This document shows positions 1 through 64,000 of a stretch of DNA of 64,000 bases, one piece after another; positions within the stretch are counted from its first letter, which is position 1; every line of letters begins with the position of its first letter. The stretch covers positions 1 through 64,000 of the forward strand of contig JAJFJB010000031.1 of the NCBI GenBank assembly GCA_021774435.1, in the 5' to 3' direction. The notes beneath the pieces were generated by a model that ran no database searches, was not told the DNA's origin, and was given only the letters and a program-made list of their open reading frames with translations. The stretch is from Alphaproteobacteria bacterium. Lineage in GTDB: Bacteria; Pseudomonadota; Alphaproteobacteria; UBA8366; GCA-2717185. The position numbers and the translations under genes are program-made.

Positions 1-1162
1 TGGTTACGGCTTCGCCGCAGCGTCGCGTCGCCATGATTGCCGCTTCGTTGACGAGATTTGCCAAGTCGGCACCGGAAAAGCCGGGCGTCAGTGCGGCAAT
101 TTCCGTGACAGAGACTCCATCTGCGAGAAGGATTTTTTTCAAGTGGACATTCAGGATTGCCTCGCGCCCCAATTTATCCGGCCGGTCGACCAGCACCTGC
201 CTGTCGAAACGGCCCGCGCGCAGCAAGGCCGGGTCGAGAATTTCCGGACGATTGGTTGCGCTTAGCAGAACCACGCCTACGCTACTGTCGAAGCCGTCCA
301 TTTCGCTGAGCAACTGGTTGAGGGTCTGTTCCTTTTCGTCATTGCCGCCGCCCATGGGTGTAGCACCGCGTGCGCGGCCGAGGGCGTCGAGCTCGTCAAT
401 GAAGATGATGCAGGGCGCTGTTTTCCGGGCTTGCTCGAATAGATCCCTGACTCGGGCTGCGCCGACGCCGACGAACATCTCGACGAATTCGGATCCGTTG
501 ATCGAAAAGAACGGAACGCCGGCCTCACCTGCAACCGCGCGCGCCAGGAGCGTTTTCCCCGTGCCCGGCGGCCCGACCAAGAGCACCCCTTTTGGAATCC
601 GAGCGCCGAGCCGACCGTAGGTCCCTGCATCCTTGAGGAACTGAACGATCTCGTTCAGCTCTTCCTTTGCCTCGTCGACGCCGGCAACATCATCGAAGGT
701 GACCTGCGTGTCCTTCTCCATATAGACCTTGGCCTTGCTCTTACCGACCGACATGAAGCCGCCCATGCCCGACTGGTTTGCAAAGCGTCTGATAACGAAC
801 ATCCAAATACCGAAAAAAATGATAATCGGCACGACCCACGACAACAGGTTGGCGAGGAACTTGCTTTCGACGATGCCAGTGAACTCGATACCATATTTTG
901 CAAGATCTTCCGCGAGGTCAGGTTCGACACGAAGCGTGTGGATTTGCGTTTGCCCATCCGCTCGCGGTTCGCGGAGCGTGCCGCGAATATAGTTTTCGGC
1001 GATCGCGATTCTTGCAATCTTGTTTTCGCGCAAAAGCGTTTGAAATTCACTGTAAGGTATGGTCCGCACAGCCTGCTGCGCCGTCCACCACTGTTGCAGC
1101 AGCACCACTGCCCATACGGCAGCGATGATGTACCAAACATTGATCTGCGTTTTCTTTTCCAT
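1..1162 (-). CDS. ftsH: ATP-dependent zinc metalloprotease FtsH (partial; C-terminus beyond window)
   Basis: Reverse-strand translation from ATG at 1162 gives [16 protein letters not shown]..., Walker [22 protein letters not shown], Walker [17 protein letters not shown], and SRH-like [20 protein letters not shown]. Not in the ORF track because it runs off the edge; the HExxH protease part is outside the window. Confidence 0.93.
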
Positions 1163-1389
1163 CACGGTATTTGGCTCCTATCGCATTCATAAGTGCCGGA
1201 CCAGCGGTAGGCGCTGATCCATATCAATCAGCTAAGTCAGTTTCGGGCTTTGGCTGGCATCCGGAGCACCATCCCGCTATTTTCCGGCTTATGCCTGCAT
1301 TCTTGATTGATCGCACTATTTATCGGGAATCTGTTGCAGGGCAGCGGCCTGATCGTGATTATCTTAAGTCATTAGAAGGGTAGTGGGTA

Positions 1390-2223
1390 TTGCGTCCATT
1401 CTGGCAATACAGGGCTTGGCCCCATTTGATCGCCAAAGATTTCAACCAAGCCGTATTCAGGCGAAATTCGTTCGATTCGGTAAAAAGGGTTTGTTTCGTC
1501 GCCGGCGTTCATAGGTCAGGGACAAACATGATTATGGATGTAATCGAAAGGCACCCGGATTCCTATGTTTTTAAGGAAAGTGATAAGCGCGCTTATGATG
1601 ATTTTGAAATGCGTGCGATCGAATATATTCGCCAGCTTATCGACGGTGTCATACCATCATTTGTTTTGATCAAAGCTCTTCAGGAGGCGCATGATCTCTA
1701 CTGGATGCTCGATTTTTTTGAAGGTTCCAAAGTAATTTGGATGTATCGGGACTATCGCGATGTGGTCAATTCAAACATGCAAAGGTTCAAGAGTAAGCGA
1801 AACTATATCGATGAAATAGTCAAAGATCCGCGTCGTGGTTTCTGGCGTGGCTTAGGGATGACGAGCGAGACCTTATCGATTGTCCGTCAGCATTATTCTG
1901 ATGATTTGGACGATTTTTCCGCGCAGGCGCTGTTTTGGTACTATCGCAACCAGTTATTTTTTGATCAGCACTTTGATACCGACGAGAGGAGCCTATTGAT
2001 CAAATACGAGCCCTTCGTTAAGAACGCGCAAAAATATGTGGATTTTATTTCCGAGTTTGTTGGTCTCGAGCCGAAGCAAGATATCGCAAAGAAGGTGCAC
2101 TCATCATCGATACGGAAAAGTACGTCGCCGAATATCCGTTCGGACATAGCATTGCTTTGCGATCAGATGCAAAACAGGTTGGACACTGTATTTAACCAAC
2201 AGGCTGGGAAAATTGTGGACTGA
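1390..2223 (+). CDS. Sulfotransferase family protein
   Basis: N-terminal PAPS-binding-like loop VCFVAGVHRSGTNMIMDVIERHP and VIWMYRDYRDVVNS, typical of sulfotransferase domains; TTG start is uncertain. Confidence 0.75.
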   Translation: MRPFWQYRAWPHLIAKDFNQAVFRRNSFDSVKRVCFVAGVHRSGTNMIMDVIERHPDSYVFKESDKRAYDDFEMRAIEYIRQLIDGVIPSFVLIKALQEAHDLYWMLDFFEGSKVIWMYRDYRDVVNSNMQRFKSKRNYIDEIVKDPRRGFWRGLGMTSETLSIVRQHYSDDLDDFSAQALFWYYRNQLFFDQHFDTDERSLLIKYEPFVKNAQKYVDFISEFVGLEPKQDIAKKVHSSSIRKSTSPNIRSDIALLCDQMQNRLDTVFNQQAGKIVD

Positions 2224-2268
2224 TTTATGCTGGTCGAAAATTTCATTAAAGACACTAGTTAAGTAAAA

Positions 2269-4146
2269 ATGCTGCACATCAATGATCTGACATACCGTAT
2301 CGGCGGCCGTGTCTTGCTCGACGGCGCGACAGTCGCGATCCCTCGTGGGCATAAAATCGGTCTCATCGGCCGTAATGGCGCAGGAAAGTCGACTTTATTG
2401 CGTCTCATAACGGGAGAACTCGAAGCCGATAGCGGATCGATAAATTTACGGAACGGCGCGCGCGTCGGAACTGTCGCACAGCAGACGCCGGAAGGATCGC
2501 AATCGCCGCGCGATTTTGTCCTCGCCGCCGATGTCGAGCGCACTGCGTTACTGGCGGAAGCGGAGGAGACGACGGACCCGAACCGCATTGCGGAGGTGCA
2601 TACGAGGCTCGCCGATATTGGGGCTGAAACGGCGCCGGCGCGGGCGGCGGCCATCTTGGCCGGACTTGGATTCGATGAGGAGGCCCAGACTCGGCCGCTC
2701 GATACCTATTCCGGTGGCTGGCGGATGCGGGTCGCGCTGGCCGCGACCTTGTTCTCAGCCCCTGATCTGCTGCTGCTCGACGAACCCAGCAACCATCTCG
2801 ACCTCGAAACGCGGCTTTGGCTGGAGAACCATCTTGTATCCTATCAAGGCACGATTGTGCTCGTCAGCCATGACCGAAACCTGCTCAATACGATTGTCGA
2901 TACGATCGTACATCTCGACGACTGCAAACTGACGGTCTATCGAGGCGATTACGATTGGTTTGAGAAGGAGCGGCGCGAACGATTGGCCCTACGGGCGGCG
3001 GAGTTCGCAAAGCAACTCGAACAGCGGCGGCATATGCAGGCTTTTGTCGACCGGTTTCGGTACAAGGCAAGCAAGGCCCGTCAGGCACAATCCCGTCTGA
3101 AAGCGCTGGAACGGATGGACGAACTGCCGCCTGTCCGTCCGGACCACGAGGTCGCGTTCGATTTTCCAAACCCGGATCAGATGGCACCGCCGTTGATTGC
3201 CCTTGATAATGCCAGTGTGGGTTATGCGCCGGGTCAGCCAATTCTTGCGCGTCTCGGCCTCACATTGGATATGGATGATAGGATCGCCCTGCTCGGCGAA
3301 AACGGCAACGGCAAGACCACGTTGCTCCGTCTGCTCACGGGCGATTTGAAACCCATGTCGGGATCGGTCCGTCATTCCTCGAAAATGCGAGTCGGCTATT
3401 TCGCGCAGGAGCAGGCCGACGCTTTCGATCCCACCCGGACCGCGAAGGAAGAACTTGCGCTGCGGATGCCGGGTGCGACAGAAACCAAAATCCGCTCCCA
3501 TCTCGGCCGGTTCGGGCTCACGCAGGAACGCGCCGACGTTAAAGTTGCGTCCCTATCGGGAGGCGAAAAGGCCAAGCTGCTGTTCGCCTGTATCACGCGG
3601 GATGCGCCGCATGTTCTGCTGCTGGATGAGCCGACGAACCATCTCGATATCGATTCCCGCCAAGCCTTGGTTGGCGCGATCAGCGCCTATCAGGGGGCCG
3701 TTATCCTGGTAACGCACGATCTGCATCTGGTGGAACTCTGTGCCGACAGGCTCTGGGTGGCGAGGAACGGGACGTGTCAGGCGTTTGACGGGGATATTGA
3801 CGATTACCGCAAGACGGTTCTGGAATCGCGCCGCGCGGCGCGCCGGCGCGACAAGGGCGAGCGCCCGTCCGGCGACAACAAAAAGGATCGCCGTGACGCC
3901 CGCAGGGCCAGCGCGAGCGCCCGCACGGCACGAGCATCCCAGCGCAAAGCGGCTGCGGCGGCGGAACGGCGCTTAGAGACGCTCGGCAAGGAAAAGGCCG
4001 TGGTGGAGGCAAAACTGGCGGATCCTGCGCTCTATAGAGGGCCGCCATTCGAGATTACGATGCTGAACAAGCAACTGGCCGATCTTGACCGGAAGATCAG
4101 CGCCGTCGAGGCGGAGTGGCTTGCCGCGGAAGAGGCGATAGGCTAG
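2269..4146 (+). CDS. ABC-F family ATP-binding protein (Uup-like)
   Basis: Two ABC domains (GRNGAGKST / YSGGWRMR / LLLDEPSNHLD and GENGNGKTT / LSGGEKAKL / LLLDEPTNHLD), no TM domains, C-terminal Arg/Lys-rich coiled coil. Confidence 0.93.
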   Translation: MLHINDLTYRIGGRVLLDGATVAIPRGHKIGLIGRNGAGKSTLLRLITGELEADSGSINLRNGARVGTVAQQTPEGSQSPRDFVLAADVERTALLAEAEETTDPNRIAEVHTRLADIGAETAPARAAAILAGLGFDEEAQTRPLDTYSGGWRMRVALAATLFSAPDLLLLDEPSNHLDLETRLWLENHLVSYQGTIVLVSHDRNLLNTIVDTIVHLDDCKLTVYRGDYDWFEKERRERLALRAAEFAKQLEQRRHMQAFVDRFRYKASKARQAQSRLKALERMDELPPVRPDHEVAFDFPNPDQMAPPLIALDNASVGYAPGQPILARLGLTLDMDDRIALLGENGNGKTTLLRLLTGDLKPMSGSVRHSSKMRVGYFAQEQADAFDPTRTAKEELALRMPGATETKIRSHLGRFGLTQERADVKVASLSGGEKAKLLFACITRDAPHVLLLDEPTNHLDIDSRQALVGAISAYQGAVILVTHDLHLVELCADRLWVARNGTCQAFDGDIDDYRKTVLESRRAARRRDKGERPSGDNKKDRRDARRASASARTARASQRKAAAAAERRLETLGKEKAVVEAKLADPALYRGPPFEITMLNKQLADLDRKISAVEAEWLAAEEAIG

Positions 4147-4185
4147 CCAATTAGCCAAGCAACAAGAACAAGAGCGGATGGCACA

Positions 4186-4986
4186 ATGCTGACGGCGAAG
4201 ACCGAGCGGCCAAAGGTGGCGGCGAAACAGAAGGGCGAGGGCTCGAATTACGTGTTGCTGCATGGCGGCATGGGATCGTGGAATCATTGGGCGCGGAACA
4301 TCGATGCTCTGGCGGAGCATTTCCGAGTTTATGCGGTCGATTTGCCGGGCTACGGTGAGTCACCGGATGTCGACCGCAAGATGAGCGGCGAGGAATACCG
4401 GGCGCTGGTTTGCCGCGCGGTCGGCACGTTGCTGGATGACGGCGCACCCTTCCACTTGACGGGTTTCTCCTTCGGCGCCGCATTGAGCTCGGGCGTTGCC
4501 GCTCATTTCGGGGACCGCGTCGAAAGCCTATCGTTGATCGGTGCGAGCGGTTTCGGGAAGCCCGAGGGACGGGTCGTAAAAACCCGCAGCTATAAATCCG
4601 CCGGCGGGGACCAAGCAAAATACCGCGAAATCGTGCGGGAAAATCTACTTGCCTTCATGCTGAGCAATCCCGACACGGTAGACGACGACGCGATCGCCTA
4701 TCACGGCGGCAATGTCGATCGCACCCGCTTCGACAGCCGAAAGGTGAGCTGGGGCGACACACAGCGCCATGATCTCGCGAAAATCAGCTGCCCCTTGCAG
4801 CTTATCTGGGGCGCGAACGATATCACCGCCTATCCGTCGATCGACGACCGCGTAGCAGTGTGCCGTGAACGGGTGCCCGGTCTGCGCATCGATGTCATTC
4901 CCAACGCGGCCCATTGGGCGATGTATGACAGTGCAGAGGCGGTGAATCGCCTGCTGCTCGACTTTCATGTTGGGTCAGCTGATTGA
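4186..4986 (+). CDS. Alpha/beta hydrolase
   Basis: LLHGGMGSWNHW oxyanion region, nucleophile elbow TGFSFGAA, C-terminal PNAAHWAMYD. Confidence 0.88.
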   Translation: MLTAKTERPKVAAKQKGEGSNYVLLHGGMGSWNHWARNIDALAEHFRVYAVDLPGYGESPDVDRKMSGEEYRALVCRAVGTLLDDGAPFHLTGFSFGAALSSGVAAHFGDRVESLSLIGASGFGKPEGRVVKTRSYKSAGGDQAKYREIVRENLLAFMLSNPDTVDDDAIAYHGGNVDRTRFDSRKVSWGDTQRHDLAKISCPLQLIWGANDITAYPSIDDRVAVCRERVPGLRIDVIPNAAHWAMYDSAEAVNRLLLDFHVGSAD

Positions 4987-5043
4987 CGCTTCCGGTATCG
5001 TGACGCAAGCTTGCGGCGGATTAGAGAGAAGGAGGCTGGCTAG

Positions 5044-5805
5044 ATGCGGTTTAAAGATAAGGGTGTGATCGTCACGGGCGCGGGTAGCGGTATTGGCCGT
5101 CAGACCTGCTTTGAATTCGCGCGCGAGGGCGCTGTCGTTGCCGCCAGCGATATCGATATCGCCATGGCGCAGCGGACCGCCGATGAAATTACACAAGAAG
5201 GCGGCAAGGCCCATGCCCTGGCCGTCGACGTGACGGATCCGAAATCGGTCGACGACTGCGTGGCGGAGGCGGCACAGGCGCTTGGCCGTCTCGACACTCT
5301 CGTTTGCAGCGCGGGGATACGGGAAATCGTTCCGGTTCTCGAGCTATCGCACGAGGAATGGAGCCGCGTCATAAACGTGAATATCACCGGTGTTTTTCTC
5401 TGTTGTCAGGCGTTTGGGCGCCATCTTGTGGCCGCGGGGCAACCGGGTGCAATTGTCAATCTCGCCTCGACTTTGGGGGTTGTCGCATCGCCGAACCGCG
5501 CCGCCTATACCGCTTCGAAACATGCCGTGGTCGGGTTGACCAAAGAAATGGCGATGGAATTTGGTGAAAAGGATATTCGAGTCAACGCGGTCGGGCCCGG
5601 CGTAATTCGGACGCCGATGACCGAACGTTATTTTCAGGATGAAGCGTACGCGAACAAGATCCGCAGTGTCCATGCGATGAACCGGTGGGGCGAACCGCCA
5701 GAAATTGCCAAGGCAATTCTGTTCCTGGCGTCGGACGACGCAAGCTTCTGTACGGGGACGACCCTGATTGTCGATGGTGGCTGGACGGCAGGGAAGACGC
5801 TTTGA
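5044..5805 (+). CDS. SDR family oxidoreductase
   Basis: VTGAGSGIGRQ nucleotide-binding motif, YTASKHAVVG active site, GTTLIVDGGW C-terminus. Confidence 0.92.
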   Translation: MRFKDKGVIVTGAGSGIGRQTCFEFAREGAVVAASDIDIAMAQRTADEITQEGGKAHALAVDVTDPKSVDDCVAEAAQALGRLDTLVCSAGIREIVPVLELSHEEWSRVINVNITGVFLCCQAFGRHLVAAGQPGAIVNLASTLGVVASPNRAAYTASKHAVVGLTKEMAMEFGEKDIRVNAVGPGVIRTPMTERYFQDEAYANKIRSVHAMNRWGEPPEIAKAILFLASDDASFCTGTTLIVDGGWTAGKTL

Positions 5806-6416
5806 AGCTGGGCATCGTTTCGGATCTGCATTGCAACATTTTGGGATTGGATCGGGCGCTCGAATTGATGGGCCCGATCGACGAGTTACTGTGCCTCGGG
5901 GACAGCATCTTCGAGTACCGCTTTTCGAATGAGGTCGTCGGGAAACTGCGCGATCTGGGTGCGCATACCATCCAGGGAAACCATGAAGAGGTATTCCTCG
6001 GGCCCTTGGGCGCAAGGGCACGCGAGCGGGAAGGGATCGACCAGGACCTCTTGAAGTGGCTCGCGGACAGGCCCTCGCGGATGGCTTTGCACTATGGCAA
6101 TCGGACTGTTTTGATGGTGCATTCCACGCCATGGGAGCCTCGGGGCACCTATGTCTACCCGCATAGCCCGTTGCTCGAGCGGTTCGGCGAGGAAGCGGCA
6201 GACTTCGTACTTTTCGGCCACACCCATCAGCAACTGGTGCGCCGCTTCGGCGATACGTTGGTGGTGAATCCGGGTTCGGCCGGCGACGGACGCGACGCCC
6301 GGAACGATCGCCAATTGAGCTGTGCGGTCCTCGATACGGAAACGGCGGAAGTCAATGTAATCGATTTCCCCGACCCGGCGCGCGCAAAGCTCAACGCTGC
6401 GATGGTCCGCGGTTAG
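5802..6416 (+). CDS. Metallophosphoesterase family protein (YfcE/MJ0936-like)
   Basis: LGIVSDLHCN, LGD, GNHEE, FGHTHQQ, NPGSAG motifs. TTG start at 5802 overlaps the upstream TGA; the ORF-track start at 5685 lies inside the SDR gene. Confidence 0.85.
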   Translation: MKLGIVSDLHCNILGLDRALELMGPIDELLCLGDSIFEYRFSNEVVGKLRDLGAHTIQGNHEEVFLGPLGARAREREGIDQDLLKWLADRPSRMALHYGNRTVLMVHSTPWEPRGTYVYPHSPLLERFGEEAADFVLFGHTHQQLVRRFGDTLVVNPGSAGDGRDARNDRQLSCAVLDTETAEVNVIDFPDPARAKLNAAMVRG

Positions 6417-6425
6417 TTTCCTTCG

Positions 6426-8201
6426 TTAGGTGGTCTGAGAAATCGCCTCCCGCAGGGTCACGGCGGCGTCCGTCATCGTGTCCGCGACGAGGTTCCGGGC
6501 GCGCACCAGTTCGGTTTCCAGCATCCAGCGCGTTTCGCCTGGTGGCAGGCCGCCAAGTTGCGGTACATCGAAAAGCACGGGAATCATGCTGCCTTGCGGC
6601 GTGTAGCCGTAAGGGTCGTGACCGTAAGTACCCTTCGCCGTGCTGGCGAGCGGAATTAGGAGCCGGTTCACCCGTTTCATCGCCTCATTGAGAACCATAG
6701 CGGCCTGTTCGTCCAATGACGTGTCCTGCGCGTAGCGCTTGCGCCAATCGTCCGAGGCGGCATCGAATGCGGTGGCGGCGCCAAGGAAATCCCGGGCTCG
6801 CGCCAAGGCGCCTTCAAGGCCGATAGACTGCCCTGGTTCCTGCAGTTCCTTGAGCCGGGTGACGAATTGTTCGGCTGCGGCTGTAAACTCGAACGGCAGA
6901 ACGGTCTCGGTGCACAGGCCCCAAAGATACCCGGCATAGACTTTCAAATGCACGGCCAGGAAATCGAGATCGATCTTGTCCATATTGCATTCGATCGAGT
7001 GGTGCCACCAGCCGAGCCGCGCCAGGCCGGTTTCCTGCAACTCCTGCTCGGTATAGTGGCCGATACCATACATGCTGGGTATGCCGAGCCCCATGAACGA
7101 GGCATCGCCGCCTTTTGGAAGCCGGTGCCAGTAATATTCCCGGTTGCCGACATGGCGTGCTTCGACCGACTGATGAAAGCGGCGCAGCTGAACATTGGAA
7201 CCCGTGCCCCAGCGCGTGGTGCCGACACAGGCTGGTTGGTCGATCTGCATATAGGCGCAGCCATGGTCACGCAGCCGGTCCCAATTGCGGTCAGCGAACC
7301 AGGACGATCCGACCATGGTGCCGGTTTCATGGGCTGTCCAGAAACCGCAGACGAGGCCGCGTTTCAGCTTGTCGCGATGGAGATTGATAACGCGGGCCAG
7401 CTCGACAATGCAGGCGTTTCCAGCCGCGTTGTCGGTCGCTGCCTGTCCGAACCACGAATCCTGATGGCCGCCAAGCAGGACGAAGTCGTCGCTTTGCGGG
7501 CTTGGCACCTCACCGGAGGTGACTTGAATGTCGCGCCAGCCATTTTCGACGATGGCTTGAAAATGGACGCGGACGGGACCTTTTTCGCATTGGGTCTGGA
7601 GCCGCAACCCGGCGGTGCGCGCGATACCAATCGCCGGGACGGTCGCCATTTCAGTCTGGACCGTTTCGCGTGTCGGATTGCCCCAGGCAGGCTTCACCGA
7701 GCCGAAAGGTACGGCAGTGTTGTCCGGCCCGCCCCAGTTCATCAAAACGACGCCGTTGACACCTTTCCCCGCGGCGATGCGAAGTTTTTCGTGCCGGGCG
7801 GGATGATAGGATGTCTCCGCCAATATGATTTTGCCAGCGACTGATTTGCCTTTGTAGTCCGTCTCCGCCCCGGACCCGACAAACACCAATTCGCCGCTAA
7901 GCCCTTCTGGACCGGTGGGAACGCTGTGGCCGCAGGTGAAGGCCTCGATTGCTTCTTCGGGGGCTGTCAGCACGCGCAACATTGTCGGCTCGGGAAAACT
8001 GACCAGTCCTGGAAGGTCATGGACTTCGGCGTTAATCCCGTGTTGTTTCAGGGCGTCGGCGTTGTAGTTCGCTGCACGCCGCGCGTTTTCGGTCCCCGCC
8101 AACCGTGACGGAATTTGCAGACAGATATGTTCCATGTGCTTTTGCACATTGTCGAAGGACAGATCGGAGATAAGGTCTGTTTCGCTCATGCCGCTCACCA
8201 T
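6426..8201 (-). CDS. M28 family zinc metallopeptidase
   Basis: PA-domain-like N-terminal region, GGHQDSW, DNAAGNACIVELARV, AHETGTMVGS zinc-ligand motifs. Confidence 0.85.
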   Translation of the reverse strand: MVSGMSETDLISDLSFDNVQKHMEHICLQIPSRLAGTENARRAANYNADALKQHGINAEVHDLPGLVSFPEPTMLRVLTAPEEAIEAFTCGHSVPTGPEGLSGELVFVGSGAETDYKGKSVAGKIILAETSYHPARHEKLRIAAGKGVNGVVLMNWGGPDNTAVPFGSVKPAWGNPTRETVQTEMATVPAIGIARTAGLRLQTQCEKGPVRVHFQAIVENGWRDIQVTSGEVPSPQSDDFVLLGGHQDSWFGQAATDNAAGNACIVELARVINLHRDKLKRGLVCGFWTAHETGTMVGSSWFADRNWDRLRDHGCAYMQIDQPACVGTTRWGTGSNVQLRRFHQSVEARHVGNREYYWHRLPKGGDASFMGLGIPSMYGIGHYTEQELQETGLARLGWWHHSIECNMDKIDLDFLAVHLKVYAGYLWGLCTETVLPFEFTAAAEQFVTRLKELQEPGQSIGLEGALARARDFLGAATAFDAASDDWRKRYAQDTSLDEQAAMVLNEAMKRVNRLLIPLASTAKGTYGHDPYGYTPQGSMIPVLFDVPQLGGLPPGETRWMLETELVRARNLVADTMTDAAVTLREAISQTT

Positions 8202-8234
8202 CGTCTGAGGCGTTTTATCGGCACGTTGCGTGCC

Positions 8235-9824
8235 TTATGAGGTTTTAGTCTTGCCTAATCGCCACGGCGGCGCAACAGACCGGAAGGCGGACCAATCGTC
8301 GAAAAGAGACCGTTCGATCTCGTGCAGATGATGTGCGTGCCAGCCCAGTACCATACCGCCAGCGATGCGAGCCCGTTCGTTAGGTAGCGAAAAATCGTGC
8401 GAAGGCCTCATGAGTGCGTCAACGAGATGCATGGTTTGTGCAACGTCATTCAAATGGCCGAACTGGTCTTGTAGCTGCGCCATCCGTTTTTTGAAGGGTT
8501 GTGAATTACGGCCTTTGTAAAGTCCACCCAAGAATTCCACCGTGTACCGTAATTTTTTTAGCTTGATGCGAACCTGGTGCCGCTGCGCCGGTGTCAGCGA
8601 TTTAAGATCGTTGCCCGCCTTGACCAGTTTTCGGTAAGGGCGGTCCAATATCGATTTACAATGTTCACCAATCGGTGAAAGTAGCTGCGCGGACGAGCTT
8701 TCGGATAACCAACCTTCGGTTGCCGCAAACGCTGTCAAGCGCAGGATTAGCTTTGCGTACCGGTCTGATCTTAGGGTGGTTCGCACAAGGCGATACGCGG
8801 CCCGGCGATGTTGCTTTGCCAAGGTTGCCAGCGCACTCATATTCCGCCGGTCTATGCCATAGCCCTCGACCGATGCCAGTGTTTCCGAAAGAAAAACGTC
8901 CCATTCTCGAGCTGGTCCAAGCGACGACCCCAACCATTTTAGCTCCTCTTTAAGCTCGGTAACGCGCTCGGCTTCGATAAATCGATGGAAAACGGATAAG
9001 GAAGAACGTAGCCGGCGCACAGAAACACGTAACTGATGGACACCTTCCGGGTCGCGGCCGTCGAATGCGGCCGCTTCGTTATCGATGATATTGCCAATGC
9101 AATCGTTGAAGATGTCGCAGAGTGTTATACTGATCGATTGCGTGGAGTTGAGATCGAATTTTGGTAGTTTTACGCTCCCGGCGACCTTTTCATTCAAAAG
9201 CGCATAGCCTCTATCGGACTTCGTTATACGCGATACACGCAATGGGCACGCATTGTGGACCTCCGTCACGAATTGGAAGAACTGTGCAGGGCCGCCTTGA
9301 AGGAGCTCGAGTTCGCATTCGGAAAAGCGTTTGATTTTTTCTCCAGCTTGCACAATCCCATTATCGACGACGGCTTCAACTTCCAAATCCGGCCCGTCGT
9401 CGCTTTGACGCTTGATGATCTTTTTCTGGCGGCGAACTTCCAAGGATACAACGGGGCGCAACGCGCCGCTCGACAATTTTCCAAGTTTTTTTCGTGCTGC
9501 TTTCGGCAGCGCATCTAATTCCGGCTCTGAACTCTTAACCGATTGCTCCCATTCCGTACGGTCCAGCACGCCGCCGCCGCCGCGGTCCGCTTTGATGGTT
9601 TGCGTAAATTTTTCTTTGGCGCGCCGAACCCGAATTGCGATGCCTTTTTTAAAGAACCGCTGTTCAGATGTATCGAAGTAGCGTGTCTCCAGATCGACGG
9701 ACTCCCAATCTTGACGATCTTTGGAAATCAGGTTAACGGCACGTTTAAAGGCCGAAAGGTCACGCGCGGTGCCGGCGAGTTTTAGTTCGTATTCTCGAGG
9801 TAAAATTTCAGAGCGCGCCATCAA
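8235..9824 (-). CDS. CYTH and CHAD domain-containing protein (triphosphate tunnel / polyphosphate-binding)
   Basis: N-terminal CYTH ExExK-like EYELKLAG with ETRYFDT; C-terminal CHAD with VHQLRVSVRRLRSSL and RHQVRIKLKKLRYTVEFL. Confidence 0.9.
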   Translation of the reverse strand: MMARSEILPREYELKLAGTARDLSAFKRAVNLISKDRQDWESVDLETRYFDTSEQRFFKKGIAIRVRRAKEKFTQTIKADRGGGGVLDRTEWEQSVKSSEPELDALPKAARKKLGKLSSGALRPVVSLEVRRQKKIIKRQSDDGPDLEVEAVVDNGIVQAGEKIKRFSECELELLQGGPAQFFQFVTEVHNACPLRVSRITKSDRGYALLNEKVAGSVKLPKFDLNSTQSISITLCDIFNDCIGNIIDNEAAAFDGRDPEGVHQLRVSVRRLRSSLSVFHRFIEAERVTELKEELKWLGSSLGPAREWDVFLSETLASVEGYGIDRRNMSALATLAKQHRRAAYRLVRTTLRSDRYAKLILRLTAFAATEGWLSESSSAQLLSPIGEHCKSILDRPYRKLVKAGNDLKSLTPAQRHQVRIKLKKLRYTVEFLGGLYKGRNSQPFKKRMAQLQDQFGHLNDVAQTMHLVDALMRPSHDFSLPNERARIAGGMVLGWHAHHLHEIERSLFDDWSAFRSVAPPWRLGKTKTS

Positions 9825-10006
9825 ATTTCCTTATCATAATTCTGGTCTACGATGCTGTTACCCCTTAAATCAGCAAAGTTTGCGCTTGTTTTCGTAAGTT
9901 TGTGGACTTTGAACATTCGTTTTTCAGTTTGACAAGAAAATTTTGTGATCGATCTTCTGTGTAACAAAACTGTCATATTTGTTTCTTTCCGAAATAGAAG
10001 AGTAGG

Positions 10007-12274
10007 ATGGGTTTGAAAAATATTTTGGAATTACCAATGGACGCTGCAACCGACAAGGAACCCCAGCCAAAAAGTGCCGTCGACACAGACGCTGGGATAT
10101 TTGCCAACGACAGCAAATTGGCAGAGATTATGATGGCGTCGCCGGAACGGTTTATAAACCGCGAACTTTCTTGGCTTGCGTTCAATGAAAGAGTGCTTGA
10201 AGCGGCAGAGAATAAGAAGCACCCCTTGCTTGAGCGGCTTCGGTTTCTTTCCATTTCTGCAAATAACCTCAACGAGTTCTATATGGTCCGCGTAGCCGGG
10301 CTTCGTGGCCAGGTTGATGCAAACGTCGATGTCCCGAGCCAAGAAGGCCTGACGCCACGGCAGCAACTTGAACATGTCAATGCGCGCGCCATCAGATTGA
10401 TGCATGATCAGCAAAAGTGCTGGCGGCGGCTGGTCCGTTTGATGAAGGACGAGGACATCCATGTTCTCGATGCCGAAGATCTCTCACCTGCGGACAGGAA
10501 ATGGCTGAAGAACTATTTTCTTGAAAAGCTATTCTCCGTATTGAGCCCGATTGCAGTCGATCCGGCGCATCCGTTTCCCTTTTTGCCCAATCTCGGCTTC
10601 GCACTGGTCCTGGCACTCAAGAAGGGCCGCCGTAAAGAAACATTGAACGCTCTTGTAGCGTTGCCCCATTTGGTAGAGCGCTTCATCCGGCTGCCTGGCA
10701 AGGAACACCGGTTGGTCGCCCTGGAGACGGTGGTAGCCATGTATGTCGACCGTTTGTTTCCGGGCTTTCGGGTTGCCGAGGTCGGCCAGTGTCGAGTCCT
10801 GCGCGATAGTGATATCGAGATCGAGGAAGAAGCTGAAGATTTGGTCCGTCTCTATGAAAGCGCCCTCAAGGAGCGGCGGCGCGGTTCTGTGATTCGATTA
10901 ACCATCAATGACGATATGTCTTCTGACCTACGGAAATTTCTGGTCGATGGGCTCGATGCGGCACCGGAAACGGTGTTTGCCTTGAAAGGCCTGCTGGGCC
11001 TCGCGGACACGGGCGAGTTGATCGTCAATGATCGGCCGGACTTGGTTTTTGCCCCTTACGCCGCCCGGTTCCCGGAACGTGTTCTTGATTTTGGCGGTGA
11101 TTGTTTCCAGGCAATCAAGGCAAAGGATTTTGTCGTCCATCATCCCTACGAAAGCTTTGATGTTGTCGCGCAATTCTTGCGTCAGGCGGCGGATGATCCG
11201 GACGTCATCGCGATCAAACAAACACTATATCGGACGAGTGAAAATTCGCCCATCGTGGCAGCGTTGATCGATGCTGCGGAGGCTGGAAAATCCGTGACGG
11301 CCCTGGTCGAGGTGAAGGCGCGGTTCGACGAGGAGCGCAACATCAGATGGGCCCGCGATCTCGAACGCGCGGGTGTCCAGGTTGTGTACGGATTTGTGCA
11401 TCTAAAAACACACGCGAAGATATCGCTTGTGGTCCGTCGGGAGGGCGATCAATTCCAAAGTTACTGTCATTTCGGCACTGGTAACTACCATCCGATCACA
11501 GCGCGGATTTACACCGACCTGTCCTTCTTCAGTTGCGATCCGGCGCTCTGCCGGGATGCCGCATGGCTGTTTCATTTCACAACGGGCACCGCGGGGCCGG
11601 TTGACATGGAAAAACTAACGGTGTCCCCGGTAAATATGCGCGAGGAGCTGATCGACCTTATCAATGATGAAATTAAATATGTCCACCAGGGCCGACCAGG
11701 TACAATTTGGGTCAAGCTGAACTCCCTTGTCGATGGCAAAATTATCGACGCGCTTTATGCGGCGTCTCAAGCCGGTGTGAAAATTCACCTGGTTATTCGT
11801 GGCATTTGCTGTCTGCGGCCGGGCGTGCCGGGTCTGTCGGAAAACATCACGGTGCAGTCGATTATCGGACGGTTCCTGGAGCATGCGCGCATTGTCTGCT
11901 TCGGCCGTGGTCATGCGATGCCATCCGGCAAGGCAAAGGTTTTCATCACATCCGCCGACTGGATGCCGCGAAATTTGGACCGCCGTGTCGAAATCATGGT
12001 GCCGATCGAAAACCCGACGGTGCACCGTCAGATCCTCGAACAGATCATGGACGCCAATTTTAAGGACAAGGCTCAGTCCTGGTTGCTGCAACCAGACGGT
12101 AAATATCGCCGCCGGTCGCGAAACCCCAAAAGCTTCAGCACGCATGAATATTTCATGACCAATCCGAGCCTGTCCGGACGTGGTTCCGCGCTAGAGGCGC
12201 GCGCGCCGGAGACCCGGGAAATTCAGCCGGCGCCTACCCGAATGGTTGGAAAAGAGCCGGCGTCTACGGCTTGA
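10007..12274 (+). CDS. ppk1: Polyphosphate kinase 1
   Basis: FINRELSWLAFNERVLEEA-like N-terminus, VEVKARFDEERNIRWARDLERAGVQVVYG, HFGTGNYHPITARIYTDLS, RRVEIMVPI; full-length PPK1 architecture. Confidence 0.96.
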   Translation: MGLKNILELPMDAATDKEPQPKSAVDTDAGIFANDSKLAEIMMASPERFINRELSWLAFNERVLEAAENKKHPLLERLRFLSISANNLNEFYMVRVAGLRGQVDANVDVPSQEGLTPRQQLEHVNARAIRLMHDQQKCWRRLVRLMKDEDIHVLDAEDLSPADRKWLKNYFLEKLFSVLSPIAVDPAHPFPFLPNLGFALVLALKKGRRKETLNALVALPHLVERFIRLPGKEHRLVALETVVAMYVDRLFPGFRVAEVGQCRVLRDSDIEIEEEAEDLVRLYESALKERRRGSVIRLTINDDMSSDLRKFLVDGLDAAPETVFALKGLLGLADTGELIVNDRPDLVFAPYAARFPERVLDFGGDCFQAIKAKDFVVHHPYESFDVVAQFLRQAADDPDVIAIKQTLYRTSENSPIVAALIDAAEAGKSVTALVEVKARFDEERNIRWARDLERAGVQVVYGFVHLKTHAKISLVVRREGDQFQSYCHFGTGNYHPITARIYTDLSFFSCDPALCRDAAWLFHFTTGTAGPVDMEKLTVSPVNMREELIDLINDEIKYVHQGRPGTIWVKLNSLVDGKIIDALYAASQAGVKIHLVIRGICCLRPGVPGLSENITVQSIIGRFLEHARIVCFGRGHAMPSGKAKVFITSADWMPRNLDRRVEIMVPIENPTVHRQILEQIMDANFKDKAQSWLLQPDGKYRRRSRNPKSFSTHEYFMTNPSLSGRGSALEARAPETREIQPAPTRMVGKEPASTA

Positions 12275-13277
12275 TGCAATAAAGTGCGCGTTGCAATCGT
12301 TCGAGATCGGCGTCCGAACAGGGAACGCCGAACCGCAGCCAGTGCGAGTTCTCGGGAAAGCGTCGAACGAATATACCGGCCTTGCCGAGGGCCGTGAAAA
12401 TATCCGGTGCGCGAACGTCTTCGACAAGCTGAAACAATGTCGTGCCGCCGATAGATTGCAGACCCGCGGTCTTAAGAATCCTGAGCAACGCATCGCACCG
12501 AACCGCCAGCGCGCGGCGTGTGCCTTCAGTCCAGGCGTGGTCATGAAGGGCTCTGGTGCCGATCTCGATCGTCGGACCCGGTACCGACCAGGGACCCAGC
12601 CGGTGTTGCAGTTTTTCGACAAGATCAGAAGCCCCGGCGGCGAAGCCTAGACGCAGCCCGGGCAGCCCAAAAAATTTCCCAAAGGAGCGAATGACCAGAA
12701 CGGATTCCCTACGCAATTCGGGCAGGATGCTTGTTGCCGGGTCCGTGTCCGCAAACGCTTCGTCGATAACCAACAATCCCTGTCGCGCAGTGAGGCTGCG
12801 TGCGAGATCCAGCAGTACCGGTAAACCGAAAATACGCCCGTCAGGATTGTTCGGGTTTACAAGGGCGACAACGTTTGCACTGTTCGTATCCGCAATGTCT
12901 TCGGCGATTGAAACGTTATGTCCACTATCGGACCATGTCTTTGCATGCTCAGCATATGTGGGGCCGATCACGGCAACATCAGTTTGGTCCAGCAATGAGG
13001 GCAAGAGTTGCAGCACGGATTGCGATCCTGGCGCGGCCGCGATAGCACTCGACTCCCCTACGCGATAATAATGTCTCGCCGCTGCAAGCAAGGTGTCCAG
13101 GGCGGCATTCTGCGGCAACTGCGTCAGTGACGATTCACTGACATTCGTATTCTGGTAGGCGTTGGCATTGATACCCGTCGAAAGATCCAGCCACCCGGCA
13201 TCCGGTCGCCCAAATCTGGCTTCGGCATCCTGCAAGTCACCGCCGTGGTAAATCTTGTTGTTCACTGCGGACTCCAT
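12264..13277 (-). CDS. cobD: Threonine-phosphate decarboxylase / histidinol-phosphate aminotransferase-like (CobD family)
   Basis: HGGDLQDAEARFG...WLDLSTGINANAY, ALVNPNNPDG, VIDEAFAD, VIRSFGKFFGLPGLRLGF PLP-lysine motif. Its 3' end overlaps the 3' end of ppk1 by 11 bp. Confidence 0.85.
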   Translation of the reverse strand: MESAVNNKIYHGGDLQDAEARFGRPDAGWLDLSTGINANAYQNTNVSESSLTQLPQNAALDTLLAAARHYYRVGESSAIAAAPGSQSVLQLLPSLLDQTDVAVIGPTYAEHAKTWSDSGHNVSIAEDIADTNSANVVALVNPNNPDGRIFGLPVLLDLARSLTARQGLLVIDEAFADTDPATSILPELRRESVLVIRSFGKFFGLPGLRLGFAAGASDLVEKLQHRLGPWSVPGPTIEIGTRALHDHAWTEGTRRALAVRCDALLRILKTAGLQSIGGTTLFQLVEDVRAPDIFTALGKAGIFVRRFPENSHWLRFGVPCSDADLERLQRALYCIKP

Positions 13278-13373
13278 GCAAACGCGCTTTCTGGCAAATT
13301 AGAAACAACTGGCGAGAGGGTTGCCGCTATGACTACCATTGCGTCTTCAACCCGTCGAACTAGAGGAGATCTC

Positions 13374-14078
13374 ATGCGACATCTGGCGATTGAATTCAAC
13401 ACCTTTACCATCGTTGGTCGGTGCGCTCGCACGGGCGCACTTGGCGTTGCAACGTCGACGGGAGAAATGGCCGTCGGGTCGCGCGTGCCATTTGTGAAGA
13501 CGGGGATTGGTGCCGTTGCCACGCAGGCCCTCACTGACCCGAGGCATGGTCCGATGGGCCTGTCCTTGTTGGAGGAAGGACTCGCGCCTGATGCCGTCGT
13601 CGAACGGTTGGCTGCATCCGATCCGCATATCGAGGCGCGGCAGATTGCGGTAATCGACGCCGCGGGCCGGACCGCGGCCCGGACCGGCAGTGGGAATCGG
13701 GATTGGAAAGGCCACCATGAGGGCGATGGTTTCGTCGCCATGGGCAACCGACTGACCAGTGCGGCGACGGTGGAGGCGATGGTCGCGTCCTTTCTCTCCA
13801 GTGCCGAAGAAGCGCTCGAGGAACGGTTGGTGCGGGCGATTGAGGCTGGGCGCGACGCTGGTGGGCAGCATGGTGGGCAACGGTCTGCGGCGATCAAGGT
13901 GTGCGACGAACTCGACTATCCAATCGTCGATTTGCGGGCGGACGATTATGACGACCCGGCTGCCGAACTGCGCCGCCTCTTCGATACTTACGCACCACGC
14001 ATTCCCTATTATCGGGTGCGTGCGGCCGATCCGTCGATTGGCCCGTTCTATTTGTGGAAGGAAAACCAGGGGCTGTGA
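13374..14078 (+). CDS. DUF1028 domain-containing protein
   Basis: MRHLAIEFNTFTIVGRCARTGALGVATSTGEMAVGSRVPF... and QIAVIDAAGRTAARTG fit DUF1028; ATG at 13374 with GAGGAG ribosome site is preferred over the ORF-track start. Confidence 0.85.
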   Translation: MRHLAIEFNTFTIVGRCARTGALGVATSTGEMAVGSRVPFVKTGIGAVATQALTDPRHGPMGLSLLEEGLAPDAVVERLAASDPHIEARQIAVIDAAGRTAARTGSGNRDWKGHHEGDGFVAMGNRLTSAATVEAMVASFLSSAEEALEERLVRAIEAGRDAGGQHGGQRSAAIKVCDELDYPIVDLRADDYDDPAAELRRLFDTYAPRIPYYRVRAADPSIGPFYLWKENQGL

Positions 14079-14896
14079 GCGCACGGCGGAACGAAGGCTC
14101 GAAAATTCGTGTCGGCGATATCGACATATTTCATCGCTGGGATGGAGATATAGACGGACCCATTGTGATGATGGCGCATGCGATGGGTACGAACCACCGT
14201 CTGTGGGACTTGCAGGTGCCAGCTTTGAAGGATCGCTATCGGGTGTTGCGCTACGACTGGCGTGGCCATGGTGACACGGATGCGCCGGAAGGGCCTTATT
14301 CGCTCGATATGTTCGTCTCCGATGCTGTCGGGCTGATGGATGCGTTGGATTTGAGCAAGGTGCATTGGGTCGGTATTTCGACTGGCGGCATGATTGGGCA
14401 GGGTCTTGCTATCGAGCATCCGGACCGTATCGCGTCCCTGGCGCTTTGCAATACGACGCCGCAAGCGGACCAGGCCTATAAGGATTTTGTGGCGGATCGG
14501 CATGCGCTCTTGCGAGAGCACGGTATGACCAAGATTTGGGAAATGACGGATTGCCGCTGGTTCACCGATACCTTCGCCGCCGAGGCGGGTGCCGATTATC
14601 ATGCCGTCCGCAAAGAATTTATTAGAACGTCCATAACAGGGTATATCGGGGCAACATCGGCGACCGCCAACCTGGCGTACCGGGATCGCCTGCATATGAT
14701 CTCGGCACCGACCTTGGTCCTTGGCGCGGGGGACGATCCGTCAACGCCACCGTCCCATTCCCACGCGATCTATGAGCGTATCGCGGGGTCCAGATTGACT
14801 ATTCTTCCGGGTCTGCGCCATTTTTCGAATGTCGAAGCGCCGGATCGATTTAACCCCCCGCTACGAGCGTTCCTGGATGAAGTTACTGCGCCTTAG
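14075..14896 (+). CDS. Alpha/beta hydrolase, 3-oxoadipate enol-lactonase (PcaD)-like
   Basis: MMAHAMGTNHRLWD, nucleophile elbow VGISTGGMIGQ, C-terminal LRHFSNVEAPDRFN; GTGA start/stop overlap with upstream gene. Confidence 0.83.
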   Translation: MSARRNEGSKIRVGDIDIFHRWDGDIDGPIVMMAHAMGTNHRLWDLQVPALKDRYRVLRYDWRGHGDTDAPEGPYSLDMFVSDAVGLMDALDLSKVHWVGISTGGMIGQGLAIEHPDRIASLALCNTTPQADQAYKDFVADRHALLREHGMTKIWEMTDCRWFTDTFAAEAGADYHAVRKEFIRTSITGYIGATSATANLAYRDRLHMISAPTLVLGAGDDPSTPPSHSHAIYERIAGSRLTILPGLRHFSNVEAPDRFNPPLRAFLDEVTAP

Positions 14897-15084
14897 CGAG
14901 CCTTTTGCTCCAAGCTCGGCAAAAATAAAAGCACCAGCACGACGGGCGGAAAAAACGCAGCGGCCAATGCCCATCTTACAGTATTGCGGTTTTTTCGTTT
15001 CGCCATCATGCGCCCAAGCAGGATAAAGCCGATCGTTACGACCAGCGAAATGGCAAGCCAAATTAATGATTCGTTCGGGGTCAT
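14893..15084 (-). CDS. Small two-TM membrane protein of unknown function
   Basis: 63 aa, MTPNESLIWLAISLVVTIGFILLGRMMAKRKNRNTVRWALAAAFFPPVVLVLLFLPSLEQKAR; two hydrophobic helices; lies directly after the serine hydrolase gene. Confidence 0.55.
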   Translation of the reverse strand: MTPNESLIWLAISLVVTIGFILLGRMMAKRKNRNTVRWALAAAFFPPVVLVLLFLPSLEQKAR

Positions 15085-15088
15085 CCGT

Positions 15089-16501
15089 CTAGTCGCCCTT
15101 CGACTCTGATCTTGCGTAGTAGGTGCCGGTATCGTCGTAAAATTTGAACGTGTTGCCGACCCTGACAATCGAGAAACAAAGGTCGCGGCCACCGGACCAC
15201 TTAACATACTTCCGACAATATTGGTCTTCTTCTATTCTCCATGTACCGCTGTCGGTGTATTCATCAGTGGAGCCTGCGACAGCAGTTAGCTTGCCATCGG
15301 CGTGCATCGTTACGCGAAAAGGGTGACCCCGGCGACTACGGCCACTGAGCGTTATTCCGGGAAACGTTTCTTGGAGATCATCCGCTTTTAAATGTTTGCC
15401 AACAGCAGATTCTATAGCCGGGTTTGGTCCGATGTCGGTTTCTCCTGCGGCGGCGAAGATGTGCCAAAGCAGGCGCTCGATCTGCCGCCATGGTGGATAT
15501 GCCTTCGATGTATCCGAATTTATCCGATGTACGATGACAAGATCTAGATAGGGAAAGACGAATGCGTATTGACGGCGGTACCCCGAGGCGAAGTACACGG
15601 GCTCTTTGACGTTAAGATGGCGGAAACTGCCGCGTCCGGTCCACCACATATAGCCATAACCTTTGTCTGCGCCGATTTTGGAATGGCTAACTGTGCTTTC
15701 CGCGACCCAGTTTTCAGGGACGATTTGCTGACCATTCCATTTTCCGTCTCGCAGGTACAGAAGGCCGAACCGGGCCAAGTCGCGCGCGGAAATTCGGAAC
15801 GGATAGGCGTCGTGGACCGACTTTGAACCGCTGACATACTCACCGTCTGTGGGACTGTAATCTTGCATTTGCAGTGAGGTCGCGATCTTTTGATCGAAGG
15901 CCTCAAAAATATCGTCCCCTGTTTCCTGCCGGTAGATGGTGCCGAGCGTATTGAAGTCCCAATTGTTATAGTGCCAGAACGTGCCCGGGTCATAGCTGCC
16001 GCGCTTCGGTTTAGAAGCTGTCATACGCTTTGATTCGTAAAGCGCAGCGTGATAAATGCCGGAGCGCGCCTTGATCAAATCGCCGACAGTGGCTTGTTTC
16101 TCTACATCGGTTAGCGAAGGCTCGTAATCGTCGATGCCAAGATCGGCCATGGTATCGGTCAGGCTGATTTTCTTTTCCGCTATGGCGATGCCGATAAGGG
16201 CGCTTAGCAGGCTTTTTCGGACGGAATGCGCGGGCGATTTAGTCGCCACTTCGCCCCATTCATCTATGACAACGCCGCCTTGGACGATTACGACAGCGGT
16301 CGAACCGATTTTCTTGGAGAACGCGCGGGCTTCGTCCAAACGGGATGAAGACCATCCCATACCCTCTGGCTTTGACAATTTGACCCACACCGCACCCGGA
16401 ACACGTTCCTTTTCTTCTGTGCCTGCCGTCGAGGCAAAGACACTGGGAAGAAGGACGTAGAGAAATAGTATGCCAGCGAGTGGGAGCGTACGCGCTTTCA
16501 T
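15089..16501 (-). CDS. Serine hydrolase (class C beta-lactamase / 6-aminohexanoate-dimer hydrolase-like)
   Basis: Signal peptide, SVRKS (SxxK) nucleophile motif, YNNWDFNTLG, C-terminal domain of secreted serine hydrolases. Confidence 0.85.
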   Translation of the reverse strand: MKARTLPLAGILFLYVLLPSVFASTAGTEEKERVPGAVWVKLSKPEGMGWSSSRLDEARAFSKKIGSTAVVIVQGGVVIDEWGEVATKSPAHSVRKSLLSALIGIAIAEKKISLTDTMADLGIDDYEPSLTDVEKQATVGDLIKARSGIYHAALYESKRMTASKPKRGSYDPGTFWHYNNWDFNTLGTIYRQETGDDIFEAFDQKIATSLQMQDYSPTDGEYVSGSKSVHDAYPFRISARDLARFGLLYLRDGKWNGQQIVPENWVAESTVSHSKIGADKGYGYMWWTGRGSFRHLNVKEPVYFASGYRRQYAFVFPYLDLVIVHRINSDTSKAYPPWRQIERLLWHIFAAAGETDIGPNPAIESAVGKHLKADDLQETFPGITLSGRSRRGHPFRVTMHADGKLTAVAGSTDEYTDSGTWRIEEDQYCRKYVKWSGGRDLCFSIVRVGNTFKFYDDTGTYYARSESKGD

Positions 16502-16575
16502 ACAGGTAAATATATAGAAATTGTGTCTGAAAACAATCGAGACGCGAGTTTGCGGTCGCTATAACGATAAAGCGC

Positions 16576-18183
16576 TTAGCCGGCGAGCTTCCCTTCTACT
16601 CGGTCCCGCTCGGTCGCTTCGTCACTGCGGTTGTCCGGTGTACCGTAGCCACCGCCGCCCGGCGTGCGCATCAGTATCGTATCACCGGTCTTGACGATGT
16701 GCTGTTGCTTCGGATCGACGGGTTCGCCGTTAATTTGTAACTCTCCGGTCGCGCCGTCCTGCCCTCCGGCAATACCCGGCGCGCCGACGCGCGTGCGTTC
16801 GGCAAGAAACGCCACAGCCGTCGGTGTCTTCGAGGTGGATTCGAACAGAACGTCCTGGCCCAGCCCACCGCGATATTCCCCCGTGCCACCGGAACCTGGC
16901 CGTAGGGAGCGCTGATGCACCCGCAGCGGCGCCAGCTGTTCGATCACTTCTATGGGAGTGGTGGAAATATTACTGGGCCAGCTGAGGCAGCTTTGTCCGT
17001 CGGTTTGATTGGTGCCGCCCATGCCGCCGTTGAAAAAGAACAGCTTGGCGAAGGGCGCGCCGCTTTCGGTGACGCCGGACTGGTTGATGCACCACAGCGG
17101 GGAACCCGCGCCGGCCATGATCTTCTCGGGAATGACTTTGGCGAGCGCGCCGAAGATCAGCGAGGGCACGAAATGACCGATCAACGCGCGTGAACCGCCC
17201 GAGGCCGGGAATTGCGGATTGAGAATGCAGCCTTCCGGCGCCACGGCCTTGATGGGGCGGATCGATCCGTCATTGTTGGGCAGGTTTGGCGCAGCGGCGC
17301 ATTTTACCGCATAGGCCGTCATGGCATAGGTGTAACACATGGCGCAGTTGATCGCCTTGTCGACCTGCGGCGCGGAACCGTCGAAGTCCGCAAGAACTTC
17401 GTCGCCGTCGATGGTCAGCGTCACCTTGAGGTCGAGCGGCTCGGTCAATCCGTCGGTACGGATCGTATTCTCGTAGACACCATCGGGCAGGGCTGTGATT
17501 GCGGCGCGCATGGCCCGTTCCGACCGCGTTTGAATTTCCGTCGCGAGATCGTCGAGCGTCGACAGCGCGTATTCTTTCATGAAGGTATCGAGCCGGGTGT
17601 CCATCAAATCCAACGCCGTGATCTGGGCCCAAAGGTCGCCCACCACTTCGTCCGGGGCGCGGACGTTTTTGCGCAACAGACGCAAAAAGGTTTCATCCGG
17701 TTCGCCGGCGCGGATGAGTTTCATGATCGGAATCTGAAAGCCTTCCTCGAACACTTCGCGCGGCTCGGGCGACCGGATCTTGCCGCCGATATCGGGCGCA
17801 TGCGCGGTGCTTCCGGCAAAACCGACAATCTTACCGTTGTAGAATAACGGTTTCCCGACGCTGATATCGGGCAGATGCCCCGTCCCCATCCAGATATCGT
17901 TGGTGATCAGGACGTCGCCCGGCTCCAATGTTTCGGCGGGGTATTCGTCGAGAAAATGCCGGATGGTCCGTGGCAACGTGCCGATAAATGAGGGGATGCT
18001 GTCCGTCGCCTGAACCAGGGACCGGCCTTCTGCATCGGTAATGACGCAGGAGAAATCATGACTGTCGCGCACGACGGTGGAAAACGATGTACGCACCAGC
18101 GCCGCCGCTGCTTCGTCGACGATTGAAACGAGCCGCGTCCACAGCACTTCCAACGTTGCGGAATCGAAGGCTTGATCGCTCAT
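16576..18183 (-). CDS. hyuB: Hydantoinase B / N-methylhydantoinase B / acetone carboxylase alpha family protein
   Basis: DPATLEVLWTRL-like start, DVLITNDIWMGTGHLPDI, GAPGIAGGQDGATG, RTPGGGGYGTP: canonical HyuB motifs. Confidence 0.93.
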   Translation of the reverse strand: MSDQAFDSATLEVLWTRLVSIVDEAAAALVRTSFSTVVRDSHDFSCVITDAEGRSLVQATDSIPSFIGTLPRTIRHFLDEYPAETLEPGDVLITNDIWMGTGHLPDISVGKPLFYNGKIVGFAGSTAHAPDIGGKIRSPEPREVFEEGFQIPIMKLIRAGEPDETFLRLLRKNVRAPDEVVGDLWAQITALDLMDTRLDTFMKEYALSTLDDLATEIQTRSERAMRAAITALPDGVYENTIRTDGLTEPLDLKVTLTIDGDEVLADFDGSAPQVDKAINCAMCYTYAMTAYAVKCAAAPNLPNNDGSIRPIKAVAPEGCILNPQFPASGGSRALIGHFVPSLIFGALAKVIPEKIMAGAGSPLWCINQSGVTESGAPFAKLFFFNGGMGGTNQTDGQSCLSWPSNISTTPIEVIEQLAPLRVHQRSLRPGSGGTGEYRGGLGQDVLFESTSKTPTAVAFLAERTRVGAPGIAGGQDGATGELQINGEPVDPKQQHIVKTGDTILMRTPGGGGYGTPDNRSDEATERDRVEGKLAG

Positions 18184-20273
18184 TGTTCATCGTCCGGTAG
18201 TTCGACCAAGAGATTTCCGTCCTTATCGACCGTAACCTTGCTGCCGGGTCCTATGATCAAGGTCGACTCGCTTTCTTCAACGACGGCTGGACCGTTGAAC
18301 GTTTCGCCGGGCCGTAACTGCGCACGGTCGAATACGGCAGTTTCGACGTAATCGTCGTTTTCCGGAAACCGGACGGGCCGTGTCTTGGTTTCTTGCGCGT
18401 CATCCGTATCGGCGTTCCCTGATGTAAAACCGACACCGTCGCCGGGTACATCGGCGCGAAGCGAAACACGGATATTGATTATTTCCGCATTCACGTCGGG
18501 CGGCGTCCGCGAAAACGTACGGCGGTAGGTCTCCTCGAAGGCGTCCAGCAAGGCGGGTGCGGTATTCGCGTCATAGGGACCGCCGGGCAATTCGGTAACG
18601 ACTTCGAAGCCTTGTCCGATATAACGCATATCCGCGAGCCGCGTAATCCGTGCGGTGCTCGGGTCGAAGCCCGTCTCCTCAATCACCTTGGCCGCATCGG
18701 CTTCGAGTTCCTTGTAAGCCGTTTCGAGGCGGGGCCAGTCCATCTCGTCGAGCCGGCTGGCGATCGTCACCACGCGATCAATCCGTGCCGGCGCAATCAG
18801 TAAGCCGAGGGCCGACGCAACGCCGGCAGCGAGCGGGCAGATCAACCGTTTCACGCCGAGCTTCTTGGCAACGTAGTAGGCATGCACCGGGCCGGCGCCG
18901 CCGGTTGCGAGCAAGGTGTACTGCCTTGGGTCCTTGCCCTGCTCGGCGATGTGGACACGGGCGGCGCTGGCCATATTCTCGTTTACGACTTCATAGATAC
19001 CGCGCGCGACGTCGACGGTGGACATGCCGCTGCGTTCGGCAAGCGGTTGCATGGCGCGGGTGGCGGCATCGCGGTCGATCTTCATGCTGCCTCCCGCGAA
19101 ATAATCGGCATTCAGAAAACCGAGCAACAAATCGGCATCGGTTACGGTTGGTGCTTCACCGCCGCGCGCGTAGCAGACGGGGCCGGGCTCGGAGCCGGCG
19201 CTTTCCGGACCGACCTTCAGCAAATCCATTTCGTCGATATGGGCGATGCTGCCGCCGCCGGCGCCGATCTCGATCAGCTTGATGGCGGAAATATTGAGTG
19301 GCAGGCCGCTGCCCTCGGCGAAGCGTTTCTCGCGCGCTGCCTCGAAATGGTAGTCGACATGCGGCTCCCCATCTTCGACCAGCGCCAACTTTGCTGTCGT
19401 TCCGCCCATATCGAAGGCGAGAACGTTGTCGATACCGGCACGGCTGCCGAAGTAGGCGGCAACAAGTGCGCCCGCTGCCGGTCCCGACTCGAGTAGCTGC
19501 ACTGGCGAACGCTTGGCTTCTTCGATATGGGTCAGGCCTCCATTCGACAGCATCATGAAATAGGGCGCATCGACACCCAAATCCACCGTCTGTTTGACCA
19601 GCTGATCGACATAGGTATGCGCCAATGGCTTCACATAGGCATTCGTAACGGTCGTCGACGTTCGGTCGAATTCGCGGATTTCAGGCGAGACGTCATGCGA
19701 GGCCGTCACGATCACATCGGGATACTTCGCGGTGATGGCGGCCAGCGCGGCATCCTCGTGAGCCGGGTTCGCATAGGCGTGTAGGAAGACGATGGCGATC
19801 GACTCGGCGCCCAATGCGATCAACGCATCGACTTGATCCAATAGTTCAGTTTCATCCAGGGGCGTAATTTCCGTGCCGTCGGCCGCGATGCGTTCGGTGA
19901 CTTCGAGGCGCAGATCGCGTGGTGCGAGCGGCTTCGGCATGGCGATATGAATATCGTACAGCTCATATTTGCGTTCCCGGCCGATTTCCAGAACATCGCG
20001 AAAGCCTTTTGTCGTAATCAGCCCGGTGCGCGCGCCCTTCCGCTCAATGAGTGCGTTCGTGAAGAGCGTCGTTGCATGCACGATTCGATAGAGGGACTCC
20101 GGGGAGACCTCTTCCTCGAGGAGCTTTTTTAATCCCGTGAGGACGCCACGCGACGGATCGTCAGGCGTCGTGAGTTCCTTGCCCTTTTCGATGCGGCCTG
20201 TCGCGCGGTCGTAAACAACGATATCGGTGAACGTGCCTCCGATATCGATGCCCAATGAATGTGTTCGGCTCAC
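18180..20273 (-). CDS. hyuA: Hydantoinase A / oxoprolinase family protein
   Basis: LGIDIGGTFTDIVVYD, VHATTLFTNALIERKGARTGLITTKGFRDVLEIGRE, LAFDMGGTTAKLALVEDG. GTG start at 20273 avoids overlap with the upstream gene; 4-bp overlap with hyuB. Confidence 0.93.
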   Translation of the reverse strand: MSRTHSLGIDIGGTFTDIVVYDRATGRIEKGKELTTPDDPSRGVLTGLKKLLEEEVSPESLYRIVHATTLFTNALIERKGARTGLITTKGFRDVLEIGRERKYELYDIHIAMPKPLAPRDLRLEVTERIAADGTEITPLDETELLDQVDALIALGAESIAIVFLHAYANPAHEDAALAAITAKYPDVIVTASHDVSPEIREFDRTSTTVTNAYVKPLAHTYVDQLVKQTVDLGVDAPYFMMLSNGGLTHIEEAKRSPVQLLESGPAAGALVAAYFGSRAGIDNVLAFDMGGTTAKLALVEDGEPHVDYHFEAAREKRFAEGSGLPLNISAIKLIEIGAGGGSIAHIDEMDLLKVGPESAGSEPGPVCYARGGEAPTVTDADLLLGFLNADYFAGGSMKIDRDAATRAMQPLAERSGMSTVDVARGIYEVVNENMASAARVHIAEQGKDPRQYTLLATGGAGPVHAYYVAKKLGVKRLICPLAAGVASALGLLIAPARIDRVVTIASRLDEMDWPRLETAYKELEADAAKVIEETGFDPSTARITRLADMRYIGQGFEVVTELPGGPYDANTAPALLDAFEETYRRTFSRTPPDVNAEIINIRVSLRADVPGDGVGFTSGNADTDDAQETKTRPVRFPENDDYVETAVFDRAQLRPGETFNGPAVVEESESTLIIGPGSKVTVDKDGNLLVELPDDEQ

Positions 20274-20277
20274 CCGA

Positions 20278-20829
20278 TCAGGACCGAAGCGGCGGTTCGA
20301 TCCCGTCCGGGAGTTCCGTTTGCGCCACATTGAGCGTCATGGAAATAATCGTGTAATACCCACACAATGCGATTAGTTCCACGGCACCGGCCTCGCCGAG
20401 TTGTTCGACTACCCATTCATAATTTTCGTCACTGACATTGTTTTTTTCATGCAGCTCGGTGCAGAACTCATACACGGCTGCCTCGTCCGTTTTGACGAAA
20501 CTGGGCCGGCGGCGTTGCGCCATGGCATTGACGATCGCTTCGTCGACGCCAACCTCGAGGGCAATCCGCGCATGTGCCCACCATTCGTATTGCGCGGTCC
20601 AAAAGCGACCCGTTACCAATATGGCGATCTCGCGCAGATTAGCGGGTAAGGAGCCTTCAAAGCGCAGGGACGCGCCCATGCGCTGCACGGCATCTGCGAC
20701 GCCCGGATTGTGCAGCAAAGCTGCGAACGGTCCGCGGACACTGCCTCGCGGCCCCGCGGCTATACCATCATGCGCCTCTTTCTGCGCTGCGGTCATATTT
20801 TCTGGATCGATTGCGGCCAACCGGCTCAT
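20278..20829 (-). CDS. Carboxymuconolactone decarboxylase (CMD) family protein
   Basis: MSRLAAIDPENMTAAQKEAHDGIAAGPRGSVRGPFAALLHNPGVADAVQRMGASLRFEGSLPANLREIAILVTGRFW; lacks a CxxC peroxidatic motif. Confidence 0.85.
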   Translation of the reverse strand: MSRLAAIDPENMTAAQKEAHDGIAAGPRGSVRGPFAALLHNPGVADAVQRMGASLRFEGSLPANLREIAILVTGRFWTAQYEWWAHARIALEVGVDEAIVNAMAQRRRPSFVKTDEAAVYEFCTELHEKNNVSDENYEWVVEQLGEAGAVELIALCGYYTIISMTLNVAQTELPDGIEPPLRS

Positions 20830-20962
20830 GAATTTCCCCTCATACAGATTTCGAATTTGCCGCCAGCTTAACCATCCACAACGGCGGGTAAAGGGTGGCG
20901 CGCAATTGAGATGGCGGTGGTGGCGCGGTAGCATGAGAAACGGACCCGAGGGAGAAAATCCA

Positions 20963-21301
20963 ATGGCCGGCGAAATCGATGTTAAGGGCGCAAAGAAGCG
21001 TCTGACTGATAAACGCGACGAACTGGAAGCGATCGTAGAGGCGAGCCGCGATTCCCGGAAACCGGTGGAGTTGGACCAAAGCCGCGTTGGCCGGCTGTCG
21101 CGCATGGATGCGTTGCAGGATCAGGCAATGGCGCTTGAGACAAAGCGTCGGCGCGAAATCGAACTGCGCCGCATCCAGGCAGCTTTCGAACGGATCAAAT
21201 CAGGGGATTATGGTTACTGCCTGACTTGCGGCGAAGAAATTCAGCCCAAACGGTTGGAATTCGATCCGGCGACGCCGGTTTGTATAGATTGCGCGCGATA
21301 A
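20963..21301 (+). CDS. DksA/TraR family C4-type zinc-finger protein
   Basis: C-terminal YGYCLTCGEEIQPKRLEFDPATPVCIDCAR; preceded by GGGAGAA ribosome site; 112 aa. Confidence 0.9.
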   Translation: MAGEIDVKGAKKRLTDKRDELEAIVEASRDSRKPVELDQSRVGRLSRMDALQDQAMALETKRRREIELRRIQAAFERIKSGDYGYCLTCGEEIQPKRLEFDPATPVCIDCAR

Positions 21302-21431
21302 GAACGGGGCCGATGTGTCGGCCGGCCGGCAACACTTGATAGGAAGAACCCGGATTTGTCGTTTGGGCGGGCCGATCCAAACTCCAAATTAAGCTGAATA
21401 TTTACGAAAAAAGTGAGATTAAGCGCTTGAC

Positions 21432-21469
21432 TAATCTATTATTCAAGTATTCTATTGAATAATAGATTA
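21432..21469. promoter_or_regulatory. Perfect 15-bp inverted repeat (TAATCTATTATTCAA-N8-TTGAATAATAGATTA), probable operator of the downstream ArsR-type regulator
   Basis: Direct reading; arms 21432-21446 and 21455-21469, spacer GTATTCTA; overlaps a plausible -35 (TTGACT 21427-21432) and -10 region just upstream of the regulator. Confidence 0.8.
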
Positions 21470-21480
21470 CAGATTCTGGC

Positions 21481-22146
21481 GTGATGAACGATAATCCAAG
21501 GCGAACGTTATTTTCTCATTTTGCCCTTGTAGGCAAGGCGTTGAGCCATGGCCACCGGCTTGAGATGATTGATATGCTGGCACAGGGTGAACGAAGTGTG
21601 GAGGGTTTGGCGGCTGCATTAAGACTCTCGGTTGCCAATACGTCACAACATCTTCAGCGCCTGCTCCGTGTTGGCTTGGTTGCCACGCGCAAGCAAGGAC
21701 AGCATGTATTTTATCGCTTGGCGGATGACGCGGTTACCGGCGTCCTGACATCGATGCGGCGAATCGCGGAAAGTAATTTGGCGGAAGTCCGGAACATTGG
21801 CTCGGCACATTTCGAGTCTTTGGACACATTGGAAGAGGTGTCACGGGGCGAGCTGTTGGATCGCATGCGCCGGGGCGAAGCGGTGGTCGTCGATGTCCGG
21901 CCCACTGGAGAATTTGCGGCCGGTCATGTCTCGGGTGCGGTGAACATTCCGGTACAAGCCTTGGAGCGAAAACTTGACCAACTGCCGAAAGGCAAAGAGA
22001 TCGTGGCCTATTGCCGCGGACCCTATTGCACCCTTGTTTATCAAGCGATCGCGGCAATGCGGGAAAACGGGTATGCCGTGCGTCGCTTGGAAGAAGGTTT
22101 TCCGCAATGGAAACACGCCGGACTGCCGGTCGCGGTGGGAGCCTGA
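21481..22146 (+). CDS. ArsR-family HTH regulator fused to a rhodanese domain
   Basis: N-terminal wHTH (LSHGHRLEMIDMLAQGERSVEGLAAALRLSVANTSQHLQRLLRVGLV), C-terminal rhodanese (VVVDVRPTGEFAAGHVSGAVNIP ... IVAYCRGPYCTLVYQA). Confidence 0.93.
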   Translation: MMNDNPRRTLFSHFALVGKALSHGHRLEMIDMLAQGERSVEGLAAALRLSVANTSQHLQRLLRVGLVATRKQGQHVFYRLADDAVTGVLTSMRRIAESNLAEVRNIGSAHFESLDTLEEVSRGELLDRMRRGEAVVVDVRPTGEFAAGHVSGAVNIPVQALERKLDQLPKGKEIVAYCRGPYCTLVYQAIAAMRENGYAVRRLEEGFPQWKHAGLPVAVGA

Positions 22147-22252
22147 GAAGAATCAATTAATTTCTGGCAGCTTAATGGGCTGCCGGAGAGAAAATTACCA
22201 ACTGGTTTGTTGGCCCGATGGGCGGATGGATCACGGCAAAGGAGATAATCGA

Positions 22253-22756
22253 ATGGGACAGACGATCGAACAATTTGGCGCCCAATGTCACGACATACTG
22301 AAAAAAAGTTCCGGACCCGATGGTCTGGAGCAGGTGCGCCAAGGCTTGGAAAAAATACTGGCCGATGAGGAAATCCTCGCAGCTCACCTGGGACCGGAAG
22401 AAGATTCGCAGCGTAAGATTATCTACGAGGATCCCGAACTGGGGTTTTGCATTCTCGCGCATGTCTTCAAAGGGCCGAAGGAAAGCCCGCCGCACGACCA
22501 TGGCCCGACGTGGGCGATTTATGGCCAGGCGACAGGAACGACCGAGATGACCGAGTACAATGTGGTCCAGCCGCCCGCAGAAGGGAAGCCAGGCAAAGTT
22601 GAACCGGTCAAAACCTATCCGATGACACCGGGCAAAGCTGTCGCCTACGGTGTTGGCCAAGTGCATTCTCCTAAACGTACATATGAAACGCGATTGATAC
22701 GGATAGAAGGCAAGAACGTGACCAAATTAAAACGCAGCCCTTTCGAAGTTGGTTGA
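22253..22756 (+). CDS. Cupin-fold protein, possibly thiol dioxygenase-like
   Basis: PPHDHGPTWAIYGQATGTTEMTEY HxH cupin motif and a later GQVHSPKR His; ATG at 22253 with AGGAGAT site. Confidence 0.65.
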   Translation: MGQTIEQFGAQCHDILKKSSGPDGLEQVRQGLEKILADEEILAAHLGPEEDSQRKIIYEDPELGFCILAHVFKGPKESPPHDHGPTWAIYGQATGTTEMTEYNVVQPPAEGKPGKVEPVKTYPMTPGKAVAYGVGQVHSPKRTYETRLIRIEGKNVTKLKRSPFEVG

Positions 22757-22763
22757 CGATACC

Positions 22764-23519
22764 ATGCAAAACACACAGGAACTGGTCGGTAAGGCCGCGA
22801 TTGTAACCGGCAGTGTCCGCGGCATTGGGCGCGCGGTCGCCATCGGGCTAGCGGACGCGGGTGCGGCGGTTGTCATCAACGCCAGAAATTCCGCTGATGC
22901 TGCCGATGCTGTGGTGGCGGAAATCGAAGCGGCGGGAGGCCGCGCGATGGTCCATTTGGCCGATGTCACGGAAGCCAAAGAGGTTGCGGCGATGGTCGAT
23001 GCCGCCGTAGGTGAATTTGGCCGCCTTGATATGCTTGTTAACAACGTCGCGCGCCGTATCGCTCAGCCTGTTACCGAAACGTCATTCGACGATTGGCGCG
23101 ATGTACTTGCCAGCACACTCAATTCGGCGTTCTTGTGCTCTAAGGCGGCGATACCGCACATGGAGCGGCAAGGCCGCGGCGCGATCGTCAATATTGGTGG
23201 CGTATCGGGTCAGGCTGGGGTTGCTAATCGTTCGGCAGTGGCGACCGCGAAAGCGGGACTTTCCGGCATGACCGGGGCACTCGCCGTGGAACTCGCACCG
23301 CTCGGCATTACTGTCAACTGCGTTGCGCCAGGGCATATTGCACACCACGACAGAACCGAAGTTTCGGCACATTTTCAACAACGCGCGATTCCCTTGGGCC
23401 GTTCGGGTAAACCCGAAGAGATCGCCGCCATGGTCAGGCTTCTATGCGGTCCGGGGGGTGGATACGTTTCTGGTGAAACTATTCATGTGAACGGCGCTTG
23501 GCATACCTCGATTGCATAG
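22764..23519 (+). CDS. SDR family oxidoreductase
   Basis: AIVTGSVRGIGRAVAIG, NIGGVSGQAG, ETIHVNGAW; catalytic Tyr region atypical (NRSAVATAKAGLSG). Confidence 0.85.
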   Translation: MQNTQELVGKAAIVTGSVRGIGRAVAIGLADAGAAVVINARNSADAADAVVAEIEAAGGRAMVHLADVTEAKEVAAMVDAAVGEFGRLDMLVNNVARRIAQPVTETSFDDWRDVLASTLNSAFLCSKAAIPHMERQGRGAIVNIGGVSGQAGVANRSAVATAKAGLSGMTGALAVELAPLGITVNCVAPGHIAHHDRTEVSAHFQQRAIPLGRSGKPEEIAAMVRLLCGPGGGYVSGETIHVNGAWHTSIA

Positions 23520-23586
23520 GGCGCTCTCGCATCAATTTTGCCAACGGGGATACGGATTGCGCTAATTTTCCGGGAACACTCTGACG

Positions 23587-24039
23587 ATGCCTTTATCTGT
23601 GAAATCAACTGAAGATACGCTCCGAACTGTCGAATGTGTTGTCATTGGCAAAATTCGCACCCCCTATATGAGCCTCTCGGATTGCCCCAAGACCGTGCAC
23701 GATAATCCAGCGCTTTGCACTCTCGTTTTAGATCCAGCGTACGCCGACGGGTTGTACGGAATGGAAACAGAAAGCCACTTGTTGGTGTTGTACTGGCTGG
23801 ACCAAGCTCGGCGGGACTGGCTTCGCCGGCCGGCGCGCCCGGATCGCGAAGAACGCGGCGTGTTCACGCTTCGCACGCCTAATCGTCCTAACCCAATCGC
23901 AGCAATTGTTGTCCCGCTGGTTGAAATACGTGGAAACGAAGTTGACGTTCAGGGCCTTGATTGTCTCGATGGCACGCCGCTATTGGATATCAAGCGCGCC
24001 GTATTCTTCGACGCTGGTGATAATCGGACAGCGGTTTAG
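23587..24039 (+). CDS. TsaA-like / TrmO-type tRNA (adenine-N6)-methyltransferase family protein
   Basis: VIGKIRTPY...DCP, SHLLVLYWLDQA, RGVFTLRTPNRPNPIAAIVVPL, VQGLDCLDGTPLLDIK. Confidence 0.88.
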   Translation: MPLSVKSTEDTLRTVECVVIGKIRTPYMSLSDCPKTVHDNPALCTLVLDPAYADGLYGMETESHLLVLYWLDQARRDWLRRPARPDREERGVFTLRTPNRPNPIAAIVVPLVEIRGNEVDVQGLDCLDGTPLLDIKRAVFFDAGDNRTAV

Positions 24040-24125
24040 CCTGGAGGCACTGACCTTCAGCGGCCGGGGTAGCGCTACTATACCCTGCCTGCGAGCAAGA
24101 TTGGCGACCACAGGCGAATGCGGAA

Positions 24126-25784
24126 CTAGGCGGCAGTGGAGCCTTCGCTTATGTCCATCGACGGAAGCGAGAACGTAACGGAAGTGCCGACGCCGATCTC
24201 GCTTTCGATCGTTAGATGACCACCGTGTTTTTCGACAAGGTGTTTCGCCAGGTAAAGGCCCAAGCCCGTACCTTCGAGATGTTGTGAATCCACGGTGATG
24301 GCTTGGGTGAATGGTTCCAGTATCCGAGCAATATCGTCGTTCGCAACACCCATTCCGGTATCGGTGACAGTAAACGTGATCGAGCGGTCTGATTGCGTCC
24401 CGACATGAACGGTAATTTCCCCGGGAGCCGGCGTGAATTTAATCGCGTTGGTCAGCAGATTGAGAAGAACTTGGCGCAACCGCAGCGTATCTGCCCGCAC
24501 GATCGTGAGGGACTCTTCGATGTGTGTGTCCAAAGTTAATCCCGAGCGAATCAATCGTTCTGCGATCATGACCTCGCATTCGCGGAGCAGGCTGCGAATA
24601 TCCACATTGCCGACGCTGATGGAGAATTCTCCCGTGTCTAGTTTCGCAACGTCGAGAATATCATTGATGATTGCCAGTAGATGGGACCCAGAGGCGTGGA
24701 TGTCTTTTGCGTAATCGAGATACCGTTGACTCCCGATTTGACCGAAGACCTGATTCTTCATGACGTCTGAGAAACCAATAATCGCGTTTAAGGGCGTTCG
24801 CAGTTCGTGGCTCATATTTGCGACGAATTCGGTTTTCGCCGTATCGGCGCGAATGGCTTGATCCTTGGCGGCGCGGAGCGCATCTTCTGTCAACTTTTGC
24901 TGTGTGATATCCGCACCGGTACCCCGGTAACCGAGGAATGTACCGAAATCGTCAAAATAGGGTACGCCGCTAATCGACAACCAAACGACGTTGCCATTTT
25001 CTTTTGTCCGCGGATGAACAAAATTTCGAAAGGGACGATGCGCGGCCAAATCGTCCAGGTGGTTACGCCAGACGGCGGGATCCAGCGCGTGTGCTAGCCC
25101 CGACTCTTGGCGTGTTTTGCCAAGCAGCCATTCGGCAGGCACGCCCGTGATATCCGAAAACCGTTCCGAAAAATAGGAAAACCGAAGATTCGCATCCATT
25201 TCCCAAAACCAGTCGGACGTCGTTGTCGCAAAGTCGCGGAATCTTTTTTCGGTTTCGCCGAGGACTTTATGCGTTGTACGACGGAGTTCGAGTTCGTCGA
25301 CGACGAGCGCCGCCATATCCGTGAGAAAATTGAGTTCCTTTTCGCTGAGAACCCGCGGCCGCGTGTCGAAAACACATAATGTACCGATATTGTCTTGCTG
25401 ATTGCTGTGTTGCCGCCTTGCCTGGAGCGGGGCGCCTGCGTAGAATCGAATACCTGCGGCCCCCGAAACAAAGGGGTTTTCTCTAAAACGCGGATCCAGG
25501 GTGGCGTTTTCGACGACCAACGGCGTTTCTTGACCAATGGTCATGGCGCAAAATGCGCCGTTTCGCTCACATTCGTTCAGCGACACCCCGTGCGAGGATT
25601 TGAACCAAACGCGCTCTGATTCGACGAACGTCACGAAGGCCATCGGGGCCTCCAAAAAGGAGGAAACAGCCCGCGTAATTCGGTCGAAGGCCTCTTCTGG
25701 ACCCGTGTCCAAAACGGCGTAACTCTTCAGCGCCGCGAGGCGGACGGTTTCATTGTCCGGCAGGATCGTCGAAGATTCGTCCAT
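24126..25784 (-). CDS. GAF-PAS sensor histidine kinase
   Basis: GAF N-terminus, PAS/PAC ([31 protein letters not shown]), His[25 protein letters not shown], HATPase N/G boxes [31 protein letters not shown]. Confidence 0.93.
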
Positions 25785-26039
25785 TACCTTAAACGCGTTG
25801 AACCCAGTTTCATTAATCTCAAGCGCTCTTTTCGATGCGGACGGCGGTCGGCAATGATGTGAGATAATTTTTTGGTCGGAAGGCCCGGTTTTACCTCAAG
25901 TGCGAGCCTGACAATCAAAGGTTAAATTCTCTCAAACCTGCCGAAAGAAAAGGCTATCAACATATGGTTTACGATAGATTAATGATGCCACTTTAGGGGT
26001 TGGCTTTAGGCATATCCGCGGCGAATAATATTTGGGTTC

Positions 26040-27206
26040 CTACCGCTCTATGAAGCTGCGTCCGATATATTGCTGATGAACCTGCTTGGTGCCTTCCCAA
26101 ATTTGGCAAATTTTGGCATCGCGCATCAGCCGCTCAACGCGGTAGTCCTTGATATAACCATAGCCGCCATGGAGTTGCACGGCGTCGGTGGTAATCCGCA
26201 TGGCGACATCGCCGGCGCGCATTTTCAACATCGAGGCCTCGACGCTGAAATCCTCGGCACCCGAATCGACCATGCGGCCGACATGCCAAAGCAGGGTTTC
26301 GCATAAAGCCAGGTCGGTCGCCATATCGGACAGAAGAAACTGGATGCCCTGAAAATCGATGATCGGCCGGCCCGATTGGCGGCGCTGATTGATATAAGCC
26401 GTCGCATCTTCAAATGCAGCGCGGGCAATGCCGAGCGCGTGCGCGCCGACACTGGGTCTCGATTTATTCAGTGAACCTAATAGGATACGGAGACCATCTC
26501 CCGGTTCGCGCAATAAGTTCGCACGCGGGATTCGGCAATCGTCGAAGGTGAGAGGGGTGGTTGCGGACGCCCGCATACCCATCTTGTTTTCCGGCTTCCC
26601 TGCGGAAAGTCCGGGCGCGTCTTTCTCAATCACCAAGGCGGAGATGGACGCCTTATCGTCATCTATTTCGGACCATTTGCCGAAGACCAGATAGAAGTCG
26701 GCGGCGCCGCCGTTCGATATGAAGGTCTTGCCTCCGCTGACGATGATATCGTCGCCGTCCGGTGTGAATTTGGTCGTCATGCCGGTGGCATCGGAACCGG
26801 CGTTGGGTTCGGTAATGCACAGAGAAGCAAGAGCACCTTCCGCCACCTTCGGCAATATCCGCTTCTTCTGCTCTTCGTTTCCAAAATCGATGATTGGCTT
26901 CATGGCATGGAAATTCGTCGCCCAGATGATGCCGGTTGCGGCGCAGGCTTTGCTGATTTCGCGCACGCAGGCGAGATAGGCGCTGAAAGACAGGCCGGCA
27001 CCGCCGTATTCCTCCGGCACGAACATCGCGTTCAAGCCGAGTGCGTTGATTTCCTCGACATTATCCCAGGGAAAGGCGCCGCTTTCGTCGTACGCGGCGG
27101 CGCGCGGTGCAATTTTGTCGTTGGCGAGCGCGCGCACGCTTTCAAACAGGAGTATTTCGTCTTCGCTCAACGACACAGTCGCGTCTAGGTGATCGAATAA
27201 TTTCAT
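26040..27206 (-). CDS. Acyl-CoA dehydrogenase
   Basis: LCITEPNAGSDATGMTTKF, FISNGGAADFY, GMRASATTPLTFDDCRIP, QLHGGYGYIKDYRVERLMRDAKICQIWEGT; ATG at 27206 preferred. Confidence 0.93.
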   Translation of the reverse strand: MKLFDHLDATVSLSEDEILLFESVRALANDKIAPRAAAYDESGAFPWDNVEEINALGLNAMFVPEEYGGAGLSFSAYLACVREISKACAATGIIWATNFHAMKPIIDFGNEEQKKRILPKVAEGALASLCITEPNAGSDATGMTTKFTPDGDDIIVSGGKTFISNGGAADFYLVFGKWSEIDDDKASISALVIEKDAPGLSAGKPENKMGMRASATTPLTFDDCRIPRANLLREPGDGLRILLGSLNKSRPSVGAHALGIARAAFEDATAYINQRRQSGRPIIDFQGIQFLLSDMATDLALCETLLWHVGRMVDSGAEDFSVEASMLKMRAGDVAMRITTDAVQLHGGYGYIKDYRVERLMRDAKICQIWEGTKQVHQQYIGRSFIER

Positions 27207-27216
27207 CCGTAAGCCT

Positions 27217-27954
27217 CTACAAGGCGACCGACTGCGCACCATCGAGATAGATGGTTTCGCCGGTCAGGAAGGGAATGTCTTCCCCAAACAGGGCCGCGAC
27301 GAGCCGCGCGACTTCGTTGGTCGATCCGGGCTTCTGCATTGGTGCGCGTTGCCGGAGCCACTCCCGCGTCTTTTCGTCGGCGAAGAATTCGTGATTGAAA
27401 TCGGTTTCGATATAGCCGGGTGCGACATTCATGACGCTGATGCCGTCGCGCGCCCATTCCACGGCATGGCAGCGGGTGATTGCCGCGATTGCCGCTTTCG
27501 AGACGCAATAGGGCAGGTTGCGCGGCACCCCGAGCTTGTCCCAAAACGACCCGATATTGACGATCCCACCGCCGCCGGAAGCACAAAGATGCGGGTAGGC
27601 TTCGCGGCTGACCATCATGACCGAGGTCGCATTGGTGCGCATAATGGCGTCGTAGTCGGCGACGGAAAGCTCGGAACTTTTGTATTCGACAAGTACGCCG
27701 GCATTGTTGACCAGGCCCTGCAGCCCACCAGCCGCCTCGGCGAGACCTTTAAGAGCGGCCGTGACGCTGTTTTCGTCGGTAACGTCGCATGTGAATGGAA
27801 AGAGGCTCGCGCCGTCCGGTACATTTTCCGGAAGACCGCCTCCGCGGGAGAGGCATCCGACCGCATACCCTCGCCGGACCAATTCGCGGACGATCTCCGC
27901 GCCTATACCCCGGCTCGATCCAGTCACGGCAATGGTCTTAGGTGCATCAGCCAT
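27217..27954 (-). CDS. SDR family oxidoreductase
   Basis: AVTGSSRGIGAEIV, NIGSFWDKLGVPRNLPYCVSKAAIA, GETIYLDGAQSV. Confidence 0.9.
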   Translation of the reverse strand: MADAPKTIAVTGSSRGIGAEIVRELVRRGYAVGCLSRGGGLPENVPDGASLFPFTCDVTDENSVTAALKGLAEAAGGLQGLVNNAGVLVEYKSSELSVADYDAIMRTNATSVMMVSREAYPHLCASGGGGIVNIGSFWDKLGVPRNLPYCVSKAAIAAITRCHAVEWARDGISVMNVAPGYIETDFNHEFFADEKTREWLRQRAPMQKPGSTNEVARLVAALFGEDIPFLTGETIYLDGAQSVAL

Positions 27955-28714
27955 CCTTAAATACCGGCTTTCGTTTGCCCAGGAACGCGGCAGTGCCTTC
28001 CACGCTGTCCTCGGTCTGGAACGACATCGTGTTGAGGTCGGCCTCGACCTTCAGCCCTTCATAGATTGGCAGGTCGAGTGCGCGTTTGACCGAGTCGCGC
28101 GCAAATCCAAGGACCGGGAGGCTGTAACCACTGAATTCGCGGGCATAGGCGATGCCGGCTTCCAGCGGGTTACCTTCGACGATTCGGTTTACCAGCCCGA
28201 TACGCTCCGCTTCTTCCGCTTCCACGGTGCGGCCGGTCATGATCAGTTCCAATGCCCGTGCCTCTCCAATCAAGCGCGGCAGCCGCTGCGTGCCGCCATA
28301 ACCTGGGATCAGACCCAGTTTGATTTCCGGTAGGCCCATTTTGGCGTTTGGCGTCGCCACTCTGAAGGTGCAGGCCGATGCGAGTTCGAAGCCGCCGCCG
28401 AAGGCATAGCCGTTGATGACCGCAACAGAGGGTATCGGGAACGTATCAAGCCGGGCGAATGTCCGTTGGCCGGCTTCCGCGCCGCGTTTTGTCTCGGACA
28501 GGCTGCGGTTCGCCAACTCATTGATATCGGCTCCGGCACAGAAGGCTTTTTCGCCGGCGCCGATAAACAATACGGCACGGGCATCCGACTCCGCGACCTC
28601 GCTTAACGCAGCGCCGATATCGCGCACGATCTGGAAGCTCAGGGCGTTTAGCGCTTCGGGCCGGTTCAATGTGATCACGGCGAATTCGTCCCGCGTGGAT
28701 AGTTCTACAGGCAT
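27947..28714 (-). CDS. Enoyl-CoA hydratase/isomerase family protein
   Basis: ITLNRPEALNALS, GAGEKAFCAGADINEL, GYAFGGGFELASACTFRVA, LPEIKLGLIPGYGGTQRLPRLIG; 8-bp overlap with downstream SDR. Confidence 0.95.
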   Translation of the reverse strand: MPVELSTRDEFAVITLNRPEALNALSFQIVRDIGAALSEVAESDARAVLFIGAGEKAFCAGADINELANRSLSETKRGAEAGQRTFARLDTFPIPSVAVINGYAFGGGFELASACTFRVATPNAKMGLPEIKLGLIPGYGGTQRLPRLIGEARALELIMTGRTVEAEEAERIGLVNRIVEGNPLEAGIAYAREFSGYSLPVLGFARDSVKRALDLPIYEGLKVEADLNTMSFQTEDSVEGTAAFLGKRKPVFKDG

Positions 28715-28727
28715 AGCTTAGCCCTCC

Positions 28728-30359
28728 TCATTTTGGCCGCGTAAATCGCACGGGTTCCGGCGAAATGGCGCCTGCTCTCGTTTGATCCGCCAGTGCCCGT
28801 TTCAATATCTTGCCACTTGCTGTCAACGGCAAGGCTTCCATGGCGATGTAATATTCGGGCATATCCTGGATCGATAGGCCCGACTCATAAAGGTGGTTCA
28901 GAATTGTGGCGCCATCCGGTGCGTCATTGCCATGCGGAATGACAGCGAGGCCGACTTTTTCACCGAGCCGCTCGTCCGGGACCGGGAAAGCCGCCGCTTT
29001 TTCAATCCCCGCATGTTTGATCGCCAGATCTTCGATCTTTGCCGGGTGGATGTTGTGCCCGCCGCGGATAATGATGTCCTTGAGGCGACCGACGATTTCA
29101 AGACAGCCATTCTGGTTGAGCCGGCCGAGATCGCCGGACAGGAACCAGCCATCCCGGTTGAACGACCCTTCGGTCGCCGATTGGTTGTCGAAATACCCCA
29201 GCATTAGGCAGGCGCCCCGACCGCCGATCTGACCGACTTCGCCTTGCGAGACTTCGACATCGGCGTCGTCCTGGTTGAAAAGGCGCACTGTATAGCTGGG
29301 GCCGCCCCGGCCGCAGGTTGCGACAATCGTCTCGGTATCGTCGTCGGGGAAAGTATATTGATGGGATGAGTTTTCGGTCATGCCGTAAATGTTTTGTGGC
29401 TTGATGCCCTGGTCGAGAAAGGCCTGCGCGGTGGCGCGTGGGATTGGCGCGCCCGCCATATAGAACACCTCGACCTTGCCGATGCGATCCATACCGCGTG
29501 CCTTCTGATCGGCCTGAATATCCATGGCGTGAGTCGGTACGCCCATGACATAGGTCGCGTTAGTCTCGATGATCCAGTCTAGCGGATTTGCGCCGTCAGG
29601 CGGATCGTTCACGATCAATTCGCCGCCGCAGATCAGTACCTGTGCGACCGCGACCCAGGCGATGTGATGACTGAGCGGGCTGAGGGACAGCAGGGCCGTA
29701 CCGGTTCCATGCTCCCAATCCCTTACCATGTCGCGCGGATTGGCCAGCAAGGTGTTGTGCGAATGCATGACACCCTTGGGTGTACCTGTCGTACCGGACG
29801 TGAACGCCAGATAACAGACCCGGTCGGGATTTTCGTCCGGCGGCGGGTCGCCCGTTACCGAAATGGCCGCACTTGGGAAGTCGTTGCCGGAATTTCGACC
29901 TGCTGGCAGATTGTACGCCTGCTTCATGGCGGGCAGGCCCTGCAGCTCTTTCAAAAAAATATCGTCCGTTTCGGCAAATACCGCCGCGGTACTTAAATCC
30001 TGCAGAAGCTTGAGAATATCCTCGTTTGTATAGCTGCGGTGTAAGGACGGATTGCAGACGTAACCGTTGCGGGCACAGGCCAGGAAAACGATGACCGCTT
30101 CTACTCGGTTTGTGAGCCAAATCGAAACGCGGTCTCCCTTGCGAAGTCCGGACTCGTGTAAGGAAAAGGCGACTGCGTCTGCCCAACCTTTGGTCTCCTG
30201 CCAGGTGAGCCGTCTTTTGCTGTCCCGAACTGCGTAATCATTAGGCCGCTCGGCTGCATGCTTGACGGCAAGCCCATAGAACGTGTCCTGACGCCAGAGT
30301 CCTTCCGCGTAGTAGTGCTGCGCCTCGGCGGGGTCGTGTCGAGTTAACAGCGTGGTCAC
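28728..30359 (-). CDS. AMP-dependent acyl-CoA synthetase/ligase
   Basis: LAFTSGTTGTPKGVMHSHN, YGMTENSSHQ, GWFLSGDLGRLNQNGCLEIVGRLKDIIIRGGHNI, LTASGKILK. Confidence 0.95.
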   Translation of the reverse strand: MTTLLTRHDPAEAQHYYAEGLWRQDTFYGLAVKHAAERPNDYAVRDSKRRLTWQETKGWADAVAFSLHESGLRKGDRVSIWLTNRVEAVIVFLACARNGYVCNPSLHRSYTNEDILKLLQDLSTAAVFAETDDIFLKELQGLPAMKQAYNLPAGRNSGNDFPSAAISVTGDPPPDENPDRVCYLAFTSGTTGTPKGVMHSHNTLLANPRDMVRDWEHGTGTALLSLSPLSHHIAWVAVAQVLICGGELIVNDPPDGANPLDWIIETNATYVMGVPTHAMDIQADQKARGMDRIGKVEVFYMAGAPIPRATAQAFLDQGIKPQNIYGMTENSSHQYTFPDDDTETIVATCGRGGPSYTVRLFNQDDADVEVSQGEVGQIGGRGACLMLGYFDNQSATEGSFNRDGWFLSGDLGRLNQNGCLEIVGRLKDIIIRGGHNIHPAKIEDLAIKHAGIEKAAAFPVPDERLGEKVGLAVIPHGNDAPDGATILNHLYESGLSIQDMPEYYIAMEALPLTASGKILKRALADQTRAGAISPEPVRFTRPK

Positions 30360-31057
30360 GCAAAATCCTTTCTCAACGCATCATTGCCGTAAAGCAGGCG
30401 ATAAATGCCCCGGTACAGTGGTCCGGCTCCCTGCCGTTTCAATGCCTCCGGCGATAACACCGTTTTGCACGCGGCGCGCATAAACGTCGGCTCGGTTCCT
30501 TCGACAATAAACGCCCACTCGACCGAGGAGTCTGGTTCCGAGCGAATTTTCCCTTCGGTCGTCTCGTTGGCGGAACTGTTCGCGCTGCTTTTGAGCAGCT
30601 GAGCGCCAATGATCCCAGGTTTTTCCAGTATGGACGGCATGGCGGTCCTGACGAGCCAATCCGCGAGGGGGCCAGGCAGCGTGCGTCCAGGACGCGGCCG
30701 GAATGAAGCCGCGACGGTGCCATAGCCGCGCCCGACCCGCTTCTCGATGTCCAGGACCGCGCGGGTCATGTTGTGAAAACTTGGCATGACCTGTTGCGTC
30801 CAGGCCGTTGGGTTGTTGAGCGCTTTACGGTATGGCTCACTCGCAAGGACATCGGCGCCGACCGTGTCGTAGAGCGCCATGTAGCGGGGACGGCCGGAAA
30901 TCGCACGGTATCGTCGACCACTAAGAAACCCGGGTACGTCACACCTCTCGTTGACGTGTTGGCGATTGTACCATTCGTTGAAATCGGCGTCGCCGTCAGG
31001 TCGGGCGTCGGTCCAAACGGCTAGAACAGCCTTGGCGTTTTGGGATTCTGGATGCAC
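30356..31057 (-). CDS. Hypothetical protein with dimeric alpha-beta barrel-like repeats
   Basis: KAVLAVWTDARPDGDADFNEWYNRQHVNERCDVPGFLSGRRYRA...PRYMALYDT; ATGA overlap with downstream CoA ligase; start (GTG 31057) uncertain. Confidence 0.6.
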   Translation of the reverse strand: MHPESQNAKAVLAVWTDARPDGDADFNEWYNRQHVNERCDVPGFLSGRRYRAISGRPRYMALYDTVGADVLASEPYRKALNNPTAWTQQVMPSFHNMTRAVLDIEKRVGRGYGTVAASFRPRPGRTLPGPLADWLVRTAMPSILEKPGIIGAQLLKSSANSSANETTEGKIRSEPDSSVEWAFIVEGTEPTFMRAACKTVLSPEALKRQGAGPLYRGIYRLLYGNDALRKDFA

Positions 31058-31154
31058 TCTTGAATGCCTCTTCAATGCGGCTATGGTGCGTAATCCCAGC
31101 ATGGCGGAAGTCGTTTTGTCCAGCCGTGGGACAAATTGTAACCAAGGGTCTTCG

Positions 31155-31586
31155 ATGGCGAACATACTACTGGTGCAGGGCGCGAATATGGTTTGGCTCG
31201 GCAAACGGGAGCCCGAACTGTATGGCACAACCACGGCGGACGAACTTGACACGATCGTGCGGGAACGGGCGACGGCGCTTGGTGTCGAACTTGACATCTT
31301 CTACGCCAATATCGAAGGAGAAGCGATTTCCCGGATCTATCAGGCCGCGAAGGACGGTATTGATGGCATTTTGATGAATCCGGCTGGATTCACCTACGCA
31401 GGATATGCATTGCGGGATTGTATCCGAGCCGTTTCGTTGCCCTATGTCGAGATCCATATGACCAATATCGAACGCCGCGGCACGCGCTCCGTTCTCGCGC
31501 CCACGGCAAACGGCGTTATTTATGGGCTGGGTATTTCTTCATACCTGCGGGGCCTCGACGCATTGCTTGATATAATCGAAGGCTGA
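31155..31586 (+). CDS. Divergent type II 3-dehydroquinate dehydratase (AroQ)-like protein
   Basis: QGANMVWLGKREPELYG, NIEGEAISRIYQA, LMNPAGFTYAGYALRDCI, VEIHMTNIERRG...GVIYGLG: recognizable AroQ fold signature with altered active-site loops. Confidence 0.75.
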   Translation: MANILLVQGANMVWLGKREPELYGTTTADELDTIVRERATALGVELDIFYANIEGEAISRIYQAAKDGIDGILMNPAGFTYAGYALRDCIRAVSLPYVEIHMTNIERRGTRSVLAPTANGVIYGLGISSYLRGLDALLDIIEG

Positions 31587-31591
31587 TCGAA

Positions 31592-32329
31592 ATGAAGCCG
31601 CTACCGCGCTATCAGGAAATAGCCGAGGAACTTCTCGGCGATATCGCCGCCGGAAAATTCGCCGTTGGTTCCATGCTGCCAACTGAGCTTGAACTTTGCG
31701 ACCGGTTCGAGGTGAGCCGTTTCACGATCCGGGAAGCGTTGCGCCGGTTGCATGATTTAGGATTGCTGCATCGAAAACGCGGATCTGGCACTGTCGTGCG
31801 CTCTCGGGAACCGCAATCCGCGTTTGTGCAAACGTTGGGTTCGATGTCTGCGCTGTTGCAATATCCGCCGGAAATTCAGATCAAAGTCATCAAGAGCCAA
31901 AGTATTACCGCGGATGCTGAGCAAGCGCGTCTGTTACATTGCAAGGTTGGGCGAAAATGGGAACGGATCAGCTGTGTTCGTTGGGTTTCCGGGCCCGACA
32001 CGCCGATCAGCTGGACGGATCTCTATGTGCCTCCCCGTTACAAGTCTGTCGCCGAACTGATAGGTACCGACTCCAAACCGGCATTCGAGCATCTCATCAA
32101 CAAGTTCGGTGAAACTGTATCGAATGTACGGGTTGAACTATCCGCGAGCAGCGTCACGAAGGAAATGGCCGAAGTGCTGGCGGTCGAGCCCGATACGCCG
32201 GCCATGACAATTGTGCGACGCTATACGGGCAATCGGGAGAAGACGTTCGAAGTCTCCGTCAGCGTCCATCCGGAGGGACGATTCACTTACGCCATGGATA
32301 TGGAGCGGGAGTGGGGTGTCCGCTTCTGA
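31592..32329 (+). CDS. GntR family transcriptional regulator with UTRA domain
   Basis: YQEIAEELLGDIAAGKFAVGSMLPTELELCDRFEVSRFTIREALRRLHDLGLLHRKRGSGTVV wHTH; UTRA-like C-terminus. Confidence 0.92.
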   Translation: MKPLPRYQEIAEELLGDIAAGKFAVGSMLPTELELCDRFEVSRFTIREALRRLHDLGLLHRKRGSGTVVRSREPQSAFVQTLGSMSALLQYPPEIQIKVIKSQSITADAEQARLLHCKVGRKWERISCVRWVSGPDTPISWTDLYVPPRYKSVAELIGTDSKPAFEHLINKFGETVSNVRVELSASSVTKEMAEVLAVEPDTPAMTIVRRYTGNREKTFEVSVSVHPEGRFTYAMDMEREWGVRF

Positions 32330-32346
32330 TAGCGCGATTGCGGTGC

Positions 32347-32733
32347 TTAGGAGCGCGCCTTCTGCTGGGCCGCGAAAGCCGTTTCCCAGTTCTGGCCATC
32401 GAAATGCGAAAGCTTGTATTCGGCACTTTGCAAATCGAAATCATCCAATGAGCGGATGTTAACGTTGTACATATTGGGTGCTGTGCGCGGGTGGGAATAG
32501 GTGTGAATGCCGCAGTTCTGACAAAAGAAATGCGTCGCGATTTTCTTGTTGAATTGATAGGCCTTGAGCACGTCAGCGCCTGAAATCAGCCGGAATCGTT
32601 CTTCCGGAACCCGGTGGTGCACCGATCCCTTCTTGGAACACATTGAACAGTTGCAGTCGCCTAATCTGGATAAATCCGCATCGACTTCGAATTTCACCGC
32701 GCCACAATGACAGCTTCCGTGATAGGTCTGCAT
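32347..32733 (-). CDS. GFA (CENP-V/GFA) domain-containing protein
   Basis: GSCHCGAVKFEVDAD, CNCSMCSKKG, FFCQNCGIHTYSHPR zinc-binding Cys pattern. Confidence 0.9.
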   Translation of the reverse strand: MQTYHGSCHCGAVKFEVDADLSRLGDCNCSMCSKKGSVHHRVPEERFRLISGADVLKAYQFNKKIATHFFCQNCGIHTYSHPRTAPNMYNVNIRSLDDFDLQSAEYKLSHFDGQNWETAFAAQQKARS

Positions 32734-32840
32734 CCTTCAAGTCCTTCCATTCGCGCTCAGGCTATTTTGCCATAGACTAGCCGGGGCCGCATTATCGATT
32801 GCGCCACGCTAACACGATCCGACAAAACAGGGATTGAATC

Positions 32841-33719
32841 ATGGGACCCTATCGTAGCTTTCTTTTCGCGCCCGGCAACCATCCACGGAAAGTGGAGAAA
32901 GTATTCGACGCCGGTTCCGACGCCGTGATCCTCGATTTGGAAGATGCGGTGGCGAATGACGAGAAGATTGCCACGCGAGCCGTCATTGTCGAGGCGCTGC
33001 AGCGCCCGCGCCGGAATTTGGGTTATGTGAGGATTAATTCCTTCGAGACGGAGTTCTGCTTTGGCGACCTGGAGGCCGTCGTCGGGAAGGGGCTCGACGG
33101 CATTGTCCTGCCCATGGCGGAAAATGGCGCACAGCTACTCGCGGTCGATTGGATGATCGGAAATCTGGAGCGCAAGCAAGGTCTGGAAACCGGCAGCATC
33201 GATCTTATCCCGATACTCGAAACTGGCAAGGGGATTGCCGCCCTGCCCGAGATCGCGGGTTGCGGCAGCCGGGTTCGCCGTATGGCGTTTGGGGCCGGGG
33301 ACTATTCGCTCGATATGAATATGGAATGGAGTTTGAACGAGGTTGAACTGGACGATGCCCGATCCCGCATGGTGTTGGCGTCACGGGCGGCGGGTCTGGA
33401 GCCGCCGCTCGACACGGTATGGATCCATATCAAGGATCTGGACGGTATGCGCCAGTCGTCCGAACGGGCGCAGCGTATGGGCTTCCAGGGCAAAATGTGC
33501 ATTTATCCGCCGCAGGTCGCCATCGTGAACGAAGTCTATAGTCCGGGTGCCGCCGAAATCGAACATGCGGAACGGGTGGTCGCCGCCTTTGCCGAAGCGG
33601 AAAAAGCAGGCTCATCGTCGATCCAACTCGATGGCTACTTCATCGACTATCCGATCGTCTACAAGGCGCAGCGCTTGCTTGATGCGGCGAAGATTATCCG
33701 CGACCGCGAAGCCGGCTAA
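32841..33719 (+). CDS. HpcH/HpaI aldolase / citrate lyase beta (CitE-like) family protein
   Basis: RSFLFAPGNHPRKVEKVFDAGSDAVILDLEDAV, VRINSFETEF, ILETGKGIAALPEIA, GFQGKMCIYPPQVAIVNEVYSP. Confidence 0.92.
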   Translation: MGPYRSFLFAPGNHPRKVEKVFDAGSDAVILDLEDAVANDEKIATRAVIVEALQRPRRNLGYVRINSFETEFCFGDLEAVVGKGLDGIVLPMAENGAQLLAVDWMIGNLERKQGLETGSIDLIPILETGKGIAALPEIAGCGSRVRRMAFGAGDYSLDMNMEWSLNEVELDDARSRMVLASRAAGLEPPLDTVWIHIKDLDGMRQSSERAQRMGFQGKMCIYPPQVAIVNEVYSPGAAEIEHAERVVAAFAEAEKAGSSSIQLDGYFIDYPIVYKAQRLLDAAKIIRDREAG

Positions 33720-33731
33720 GGAGTTCCGGAT

Positions 33732-34928
33732 ATGCCCATTGCCCCTGCAGATTCTCAAGCACTTGAACAACTCATGGCGGCGCGGCCGGCTTGGACCGGG
33801 GTAAAGACGGCGGGAGAAGCGGTCGGGCTGGAGCGCCATACCCTGTTACATAGCGGACCGCCGGCGGAAAAAGCGCATGTGACGCCGACACTGAACTCTG
33901 CCGCTGTCGCCTGCGTCTTCGAGGGTTGGGCCAAGGATCTCGATGACGCCGACGCGCTGCTTACGTCCGGCGGCATACGCTTTGAACCAGCTCAGGATCG
34001 CAACGTTGCGACACCGTTGGCGGCGGTCGTTTCGCCGTCGATGCAGGTTGTCGAACTGTCGGATTTGAACGGTGCCGGGTCACCGGCTTATGCGCCGCTG
34101 AATGGTGGTGGTACGGGCGGTGCACCCGCGGCACGATACGGCCGCAAGTCGCAGGCGGCGATTGATCTGCTCCGTTTTCTCAACCACGACGTTGCCCCTG
34201 CAATTGCCCGTGCTGCCGAGGAACCGGTGCCTTGGCTGCCCATTGTTGATGAGGCGCTGACACGAGGGGACGACGCCCATCTGCGTCACCTCGAAGCGCA
34301 TAAGATCCTAATGGGTATACTTGACACGCACTTGGGTAGGGTTTTCGCCGAAACCGAGGCCGGAATTTTCGTCGGCGAATGGCCGATCTTTCATCTCAAT
34401 TTCTGGATGGCGGCCGCCCGCTGCGCCCTTTCTGCCGCGGCAGGCGTGCCAGGCAGCGGCCTGATTACGGCATTCGGCGGAAACGGTGCTGAATTTGGTC
34501 TCCAGGTCAGCGGTTTCCCCGGGCGTTGGTTCACCGAGAAGGCCGACGTTCCGCGCGGCAATGTCCGGGCACCCTATACCTTGGACTCCTGCGTCGGCGC
34601 CTATGGGGATAGCGCACTGGCGGAAGGATTCGGCCTTGGCGCGATGTCACTGTCCTACTGCCCCGACATGCAGGCGCTGCACGAGGGCTTCTACGATGAC
34701 AGTATCTACATGTTGCCGGAAACTCTCTTGATGGCGGTCCATCCCGCGTTCCCACTGTCTGGCGCCCGGGCGGGGCTATCCGCGCGTGCTGTCATGGCGA
34801 GAGGCCAGGTTCCGGTCGTCGAGCTAGGTCTCGTGGAGAAGTTGGGGATTGATGGCGGTCTCGGGGCCGGATTGTATCGACCTCCGGTCGCACCATTTGC
34901 TGATGCGTGCGCCGCGCTGGACGGTTAA
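33732..34928 (+). CDS. DUF1116 (YlbE/AllG)-like protein
   Basis: TLLHSGPPAEKAHVTPTLNSAAVACVFEGWA, GLITAFGGNGAEFGLQVSGFPGRWFTEKADVPRG, YGDSALAEGFGLGAMSLSYCP resemble DUF1116 motifs from memory; not searched. Confidence 0.65.
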   Translation: MPIAPADSQALEQLMAARPAWTGVKTAGEAVGLERHTLLHSGPPAEKAHVTPTLNSAAVACVFEGWAKDLDDADALLTSGGIRFEPAQDRNVATPLAAVVSPSMQVVELSDLNGAGSPAYAPLNGGGTGGAPAARYGRKSQAAIDLLRFLNHDVAPAIARAAEEPVPWLPIVDEALTRGDDAHLRHLEAHKILMGILDTHLGRVFAETEAGIFVGEWPIFHLNFWMAAARCALSAAAGVPGSGLITAFGGNGAEFGLQVSGFPGRWFTEKADVPRGNVRAPYTLDSCVGAYGDSALAEGFGLGAMSLSYCPDMQALHEGFYDDSIYMLPETLLMAVHPAFPLSGARAGLSARAVMARGQVPVVELGLVEKLGIDGGLGAGLYRPPVAPFADACAALDG

Positions 34929-35076
34929 CAACGTTGTTTCCGCATAGGCCATTCTGAGACGCTTTGTCGAAGTGCTCAATTGTGGTGCTGGGTTGGAGAC
35001 AACCTAAATTCGGATATGATGGATCGCTGCATCCCGGCTAGTTTGGTACACGACGCACCCGATAGCGAGGCCCGCA

Positions 35077-36525
35077 ATGGAAGCGAAGAATCTCATAATA
35101 TTCATGAGCGACGGCCACGATCCGCGTTATCTCGGTTCGGCCGGCCATCCGTTGATGCATACACCGGCGTTGGACCGTCTTGCCAATCGAGGGACCCGGT
35201 TCAGCAATGCCTATACGCCGTGCCCTATCTGCGTGCCGGCGCGGGCGTCATTCGCCACCGGGCGGCATGTCCATCAAATTGGCTGCTGGGACAACGCGCA
35301 TGCCTATGATGGGGACATGCCAGGCTGGGCTGGGCAAGTGCAAAGCGCCGGGTATCCGATCGAAGCCATTGGAAAGATGCACTTCCGGCGCGTGGAAGAC
35401 CCGCTCGGGTTCGACCGGCAGCACGAACCGATGCATATCGCCGATGGCGTAGGCATGGTCTGGGGCGCGCTGCGCGATCCCTTTCCGACCCTCAATCCAC
35501 CGTTTCGTCTGATTAAGACCGTCGGCGCCGGCGTGTCGAACTATAATCTCTACGATCGTCGCATCGCGAATCACGCGGCGGAGTGGCTGAAGGCCAGGGC
35601 CAAGGCAGGTCGCGGTCCCTGGGTTCTGTATGTCGGATTTGTTGCGCCGCACCCGCCGTTCGTGGTGCCGCGCGAATATCTTGACCGATATCCTCTCGAC
35701 CGGGTGCCCTTGCCCAAGGCGCACGGCATGCCGGCGGAAAGCCTGCATCCTTGGCTTAGGGCGCAGCGGGCGTTCATCGCGCAGGACCGTTTCTTCCGCG
35801 ACGATGAGGAAAGGCGACTTGCATTCGCGTCTTACATGGCACTCTTGAGCTTCGTCGACGCGCAGATCGGATTTGTGCTAGATGCGCTCGAGGAACTCGG
35901 CCTCGATGCCGAAACGCGCGTTCTCTACACCAGCGACCACGGCGATTCACCCGGTGCGCGCGGCCTCTGGGGCAAGTTCAATTTCTTCGAGGAATCGGCG
36001 AAGGTTCCGATGATCATGGCGGGCCCCGGCATTGAACCCGGCAAGGTTTCCGAGACACCGGTCGGCCTGATCGATGTCTATCCGACCGTCCTGGATGGGC
36101 TCGGCATCGCCCCGCCTGAAGGCGACGGGGCGTTGGACGGCAAGTCTCTGTTCGAAATTGCCGGCGCGGCGGCCGAACCCGAGCGTATCGTGTTGAGCCA
36201 GTACCACGCCTTCGCCTCCCCGGCAGGCGGCTATATGCTGCGCAAGGGCCGCTACAAGTTTAATTACTATGTCGGGTATGGTCCGGAATTGTACGATCTT
36301 GAGAATGATCCCGAAGAAATTTCGGACCTGGCCGCCGATCCCCTTCATGCCGGCCGCCTCGTGGAGATGGAAGCACACCTGAGGGAATGGCTCGACCCAG
36401 AAGCCGTGGACCGCCGCGCCAAGGCCGATCAGGCGCGCCTCATCGAACGTCATGGCGGGCCGAAAAAGGCGCTTGGTGTCGGTGCACCCGGTACGACGCC
36501 GGTTCCCGGTTACGGCCACGAATAA
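35077..36525 (+). CDS. Type I sulfatase (formylglycine-dependent)
   Basis: NLIIFMSDGHDPRYLGSAGHPLMHTPALDRLANRGTRFSNAYTPCPICVPARASFATGRH with C-x-P-x-R motif (CVPAR); TSDHGDSPGARGLWGKFNFFEES. Confidence 0.94.
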   Translation: MEAKNLIIFMSDGHDPRYLGSAGHPLMHTPALDRLANRGTRFSNAYTPCPICVPARASFATGRHVHQIGCWDNAHAYDGDMPGWAGQVQSAGYPIEAIGKMHFRRVEDPLGFDRQHEPMHIADGVGMVWGALRDPFPTLNPPFRLIKTVGAGVSNYNLYDRRIANHAAEWLKARAKAGRGPWVLYVGFVAPHPPFVVPREYLDRYPLDRVPLPKAHGMPAESLHPWLRAQRAFIAQDRFFRDDEERRLAFASYMALLSFVDAQIGFVLDALEELGLDAETRVLYTSDHGDSPGARGLWGKFNFFEESAKVPMIMAGPGIEPGKVSETPVGLIDVYPTVLDGLGIAPPEGDGALDGKSLFEIAGAAAEPERIVLSQYHAFASPAGGYMLRKGRYKFNYYVGYGPELYDLENDPEEISDLAADPLHAGRLVEMEAHLREWLDPEAVDRRAKADQARLIERHGGPKKALGVGAPGTTPVPGYGHE

Positions 36526-36805
36526 CGCCCGCATGCTCCCGATTCCGGTCACCCGGTTCCCGAGCACTGCTCCCGACCGCGTCCAGAACTTAGAGAAACC
36601 CGAAGGCGGTGGCCCGAGGTCGCGAATGCGGGGGAAACCGGACGTGCGCCGACGCAACACCGCAGGATCGAGGCGAGCCAGAAGCGGAACCAGTTAAGCT
36701 TGATAATTGATAAAATTTAGCGGAAGCAAGCGCCAAATTTCGCTTCATGGTTTCCTTTCTCCCGATATTCGTGGAGGCTCGAGCAGGAACGGCGCAATAG
36801 CATTT

Positions 36806-37912
36806 CTATCCGCGGATCAACGCCCGATCCGCTACATCCTCGTCGAGGACCAGGCCAAGCCCCGGAGCGCGAGGTGCGCGCAAGTACACACCGTCGTCGG
36901 TCACTACTTCATCGGCGCCAAGGCCGACGAACAGCCGGTTTTGAATATCCAGCAGCGCGTTGTCGGGCATGAAGTATTCGATCCATTTGATGTTCGGTAA
37001 TCCTGCTGCCATGTGTATGTGGACGGCCTGTAGGTTCCAGGGCGACACCGGAATGCCCTTGGCCGTCGCAAAGGCGTGGATGCGGAGAAAATCAGTGATT
37101 CCGCCTGTGACCATTGCGTTTGGCTGCGCAATATCAATGTGTCCGTGTTCGAGGAGAGCCCGGAACTCCATCAGTCCGGCATGCTGTTCACCACCAACGA
37201 TGTATGTGCCGCCCGCCCGCTCCTTGATTCGCGCATAACCAGGAATGTCGTCCGGTTGAACAGGTTCTTCCAGCCAATAAACGTTGAAGGGCTCCCAGTC
37301 CTTAAGCTGCGAGATCGCCGTATCCACATCCCAGCTTCCGTTCACATCGACCATCAGTTTGATGTCATCGCCAATGGCAGCGCGCACTTCGCGTACGCGG
37401 TCGGTTGCTTCTTCGGGTGTTACGAACCCGCGGGTACCTCGGATTTTCATAGCCTTATGGCCTTTGGCCACGTATTCCGCCGCCCGTGCGGCAAGTGCAT
37501 CCGGCGGCATATGATGCGCGCAGTTCGCATAAGTGGGGATCAGATCACGCTGGCCACCCAACAAATGAGAGACGGGTACATTCAACGCCTTTCCCTTGAT
37601 ATCCCATAGCGCCATGTCTATGGCCGCCATGCAGACGCGAACAATGCCCTCGGTTCCTCGCCTCGGGACCGCATCCCGGTACATGCGCTCCCAAATCTCG
37701 GAAGTATGTTGCGGATCGCGCTCCAGTACGTGGGGCGAAAGGGCGTTCTCGATAATCTGTTGAAACACCGCACCCGTATTCGGCGGTGCGCTTGCGAATC
37801 CGATGCCGACAATTTCGCTGTCCGTGTGGACCGACACGACGAGGACTTCGGCCACATATGCGGACCCCTCATCGCCCTTATATCGTTTTGCCTGAATGCC
37901 CCTAATCTTCAT
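36806..37912 (-). CDS. Mandelate racemase / muconate lactonizing enzyme (enolase) superfamily protein
   Basis: HKAMKIRGTRG KxR-type motif, MVDVNGSWDVDTAI, YWLEEPVQPDDIPGYARI, VGGEQHAG, DIAQPNAMVTGGITDFLRI. Confidence 0.92.
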   Translation of the reverse strand: MKIRGIQAKRYKGDEGSAYVAEVLVVSVHTDSEIVGIGFASAPPNTGAVFQQIIENALSPHVLERDPQHTSEIWERMYRDAVPRRGTEGIVRVCMAAIDMALWDIKGKALNVPVSHLLGGQRDLIPTYANCAHHMPPDALAARAAEYVAKGHKAMKIRGTRGFVTPEEATDRVREVRAAIGDDIKLMVDVNGSWDVDTAISQLKDWEPFNVYWLEEPVQPDDIPGYARIKERAGGTYIVGGEQHAGLMEFRALLEHGHIDIAQPNAMVTGGITDFLRIHAFATAKGIPVSPWNLQAVHIHMAAGLPNIKWIEYFMPDNALLDIQNRLFVGLGADEVVTDDGVYLRAPRAPGLGLVLDEDVADRALIRG

Positions 37913-37955
37913 CGTGCGTTCTTTCGAATGGGTTTCTGTGTCAAACGGTTCGGCG

Positions 37956-38246
37956 TTAGCCGATTCTCGTCATTTCATCGAGGGTGAAGGCTTCAACCGC
38001 ACCCTCCGTCGCGGTCCCATAGTCCCGCAGATGCTTGGCGCTCATATGTGTCTGCCAAAGTTCGCGAGATTTCCAGTTCTCGTAGAACATGAAATGAGCC
38101 GGGTTATCGTTGGCCTGATGTAAATCGTATTGCAGGCAACCGTCTTCAGACCGTGTGATATCGATGAGCTTTTCGAGCTCTGCTTTCACAAGATCGATTT
38201 TATCCGATTTCGCCTTAATGTTGGCAACGATGATGAGTTTCGGCAT
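37956..38246 (-). CDS. Antibiotic biosynthesis monooxygenase (ABM) family protein
   Basis: LIIVANIKAKSDKIDLVKAELEKLIDITRSEDGCLQYDLHQANDNPAHFMFYENWKSRELWQTHMSAKHL. Confidence 0.9.
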   Translation of the reverse strand: MPKLIIVANIKAKSDKIDLVKAELEKLIDITRSEDGCLQYDLHQANDNPAHFMFYENWKSRELWQTHMSAKHLRDYGTATEGAVEAFTLDEMTRIG

Positions 38247-38319
38247 GAGGACCCCTTTTTTGGATTATTTATGACAGAGTATCCGACGGCGGGAACATGC
38301 CGTTGTTGCCAATACTGGT

Positions 38320-39342
38320 TTAATGGAAGCCATCGAGCACGATCTTGCCCTTGGCTTGGCCTGTCTCTATCCGGCGGTGTGCTTCGCGCAGATTTGCTGC
38401 ATTGATGGGCGATAAGACCTCCGACACCGTGGTCCGGATCCGGCCCGCATCGATCTCGGCCGCAGTCCACGTCAGTAGCTTATGCTGCTCGATCATGTCC
38501 GGCGTCTGATGCATCGCGCGGGCAAACATGAACTCCCAGTGTAAGCTGGCCGCCTTCATTTTCATGCCGTCCATCGGCATGGGAAGACCGGTATCGTCGA
38601 TGCTCACGATGCCGCCCTCGGGACGAATAAGCTCGACCGCCGTTTCCCAATGCCGCATATCGTTGAAGATGGCGATATGGTCGACATGACCGAACCCCAA
38701 TGCACGGGTCTCAGCCGCCATATCGCCACGGTGATTAACAACGTGATCGGCGCCGAGCTCCCGGACCCAAGATGTGGTTTCCGGTCGCGACGCCGTCGCG
38801 ATGACGACAAGGCCTGCCTGCTTGGCAAGCTGAATGCCGATAGAGCCGACACCACCGCCCGCGCCGATAATCAGGATGGACTCACCTTTGTTCCCCCCGT
38901 CGCGGTCGATGCCGAGCCGGTCAAAGAAAGCCTCGTATGCGGTGATCGTCGTGAGTGGTAGGGCCGCGGCCTCTGCGTGGGAGAGGGATGCGGGCTTTTG
39001 CCCAACGATGCGTTCGTCGACGAGTTGAAATTCGGCGTTGCTGCCGGGCCGTGTGATATCGCCGGCATAGAAAACTTCGTCGCCCGGTTGGAACAATGTG
39101 GCGTCCGGCCCGACGGCTTCGACGATGCCGCTGGCGTCCCAACCGATGATGCGCGGGGGATCTTCGGTGACGCCCTCATTGCCCCGTCCGGCACGGACTT
39201 TCACGTCCACGGGGTTGACCGCAATCGACTTGACGACGACGAGAATATCGCGGCCAGCGGGCACGGGTTTTTCCATTTCGAAATCGACGAAGGCATTCGC
39301 TTCCTCGACGGGAAGGTAGTTGATGATGCCGACAGCTTTCAT
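38320..39342 (-). CDS. Zinc-type alcohol dehydrogenase-like / quinone oxidoreductase (MDR superfamily)
   Basis: VKSIAVNPVDVKVRAG, IIGWDASGIVEAVG, ILIIGAGGGVGSIGIQLAKQAG. Confidence 0.92.
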   Translation of the reverse strand: MKAVGIINYLPVEEANAFVDFEMEKPVPAGRDILVVVKSIAVNPVDVKVRAGRGNEGVTEDPPRIIGWDASGIVEAVGPDATLFQPGDEVFYAGDITRPGSNAEFQLVDERIVGQKPASLSHAEAAALPLTTITAYEAFFDRLGIDRDGGNKGESILIIGAGGGVGSIGIQLAKQAGLVVIATASRPETTSWVRELGADHVVNHRGDMAAETRALGFGHVDHIAIFNDMRHWETAVELIRPEGGIVSIDDTGLPMPMDGMKMKAASLHWEFMFARAMHQTPDMIEQHKLLTWTAAEIDAGRIRTTVSEVLSPINAANLREAHRRIETGQAKGKIVLDGFH

Positions 39343-39394
39343 GCTCGTAACTCCTGTAGTCGGGCCGAGGGCCGCGTTTCTAACATGGATACCT

Positions 39395-39526
39395 ATGCTA
39401 ATCGATTACACAATCGAACCCGTATGGAACCTATGGGCGGTCCGCCCGCCCGGGCATATGGTTCCGGCGCGGACGCGCGCGTTCATCGACTTCATGGAAA
39501 TGAAGTTCCGGGAACTCGAAGCATGA
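39395..39526 (+). pseudogene. Remnant of a LysR-type transcriptional regulator (C-terminal tail only)
   Basis: PVWNLWAVRPPGHMVPARTRAFIDFMEMKFRELEA-stop matches the usual C-terminal tail of LysR effector domains; no HTH or effector core upstream in any frame. Confidence 0.6.
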
Positions 39527-39885
39527 CGGGGTGGAGACATTCAGCTTGTGCAAATGTCTGCCTTGGGGCCGGGCTATACCACCTGGGCGTCGCACCAATT
39601 GCCGAGGCCCGTATGGTGCTGGATGGGCAAAATAAACGTCGTTTCTGCATCGGCACTCAAGAGACGCTGTTTCGTGGTGCTCCTATGAGAAAAGCGTTTC
39701 TAAACGGATTGCCGGAATGCCGCGCCGTTGGTTCATATGATCGCAACGCTCGACCAACGCAATTTGTGGCATTACGCTTAAACCCAAACGCAAACCCCGC
39801 TTTGATCACGCGATAAGGCGGCGTCATCGGACGGTGACGTTTGTTCGATGACAAGCTCAAACTCAGGGACGAGAAGGTATCCGCT

Positions 39886-41025
39886 ATGATCCGCGATCAG
39901 GAAATGATGCAGGAACTCGTGACGCAGATTCGTGCTTTCGTGCGAGATGTGGCCGTCCCCAATGAGGATCGTGTAGAGGCCGAGGATCGAATTCCGGACG
40001 ATGTTGCCGCGAAGCTACGGGATCTGGGAAGTTTCGGGTGGAGTATTCCCGAGGAATATGGCGGTCTTGGCCTGACGTCAGAGGAATTGGCGATCGCGTT
40101 TATTGAATTTACTCGGTGTTCGGTAGCGTTCCGGGTCTATGGTGGTCAGAACGCGGGTATCGGTTCGGAATGCATCATTCGCGACGGTACGAAAGAACAA
40201 AAACAGCGCTATTTACCTCGCTTGGCAACGGGAGAGTTAATCGGATGCCTGGCGCTAACCGAGGTTTCGGCGGGTTCGGACGCCACGGCCTTGAAGACCC
40301 GGGCGGAGAAAATTGATAGTGGCTACCGCATCAATGGCCACAAGCGTTACATCACCTTGGCGCCCATTGCCGATCTTTATACCGTCTTCGCCAGAACATC
40401 GGGTGAGAAGGGAGCCGATGGGGTTACGGCGTTCCTGATCGAGCGCGGGACAGAAGGCATGACGCCGGGCCCCTCGACGCCAAAGATGGGGCAGGAGGGC
40501 GCCCCGATAGGGGAGATCGTTTTTGAGAACGTAGTGGTTCCCGACGAGGCGGTCTTGGGCGGCGTTGAGGGCATGGGATTCCGTACCGTAATGAAGGCGC
40601 TGAACAAGCAACGTATCAACCTCTCCGCCCTATCAACCGGGCCGGCGATCCGTATGCTTGATGACGCCGTTGCTTTTGCCAAACAACGCCGGCAGTTCGA
40701 CAAAGCTATTGGTGAGTTTCAACTAATCCAGGCCATGCTGGCGGAATGTAAGGTAGAAGTCGAAGCCGCGCGGGCGCTCATTCTCGAAACTGCGCGCAAG
40801 CGCGACCGGGGTGAGGATGTCACGATGGATGTCAGCTTGTGTAAGTATTTTTCAACAGAGATGTGCGGGCGTGTCGCGGATCGTGTCGTACAGATCTTCG
40901 GTGGCGAGGGCTATGTGAAGGGCACCGGAATCGAGCGTTTTTACCGAGATGTCAGGGCCGCTCGGATCTACGAAGGGACCAGCCAAATTCACTTGTTGAA
41001 CATCGCCAAAAACCTGCTCCGATAA
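39886..41025 (+). CDS. Acyl-CoA dehydrogenase
   Basis: LALTEVSAGSDATALKTRAEK, INGHKRYITLAPIADLYTVFART, KMGQEGAPIGEIVFENVVVP, QIFGGEGYVKGTGIERFYRDVRAARIYEGTSQIH; ATG 39886 with GAGAAGG site. Confidence 0.93.
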   Translation: MIRDQEMMQELVTQIRAFVRDVAVPNEDRVEAEDRIPDDVAAKLRDLGSFGWSIPEEYGGLGLTSEELAIAFIEFTRCSVAFRVYGGQNAGIGSECIIRDGTKEQKQRYLPRLATGELIGCLALTEVSAGSDATALKTRAEKIDSGYRINGHKRYITLAPIADLYTVFARTSGEKGADGVTAFLIERGTEGMTPGPSTPKMGQEGAPIGEIVFENVVVPDEAVLGGVEGMGFRTVMKALNKQRINLSALSTGPAIRMLDDAVAFAKQRRQFDKAIGEFQLIQAMLAECKVEVEAARALILETARKRDRGEDVTMDVSLCKYFSTEMCGRVADRVVQIFGGEGYVKGTGIERFYRDVRAARIYEGTSQIHLLNIAKNLLR

Positions 41026-41302
41026 TCAGTGCTGCGAAGCGGCGCTCAAATTACGCACTGATGTCTGGCTTGGTTCTGCTTTTGACGTCATTCGATGCCG
41101 CCGATCGCATCTCGAATATCGAAAAGGTACTTTTAGCTCCAAATTCACAATACGGGGTGAACTGGACTTGTGACCGGGCTGCCCGCGACGGGTACATTTA
41201 GTCAGTACCCGCATTCACGCTGTCTGTTTTATAAAGTACACGGATCGGCAACAGTTACCAGCACCAAGCGAGAGCACGTGTGATCACGCGTCGTTAAAAA
41301 GT

Positions 41303-42289
41303 CTAGCGCCGCCGCCTCAGATATCCCATTCCAGCGAGGCCGAAAATGAACAGAGCGAGGGTTCCCGGTTCGGGAACCGGCGCGGCGGGGTTCAGCAGAA
41401 GACTGGTGGCCGTCGTCGGGCCGCCAAACACAGCCGGGTTCGGTGCGGAGCAGCTTCCGTCAGGGTTGAGGGACACCAGACAAGCGCCGATCGTGAACGG
41501 TGGGTCCGTGGTCTCGTCAACGACCGCACCGGCCAAGAAAGCGGCGGAGTCGAACTCGTCGATGACCGTGCCATCCGGTAGGGTGATAAAGGTTCGGTTT
41601 TCGTCACCCACGGCGTGGGTGGCAACCGTGAACTTGATTTTGTCGTTTATGCCATTGCCGTTGATATCCCCGCCGAGCGGGATCTCGATGTCGAAATGGC
41701 CGATATAGGGGCCCGCTTCGGGTGGTGGAACAAGCCCGAAATTGGGCGCGTCCTCGTCAAACAGCACCACGTGGAAACTGGATAGGCGTGCGGGTCCGTT
41801 ATCGAGGAGCTGTACGGAGGCGCCGTCGGTCTTGCCAGCGATGTCCCGGCCCGGCCTGGTATCGACATCCGTCACAGTGATATCGAAAAAGACATCGAAG
41901 AAGCTGTCGACAAAGAACGTTTGACCATCCAACGCAGAGGGATTTACCGGCTCAAGACCTGAACCGCCATTCGCGGCTGGTTCCAAGAACTCGTTGAACG
42001 CAAACGCTTTGCCGAAAGATGCCGGTCCGCCGCGCTCGGACGAGAGTGTAATTCTTACTTCCGAATTAATGAATCCGTAGCCTTCGATACTGTCTCCCAA
42101 TAGGTTCTGGGGATCGCTCGCAAGGGGAATGGGGAACGGCCCCCCCGACAGATCAAGGCTCACGAGCTCGGTGTCGAATTCGAGCAAGATTGCATGAGCG
42201 CCGCGATTGCCCCACATGAGGACCACGATGGCGACGACCGTTATCGCCAATAATTCGAAAAACCGTGATTTCACCCGTTTGCCGCGCAT
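41303..42289 (-). CDS. PEP-CTERM sorting domain-containing protein
   Basis: N-terminal signal-like helix; C-terminal VPEPGTLALFIFGLAGMGYLRRRR (PEP motif, TM helix, Arg tail). Start (42289 or upstream) uncertain. Confidence 0.9.
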   Translation of the reverse strand: MRGKRVKSRFFELLAITVVAIVVLMWGNRGAHAILLEFDTELVSLDLSGGPFPIPLASDPQNLLGDSIEGYGFINSEVRITLSSERGGPASFGKAFAFNEFLEPAANGGSGLEPVNPSALDGQTFFVDSFFDVFFDITVTDVDTRPGRDIAGKTDGASVQLLDNGPARLSSFHVVLFDEDAPNFGLVPPPEAGPYIGHFDIEIPLGGDINGNGINDKIKFTVATHAVGDENRTFITLPDGTVIDEFDSAAFLAGAVVDETTDPPFTIGACLVSLNPDGSCSAPNPAVFGGPTTATSLLLNPAAPVPEPGTLALFIFGLAGMGYLRRRR

Positions 42290-42604
42290 GATTTCCTCCA
42301 TCGGGCCGAGGATTAGGTGCTGTAAAACTTCGAAAGACGCACCCGCCACTCCTTATTCGCTTTCACTCTGGGCCAATATCGAAGAAAGAACATTGATTTG
42401 AATCACGATTTACACTTGTTTCTCACTGGATGGGGCGCGGATATTGAATTGCAAGCCTGCGCGTTCCTAACCGTAGAACTCCTGCGAAAGGGCTAAATCG
42501 GCCGCTTCTCCTGATGGTTGGTCTGAAAAGACTTGAACCCTTGAAGAATAGGAGAAGCAGCATTTACGAAGACGACAGAAGGCCCGAGGTCGCGCCTTTC
42601 ATCG

Positions 42605-42887
42605 ATTGGTATCGATTTTGGCAAGGACGTTTTTCATATCGTCGGAATTGACTGGGAAAGCCGGATAGTAATATGCCGCAAGATCAAGCGGCTCGCGTTG
42701 CCCGGTGAGTCCAAAAGCTCCCCCCCCCTGCCTGGTGGGCATGGAAGCCTGTCCGAGCGCTTATATTGTTAGCCGCTCGGCGCACTTGTCTATGAGCCCC
42801 GGATCATCTCGGCCGAATACAACGAGCCATTCATCAAGGCCGAGAAGAAAAATTACAACGATGCCGAGGTGATCGCCGAAGCGGTCC
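42605..42887 (+). mobile_element. Degraded IS110-family transposase fragment (N-terminal DEDD region, frameshifted)
   Basis: IGIDFGKDVFHIVGIDWESRIVICRKIKRLALPG, then in a shifted frame CLVGMEACPSA, then EPRIISAEYNEPFIKAEKKNYNDAEVIAEAV: order and spacing of IS110 transposase N-terminal motifs, split by indels. Confidence 0.8.
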
Positions 42888-43811
42888 TTACCGTACTTTG
42901 AAGACCAGCTTGCCGCGCAGGTGACGCGCTTCGCTGATGCGGTGTGCGGCGACGGCGTTCGACAGCCGGTATTCGGTTATTTCGGGAACACGGACCGCGC
43001 CGGAGGTGACCAACTCGACGATTCGCTCCAGATGTGGGCGGTCGCGACCGACGGCAGGCCTTAACGAACGGACTCCCTCGCGCGGCGACTCCGGCGCCTT
43101 GCCGCCCGAAGCGATGAAGGCGGCGCGGCCGCCGGGTTTGATGACTTCGAAGGAGCGCACGGCGACGTCGCCACCGACCGTCTCGAACACCGCGTCACAG
43201 TCCGAAACGACATCAACGAAATCCTGTGTATTGTAGTCGATGATCTCATCGGCGCCGAGGCTACGCAGATAGTCATGGTTGGCCGCACTCGCCGTGGTAA
43301 TCACCTTCGCGCCGATATGTTTGGCGAGTTCGATGGCGAAACCGGCAACACCGCCGGCACCGCCCTGGATCAGGATGGTCTCGCCCCGTTTCAGTTCGAG
43401 CGTGTCCTCAACCGAAATAAGCGCTGTCAGACCGATCAGGGCCAGCGACGCGGCTTCCATATGTGACAGGCTGTCCGGTTTCGACGCCAGGATCGAGGCC
43501 TTGATGGCGATCTTTTCCGCATAGGCACCTTCCTGGCCGACATCGCAGACACCGAATACCGCGTCTCCTGCCTCGAATTCTTCGACGCCGTCGCCCACGG
43601 CGCGGACGACACCGGAAAAATCGCGCCCCAGCACATAGGGGAAGTCCGTGATCATGCCGCTTGCGCCGGACCGGACTTTCCAGTCCGCGCCATTGACGCT
43701 GGCCGCGTGGATATCGACCAGGGCCTCGCCCGCTCCCGCCACGGGATCAAGGATGTCACCGTATGTGAGTGCTTCCGGTCCACCATGGGCCTCGATATAG
43801 GCAGCTTTCAT
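42888..43811 (-). CDS. NADP-dependent quinone oxidoreductase (zinc-less MDR superfamily)
   Basis: MKAAYIEAHGGPEALTYGDI, VLGRDFSGVVRAVG, ILIQGGAGGVAGFAIELAKHIG, GKLVFKV C-terminus. Confidence 0.93.
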   Translation of the reverse strand: MKAAYIEAHGGPEALTYGDILDPVAGAGEALVDIHAASVNGADWKVRSGASGMITDFPYVLGRDFSGVVRAVGDGVEEFEAGDAVFGVCDVGQEGAYAEKIAIKASILASKPDSLSHMEAASLALIGLTALISVEDTLELKRGETILIQGGAGGVAGFAIELAKHIGAKVITTASAANHDYLRSLGADEIIDYNTQDFVDVVSDCDAVFETVGGDVAVRSFEVIKPGGRAAFIASGGKAPESPREGVRSLRPAVGRDRPHLERIVELVTSGAVRVPEITEYRLSNAVAAHRISEARHLRGKLVFKVR

Positions 43812-43858
43812 TTTCTCATCCTTTGGTTTTTCCGGTTATGCCGTCGCGAATTCTAAAA

Positions 43859-44923
43859 TCAACTTAATGTCGATGGTTTGCGGGGACGAATGCGCCATTC
43901 GAAGCAATCATCGCCGTAATCCATGCGCTGCAGGACCTCAAGAACGAGGAAACGGTTATGAGCCATCAGCGCGCCTTGCCACAATCCATTCCAGCTATCG
44001 AAGGCGCTGTCCGGGATATTGGCGTGGCCGCGCATGACGCGCCAGCCATATTGCCGGACATGGGTGGCATCGTCCTTGCGTTCGACTTCGACGCGGTCGT
44101 CTTGCGCTGTTGCCATCGCCGCGAGATAGGTGCCGAACACGGCGGCATCATCGCCGGAAATGCCGAGTGTTTCGGCGGTTTTCTCGTAATATTGCATGCC
44201 GATAAGCAGTCCGGTGACATTCCCGAAATGGGTCGCTTCCGCCGGACCGAACAGGGCCGCCGACTCGCTGAGCAACGCGCGGGTGAAATTCATCGAGTAA
44301 TTCCGGTTGGCTTTCTGAAGCCGTTCCGGTGGCCAGACGCTCGCGTCGAAGGTCGGCGCGGCGTCGGGGTTGAAAGGCGGCGGTTGCTCGCCCGGCGAGA
44401 AGCGTAGCCGCTCTTCCGGTCCCAGATCGTGATCATATTCGTAGAAATAGCCGGCCAGGCCGTGCTGTCCGTCCATGGTCTGTGCTGTGCAAACGAAACC
44501 GAGTCGCGGATTTCCGAGCGACACACCATTGTGCCCATACCAGCCTCGCAGCAAGCCGCGCGACACTTCGCTGGGAATGGCGCAAATGGCGGTGCCGTCA
44601 TAGATCCAGCGCGGCGGAACAAAGCGGACCCAGGCCTTGCGGTCCGATTCATACATATATTGAACCTTCACGCCGGCGACGCTGTTCGACAGATAATGAT
44701 ACTGCGCCGCGGCGACAGCGTCAGGCAGGACGTCGAGTCCAAGTTTTTTGAGGCCGGGCAGAAACAGGTCTTCATGCTGGCGGCGAAAGACGCGGAACCA
44801 AAGATCTTCCGCGTGGCGCGTGCTGCCGCGCGTCACCGCGGTCATAATAAATCCCGTGACATAGGCATGGTAAAGCGTGGCAACGGCGTCGTAGCCGCGG
44901 GTGACATCATTTTCTTTGGTCAT
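43859..44923 (-). CDS. Conserved hypothetical protein (354 aa), divergent from sox operon
   Basis: Intact ORF, divergently transcribed; C-terminal half has a [17 protein letters not shown]...WRIRPR layout faintly like ATC hydrolase/V4R-type proteins, but not a firm match. Confidence 0.7.
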
Positions 44924-44989
44924 CGATTTCGCATTTCCTTGTTACGGGTCCAAGGATATAACGATCCTTCGTGTGGAGGTAAAAGCGCC

Positions 44990-46240
44990 TTGCAGAAATA
45001 TTCCATTTTTTCGCTCGCCCGGAACGCCCTGTCGCGCCATGAAAATTGGCGTGAGGCCTGGCGCAGCCCGGAACCCAAGCCGGAATATGACGTGGTTATC
45101 GTCGGCGGTGGCGGTCACGGCCTCGCTACGGCCTATTACCTTGCCAAGGAACACGGCCTCAAAAATATCGCCGTTGTCGAGAAAGGTTGGCTTGGCGGCG
45201 GCAATACCGGGCGCAACACGACGATCGTCCGCTCGAACTACCTCTGGGACGAAAGCGCGGGCCTCTATGAGCATTCCCTGAAGCTGTGGGAAGGCCTGTC
45301 TCAGACGCTTAATTTCAATGTCATGTTCAGCCAGCGCGGCGTATTGAACCTGGCGCACAATCTGCACGATCTGCGTGAGCTTTCGCGGCGGATTAACGCG
45401 AACCGGCTGAATGGCGTGGATTCCGAGATCCTGTCGACCGCCGAGGTCAAGGAATTCTGCCCGCTGATCGATTGTTCGCCCGATATCCGCTATCCAGTTC
45501 TAGGGGCCTCTTTACAAAGACGTGGTGGTGTTGCCCGGCACGATGCGGTGGCGTGGGGTTTCGCGCGGGCTGCGGATGCGCTTGGTGTCGATATCATCCA
45601 AAACTGTGAGGTGACGGGCATTCTCCGGAAGGAGGGACACGTCGAGGGCATCGAGACGACGCGGGGCGTGATCAAGGCCAAGAAGATCGGGATCGTGACG
45701 GCGGGGCATTCCAGCGTCCTGGCGGCGATGGCCGGTTTCCGGCTGCCGATCGAGAGCCACCCGTTGCAGGCGCTGGTCTCCGAGCCGGTAAAACCGATCC
45801 TGGACACGGTCGTCATGTCGAATGCCGTGCATGCCTATATCAGCCAATCGGACAAAGGCGAAATGGTCATCGGGGCGGGGATCGACAGTTACATTTCCTA
45901 CTCCCAGCGCGGCGGCTTCGATGTTGTTGAAGAAACGTTGCAGGCGGTCGTTGAACTGTTCCCGATGCTCAGCCGGCTCAGGATGCTGCGTCAGTGGGGT
46001 GGGATCGTCGATGTCTGTCCCGACGCAAGCCCGATTATCGGCAGGACGCCCGTTGAGGGCCTCTTCATAAATTGCGGCTGGGGTACGGGCGGTTTCAAGG
46101 CGACGCCCGGCTCCGGGAATGTCTTTGCGCATACCATTGCGAAGGGCGAGCCGCACCCGCTGAACGCGCCGTTCTCACTCGACCGGTTTTCGACGGGCGC
46201 GCTCGTCGATGAACATGGTGCCGCGGCCGTGGCACATTAG
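44990..46240 (+). CDS. soxB: Sarcosine oxidase beta subunit
   Basis: [56 protein letters not shown] start at 44990 after GTGGAGGT; first gene of soxBDAG. Confidence 0.95.
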
Positions 46241-46255
46241 GGAAGGGAGATAACG

Positions 46256-46546
46256 ATGCTGCGTATTCCTTGTCCCTGGTGCGGCGAGCGGGACGTTCAC
46301 GAGTTCCATTGCGGCGGTGAGGCCCATATTGCCCGCCCGTCCGGCGCGGACACGATCGACGATGACGCGTGGGCGGATTACCTGTTTATGCGGCTAAATC
46401 CAAAAGGGCGGTATCATGAACGCTGGAGCCATGCGCATGGCTGCCGGCGTTGGTTTCATATCGTCCGGGATACCGATAGCGATCAGATATTGGCTGTTTA
46501 TCTAATGGATGAAGCGCCGCCCGACCTGCCGGGTCGTCAATCGTGA
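46256..46546 (+). CDS. soxD: Sarcosine oxidase delta subunit
   Basis: MLRIPCPWCGERDVHEFHCGGEAHIARP, WADYLFMRLNPKGRYHERWSHAHGCRRWFHIVRDT. Confidence 0.96.
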   Translation: MLRIPCPWCGERDVHEFHCGGEAHIARPSGADTIDDDAWADYLFMRLNPKGRYHERWSHAHGCRRWFHIVRDTDSDQILAVYLMDEAPPDLPGRQS

Positions 46547-49500
46547 AGCGGCAGCGCTTCCGGCTGCCCTCGGGAGGGCGGATCGATCGTGGTGCCGAGC
46601 GTAAGTTCAGCTTCAATGGCCGACGCTATTTTGGGTTTGAGGGCGATACGCTTGCGTCGGCGCTCCTCGCAAATGGTGTTCATTTCGTCGGCCGCAGTTT
46701 CAAGTATCACCGCCCGCGCGGCATTTTTGGTGGTGGAACGGAGGAGCCGAATGCCCTCGTGCAGCTCGGTAAAGGAGGCCGCACGGACCCGAACATGCGG
46801 GCGACCACCGTGGAACTGTTCGAAGGACTGCAGGCCAAAAGTCAGAATTGCTGGCCGGCCTTATGGTTTGATATCGCTAGCATAAACGACCGCCTGTCGG
46901 CACTTTTACCGGCAGGTTTCTATTACAAAACATTCATGGGGCCGGCACGGTTCTGGAGGTTCTACGAAAAATTCATCCGCAAAGCGGCCGGGCTGGGACG
47001 CGCGCCGGCAGAACGCGATCCGGACCGATACGAACAGCGATACGCGCATTGCGATGTCCTGGTTGTTGGCGCGGGGCCGGCGGGGCTTGCCGCCGCGCAT
47101 GCCGCCGGGACGACCGGTGCCCGCGTTATTATTGTCGACGAACAGCCCGAATTCGGCGGCGCGTTGTTGAGCGAGAATGGCCGTCACACGCAAATCGCGA
47201 AAGAAAATCCGGCTAGCTGGCTCAAGACGATGACGGTTGAACTCGCCGGTATGCCGGATGTGACGGTGCTGCCGCGCACGACGGCCTTCGGCAGTTATGC
47301 GCATAACTTCGTGGGATTGATCGAGCGAGTCGCCGATCATTTGCCGCCGGAAACGGCGGGAGGCAATGTTCGTCAACGGGTCTGGAAAGTGCGCGCCAAG
47401 GAAATTGTGCTCGCAACGGGCAGCCTGGAGCGCCCGCTGGTGTTCGCCGGGAATGACCGGCCCGGTATCATGCTTGCGGGTGCAGCGCGCGGGTTTGTCA
47501 ATCAATATGGGGTGAGTCCTGGCTCCCAGGCAGTCGTTTTCACCAATAATGATAGCGCCTACGCCGCCGCATTGGACCTGAATGAAGCAGGAATCGCGGT
47601 CGAGGCGGTTATCGATCTGCGTACCGAAGTGGAAGGCGAATTGCCGCGTCGCGCGCGGGAGGCGGGCATCCCCGTTCTGCAAGGCTATACGGTTGTCGCA
47701 ACGTCCGGACGGCATCGGGTAAAAAACGTCACCGTCATGCGCATGAACGATGCCGGTAACGGGGTTTCGGGTTCTGCCCGCACGCTGGCATGTGACTGTG
47801 TGGCGATGTCGGGGGGATGGAACCCCGCGGTGCATTTGTTCTCGCAGGCGCGAGGCAAACTGAATTTCGAGCCCGAGCGGGGGATTTTCCTGCCGGGCGA
47901 TCCAATTCGGGCGACGCGCTCGGTCGGGGCCTGCAATGGGGCCTTCGCTCTTGCTTCATGCCTCAGTGAAGGCGCAGAAGCCGGTCTGGCCGCGGCGCGC
48001 GCGGCGGGGTTTGAAGGTGCTTCGATGCCGGTACCGGCGGTGTCCGAAACCAAGGGTACCCCGCAAGTGCCTTTTTGGCGGGCGCCGACCGACCGCAAAG
48101 GCGGGCGCATGTTTGTCGATTTCCAGAACGATGTGACGACAAAGGATCTGGATCTGGCGGTCCGTGAAGGCTACCGCTCGATCGAACATGTCAAACGCTA
48201 CTCGACGACCGGCATGGGCACGGATCAAGGCAAGACAAGTAATATCAACGCACTGGCGATCGTCGCGAACAAACTGGGCGCGGACATTCCGGCCGTTGGC
48301 GTCACAACCTTTCGCGCACCCTATACGCCGGTAACTTTCGGGGCGATTACCGGTCGTCACGTTGGCGCGCTATTCGATCCTGTGCGCCGCACGCCGATGC
48401 ACGAATGGCATATCGAGCACGGTGCGAAATTCGAAGATGTCGGGCAATGGAAGCGTGCCTGGTATTACCCGCGAGACGGCGAGACGATGCGTCAAGCCGT
48501 CGACCGTGAGGTCAAGGCGGCGCGGGAGGGCGTCGGCATCCTCGATTATTCGACGCTGGGCAAGATCGACATAAAAGGGCCGGATGCCGCGGAATTCCTG
48601 AATCGCGTTTATACCAATGGCTGGGTCAAACTCGGTGTCGGTAAATGCCGGTATGGGGTGATGCTGAAAGACGACGGTATGGTGATGGACGATGGGGTCA
48701 CCCTGCGGCTCGCCGACGATCATTTCCTGATGACGACGACGACCGGCAACGCCTCGAGCGTCTTGTCATGGCTGGAAGAATGGCTGCAGACGGAATGGCC
48801 GGATCTGCGCGTGTATTGCACGTCCGTCACGGAACAGTTCGCGACCATCAGTATCTGCGGCCCCAACGCCCGTGTGCTACTTGCGGACGCCGCACCGGAC
48901 ATGAATCTGGCGGGCGACGCGTTTCCGCACATGTCCATGCGGGAAGGAAGGGTCGCCGGAGTGGACGCCCGTGTGCTTCGGGTCAGTTTTACCGGCGAAA
49001 CCGGATTTGAAATCAATGTTTCCGCCCGGTACGGCCGCGCGGTTTGGGATGCCTTGATCGACGCGGGTAATCCGCATGGCATTACACCCTATGGCACGGA
49101 AGCGATGCATGTGTTGCGGGCTGAAAAAGGCTTCTTTATCGCGGGCCAGGAATCTGACGGTACAGTAACCCCGATCGATCTCGGCATGAAATGGATCGTC
49201 AATTGGACCAAAGGGGACTTTATCGGGCGCCGTTCGCTGAATCGCTCGGATACGGTGCGAGACGGCCGCAAACAGTTGGTCGGGTTGCTTACCGCCAATC
49301 CCGAAACCGTACTTGAGGAAGGGGCGCAAATCGTTGCGCATGTGTCCGATGCCCCGCCAATGGCGATGATTGGCCATGTGACGTCAAGTTACTACAGTCC
49401 GAATGTCGGACGGTCCATTGCGCTTGCGGTGATCCGCGGCGGGCAGAACCGGATGGGAGAGACCTTGTACGCGCCGATGCCGGACGGGCCGATTGAGGTA

Positions 49501-49554
49501 ACCGTGACAGGCCCTGTCTTCTTCGACCCTGAGGGGGAACGTCTTAATGGGTGA
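46543..49554 (+). CDS. soxA: Sarcosine oxidase alpha subunit
   Basis: 1003 aa; N-terminal FNGRRYFGFEGDTLASALLANGV, FAD GxGxxG VLVVGAGPAGLAAAHAAG, C-terminal GCV_T-like folate-binding domains; ATGA overlap with soxD. Confidence 0.97.
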   Translation: MKRQRFRLPSGGRIDRGAERKFSFNGRRYFGFEGDTLASALLANGVHFVGRSFKYHRPRGIFGGGTEEPNALVQLGKGGRTDPNMRATTVELFEGLQAKSQNCWPALWFDIASINDRLSALLPAGFYYKTFMGPARFWRFYEKFIRKAAGLGRAPAERDPDRYEQRYAHCDVLVVGAGPAGLAAAHAAGTTGARVIIVDEQPEFGGALLSENGRHTQIAKENPASWLKTMTVELAGMPDVTVLPRTTAFGSYAHNFVGLIERVADHLPPETAGGNVRQRVWKVRAKEIVLATGSLERPLVFAGNDRPGIMLAGAARGFVNQYGVSPGSQAVVFTNNDSAYAAALDLNEAGIAVEAVIDLRTEVEGELPRRAREAGIPVLQGYTVVATSGRHRVKNVTVMRMNDAGNGVSGSARTLACDCVAMSGGWNPAVHLFSQARGKLNFEPERGIFLPGDPIRATRSVGACNGAFALASCLSEGAEAGLAAARAAGFEGASMPVPAVSETKGTPQVPFWRAPTDRKGGRMFVDFQNDVTTKDLDLAVREGYRSIEHVKRYSTTGMGTDQGKTSNINALAIVANKLGADIPAVGVTTFRAPYTPVTFGAITGRHVGALFDPVRRTPMHEWHIEHGAKFEDVGQWKRAWYYPRDGETMRQAVDREVKAAREGVGILDYSTLGKIDIKGPDAAEFLNRVYTNGWVKLGVGKCRYGVMLKDDGMVMDDGVTLRLADDHFLMTTTTGNASSVLSWLEEWLQTEWPDLRVYCTSVTEQFATISICGPNARVLLADAAPDMNLAGDAFPHMSMREGRVAGVDARVLRVSFTGETGFEINVSARYGRAVWDALIDAGNPHGITPYGTEAMHVLRAEKGFFIAGQESDGTVTPIDLGMKWIVNWTKGDFIGRRSLNRSDTVRDGRKQLVGLLTANPETVLEEGAQIVAHVSDAPPMAMIGHVTSSYYSPNVGRSIALAVIRGGQNRMGETLYAPMPDGPIEVTVTGPVFFDPEGERLNG

Positions 49555-50140
49555 TAGACCGGTATCCCGCAGCCCTCTCATGCATGTTGCCCCTGAAGGC
49601 CAAAGGTCAATCGATGGGGATAACGTTCGAATTGTGGAGCGGCCGGATATAGGCAAGGTCCTTTTACGGGGGGAGTCCAAGGAACCGGCATTCCTGGCCG
49701 CGGTTCGCGCGGCGCTTGAACTTGATTTGCCGCTCGCGCCGAATACGTCGAGCGAAACACCGCCCGTTTCCGCGCTGTGGCTCGCGCCGGATGAGTGGAT
49801 GCTGGTTTGCGCGCCCGGCAGTGAAACCGCTGTTGCGACCTCGCTGAAGGAAGCCTTGGTCCATCAGCATGCGAGCGTCGTGGATGTGAGCGATGCGCGA
49901 ACGGTGCTGCAGATCATCGGAACGGCTGCACGGGACACGCTTGCCAAGGGGTGTGCGTTGGACTTGCACCCACGCGCGTTCGCCTTTGGCGATGTTGCCC
50001 AGACGATGCTGGCGAAGGCGGCTGTAATTCTGCACCAGACCTCGGATGAAAATGACGAGGAAGGGCCAGTATTCGATATTTATGTCCCGCGATCCTTCTC
50101 GGACTATCTTTGGCGTTGGCTGACAGATTCCACCAATTAG
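49547..50140 (+). CDS. soxG: Sarcosine oxidase gamma subunit
   Basis: LWLAPDEWMLVCAPGSE, VVDVSDARTVLQIIGTAARDTLAKGCALDLHPRAF; overlaps soxA 3' end. Confidence 0.93.
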   Translation: MGDRPVSRSPLMHVAPEGQRSIDGDNVRIVERPDIGKVLLRGESKEPAFLAAVRAALELDLPLAPNTSSETPPVSALWLAPDEWMLVCAPGSETAVATSLKEALVHQHASVVDVSDARTVLQIIGTAARDTLAKGCALDLHPRAFAFGDVAQTMLAKAAVILHQTSDENDEEGPVFDIYVPRSFSDYLWRWLTDSTN

Positions 50141-50324
50141 AGAACCAACTATTCCCAGCCACTTCCATCGATAGCCGTTTCCGACTACGATTGCCGTTGA
50201 AAGAGCGCGCGGTTTCAGAGGCTTTTGTGGTCGTGCCTGATTTTCGAAACAGAATCTTTGACGTAATTTTCGGATTTGTTCTCAGATCCGGAGATCAGAA
50301 TATTCGCCTCACGGGGAGGGCATA

Positions 50325-50684
50325 ATGGCAAGTAGCATGTTCGAACGCTATGGCGGTTTCGCAAGCGTCAGCAAGATTGTCATGGCTTTCTATGACAAGG
50401 CGCTCGATTCCGATGTCATCGGGGATTTCTTTGAAGATATTGAAATGCCGAACCTAATCGACCATCAAACCAAGTTTATTGCGATGGCGATGGGGGGGCC
50501 GGCGAGCTACACAAACGAGATGTTGCGTCAAGTTCACGCCGATCTGGAAATCGATGTGGCTGCGTTCAACGAAGCCGTATCGCTTCTCGAGCAAACTCTG
50601 GAAGAATTTGAGCTGCAGGCGGAGGATATAGGTGTGATTATTGAGGATATCCGCAATCGCGCGCAATTTATCGTAAGTGCCTAA
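50325..50684 (+). CDS. Truncated hemoglobin (group I-like)
   Basis: MFERYGGFASVSKIVMAFYDKALD (B10-type Tyr), FFEDIEMPNLIDHQTKFIAMAMGGPASYT, EMLRQVHADLEID (proximal His). Confidence 0.9.
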   Translation: MASSMFERYGGFASVSKIVMAFYDKALDSDVIGDFFEDIEMPNLIDHQTKFIAMAMGGPASYTNEMLRQVHADLEIDVAAFNEAVSLLEQTLEEFELQAEDIGVIIEDIRNRAQFIVSA

Positions 50685-51807
50685 GACCGTGAACGAGCCA
50701 GACGAAAACAACGAAACGGGTAGTGCCGAGACGGCCGTGCCGGTGATGAAGCTGGATAAATTCAATCAGATGCTTCTTGAGTCGGTTGGGGTCGGACTTG
50801 CGATTATGGAATTGGAATCGCGCGAAGTACTTTTCGCCAATCGTCGGTTTATCGAATGGCTGCCTGGCACAACAAGTGTCGGCCGTCCCTTGGACGAGGC
50901 ATTTCCGGATATCGACTATAAGGTGCTTGAGGAAAAAGTAACCGAGGGGGAACTGTATACCTGCGAGGCGACGATTAAGGTGAAGCGGCGATCGGTTTCG
51001 CTGGCGCTGCAGTTCACAAAGCACACACACAACGACAAGCCGGTATTGATCCTCGAATGCCAAAATATTTCAAAGGTCAAGGAACTCGAATACATGATCG
51101 AATCCTATTCGACGATGGTCGAGAAACAGAACCGGACCTTGCAGCGTGAAAAGGAGCGGGTCGAGAAACTCCTTCTCAATATCATGCCGAAAACGGTTTA
51201 TGAGGAACTCAAGACATTTGGCGTGACGACGCCAACCAAATACGAGCATGCCTCTGTCTTGATGCTCGACTTTGTCGGCTTCACCGATATGGCGATTTCG
51301 CAGGACCCTGCCGGTGTCATCGCGGAGTTGAACGATATTTTCACCGCATTCGACCGCATCATGGAGCAATTCGGCTGCGAGCGGATCAAGACGGTGGGCG
51401 ACGCCTATATGGCGGTCTCTGGCATCCCGGAGGCGACGCCGGAGCACGCGCAGAACATCGCCAAAGTGGCTGTTCTAATTCTGAGGTACCTGGAACGTCG
51501 CAACGCGGCGCATACCAATCAGTGGAAATGCCGCATCGGGATCAATTCCGGTACGGTCATTGGGTCGATCGTCGGGGTGCAAAAATACGTCTACGACATC
51601 TTCGGTCCGGGCGTGAATTTGGCAGCGCGTCTGGAAGCTTTATCGGAGCCGATGGAAATTACGCTTTGCGAGGATATGCACGCGCTGATCGAGCATGATT
51701 TCCGTTTCGTCGACCGCGGCGAACACGCGGTTAAGGGCTTTGGCGAGAAGACGATTTATACATTGGACAGCGCCCATAGCATGGTGTCGATGTCCGCCGC
51801 GTTGTAA
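50677..51807 (+). CDS. PAS - coiled coil - class III adenylate/guanylate cyclase
   Basis: PAS-like N-terminus, ENQ-type signalling coiled coil EKERVEKLLLNIMPKTVYEEL, cyclase motifs LMLDFVGFTDM, RIKTVGDAYMAVSG, YVYDIFGPGVNLAARLE; start overlaps the globin gene by 8 bp. Confidence 0.93.
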   Translation: MPKTVNEPDENNETGSAETAVPVMKLDKFNQMLLESVGVGLAIMELESREVLFANRRFIEWLPGTTSVGRPLDEAFPDIDYKVLEEKVTEGELYTCEATIKVKRRSVSLALQFTKHTHNDKPVLILECQNISKVKELEYMIESYSTMVEKQNRTLQREKERVEKLLLNIMPKTVYEELKTFGVTTPTKYEHASVLMLDFVGFTDMAISQDPAGVIAELNDIFTAFDRIMEQFGCERIKTVGDAYMAVSGIPEATPEHAQNIAKVAVLILRYLERRNAAHTNQWKCRIGINSGTVIGSIVGVQKYVYDIFGPGVNLAARLEALSEPMEITLCEDMHALIEHDFRFVDRGEHAVKGFGEKTIYTLDSAHSMVSMSAAL

Positions 51808-51919
51808 CGCTGTGAACATGGTTTATTAATAGTAAGGTCGATCAGGTTCACGAATTTGTTGGACTGCTAATTGCGGTTCCAACGAACCGCCATCTGATCT
51901 TGGTGCAACGCCCATTATC

Positions 51920-53155
51920 TTAAAGGTCTAGATCGCCGCGCAACATCCGCTGCACGATGGTGCGGCGGAGGATTTCATTGGTCCCATCGGCGACATTGAC
52001 GATACGCAACGCGTGCCAGGCGTCGTGCAGTCCGAGTTCATTCGTAAACCCCATCGCACCGTGCGTTTGCATCGCCTGGTCGACAGCGCGGTAACCGACC
52101 TGTACCGCGTACGCCTTCGTCATGGAAAGTTCCTTGATGGCACGTTCGCCGCGGTCGAGGAGCGTTGCAGAATTTAAGCCCATCAAATGCGCGGCGTGCA
52201 GTTCCATCGCCGAATCGGCCAACGGAAAAGTGACGCCTTGGTAGTTCGAAATCGGCTGGTCGAAGGCCTCCCTTGTATCAGCGTAATCGAGTGCCATCTC
52301 GAGCGCCCAACGGCCATATCCGATCGCGCGCGCTGAATTGTAAATGCGTCCAAGGGAGACACCGTAAAGGGCCGTCGCAAAGCCCTCGTGCAATTCACCG
52401 ACAAGCTGCCACGGTTCGACTTTCAGGTCTTCGAATCGTAACTCGGCTTCGTCGCCGCCGATATGACCGAACAGCTTGATGATACGTTGTACCTCAAAAC
52501 CGGGGGCGTCGGTCGGCACGAGAAAGGCGGAAATGCCGCCACGCCGTGCCGCCGCCCGTTCCGGGTCGGTGATGGCGAATACGATGCAGTAATCGGCGAT
52601 GGGGGCGTTGGACGTCCAGATCTTCCGTCCCGTGATGCGCCAGTTTTCACCATCCGGTTCGGCTTTGGTCTTCAGGGCCGCGGCGTCCGACCCGGCACCC
52701 GGCTCCGACAGACCGAAGCACATGGATTTTTCGCCAGACATGAGCGGTGCCAGGATTTCCTCGCGGGCGCGGGGAGTTGCCTTTTCCAGTAGCCGGCTCG
52801 GCCCGAAGGCCCAATGGCTGATCGCGTACAGCATCAACCAATTCTGCGGGCCGCAATGATGGAATAATGCCTGCCATCCGACGAAATACGCCAGATGTTC
52901 GAGACCGCCGCCACCAAGTTCCTCGGGCACGCACATCGAGTAATATCCAGCCTTCGCGGCGGCGCGGCGCACCTCGCCGATCAAGCCGACGAGCTCGTCC
53001 GAAAACCGTCCCTCTTTGGTGTAAAGCCGATGCGGGTCCTCAAACAGGTCGCGATGGTCTTGATGGCGTGGCATGACCTCCGCATCGGCAAAGGCGATCA
53101 ACCCGTCCCGGACGGCGGCTATATCTTCGGGAATATCGAACGCTATAGCGGGCAT
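51920..53155 (-). CDS. Acyl-CoA dehydrogenase
   Basis: MCFGLSEPGAGSDAAALKTKAEPDGENWRITGRKIWTSNAPIADY, KLFGHIGGDEAELRFEDLKV, QTHGAMGFTNELGLHDAWHALRIVNVADGTNEI. Confidence 0.93.
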   Translation of the reverse strand: MPAIAFDIPEDIAAVRDGLIAFADAEVMPRHQDHRDLFEDPHRLYTKEGRFSDELVGLIGEVRRAAAKAGYYSMCVPEELGGGGLEHLAYFVGWQALFHHCGPQNWLMLYAISHWAFGPSRLLEKATPRAREEILAPLMSGEKSMCFGLSEPGAGSDAAALKTKAEPDGENWRITGRKIWTSNAPIADYCIVFAITDPERAAARRGGISAFLVPTDAPGFEVQRIIKLFGHIGGDEAELRFEDLKVEPWQLVGELHEGFATALYGVSLGRIYNSARAIGYGRWALEMALDYADTREAFDQPISNYQGVTFPLADSAMELHAAHLMGLNSATLLDRGERAIKELSMTKAYAVQVGYRAVDQAMQTHGAMGFTNELGLHDAWHALRIVNVADGTNEILRRTIVQRMLRGDLDL

Positions 53156-53230
53156 GATGTCTCCTTCGGCAATGTCCTCTGCTCGAAGTAGCCATACCAT
53201 TCAGCCGCACCGAAAGGGAAATGCGGGCGG

Positions 53231-53839
53231 TTATTTAATCTTGCTCAGCACAAGATCGATTTCTGGTCTGTCCCGATAGGATATTTCGGAAAATCGGTGC
53301 GCGACGACGCCTCGCCTATCGGTCACGAAAATGATCGGCCTGGCGACCCCGTACCAGGATTCGTTGGCAAAGCTTTCATTTACAGCGTCAAAGGCCTTGA
53401 TGATCGCCGCATCTTCGTCGGCCAGCAATGTAAGCTTGATATCGCGTCTTTTGGCAAAGTTGGCGAGTGCCGCCACTTTGTCGAAACTGACCGTGGCGAC
53501 CGTGTAGCCGAGGGCTGTGAATTCGCTGATCCGTTCGTTCCAGGCGACCGCCTGAATCTTACAACTGGGTCACCAATCGAGCGACCGGGTGAACAACAGG
53601 ATTAGGCCGCTTCGACCAAGAAGCGATTTCAGGCTACGTGCGTCGCCCTTTTGATCCGGCGCGCTCATCGCAAGCGGTATCGTAGCCCCGACTTTCAGTC
53701 CCTGGTCCAGTTGATCGTCTGCTTTCACCGCCGAAGCGCCCACAATGAGGCAAGCCATGGCAAAGGCGAACGCGATGAGCAATTCGCGAAATCCTGGTCG
53801 TGTCACGGATGCAGCAAGAGTTTTCACGGTAATCCCCAC
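53231..53839 (-). CDS. Putative exported selenocysteine-containing redoxin (peroxiredoxin/AhpC-TSA-like, UxxC motif), read through in-frame TGA at 53572-53570
   Basis: Single frame: signal peptide MGITVKTL...LLIAFAFAMACLIVGASAVKA, then LILLFTRSLDW-U-PSCKIQAVAWNERISEFTALGYTVATVSFDKVAALANFAKRRDIKLTLLADE...GVARPIIFVTDRRGVVAHRF. The only stop in 203 codons is TGA at the expected first active-site Cys. Confidence 0.8.
53541..53554 (-). other. Candidate bacterial SECIS hairpin (CAGGC-GGUC-GCCUG) downstream of the UGA
   Basis: On the minus strand, UGA + 15 nt (CCCAGUUGUAAGAUU) + 5-bp perfect stem CAGGC/GCCUG with GGUC tetraloop; extra U-G and U-A pairs extend it. Confidence 0.65.
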
Positions 53840-54011
53840 ATTGGACGCGCAAACAAAGAGATTTGTACTCTGCCGGTAATTTTAAAGAGGAAGATGCGGT
53901 ATTTTTCCCGTGCCGGGGCCAATTTTGCACGGGTTTCGGGTCCGCGTTTGCCCCCGGTGGCGCGTTGCCCGATAGTCTGAGCGGTACTGGATTGCCGAAA
54001 GGGAGAAGGCG

Positions 54012-55055
54012 ATGGCAATAATTGAAAAGCGTATTGTTGGCGATACCGGACTTTCTGTCACGAAACTGGGGTTTGGCGGTGTGGGCCTTGGTCAACGGGT
54101 CGGACCCATAAGCGAGAGGCAGGCGGAGGATACGTTGCGCGCCGCGTTGGACGCGGGCATCGGATATTTTGACACGTCGCCCTGGTATGGCCATTGCCTA
54201 AGCGAACATCGCACCGGGTATGTGTTGCGCACGCAACCACGCGACAGTTTTGCTCTTTCGACCAAGGTGGGCCGTCTATTTTTTCGGCCTGAAAACCCGG
54301 ATCACTTCTCTACGGCACCTTGGCACGATGGGCTGCCCTTCGATTACCGGTTTGACTACACGGCGGAGGGTATCCGGCGTTCCTATGAAGACAGCCTGCA
54401 CCGGTTGGGGGTGAACCGCGTCGACCTGCTCTTCGTCCATGATCTCGACGCGCGATTGGAAGACGATAATCGGCACACCAGCGGTGTTGGTGGTATTGCC
54501 GGCGCCATCGAACAGCTCGATTCCGGCGGCGGGTGGCAAGAGCTGGCGGACATGCGGGCGCGGGGTGAGATCAGCGGGATCGGGTTCGGCATTAACGACC
54601 CAGGCTTTATTCCGCGCTTCGTCGAACGGTTCGATCCTGACATGTTTCTGGTCGCGATGCCCTATACGCTCATGGATCAACCCGCGCTGGATGTGGATTT
54701 GCCTCTGTGCGCGGAGAATAATATCGGTATCGTTATCGGCTCCGTTTTCTCGTCCGGGATCGTGGCGACAGGGCACGCGGGACAGGCGGTATACGGCTAC
54801 AAGCCGGCGCCCACGGACGTTGTCGTGAAGCTTGATGGCATTACGGCGGTCTGCGTACGGCATTCGGTATCGATCCGTGCGGCAGCCCTGCAGTTTCCGC
54901 TGTTTCACTCCTCCGTTGCCGCAATTATCCCGGGTGCTATGGCGCCCGAACATGTGACGGAAAACGCGGCCTTATTGACGCAACAGATCCCCGCGGATTT
55001 TTGGGCGGAATTGAAGGCCGAAGGGCTGATCCGGACCGATTCGCCGACGCCTTGA
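54012..55055 (+). CDS. Aldo/keto reductase
   Basis: LGFGGVGLGQ, ALDAGIGYFDTSPWYGHCLSEHRTG, DSLHRLGVNRVDLLFVHD. Confidence 0.92.
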   Translation: MAIIEKRIVGDTGLSVTKLGFGGVGLGQRVGPISERQAEDTLRAALDAGIGYFDTSPWYGHCLSEHRTGYVLRTQPRDSFALSTKVGRLFFRPENPDHFSTAPWHDGLPFDYRFDYTAEGIRRSYEDSLHRLGVNRVDLLFVHDLDARLEDDNRHTSGVGGIAGAIEQLDSGGGWQELADMRARGEISGIGFGINDPGFIPRFVERFDPDMFLVAMPYTLMDQPALDVDLPLCAENNIGIVIGSVFSSGIVATGHAGQAVYGYKPAPTDVVVKLDGITAVCVRHSVSIRAAALQFPLFHSSVAAIIPGAMAPEHVTENAALLTQQIPADFWAELKAEGLIRTDSPTP

Positions 55056-55074
55056 GAAAAAAAGGAGGATGAGA

Positions 55075-56055
55075 ATGGATTTTCAAGTCGATAAAAGCGA
55101 TCTCGGGTTTTTTGGAGGCGATCTGTCGCGGCCTGAATGTGTTCTTTGCCTCGAGTCCGGCGATACTTACGTGTCCAATTGGGATGGCGGCGTGACACGG
55201 ATCGCGTCGGACGGCACGCCGTCCCATATTTTACCAGTCGAAGGATCGACGCCGCATGCGATCGGCGTGAACGGGTTTGCCATTACGGCAGAAGGCGATT
55301 TCCTGCTCGCGGATCTGAACCCGGACGGCGGCGGCATCTGGCGGTTGAAGGCCGATGGAGCCGCGTTGCCTTTCCTCCTGGAAGTAGACGGCGATCCGAT
55401 ACCACCGACAAATTTCGTCGGGGTCGATGCGAAGGGCCGCGTCTGGATTACGGTCAGCACACGGCATGAGCCTCGCGATCTGGCCTATCGTGGCGATGTC
55501 GCGGATGGATACATCATCATGGCCGATCAGGATGGCGCGCGCATTGTCGCCGAGGGTTTGGGCTACACCAACGAAGCCATTGTCGACCCCTCCGGCGATT
55601 GGCTTGTGGTGAATGAGACCTTCGGTCGCCGGACAAGCCGGTTCCGGATCGCCGACGATGGGTCGCTCGGAACGCGCGAGACTGTCACTGAATACGGAGC
55701 CGGCGTGTACCCCGATGGCCTTGCCTTCGATGTGGAGGGCGGTATCTGGATGACCAGCGTGGTATCGAACCGGCTGGTTCATGTCGCGCCAAATGGAGAC
55801 CAGACAATTGTGTTCGAGGATTGCGATGCTGAAGCGCTGGCCATCGTGGAAGATGCGTTTCAACGCGGCGAATTGGGCCGTAAGCACATGGACTCGGTTG
55901 TATCGGACGTCGCGCGCAGTATCTCCTCTATCGCCTTCGGCGGCCCTGACCGGAAGACAGCCTATATGGGCAATCTGCTGGACGACAAAATCTATTCCTT
56001 CCGCAGCCCCGTCGCGGGTGCAGCACCGTCTCATTGGCGTGTGAAAATCGCTTAG
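55075..56055 (+). CDS. SMP-30/gluconolactonase-like beta-propeller protein
   Basis: RPECVLCLESGDTYVSNWDGGVTRI, GLGYTNEAIVDPSGDWLVVNETFGRR, YPDGLAFDVEGGIWMTSVVSNRLV; start after AAAGGAGG. Confidence 0.85.
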   Translation: MDFQVDKSDLGFFGGDLSRPECVLCLESGDTYVSNWDGGVTRIASDGTPSHILPVEGSTPHAIGVNGFAITAEGDFLLADLNPDGGGIWRLKADGAALPFLLEVDGDPIPPTNFVGVDAKGRVWITVSTRHEPRDLAYRGDVADGYIIMADQDGARIVAEGLGYTNEAIVDPSGDWLVVNETFGRRTSRFRIADDGSLGTRETVTEYGAGVYPDGLAFDVEGGIWMTSVVSNRLVHVAPNGDQTIVFEDCDAEALAIVEDAFQRGELGRKHMDSVVSDVARSISSIAFGGPDRKTAYMGNLLDDKIYSFRSPVAGAAPSHWRVKIA

Positions 56056-56909
56056 AGCTTGAAATAGTCCGGCCGGCCGGTGGGCCAGGGGTCACCCCAA
56101 AGCTGTTGGCCGCCATCGACGGTGATGACTTCGCCGGTGACGAACTTGCCGGACGAAGCGGCGAGATATACGCAGGCCTCGGCGATATCCTGCTCGTCGC
56201 CGGTGCGCCGCAAGGGGTTCGACTCGTTGAAGGTGGCGGCGCCCTCTTCGGGGTAGTTGTTGAAGCCGGTGCTTTCGACGCAGCCTGGAGCCACGCAATT
56301 CACACGAACGTTCATTGGTGCCCACTCGATGGCAACGCTTTTCGACAGATAGATGACGCCCGCGCGTGCGGCGCAGGTATGGGCGATTCCCGGCATGCCG
56401 CGCCAGATATCGGCCACGATATTGACGATGTTGCCTTGTTGCCCTTTGTCGCGCCAGCGTCGCGCGGCGGCCTGCATCATGTGCCAGGTGCCGTTCAGAT
56501 TGGTATCGATGACGGCGTTCCACCCGTTGACCGAGTAGTCGATGGCCGCCTGTGGGAATTGGCCGCCGGCATTGTTGATCAGAACATCGAGCCGACCATA
56601 ACGGTCGTCGACGGCATCCATCATCGTTGCGACGGCTTCCGGGTCGCGAATGGTCATCGCGTGCACCATGACGCCGCCGCCGAGCGTGCGGAAAAATTCG
56701 CCTGCAGCCTCGATCTTCTCGGGGTTGCGGCCGCAGATCACAAGCGAGCCGCCAAGCCGGGCGAACAGCACCGCAATGGCTTTGCCGAGACCGCTGCCGG
56801 CGCCGGAGACAAGCACGACCTTGTCTTTGAAGAGATCCGGCGCAAATACCGTCGGCAACTCAACCATTTCCGCGTCGGTTGAGCCGAATTTAAGATCGTT
56901 TCCCGCCAT
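56052..56909 (-). CDS. SDR family oxidoreductase
   Basis: VVLVSGAGSGLGKAIAVLFA, LINNAGGQFPQAAIDY, GEVITVDGGQQLWG; 3' end overlaps the convergent SMP-30 gene by 4 bp. Confidence 0.93.
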   Translation of the reverse strand: MAGNDLKFGSTDAEMVELPTVFAPDLFKDKVVLVSGAGSGLGKAIAVLFARLGGSLVICGRNPEKIEAAGEFFRTLGGGVMVHAMTIRDPEAVATMMDAVDDRYGRLDVLINNAGGQFPQAAIDYSVNGWNAVIDTNLNGTWHMMQAAARRWRDKGQQGNIVNIVADIWRGMPGIAHTCAARAGVIYLSKSVAIEWAPMNVRVNCVAPGCVESTGFNNYPEEGAATFNESNPLRRTGDEQDIAEACVYLAASSGKFVTGEVITVDGGQQLWGDPWPTGRPDYFKL

Positions 56910-56931
56910 CTTTAGTCGCCCTGTTGTGTTT

Positions 56932-56980
56932 CGTCACAGTATGATGGTGCCCAGCATCAATCAATATTGAGACTGTGACG
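56932..56980. promoter_or_regulatory. Perfect 9-bp inverted repeat CGTCACAGT ... ACTGTGACG in divergent intergenic region
   Basis: Arms 56932-56940 and 56972-56980, 31-bp spacer, between divergent SDR and acyl-CoA dehydrogenase genes. Confidence 0.4.
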
Positions 56981-56983
56981 GCC

Positions 56984-58144
56984 ATGGAATTCGGGATAAC
57001 GGATGAACAGCAAGCGATTCAGGAAACTGCACGCAAATTTTCGGCGGATAAGATCGCGCCGGGCTATCAGGCGCGCGAAGGCACGGGACTTATCGAACGC
57101 AGCCTGGTCAAGGAAATGGGTGCGCTGGGCCTCGTGGCCGGTGATCTTCCAGAGGAATTCGGTGGTTTCAATCTCGACGGTGTGACCGCTGGGCTGATTA
57201 TCGAGGAGATCGCCTATGCCGATTTGAACGTGTCCTATATCCAGCTCCTGGCGTCGCTTATGGGACAGATCATCGTCACCCATGCAAAGCCTGAAGTTGC
57301 CCGAGCCTGGGCGCCGCGTATCGTGTCTGGGGAGGCCATCGTCGGGCTGGGCCTGACCGAGCCGCGCGGGGGTTCGGATGCGGCAAACCTTCAGCTCAAA
57401 GCGGAACGGTCCGGTAATGCGGAATATCTCCTGAACGGTGAAAAAACCTCGATGTCCCTTTCAGACCAAGCGGACGCGGCGGTAATCTTTGCCCGGACCA
57501 GTGGCGAGGATAACGGTGCGCGCGGCGTAAGTGCTTTCCTGGTGCCGATGGATGCGCCTGGGATCACGCAAAGCCGGTTCTCCGATTTAGGGTCTGAAGC
57601 GGTCGGGCGGGGATCGGTGTTTTTCGATTCCGTGCGGGTGCCGGCCGAGAACATGCTGGGCGATAAGGGCGAGGGATTTCGGCAGGTCATGCAGGGTTTC
57701 GATTACAGCCGCGCTCTGATTGGCTTGATGTGCCTCGGCGCGGCGCGGGCGTCGCTGGATGAAACCTGGCCCTATATCACCGAGCGCGAGGCGTTCGGCA
57801 TGCCGTTGGCGCAATTCCAGGGTGTCAGCTTTCCGCTCGCCGAGGCCGAGACGGCCTACAAGGCGGCGCGTCTCATTTGTTTCGAGACGTTGTGGCGGCG
57901 CGACGCGGGTCTGCCGCATACCAGTGAGGCGGCGATGGCGAAGTGGCTCGCGCCCAAATCCTGCGTCGATATCATCCACCAATGTCTGCTGACGCACGGC
58001 CATTCGGGCTATTCCCGCGATTTACCGCATCAGCAGCGCTTGCGGGAGGTGATTGGTCTCGAAATCGGCGATGGTACGGCGCAGATCATGAAGCTGGTCG
58101 TCGCGCGTGAGAAAGTCGGCCGCGCCGCTGTGCAATACGGGTGA
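56984..58144 (+). CDS. Acyl-CoA dehydrogenase
   Basis: LGLTEPRGGSDAANLQLKAERSGNAEYLLNGEKTSMSLSDQADAAVIFART, FDSVRVPAENMLGDKGEGF; start could be GTG 56975. Confidence 0.92.
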   Translation: MEFGITDEQQAIQETARKFSADKIAPGYQAREGTGLIERSLVKEMGALGLVAGDLPEEFGGFNLDGVTAGLIIEEIAYADLNVSYIQLLASLMGQIIVTHAKPEVARAWAPRIVSGEAIVGLGLTEPRGGSDAANLQLKAERSGNAEYLLNGEKTSMSLSDQADAAVIFARTSGEDNGARGVSAFLVPMDAPGITQSRFSDLGSEAVGRGSVFFDSVRVPAENMLGDKGEGFRQVMQGFDYSRALIGLMCLGAARASLDETWPYITEREAFGMPLAQFQGVSFPLAEAETAYKAARLICFETLWRRDAGLPHTSEAAMAKWLAPKSCVDIIHQCLLTHGHSGYSRDLPHQQRLREVIGLEIGDGTAQIMKLVVAREKVGRAAVQYG

Positions 58145-58196
58145 TCGAGTATAGTCGGATAACAACAGTAAATTTTACAGTTAGGGAGAACACCGC

Positions 58197-59177
58197 GTGA
58201 TCAAAGCTGCCATCGTTGGAATGGGGCGCTGGGGACAAATCCTCGTCGACTCCGTACATGGTAAGAGCGACACCATAGAATTCACGGCCGGTGTCACCCG
58301 GACCGTTTCCAAGGCGGAAGCCTATGCGGCGAAAAAGGGCTTTCCGATCGGCAACGACTTCGCGACCGTGATCGCGGATCCCGATATCGACGCCATTGTT
58401 CTTACGACGCCGCATTCACAGCATGTCGGTCAAATCAAACAGGCGGCAGCAGCGGGCAAGCACATCTTCGTCGAAAAGCCGTTCACGATGTCTGCCGCCA
58501 CTGCCGTCGAAGCGGTCGCAGCGGCGGAAAAGGCGGGCGTCGTCCTGGCGCTTGGCCACAATCGCCGCTTCATGCCGTCCTGGGCCGAATTGCAGAAACG
58601 CATCAACAGCGGTTCCCTGGGAACCATCCTGCATGTGGAAACCAATTTCTCGGCGCCGGGCGGATTGAATTGGGTGCAGGACGGATGGCGGGCGCAACGG
58701 GAAGAAAGCCCCGCCGGTGGCATGAGCGGCATGGGCATTCACATGGTGGACACGCTCATCGGACTATTCGGTCGAATTTCCGATGTGCATTGCGTGAGTT
58801 TGCGCCGTGCAGTTTCGATCGATATCGATGACACGACCTCGATGCTGTTCAAGTTCGAAAGCGGTATGTCGGGGTATCTCGGCACCATGGCGGCGACCGT
58901 TTACACGCAATCCATCCGCGTTTTCGGCTCGAAGGCCTCGGCGGAAATTCGCAATGAATCGCTTTTCGAGGTGCGCCCGGTTGAAGGCGAAACCGAGGTG
59001 ATCGATTTTGGCGCGTTTGACAAAGAGCGCGCCGAACTGGAAGCCTTCGCCGCCGCGATAACCGGCGGCCCGGCCTATCCGTTGCCGGCGTCGGAAGCGA
59101 TCCACGGGATCGAGGTCTATGATGCAATCAACAAATCGGCCAGTTCCGGTGTGACGGAACAGGTCATCAAAAGCTGA
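58197..59177 (+). CDS. Gfo/Idh/MocA family oxidoreductase
   Basis: KAAIVGMGRWGQ, DAIVLTTPHSQHVGQIKQAAAAGKHIFVEKPF, GGMSGMGIHMVDTL. Confidence 0.94.
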   Translation: MIKAAIVGMGRWGQILVDSVHGKSDTIEFTAGVTRTVSKAEAYAAKKGFPIGNDFATVIADPDIDAIVLTTPHSQHVGQIKQAAAAGKHIFVEKPFTMSAATAVEAVAAAEKAGVVLALGHNRRFMPSWAELQKRINSGSLGTILHVETNFSAPGGLNWVQDGWRAQREESPAGGMSGMGIHMVDTLIGLFGRISDVHCVSLRRAVSIDIDDTTSMLFKFESGMSGYLGTMAATVYTQSIRVFGSKASAEIRNESLFEVRPVEGETEVIDFGAFDKERAELEAFAAAITGGPAYPLPASEAIHGIEVYDAINKSASSGVTEQVIKS

Positions 59178-59205
59178 GCCGACCGCAAAATACAGGGAGG
59201 ATGCT

Positions 59206-60837
59206 ATGAAGTCCGCAGAAGTTATTGCCGAAATTCTTAAACGCGAAGGCGTTGAAGTCCTCATCGCCTATCCGGTCAACCACATCATCGAATATGCGGC
59301 TCGGGCGGATATCCGTACCGTCATCGTTCGCCAGGAGCGAATTGGCCTGCATATGGCCGATGCAATGTCGCGGCTATCCAGCGGCAAGAATATTGGCGTC
59401 TTTGCCATGCAGCACGGGCCCGGTGCCGAAAATGCTTTCGGTGGTGTGGCCCAGGCCTATGGCGAGTCGTCGCCCATTCTTGTAATGCCGATGGGCTATG
59501 CGCGGCGCATCGCGCACATGCAGCCAAATTTCAACTCGGTCCTCAATTTCCAGCACGTCACGAAGCTGGCGGAACCCGTCACCTTTACGAAGGAAATTCC
59601 AAACATCATGCGGCGCGCCTTTACGGCGATTCGCAATGGTCGTCCCGGACCAGCCTTGATCGAAGTGCCGACGGATATCTTCGCGGAAGATTTCGAAGGC
59701 GAAATCGAATATATCCCCGTGCCCAGCACGAGGGTTGGACCCGATCCGGCGCTGGTCGAAGAGGCGGCCCAGGTGCTCGTGGACGCGGAACGGCTGGTGA
59801 TTTACGCGGGCCAGGGAATTCATTACGCGGAAGCATGGCCGCAATTGAGGCAGGTTGCGGAACTGCTGGCGGCGCCCGTGGCGACGAGCCTCGGCGGCAA
59901 GAGTGCCTTTCCGGAGACGCACCCCCTGGCGCTTGGCGCCGGCGGCCGTGGTGTCCCGAAACCGCTGCATGAATTTCTGCAGAAATCCGATGTCATCTTC
60001 GGTGTCGGCTGCAGCTTTACCGAAACCAGCTTTGGCGTCGGCATGCCCAAGGGCAAGACGATCGTTCATGCGACGCTCGATGCCGGCGACTTGAATAAGG
60101 ATGTTGTCGCCAATCATGCGTTAATTGGCGATGCGGCGCTGACCCTTGATGCCTTGATCCCCGCGATTGAAGCCAAGCTCGGTGGCAAACGGGACTCCGC
60201 CCCGGTTACGGCGGAGATTCAATCGATTAAGGAACCCTGGCTCTCGGAATGGGGGCCGAAACGAACCTCGGATGAGACGCCGCTATCGCCTTACCGTGTC
60301 CTGCACGACCTTGCCAAGACCGTAGATATCGACAACACGATCATCACGCACGACGCCGGCAGCCCTCGTGACCAGTTGACCCCATTCTGGGAGTCGACGA
60401 CGCCTTTGTCCTATATCGGCTGGGGCAAGACCACGCAGCTTGGCTATGGCCTCGGTCTGGCCATGGGCGCGAAACTGGCGAAGCCGGATAAGCTCTGCAT
60501 CAACGTCTGGGGGGATGCGGCAATCGGATTTACGGGCATGGATTTCGAAACCGCGGTACGAGAGCGGATCCCGATCCTTTCGATCTTGCTCAACAACTTC
60601 TCAATGGCCATCGAACTCCACATCATGGAGCAATCGACCGAGAAATACCGCGCGACGGATATTTCGGGCGACTATGCCGCCATGGCGCGGGCGTTCGGCG
60701 GTTATGGCGAGCGGGTCACGCAACCGGAAGATATCATTCCAGCGATCAAGCGTGGCATCGAGCAGACGGAGGCAGGCGTCCCGGCGCTGCTCGAATTCAT
60801 CACCTGCAAGGAAACGGAAATTTCCAGCTTCAAGTAA
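59206..60837 (+). CDS. Thiamine pyrophosphate-dependent enzyme (acetolactate synthase-like)
   Basis: EILKREGVEVLIAYPVNHIIEYAARADIRTVIVRQERIGLHMADAMSRLSSGKNIGVFAMQHGPGAENAFGG; TPP motif GDAAIGFTGMDFETAVRERIPILSILLNN. Confidence 0.94.
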   Translation: MKSAEVIAEILKREGVEVLIAYPVNHIIEYAARADIRTVIVRQERIGLHMADAMSRLSSGKNIGVFAMQHGPGAENAFGGVAQAYGESSPILVMPMGYARRIAHMQPNFNSVLNFQHVTKLAEPVTFTKEIPNIMRRAFTAIRNGRPGPALIEVPTDIFAEDFEGEIEYIPVPSTRVGPDPALVEEAAQVLVDAERLVIYAGQGIHYAEAWPQLRQVAELLAAPVATSLGGKSAFPETHPLALGAGGRGVPKPLHEFLQKSDVIFGVGCSFTETSFGVGMPKGKTIVHATLDAGDLNKDVVANHALIGDAALTLDALIPAIEAKLGGKRDSAPVTAEIQSIKEPWLSEWGPKRTSDETPLSPYRVLHDLAKTVDIDNTIITHDAGSPRDQLTPFWESTTPLSYIGWGKTTQLGYGLGLAMGAKLAKPDKLCINVWGDAAIGFTGMDFETAVRERIPILSILLNNFSMAIELHIMEQSTEKYRATDISGDYAAMARAFGGYGERVTQPEDIIPAIKRGIEQTEAGVPALLEFITCKETEISSFK

Positions 60838-60840
60838 GCG

Positions 60841-61311
60841 ATGGCACCTTCGGACAAAACCACGGCAGGTGTGATCGCACCACCGCCGCTGATCTTCCTT
60901 ACCGGCTTGCTGATCGGATACGGTCTTGATTTTCTTTGGCCATCGCCGTCGCTACCCAACGAAATCGGTTATCCCCTGGGTGTTCTGCTCGGGGTTATGG
61001 GCTTTGCCATTGCGCTGCCGGCGCTTTTCGGCTTCCGGCGCGCCGGGACTAGCCCGGAGCCCTGGAATCCGTCAACGGTGTTGGTGACAGGTGGCGTATA
61101 CCGATTTTCCCGCAATCCGATGTATGTCGGGCTGGCGTTCGTTTATTTGGGGATCACAGCAGCATTTGGCGGTATCTGGATGTTTGCCTTTCTGATCCCT
61201 GTTTTGGCGACGATGCACTACGGCGTCATCGCACGGGAAGAGCGCTACCTTCGGGAATTATTTGGCGAACCGTATCGCCAGTACTGCGACATTGTGCGCC
61301 GCTGGTTGTGA
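60841..61311 (+). CDS. Isoprenylcysteine carboxyl methyltransferase (ICMT/PEMT) family membrane protein
   Basis: LVTGGVYRFSRNPMYVGLAFVYLG, ATMHYGVIAREERYLRELFGEPYRQYCDIVRRWL. Confidence 0.92.
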   Translation: MAPSDKTTAGVIAPPPLIFLTGLLIGYGLDFLWPSPSLPNEIGYPLGVLLGVMGFAIALPALFGFRRAGTSPEPWNPSTVLVTGGVYRFSRNPMYVGLAFVYLGITAAFGGIWMFAFLIPVLATMHYGVIAREERYLRELFGEPYRQYCDIVRRWL

Positions 61312-61391
61312 GGTCTGCACGTTGACCGCGTTTCGGCGACCCGTTTTAATCTCTCCATAGTCGCAAGCGTTTTTCCGAAGGAGAGTTTGAT

Positions 61392-61898
61392 ATGGACGAT
61401 GATGCGAAGAAGACCGCGTTAAGGATGATTCCGTACGGCATCTATGTGATGACGGCTAAGAGCGGGGACGGTTCTATTGCCGCGGCGACCGTGAACTGGG
61501 TCACGCAGACATCGTTCAACCCGCCACTCGTCGCCATTGGCGTCAAGGTTGATTCAGGGCCCTTGCAAGCGGTCAATGAAACCCGCGGCTTTGCCTTGAA
61601 TATGCTCGGCAAAGGGCAGCAGGGTCAGGCGTTTGCGTTCTTCAAGCCGGCCGATGTCGATGGCAACAAGGTCAGTGGAGAACCGTTCGAGGCGGGACCA
61701 ATTACGGGTTCGCCAATTTTGCAAAACGCTCAGGCGAGCGTCGAATGCAAGGTCGTGGAAATCGTCGAGCAGGGCGACCATCACATCGTTGTCGGCGAAG
61801 TCGTGAACGCCCATGTGGGTCAGAGCCCGGCCGGCCGGCCCGATGAGGCGATTCTCGAGATGAAAGAACTCGGCGACAACGTTTTTTACGGCGGCTGA
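61392..61898 (+). CDS. Flavin reductase-like domain protein
   Basis: IPYGIYVMTAKSGDGSIAAATVNWVTQTSFNPPLVAIGVKVDS...FALNMLGKGQ. Confidence 0.92.
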   Translation: MDDDAKKTALRMIPYGIYVMTAKSGDGSIAAATVNWVTQTSFNPPLVAIGVKVDSGPLQAVNETRGFALNMLGKGQQGQAFAFFKPADVDGNKVSGEPFEAGPITGSPILQNAQASVECKVVEIVEQGDHHIVVGEVVNAHVGQSPAGRPDEAILEMKELGDNVFYGG

Positions 61899-61900
61899 AC

Positions 61901-63388
61901 CTACTGATCTTTGCTACTGCGCGTTCGGCGCACGGCGTCGCGCCATCCGTCGTAGCGCCGAGACCGTTCCGAGGGATCCATGCGTGGGTCGAAGCGGGAG
62001 TGGCTGCGCCAGCGTTCAGCCAGAACAAGCGGGCCTTTCATGAGGCCTACTTGCATGCCGGCCAACATGGCCGCGCCAAGTGCGGTTGTCTCCGCCGTCA
62101 CGGGGCGCTCGACGGCCAGGTCGAGAATGTCGGAGAGGAATTGCATCGCCCAGTCATTGGCGATCATGCCACCATCCACACGCAGTGCCGCTGGCGACAT
62201 GGCGCCGTCGGCGGCCATGGCCTCGAACAAGTCGCGCGTTTGGTAGCAGACCGATTCCAGCGTGGCGCGCGCGAGTTCCTCGCGGCCGGTGTCACGGGTC
62301 AAACCGTAGATCGCGCCGCGCGCCTCCGCATCCCAATAGGGTGCACCGAGGCCCGTGAAGGCCGGCACCATATACACGGTGCTTTCCGGGTTCGCGGCTT
62401 TGGCGAGCGCTTCGGTCTCTTCCGCCTGCCGGACCACGCCGACGCCATCGCGTAACCACTGCACCGCCGCGCCAGCGGTAAAGATGCTGCCTTCCAGCGC
62501 GTAGGTGGTACGCCCATTCAGGCGATAGGCGATTGTCGTCAGAAGCTTGTTGGCTGACAGGACAGGCTTTTCGCCGATATTCAGCAAGGCGAAACACCCG
62601 GTGCCGTAAGTCGCCTTGACCATGCCCGGTTCGAAGCAGGCCTGCCCCACGGTCGCGGCTTGCTGGTCGCCCGCCATGCCGGCGATGGGAATTTCGGCGC
62701 CGAGCAGGGGCGCATCGGTGATACCAAAATTCGCCATATTGTCGTGCACGGTCGGCAGAATGGTGCGCGGTACACCGAATAGGTTCAGCAGATCTTCATC
62801 CCATTCCTGCTTTTGGATATCGAAGAGCAGTGTGCGGGCCGCGTTGGTTATATCCGTGGCATGAACTTGTCCGCCGGTCAGGCGCCAGAGAAGGAAACTA
62901 TCGATCGTACCAAAGGCAAGGCCGCCCGCTTCAGCTTTCGACCGAGCTCCGTCGACGTTGTCGAGGAGCCAAGCAATTTTCGTTGCGGAAAAATACGGAT
63001 CGAGCAACAGGCCTGTTTTGGATTGAACACGCGCCTCGTTGCCGTCGGCCCGGAGCCTCGCGCAAACCTCCGCGGTGCGCCTGTCCTGCCACACAATGGC
63101 GTTGTGAACTGGCTTGCCAGTCGCCCGGTCCCAGATAACGGTTGTTTCACGCTGATTGGTAATTCCGATCGCGGCAATTTTGTTCGCCGCGATACCCGCG
63201 ATCTGGAGTACGTCGCGACAGACCGTCACGACATCTTCCCAAATCGTTTCAGGGTCATGTTCAACCCAGCCGGGTCGCGGATAAATTTGCGATAACTCTT
63301 TCTGCGCTTGACCGAGGGGCGTACCGTCCGTGTTGTAGAGTATGGCGCGGGTGCTCGTTGTGCCCTGGTCGATTGCAAGGATGGTCAT
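61901..63388 (-). CDS. glpK: Glycerol kinase
   Basis: [106 protein letters not shown] 63388. Confidence 0.97.
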
Positions 63389-63540
63389 GTGTTGGCTCCC
63401 AGTTTCGTCGCCATGGTCGCAAAGTGTCGCGCATTTGTCATGCCGCAAGCTTAGAAGTTCTCTCTTGCGTGCGCATTTGTTTCCAGCGCAGAAAGAGCAC
63501 TCATAACTTCTTAGCGGCAACAATTGTTCGAGTGTGGATG

Positions 63541-64000
63541 ATGGCGGAGTTACTGCAATGCGTGTCGCCGGTGGATGGCCGGGTCTTTGTCGAACGGCCA
63601 CTCGCCGACGACCGCGAAATCGCCGCGGCTCTGGAGCGCGCAGAAATGGCTGGTCCGGGATGGCGGTTAATGGCGATACGGGATCGGCAAGCGATGTTGA
63701 TGCGGGCAACGGACTTTCTGGCCGAGGACCGGGATGAAATAGCGCTGGAACTCACCTGGCAGATGGGGCGTCCCGTGCGCCAGGCGCTTGGCGAAGTCGT
63801 TGGGTTCGAGGAACGCGCACGTCAAATGATCGCTATCGCACCGGAAGCGCTGGTAGATATAGAACCACTCTATCAGCCTGGCTTCACGAGGTTTATACGC
63901 CGGGTGCCGCTGGGGCAGGTCTTTGTCGTTGCGCCCTGGAACTATCCCTATCTGACGGCGGTCAACGCGGTTTGGCCGGCGTTGTTGGCTGGTAATACGG
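63541..64000 (+). CDS. Aldehyde dehydrogenase family protein (partial; runs off window end)
   Basis: [27 protein letters not shown]...[17 protein letters not shown]...[37 protein letters not shown]; not in ORF track because open at the edge. Confidence 0.88.

Follow-up and report, generated by a model that had tools for sequence, protein, structure and literature searches.

Does a truncated hemoglobin (trHb) whose gene runs into that of a class III cyclase serve the cyclase as a heme sensor subunit supplied in trans? The question is raised by a pair of genes on the forward strand of the window (the whole stretch of 64,000 nucleotides that was analysed), the features of which are as follows.

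50313–50319, forward strand: Shine-Dalgarno-like ggggagg, read from the sequence, 5 nt before the trHb ATG.
50325–50684, forward strand: trHb gene, ATG start, 119 aa, assigned by its PF01152 match, its PDB relatives and conservation in 80 linked trHbs.
50677–50684, forward strand: overlap of 8 bp between the trHb end and the cyclase GTG start, read from the sequence, with the same overlap in two congeners.
50677–51807, forward strand: PAS–coiled coil–class III cyclase gene, GTG start, 376 aa, assigned by PF00211, alignment to adenylate cyclase 9 (AC9) and catalytic residues.
50752–51066, forward strand: PAS domain, aa ~26–130, from AlphaFold secondary structure, Foldseek matches to PAS/LOV and a PAS_8 match in 8 of 23 relatives.
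51070–51213, forward strand: coiled-coil signalling helix and cyclase transducer-like segment ending LLLNIMPKTVYEELK, aa 132–179, from the helix (132–169), an HNOBA-tail match in 23 of 23 relatives and near-invariant residues.
51235–51768, forward strand: class III cyclase catalytic domain, aa 187–364, from PF00211.

The first-pass annotation had proposed a 119-aa group I-like trHb retaining the B10 Tyr and proximal His, an 8-bp overlap with the next gene, and a product of that gene built as PAS, coiled coil and class III cyclase; the overlap is exact to the base, and both protein assignments are borne out by the domain matches, residues and models described below. The overlap makes translational coupling of the two genes probable. 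Upstream of the pair lies a heterotetrameric sarcosine oxidase gene set (44429–50140), which ends 185 bp before the trHb gene; the downstream neighbour is an acyl-CoA dehydrogenase-like gene on the opposite strand.

The globin matches PF01152 at 52.3 bits (cut-off, 21), and its closest solved structures in the PDB are group 1 truncated hemoglobins. Helix positions were assigned by aligning the globin with the Tetrahymena protein and with PDB entries that we take to be its mutants, which places Y23 at B10, F36 at CD1, L44 at E7, H47 at E10, Q48 at E11 and H71 at F8; the PF01152 match, the GG and GGP motifs, Tyr B10, Phe CD1 and His F8 together identify the protein as a TrHbN. Y23, F36, Q48, H71 and H47 are invariant in all 80 trHbs linked to a cyclase of this kind, and binding of heme b is predicted from the invariant proximal His. 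The His at E10 is found in 80/80 linked trHbs vs. 2/69 generic trHbs, where the residue is mostly Lys, in a comparison set dominated by few families. E10 residues act as the sixth heme ligand in other TrHbN proteins, a distal His in GlbN and a Lys in THB1 (PMC11904497; PMC7082302); for this reason hexacoordination through H47 is predicted here.

Conservation specific to the linked trHbs extends to, among others, Y9, F12, S16, D24, D28, D46, H47, T49, K50, A60, L67, I76, E83, D101 and R112. The window trHb shares its fold and heme-pocket residues with the group I trHbs GlbN, THB1 and HbN, but the linked proteins differ from these in conserving F12, D24, D28, D46, H47, T49, K50, A60, E83, D101 and R112, which are rare in generic trHbs, and in having a gene that is fixed beside a cyclase. 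A profile of the linked trHbs scores subfamily members at 116–194 bits and generic trHbs in the examined genomes at no more than 86; a damaged, half-length copy (in genome G070) scores 92 bits. By these sequence measures, the cyclase-linked trHbs are a separate, dedicated subfamily with a full heme pocket.

In the second protein, PF00211 matches aa 187–364 at 157 bits, a weak PAS_8 match covers aa 31–84, and AlphaFold predicts a PAS fold and, after it, a helix of 38 residues. The C-terminal tail alone of HNOBA (PF07701) matches aa 121–178 at 22.1 bits, below the cut-off of 23.4; this match falls at the end of the coil, where the motif EKERVEKLLLNIMPKTVYEELK occupies aa 158–179. The residues that define a class III adenylyl cyclase are all present: the two metal-binding Asp (D198 and D242, each in 78 of 78 aligned sequences), the transition-state Asn and Arg (N314 in 73 and R318 in 76) and the Lys/Asp pair (K238 in 74, with Arg in the other 4, and D307 in all 78). 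In class III cyclases, Lys/Asp is the adenine-selecting pair, and guanylyl cyclases have Glu/Cys instead. Lys238 and Asp307 align opposite EKIKT and YDIWG of AC9; the product predicted from these residues is therefore probably cAMP, and a guanylyl cyclase identity is rejected on the basis of the same residues.

The PAS domain does not itself offer a heme or flavin site of a familiar kind. Its best structural matches by Foldseek are LOV-type and generic PAS domains, and chains of soluble guanylyl cyclase (sGC) are absent from the best 50. Across the 78 cyclases, the PAS part contains no conserved His that would correspond to the heme ligand of FixL- or DosP-type PAS domains; the LOV motif with the photoactive Cys (NCRFLQ) reads NRRFIEW in the window PAS, and the position is not Cys in the aligned relatives. 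A heme-PAS or LOV-PAS sensor within the cyclase itself is thus ruled out by the absence of the conserved ligands, and any heme input would have to come from outside the PAS domain. Nor is an H-NOX partner encoded elsewhere, since H-NOX (PF07700) was found neither in the cyclase protein nor in its own genome; the same genome contains 30 PF00211 matches and 17 cNMP-binding matches, which makes cAMP targets plausible. The earlier comparison of the cyclase with sGC therefore stands in part. The order of PAS, coil and cyclase, the HNOBA-tail-like end of the coil and the high rank of sGC chains in the fold comparison with the complete trHb–PAS–coil–cyclase model are sGC-like; the substrate residues (for ATP, not GTP) and the type of PAS are not, so that the likeness is one of domain order and transducer.

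The first-pass annotation had also held that its proposal would fall if the gene pair were confined to the source strain; the pair is in fact nearly obligate over many families. A first survey of 99 genomes (own genome and relatives) found a strong cyclase match (E below 1e-100) in 7, namely its own and six others (two congeners, one other genus of the family and three members of other families), and all 7 have a trHb gene directly upstream. A wide scan with a cyclase alignment as query, covering one genome per species for 84,980 species, yielded 172 relatives, the best 80 of which were analysed; by the trHb profile, 79 of these 80 loci have a trHb directly upstream on the same strand, and at the 80th (L110) the cyclase match begins at base 187 of the contig and is thus cut by the contig end. 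Start-to-stop distances between the trHb and cyclase genes group around −11, −4 and 0 to +4 bp; a few more strongly negative values reflect choices of start codon, one frameshifted gene (L085) and one fusion (L070). In an even sample of the class (289 genomes), the cyclase occurs in 15 genomes and the pair in 15/15, and a linked-type trHb occurs without the cyclase in 2 others, G315 and G082; none of 48 generic trHb loci (some redundant) has the linked cyclase alongside in the stretch examined. Hosts include Ruegeria, Sneathiella, Hoeflea, Nitratireductor, Rhodospirillaceae, Geminicoccaceae and Desertibaculum, as well as metagenome-assembled genomes (MAGs) labelled Gammaproteobacteria, Chloroflexota and Nitrospinae, three cases in which binning errors are possible. 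The pair is also carried by plasmid pLA3 of Novosphingobium pentaromativorans US6-1, where its genes are annotated as group 1 truncated hemoglobin and adenylate/guanylate cyclase domain-containing protein. The immediate flanking genes vary between families, so the pair appears to move, and to be kept, as a unit. A chance neighbourhood is ruled out by the genome-wide and class-wide co-occurrence.

A few loci depart from the two-gene arrangement. In the Nitrospinae MAG (L070), trHb, PAS-coil and cyclase are fused in one open frame of 442 aa, a single case on a MAG contig. In G315, the trHb gene overlaps (ATGA) an ORF of 146 aa whose alignment to the PAS-coil is weak (16% identity, with no Pfam match), and there is no cyclase. 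Both genes of the pair have decayed in G070. In G082, a trHb of the linked subfamily (44% identical) stands without a cyclase, with genes for a Rieske-type ring-hydroxylating oxygenase and an acyl-CoA dehydrogenase-like protein downstream; this orphan beside a Rieske oxygenase indicates that the trHb can have another use. A mirror-tree comparison of trHb and cyclase gave a Mantel r of 0.92, to which little weight is given because shared descent alone raises r.

A joint function of trHb and cyclase is thus strongly supported by genomics, and recurrence of the pair in scores of species from many families makes the trHb a probable separate heme sensor subunit of the cyclase. The reading that we regard as likely is that the trHb and the PAS-coil-adenylyl cyclase form one sensory unit, in which the trHb is a dissociable, dedicated heme subunit; a detachable subunit received by the PAS-coil is suggested by the strictness of the pairing, by the fusion, by G315 with its trHb and PAS-like coil, by the absence of a heme ligand from the PAS domain and by the trHb's own set of conserved residues. 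Ferrous heme would be held by H71 (F8) and, in the ligand-free state, probably also by H47 (E10). Binding of O2, NO or CO, or a change in the redox state of the iron, would displace H47 and move the E helix, which carries the subfamily-specific D46, H47, T49 and K50; the shift would be read by the PAS domain and pass through the 38-residue coiled coil to realign the cyclase homodimer and change cAMP output. We infer the binding of the trHb to the PAS-coil, the identity of the ligand, the sign of regulation and cAMP as the product. An AlphaFold model of a read-through trHb–cyclase chain (the in-frame pair of L055 with other read-through rows, unpaired rows and the L070 fusion) folds every domain, with a mean pLDDT of 86, but the pTM of 0.48 gives no confidence in their arrangement, and for this reason no interface between trHb and PAS-coil is claimed.

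The strongest competitor, although unlikely, is that the trHb is a NO dioxygenase or a scavenger of peroxide or reactive oxygen species co-expressed with the cyclase; the PAS domain would then sense something else, and the trHb would protect the cell or the cyclase, or belong to the response. The distal pocket, with Tyr B10 and Gln E11, closely resembles a type associated with high O2 affinity suited to enzymatic use (PMC11904497). Such a pocket would serve an enzyme or a sensor equally well. Two FAD oxidoreductases that are possible reductases are encoded just upstream of the pair on pLA3, and the orphan in G082 shows the trHb retained without a cyclase. However, a protein with a general scavenging role would have no need to sit so strictly, 1:1, beside one family of cyclases in so many bacterial families, and the generic trHbs of the same genomes show no such linkage. 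The subfamily-specific conservation beyond the core heme residues, the L070 fusion and the PAS-like coil partner in G315 also count against a scavenger.

Less probable again, and doubtful, is that the trHb supplies the PAS domain with a product (an oxidised ligand or redox centre, heme or an electron), with the PAS domain and its near-conserved Cys128 as the true switch. Hexacoordination by an endogenous E10 residue is said to promote electron transfer (PMC11904497), and 69 of 78 cyclases retain Cys128; yet the pair is still present where the remaining 9 lack this residue, and no heme- or flavin-ligating residue is conserved in the PAS domain. Adjacent genes are commonly transcribed together without any contact between their products, but an operon of neighbours with no molecular link, in which the overlap reflects compact genomes only, is very improbable here given the retention of the pair over many families with changing flanks, the class-wide co-occurrence, the fusion and the shared decay.

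As a proposed heme subunit encoded apart from its enzyme, the trHb has counterparts among known systems. Bacterial stand-alone H-NOX proteins are encoded next to a histidine kinase or a diguanylate cyclase, likewise a small separate heme protein beside an enzyme that it is thought to regulate in trans; the pair described here differs in combining a group I truncated globin with a PAS-class III cyclase partner, in a genome without H-NOX. Association of H-NOX with kinase or MCP has been described (PMC9814294). Globin-coupled sensors (globin-GGDEF, globin-MCP and globin-kinase proteins) likewise join a globin input to a signalling output, but their 3/3 globins are fused in cis; the window pair contains no protoglobin-type 3/3 sensor globin in N-terminal fusion, and has instead a 2/2 TrHbN in trans (except for the L070 fusion, still a TrHbN) and a cyclic nucleotide cyclase output. 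Globin heme is likewise linked to a class III adenylyl cyclase in HemAC-Lm of Leishmania, a globin-containing adenylate cyclase named as an O2 sensor (PMC12755159); that protein is eukaryotic and a single chain with its globin in cis, whereas the bacterial pair is split and includes a PAS domain. sGC (H-NOX, H-NOXA PAS, coiled coil and cyclase) has the same PAS-coil-cyclase order and a similar coil end, from which the pair departs by having no H-NOX, adenylyl-type residues, a LOV-like or generic PAS and an expected homodimer.

Searches of the open-access literature found no paper that describes a pairing of trHb and cyclase, and the trHb survey of Bustamante 2016 does not mention an operon or fusion. 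This agrees with the original suggestion that a trHb supplied in trans to a PAS-cyclase is not a standard described system, and the pair is a real, widespread and apparently undescribed variant of heme-regulated cyclases, its novelty being provisional. If the trHb subfamily is tied 1:1 to the cyclase, this branch of globins would have a signalling role; to our knowledge, most bacterial trHbs have no assigned role beyond proposed gas chemistry. The pairing would also give a gas or redox input to class III cyclases; these genomes encode many such enzymes, for most of which no signal is known. Because the pair consists of two small soluble proteins and is carried by harmless, culturable marine bacteria (Ruegeria, Sneathiella and Hoeflea), it is directly testable.

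The wider neighbourhood points to further connections. A hybrid PAS-histidine kinase resembling that of Ruegeria meonggei is encoded within the stretch examined at 33 of the 80 loci, as well as on pLA3; at 28 of these 33, and again on pLA3, its neighbour is an OmpR-type response regulator. The kinase occurs in at least three arrangements: upstream on the opposite strand, mostly behind an alpha/beta hydrolase and a methyltransferase; collinear and directly upstream (L123); and collinear downstream (L127, pLA3). L079 and the related L077–L122, L123, L127, L129 and L185 have the kinase and the OmpR-type regulator, and most of them the hydrolase and methyltransferase. The window has no local hybrid kinase, and a partial homologue lies on another contig of its genome. 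This recurrence of kinase and regulator near the pair points to a wider regulatory circuit in some members of the lineage. On balance, we lean toward a widespread class of split heme sensors in which a trHb subfamily is the obligate, dissociable subunit of a PAS-adenylyl cyclase, converting O2, NO or redox signals to cAMP in Alphaproteobacteria and beyond, and, in some members of the lineage, is wired to a dedicated pair of hybrid histidine kinase and response regulator.

Other trHb loci were met in the same searches. In the genome of the window (contig C495, L002:712–1863), an open frame of 383 aa fuses CheW (106 bits) to a C-terminal group I trHb (Bac_globin, 64.6 bits), and long open frames of 387–495 aa around a trHb likewise occur in five related genomes (L030, L031, L034, L039 and L040), which suggests that the CheW-trHb fusion is conserved; a heme-sensing chemotaxis coupling protein is possible. 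Tandem or triple group I trHb genes ~150 bp apart are found at L160–L184, mostly in family f175 of the same phylum and in many small genomes, and two trHb domains lie within one open frame in G505 and G426. Contig C121 of the window's own genome (L004) encodes another trHb, of 154 aa, whose gene immediately follows, on the same strand, a flavin monooxygenase-like gene (434 aa).
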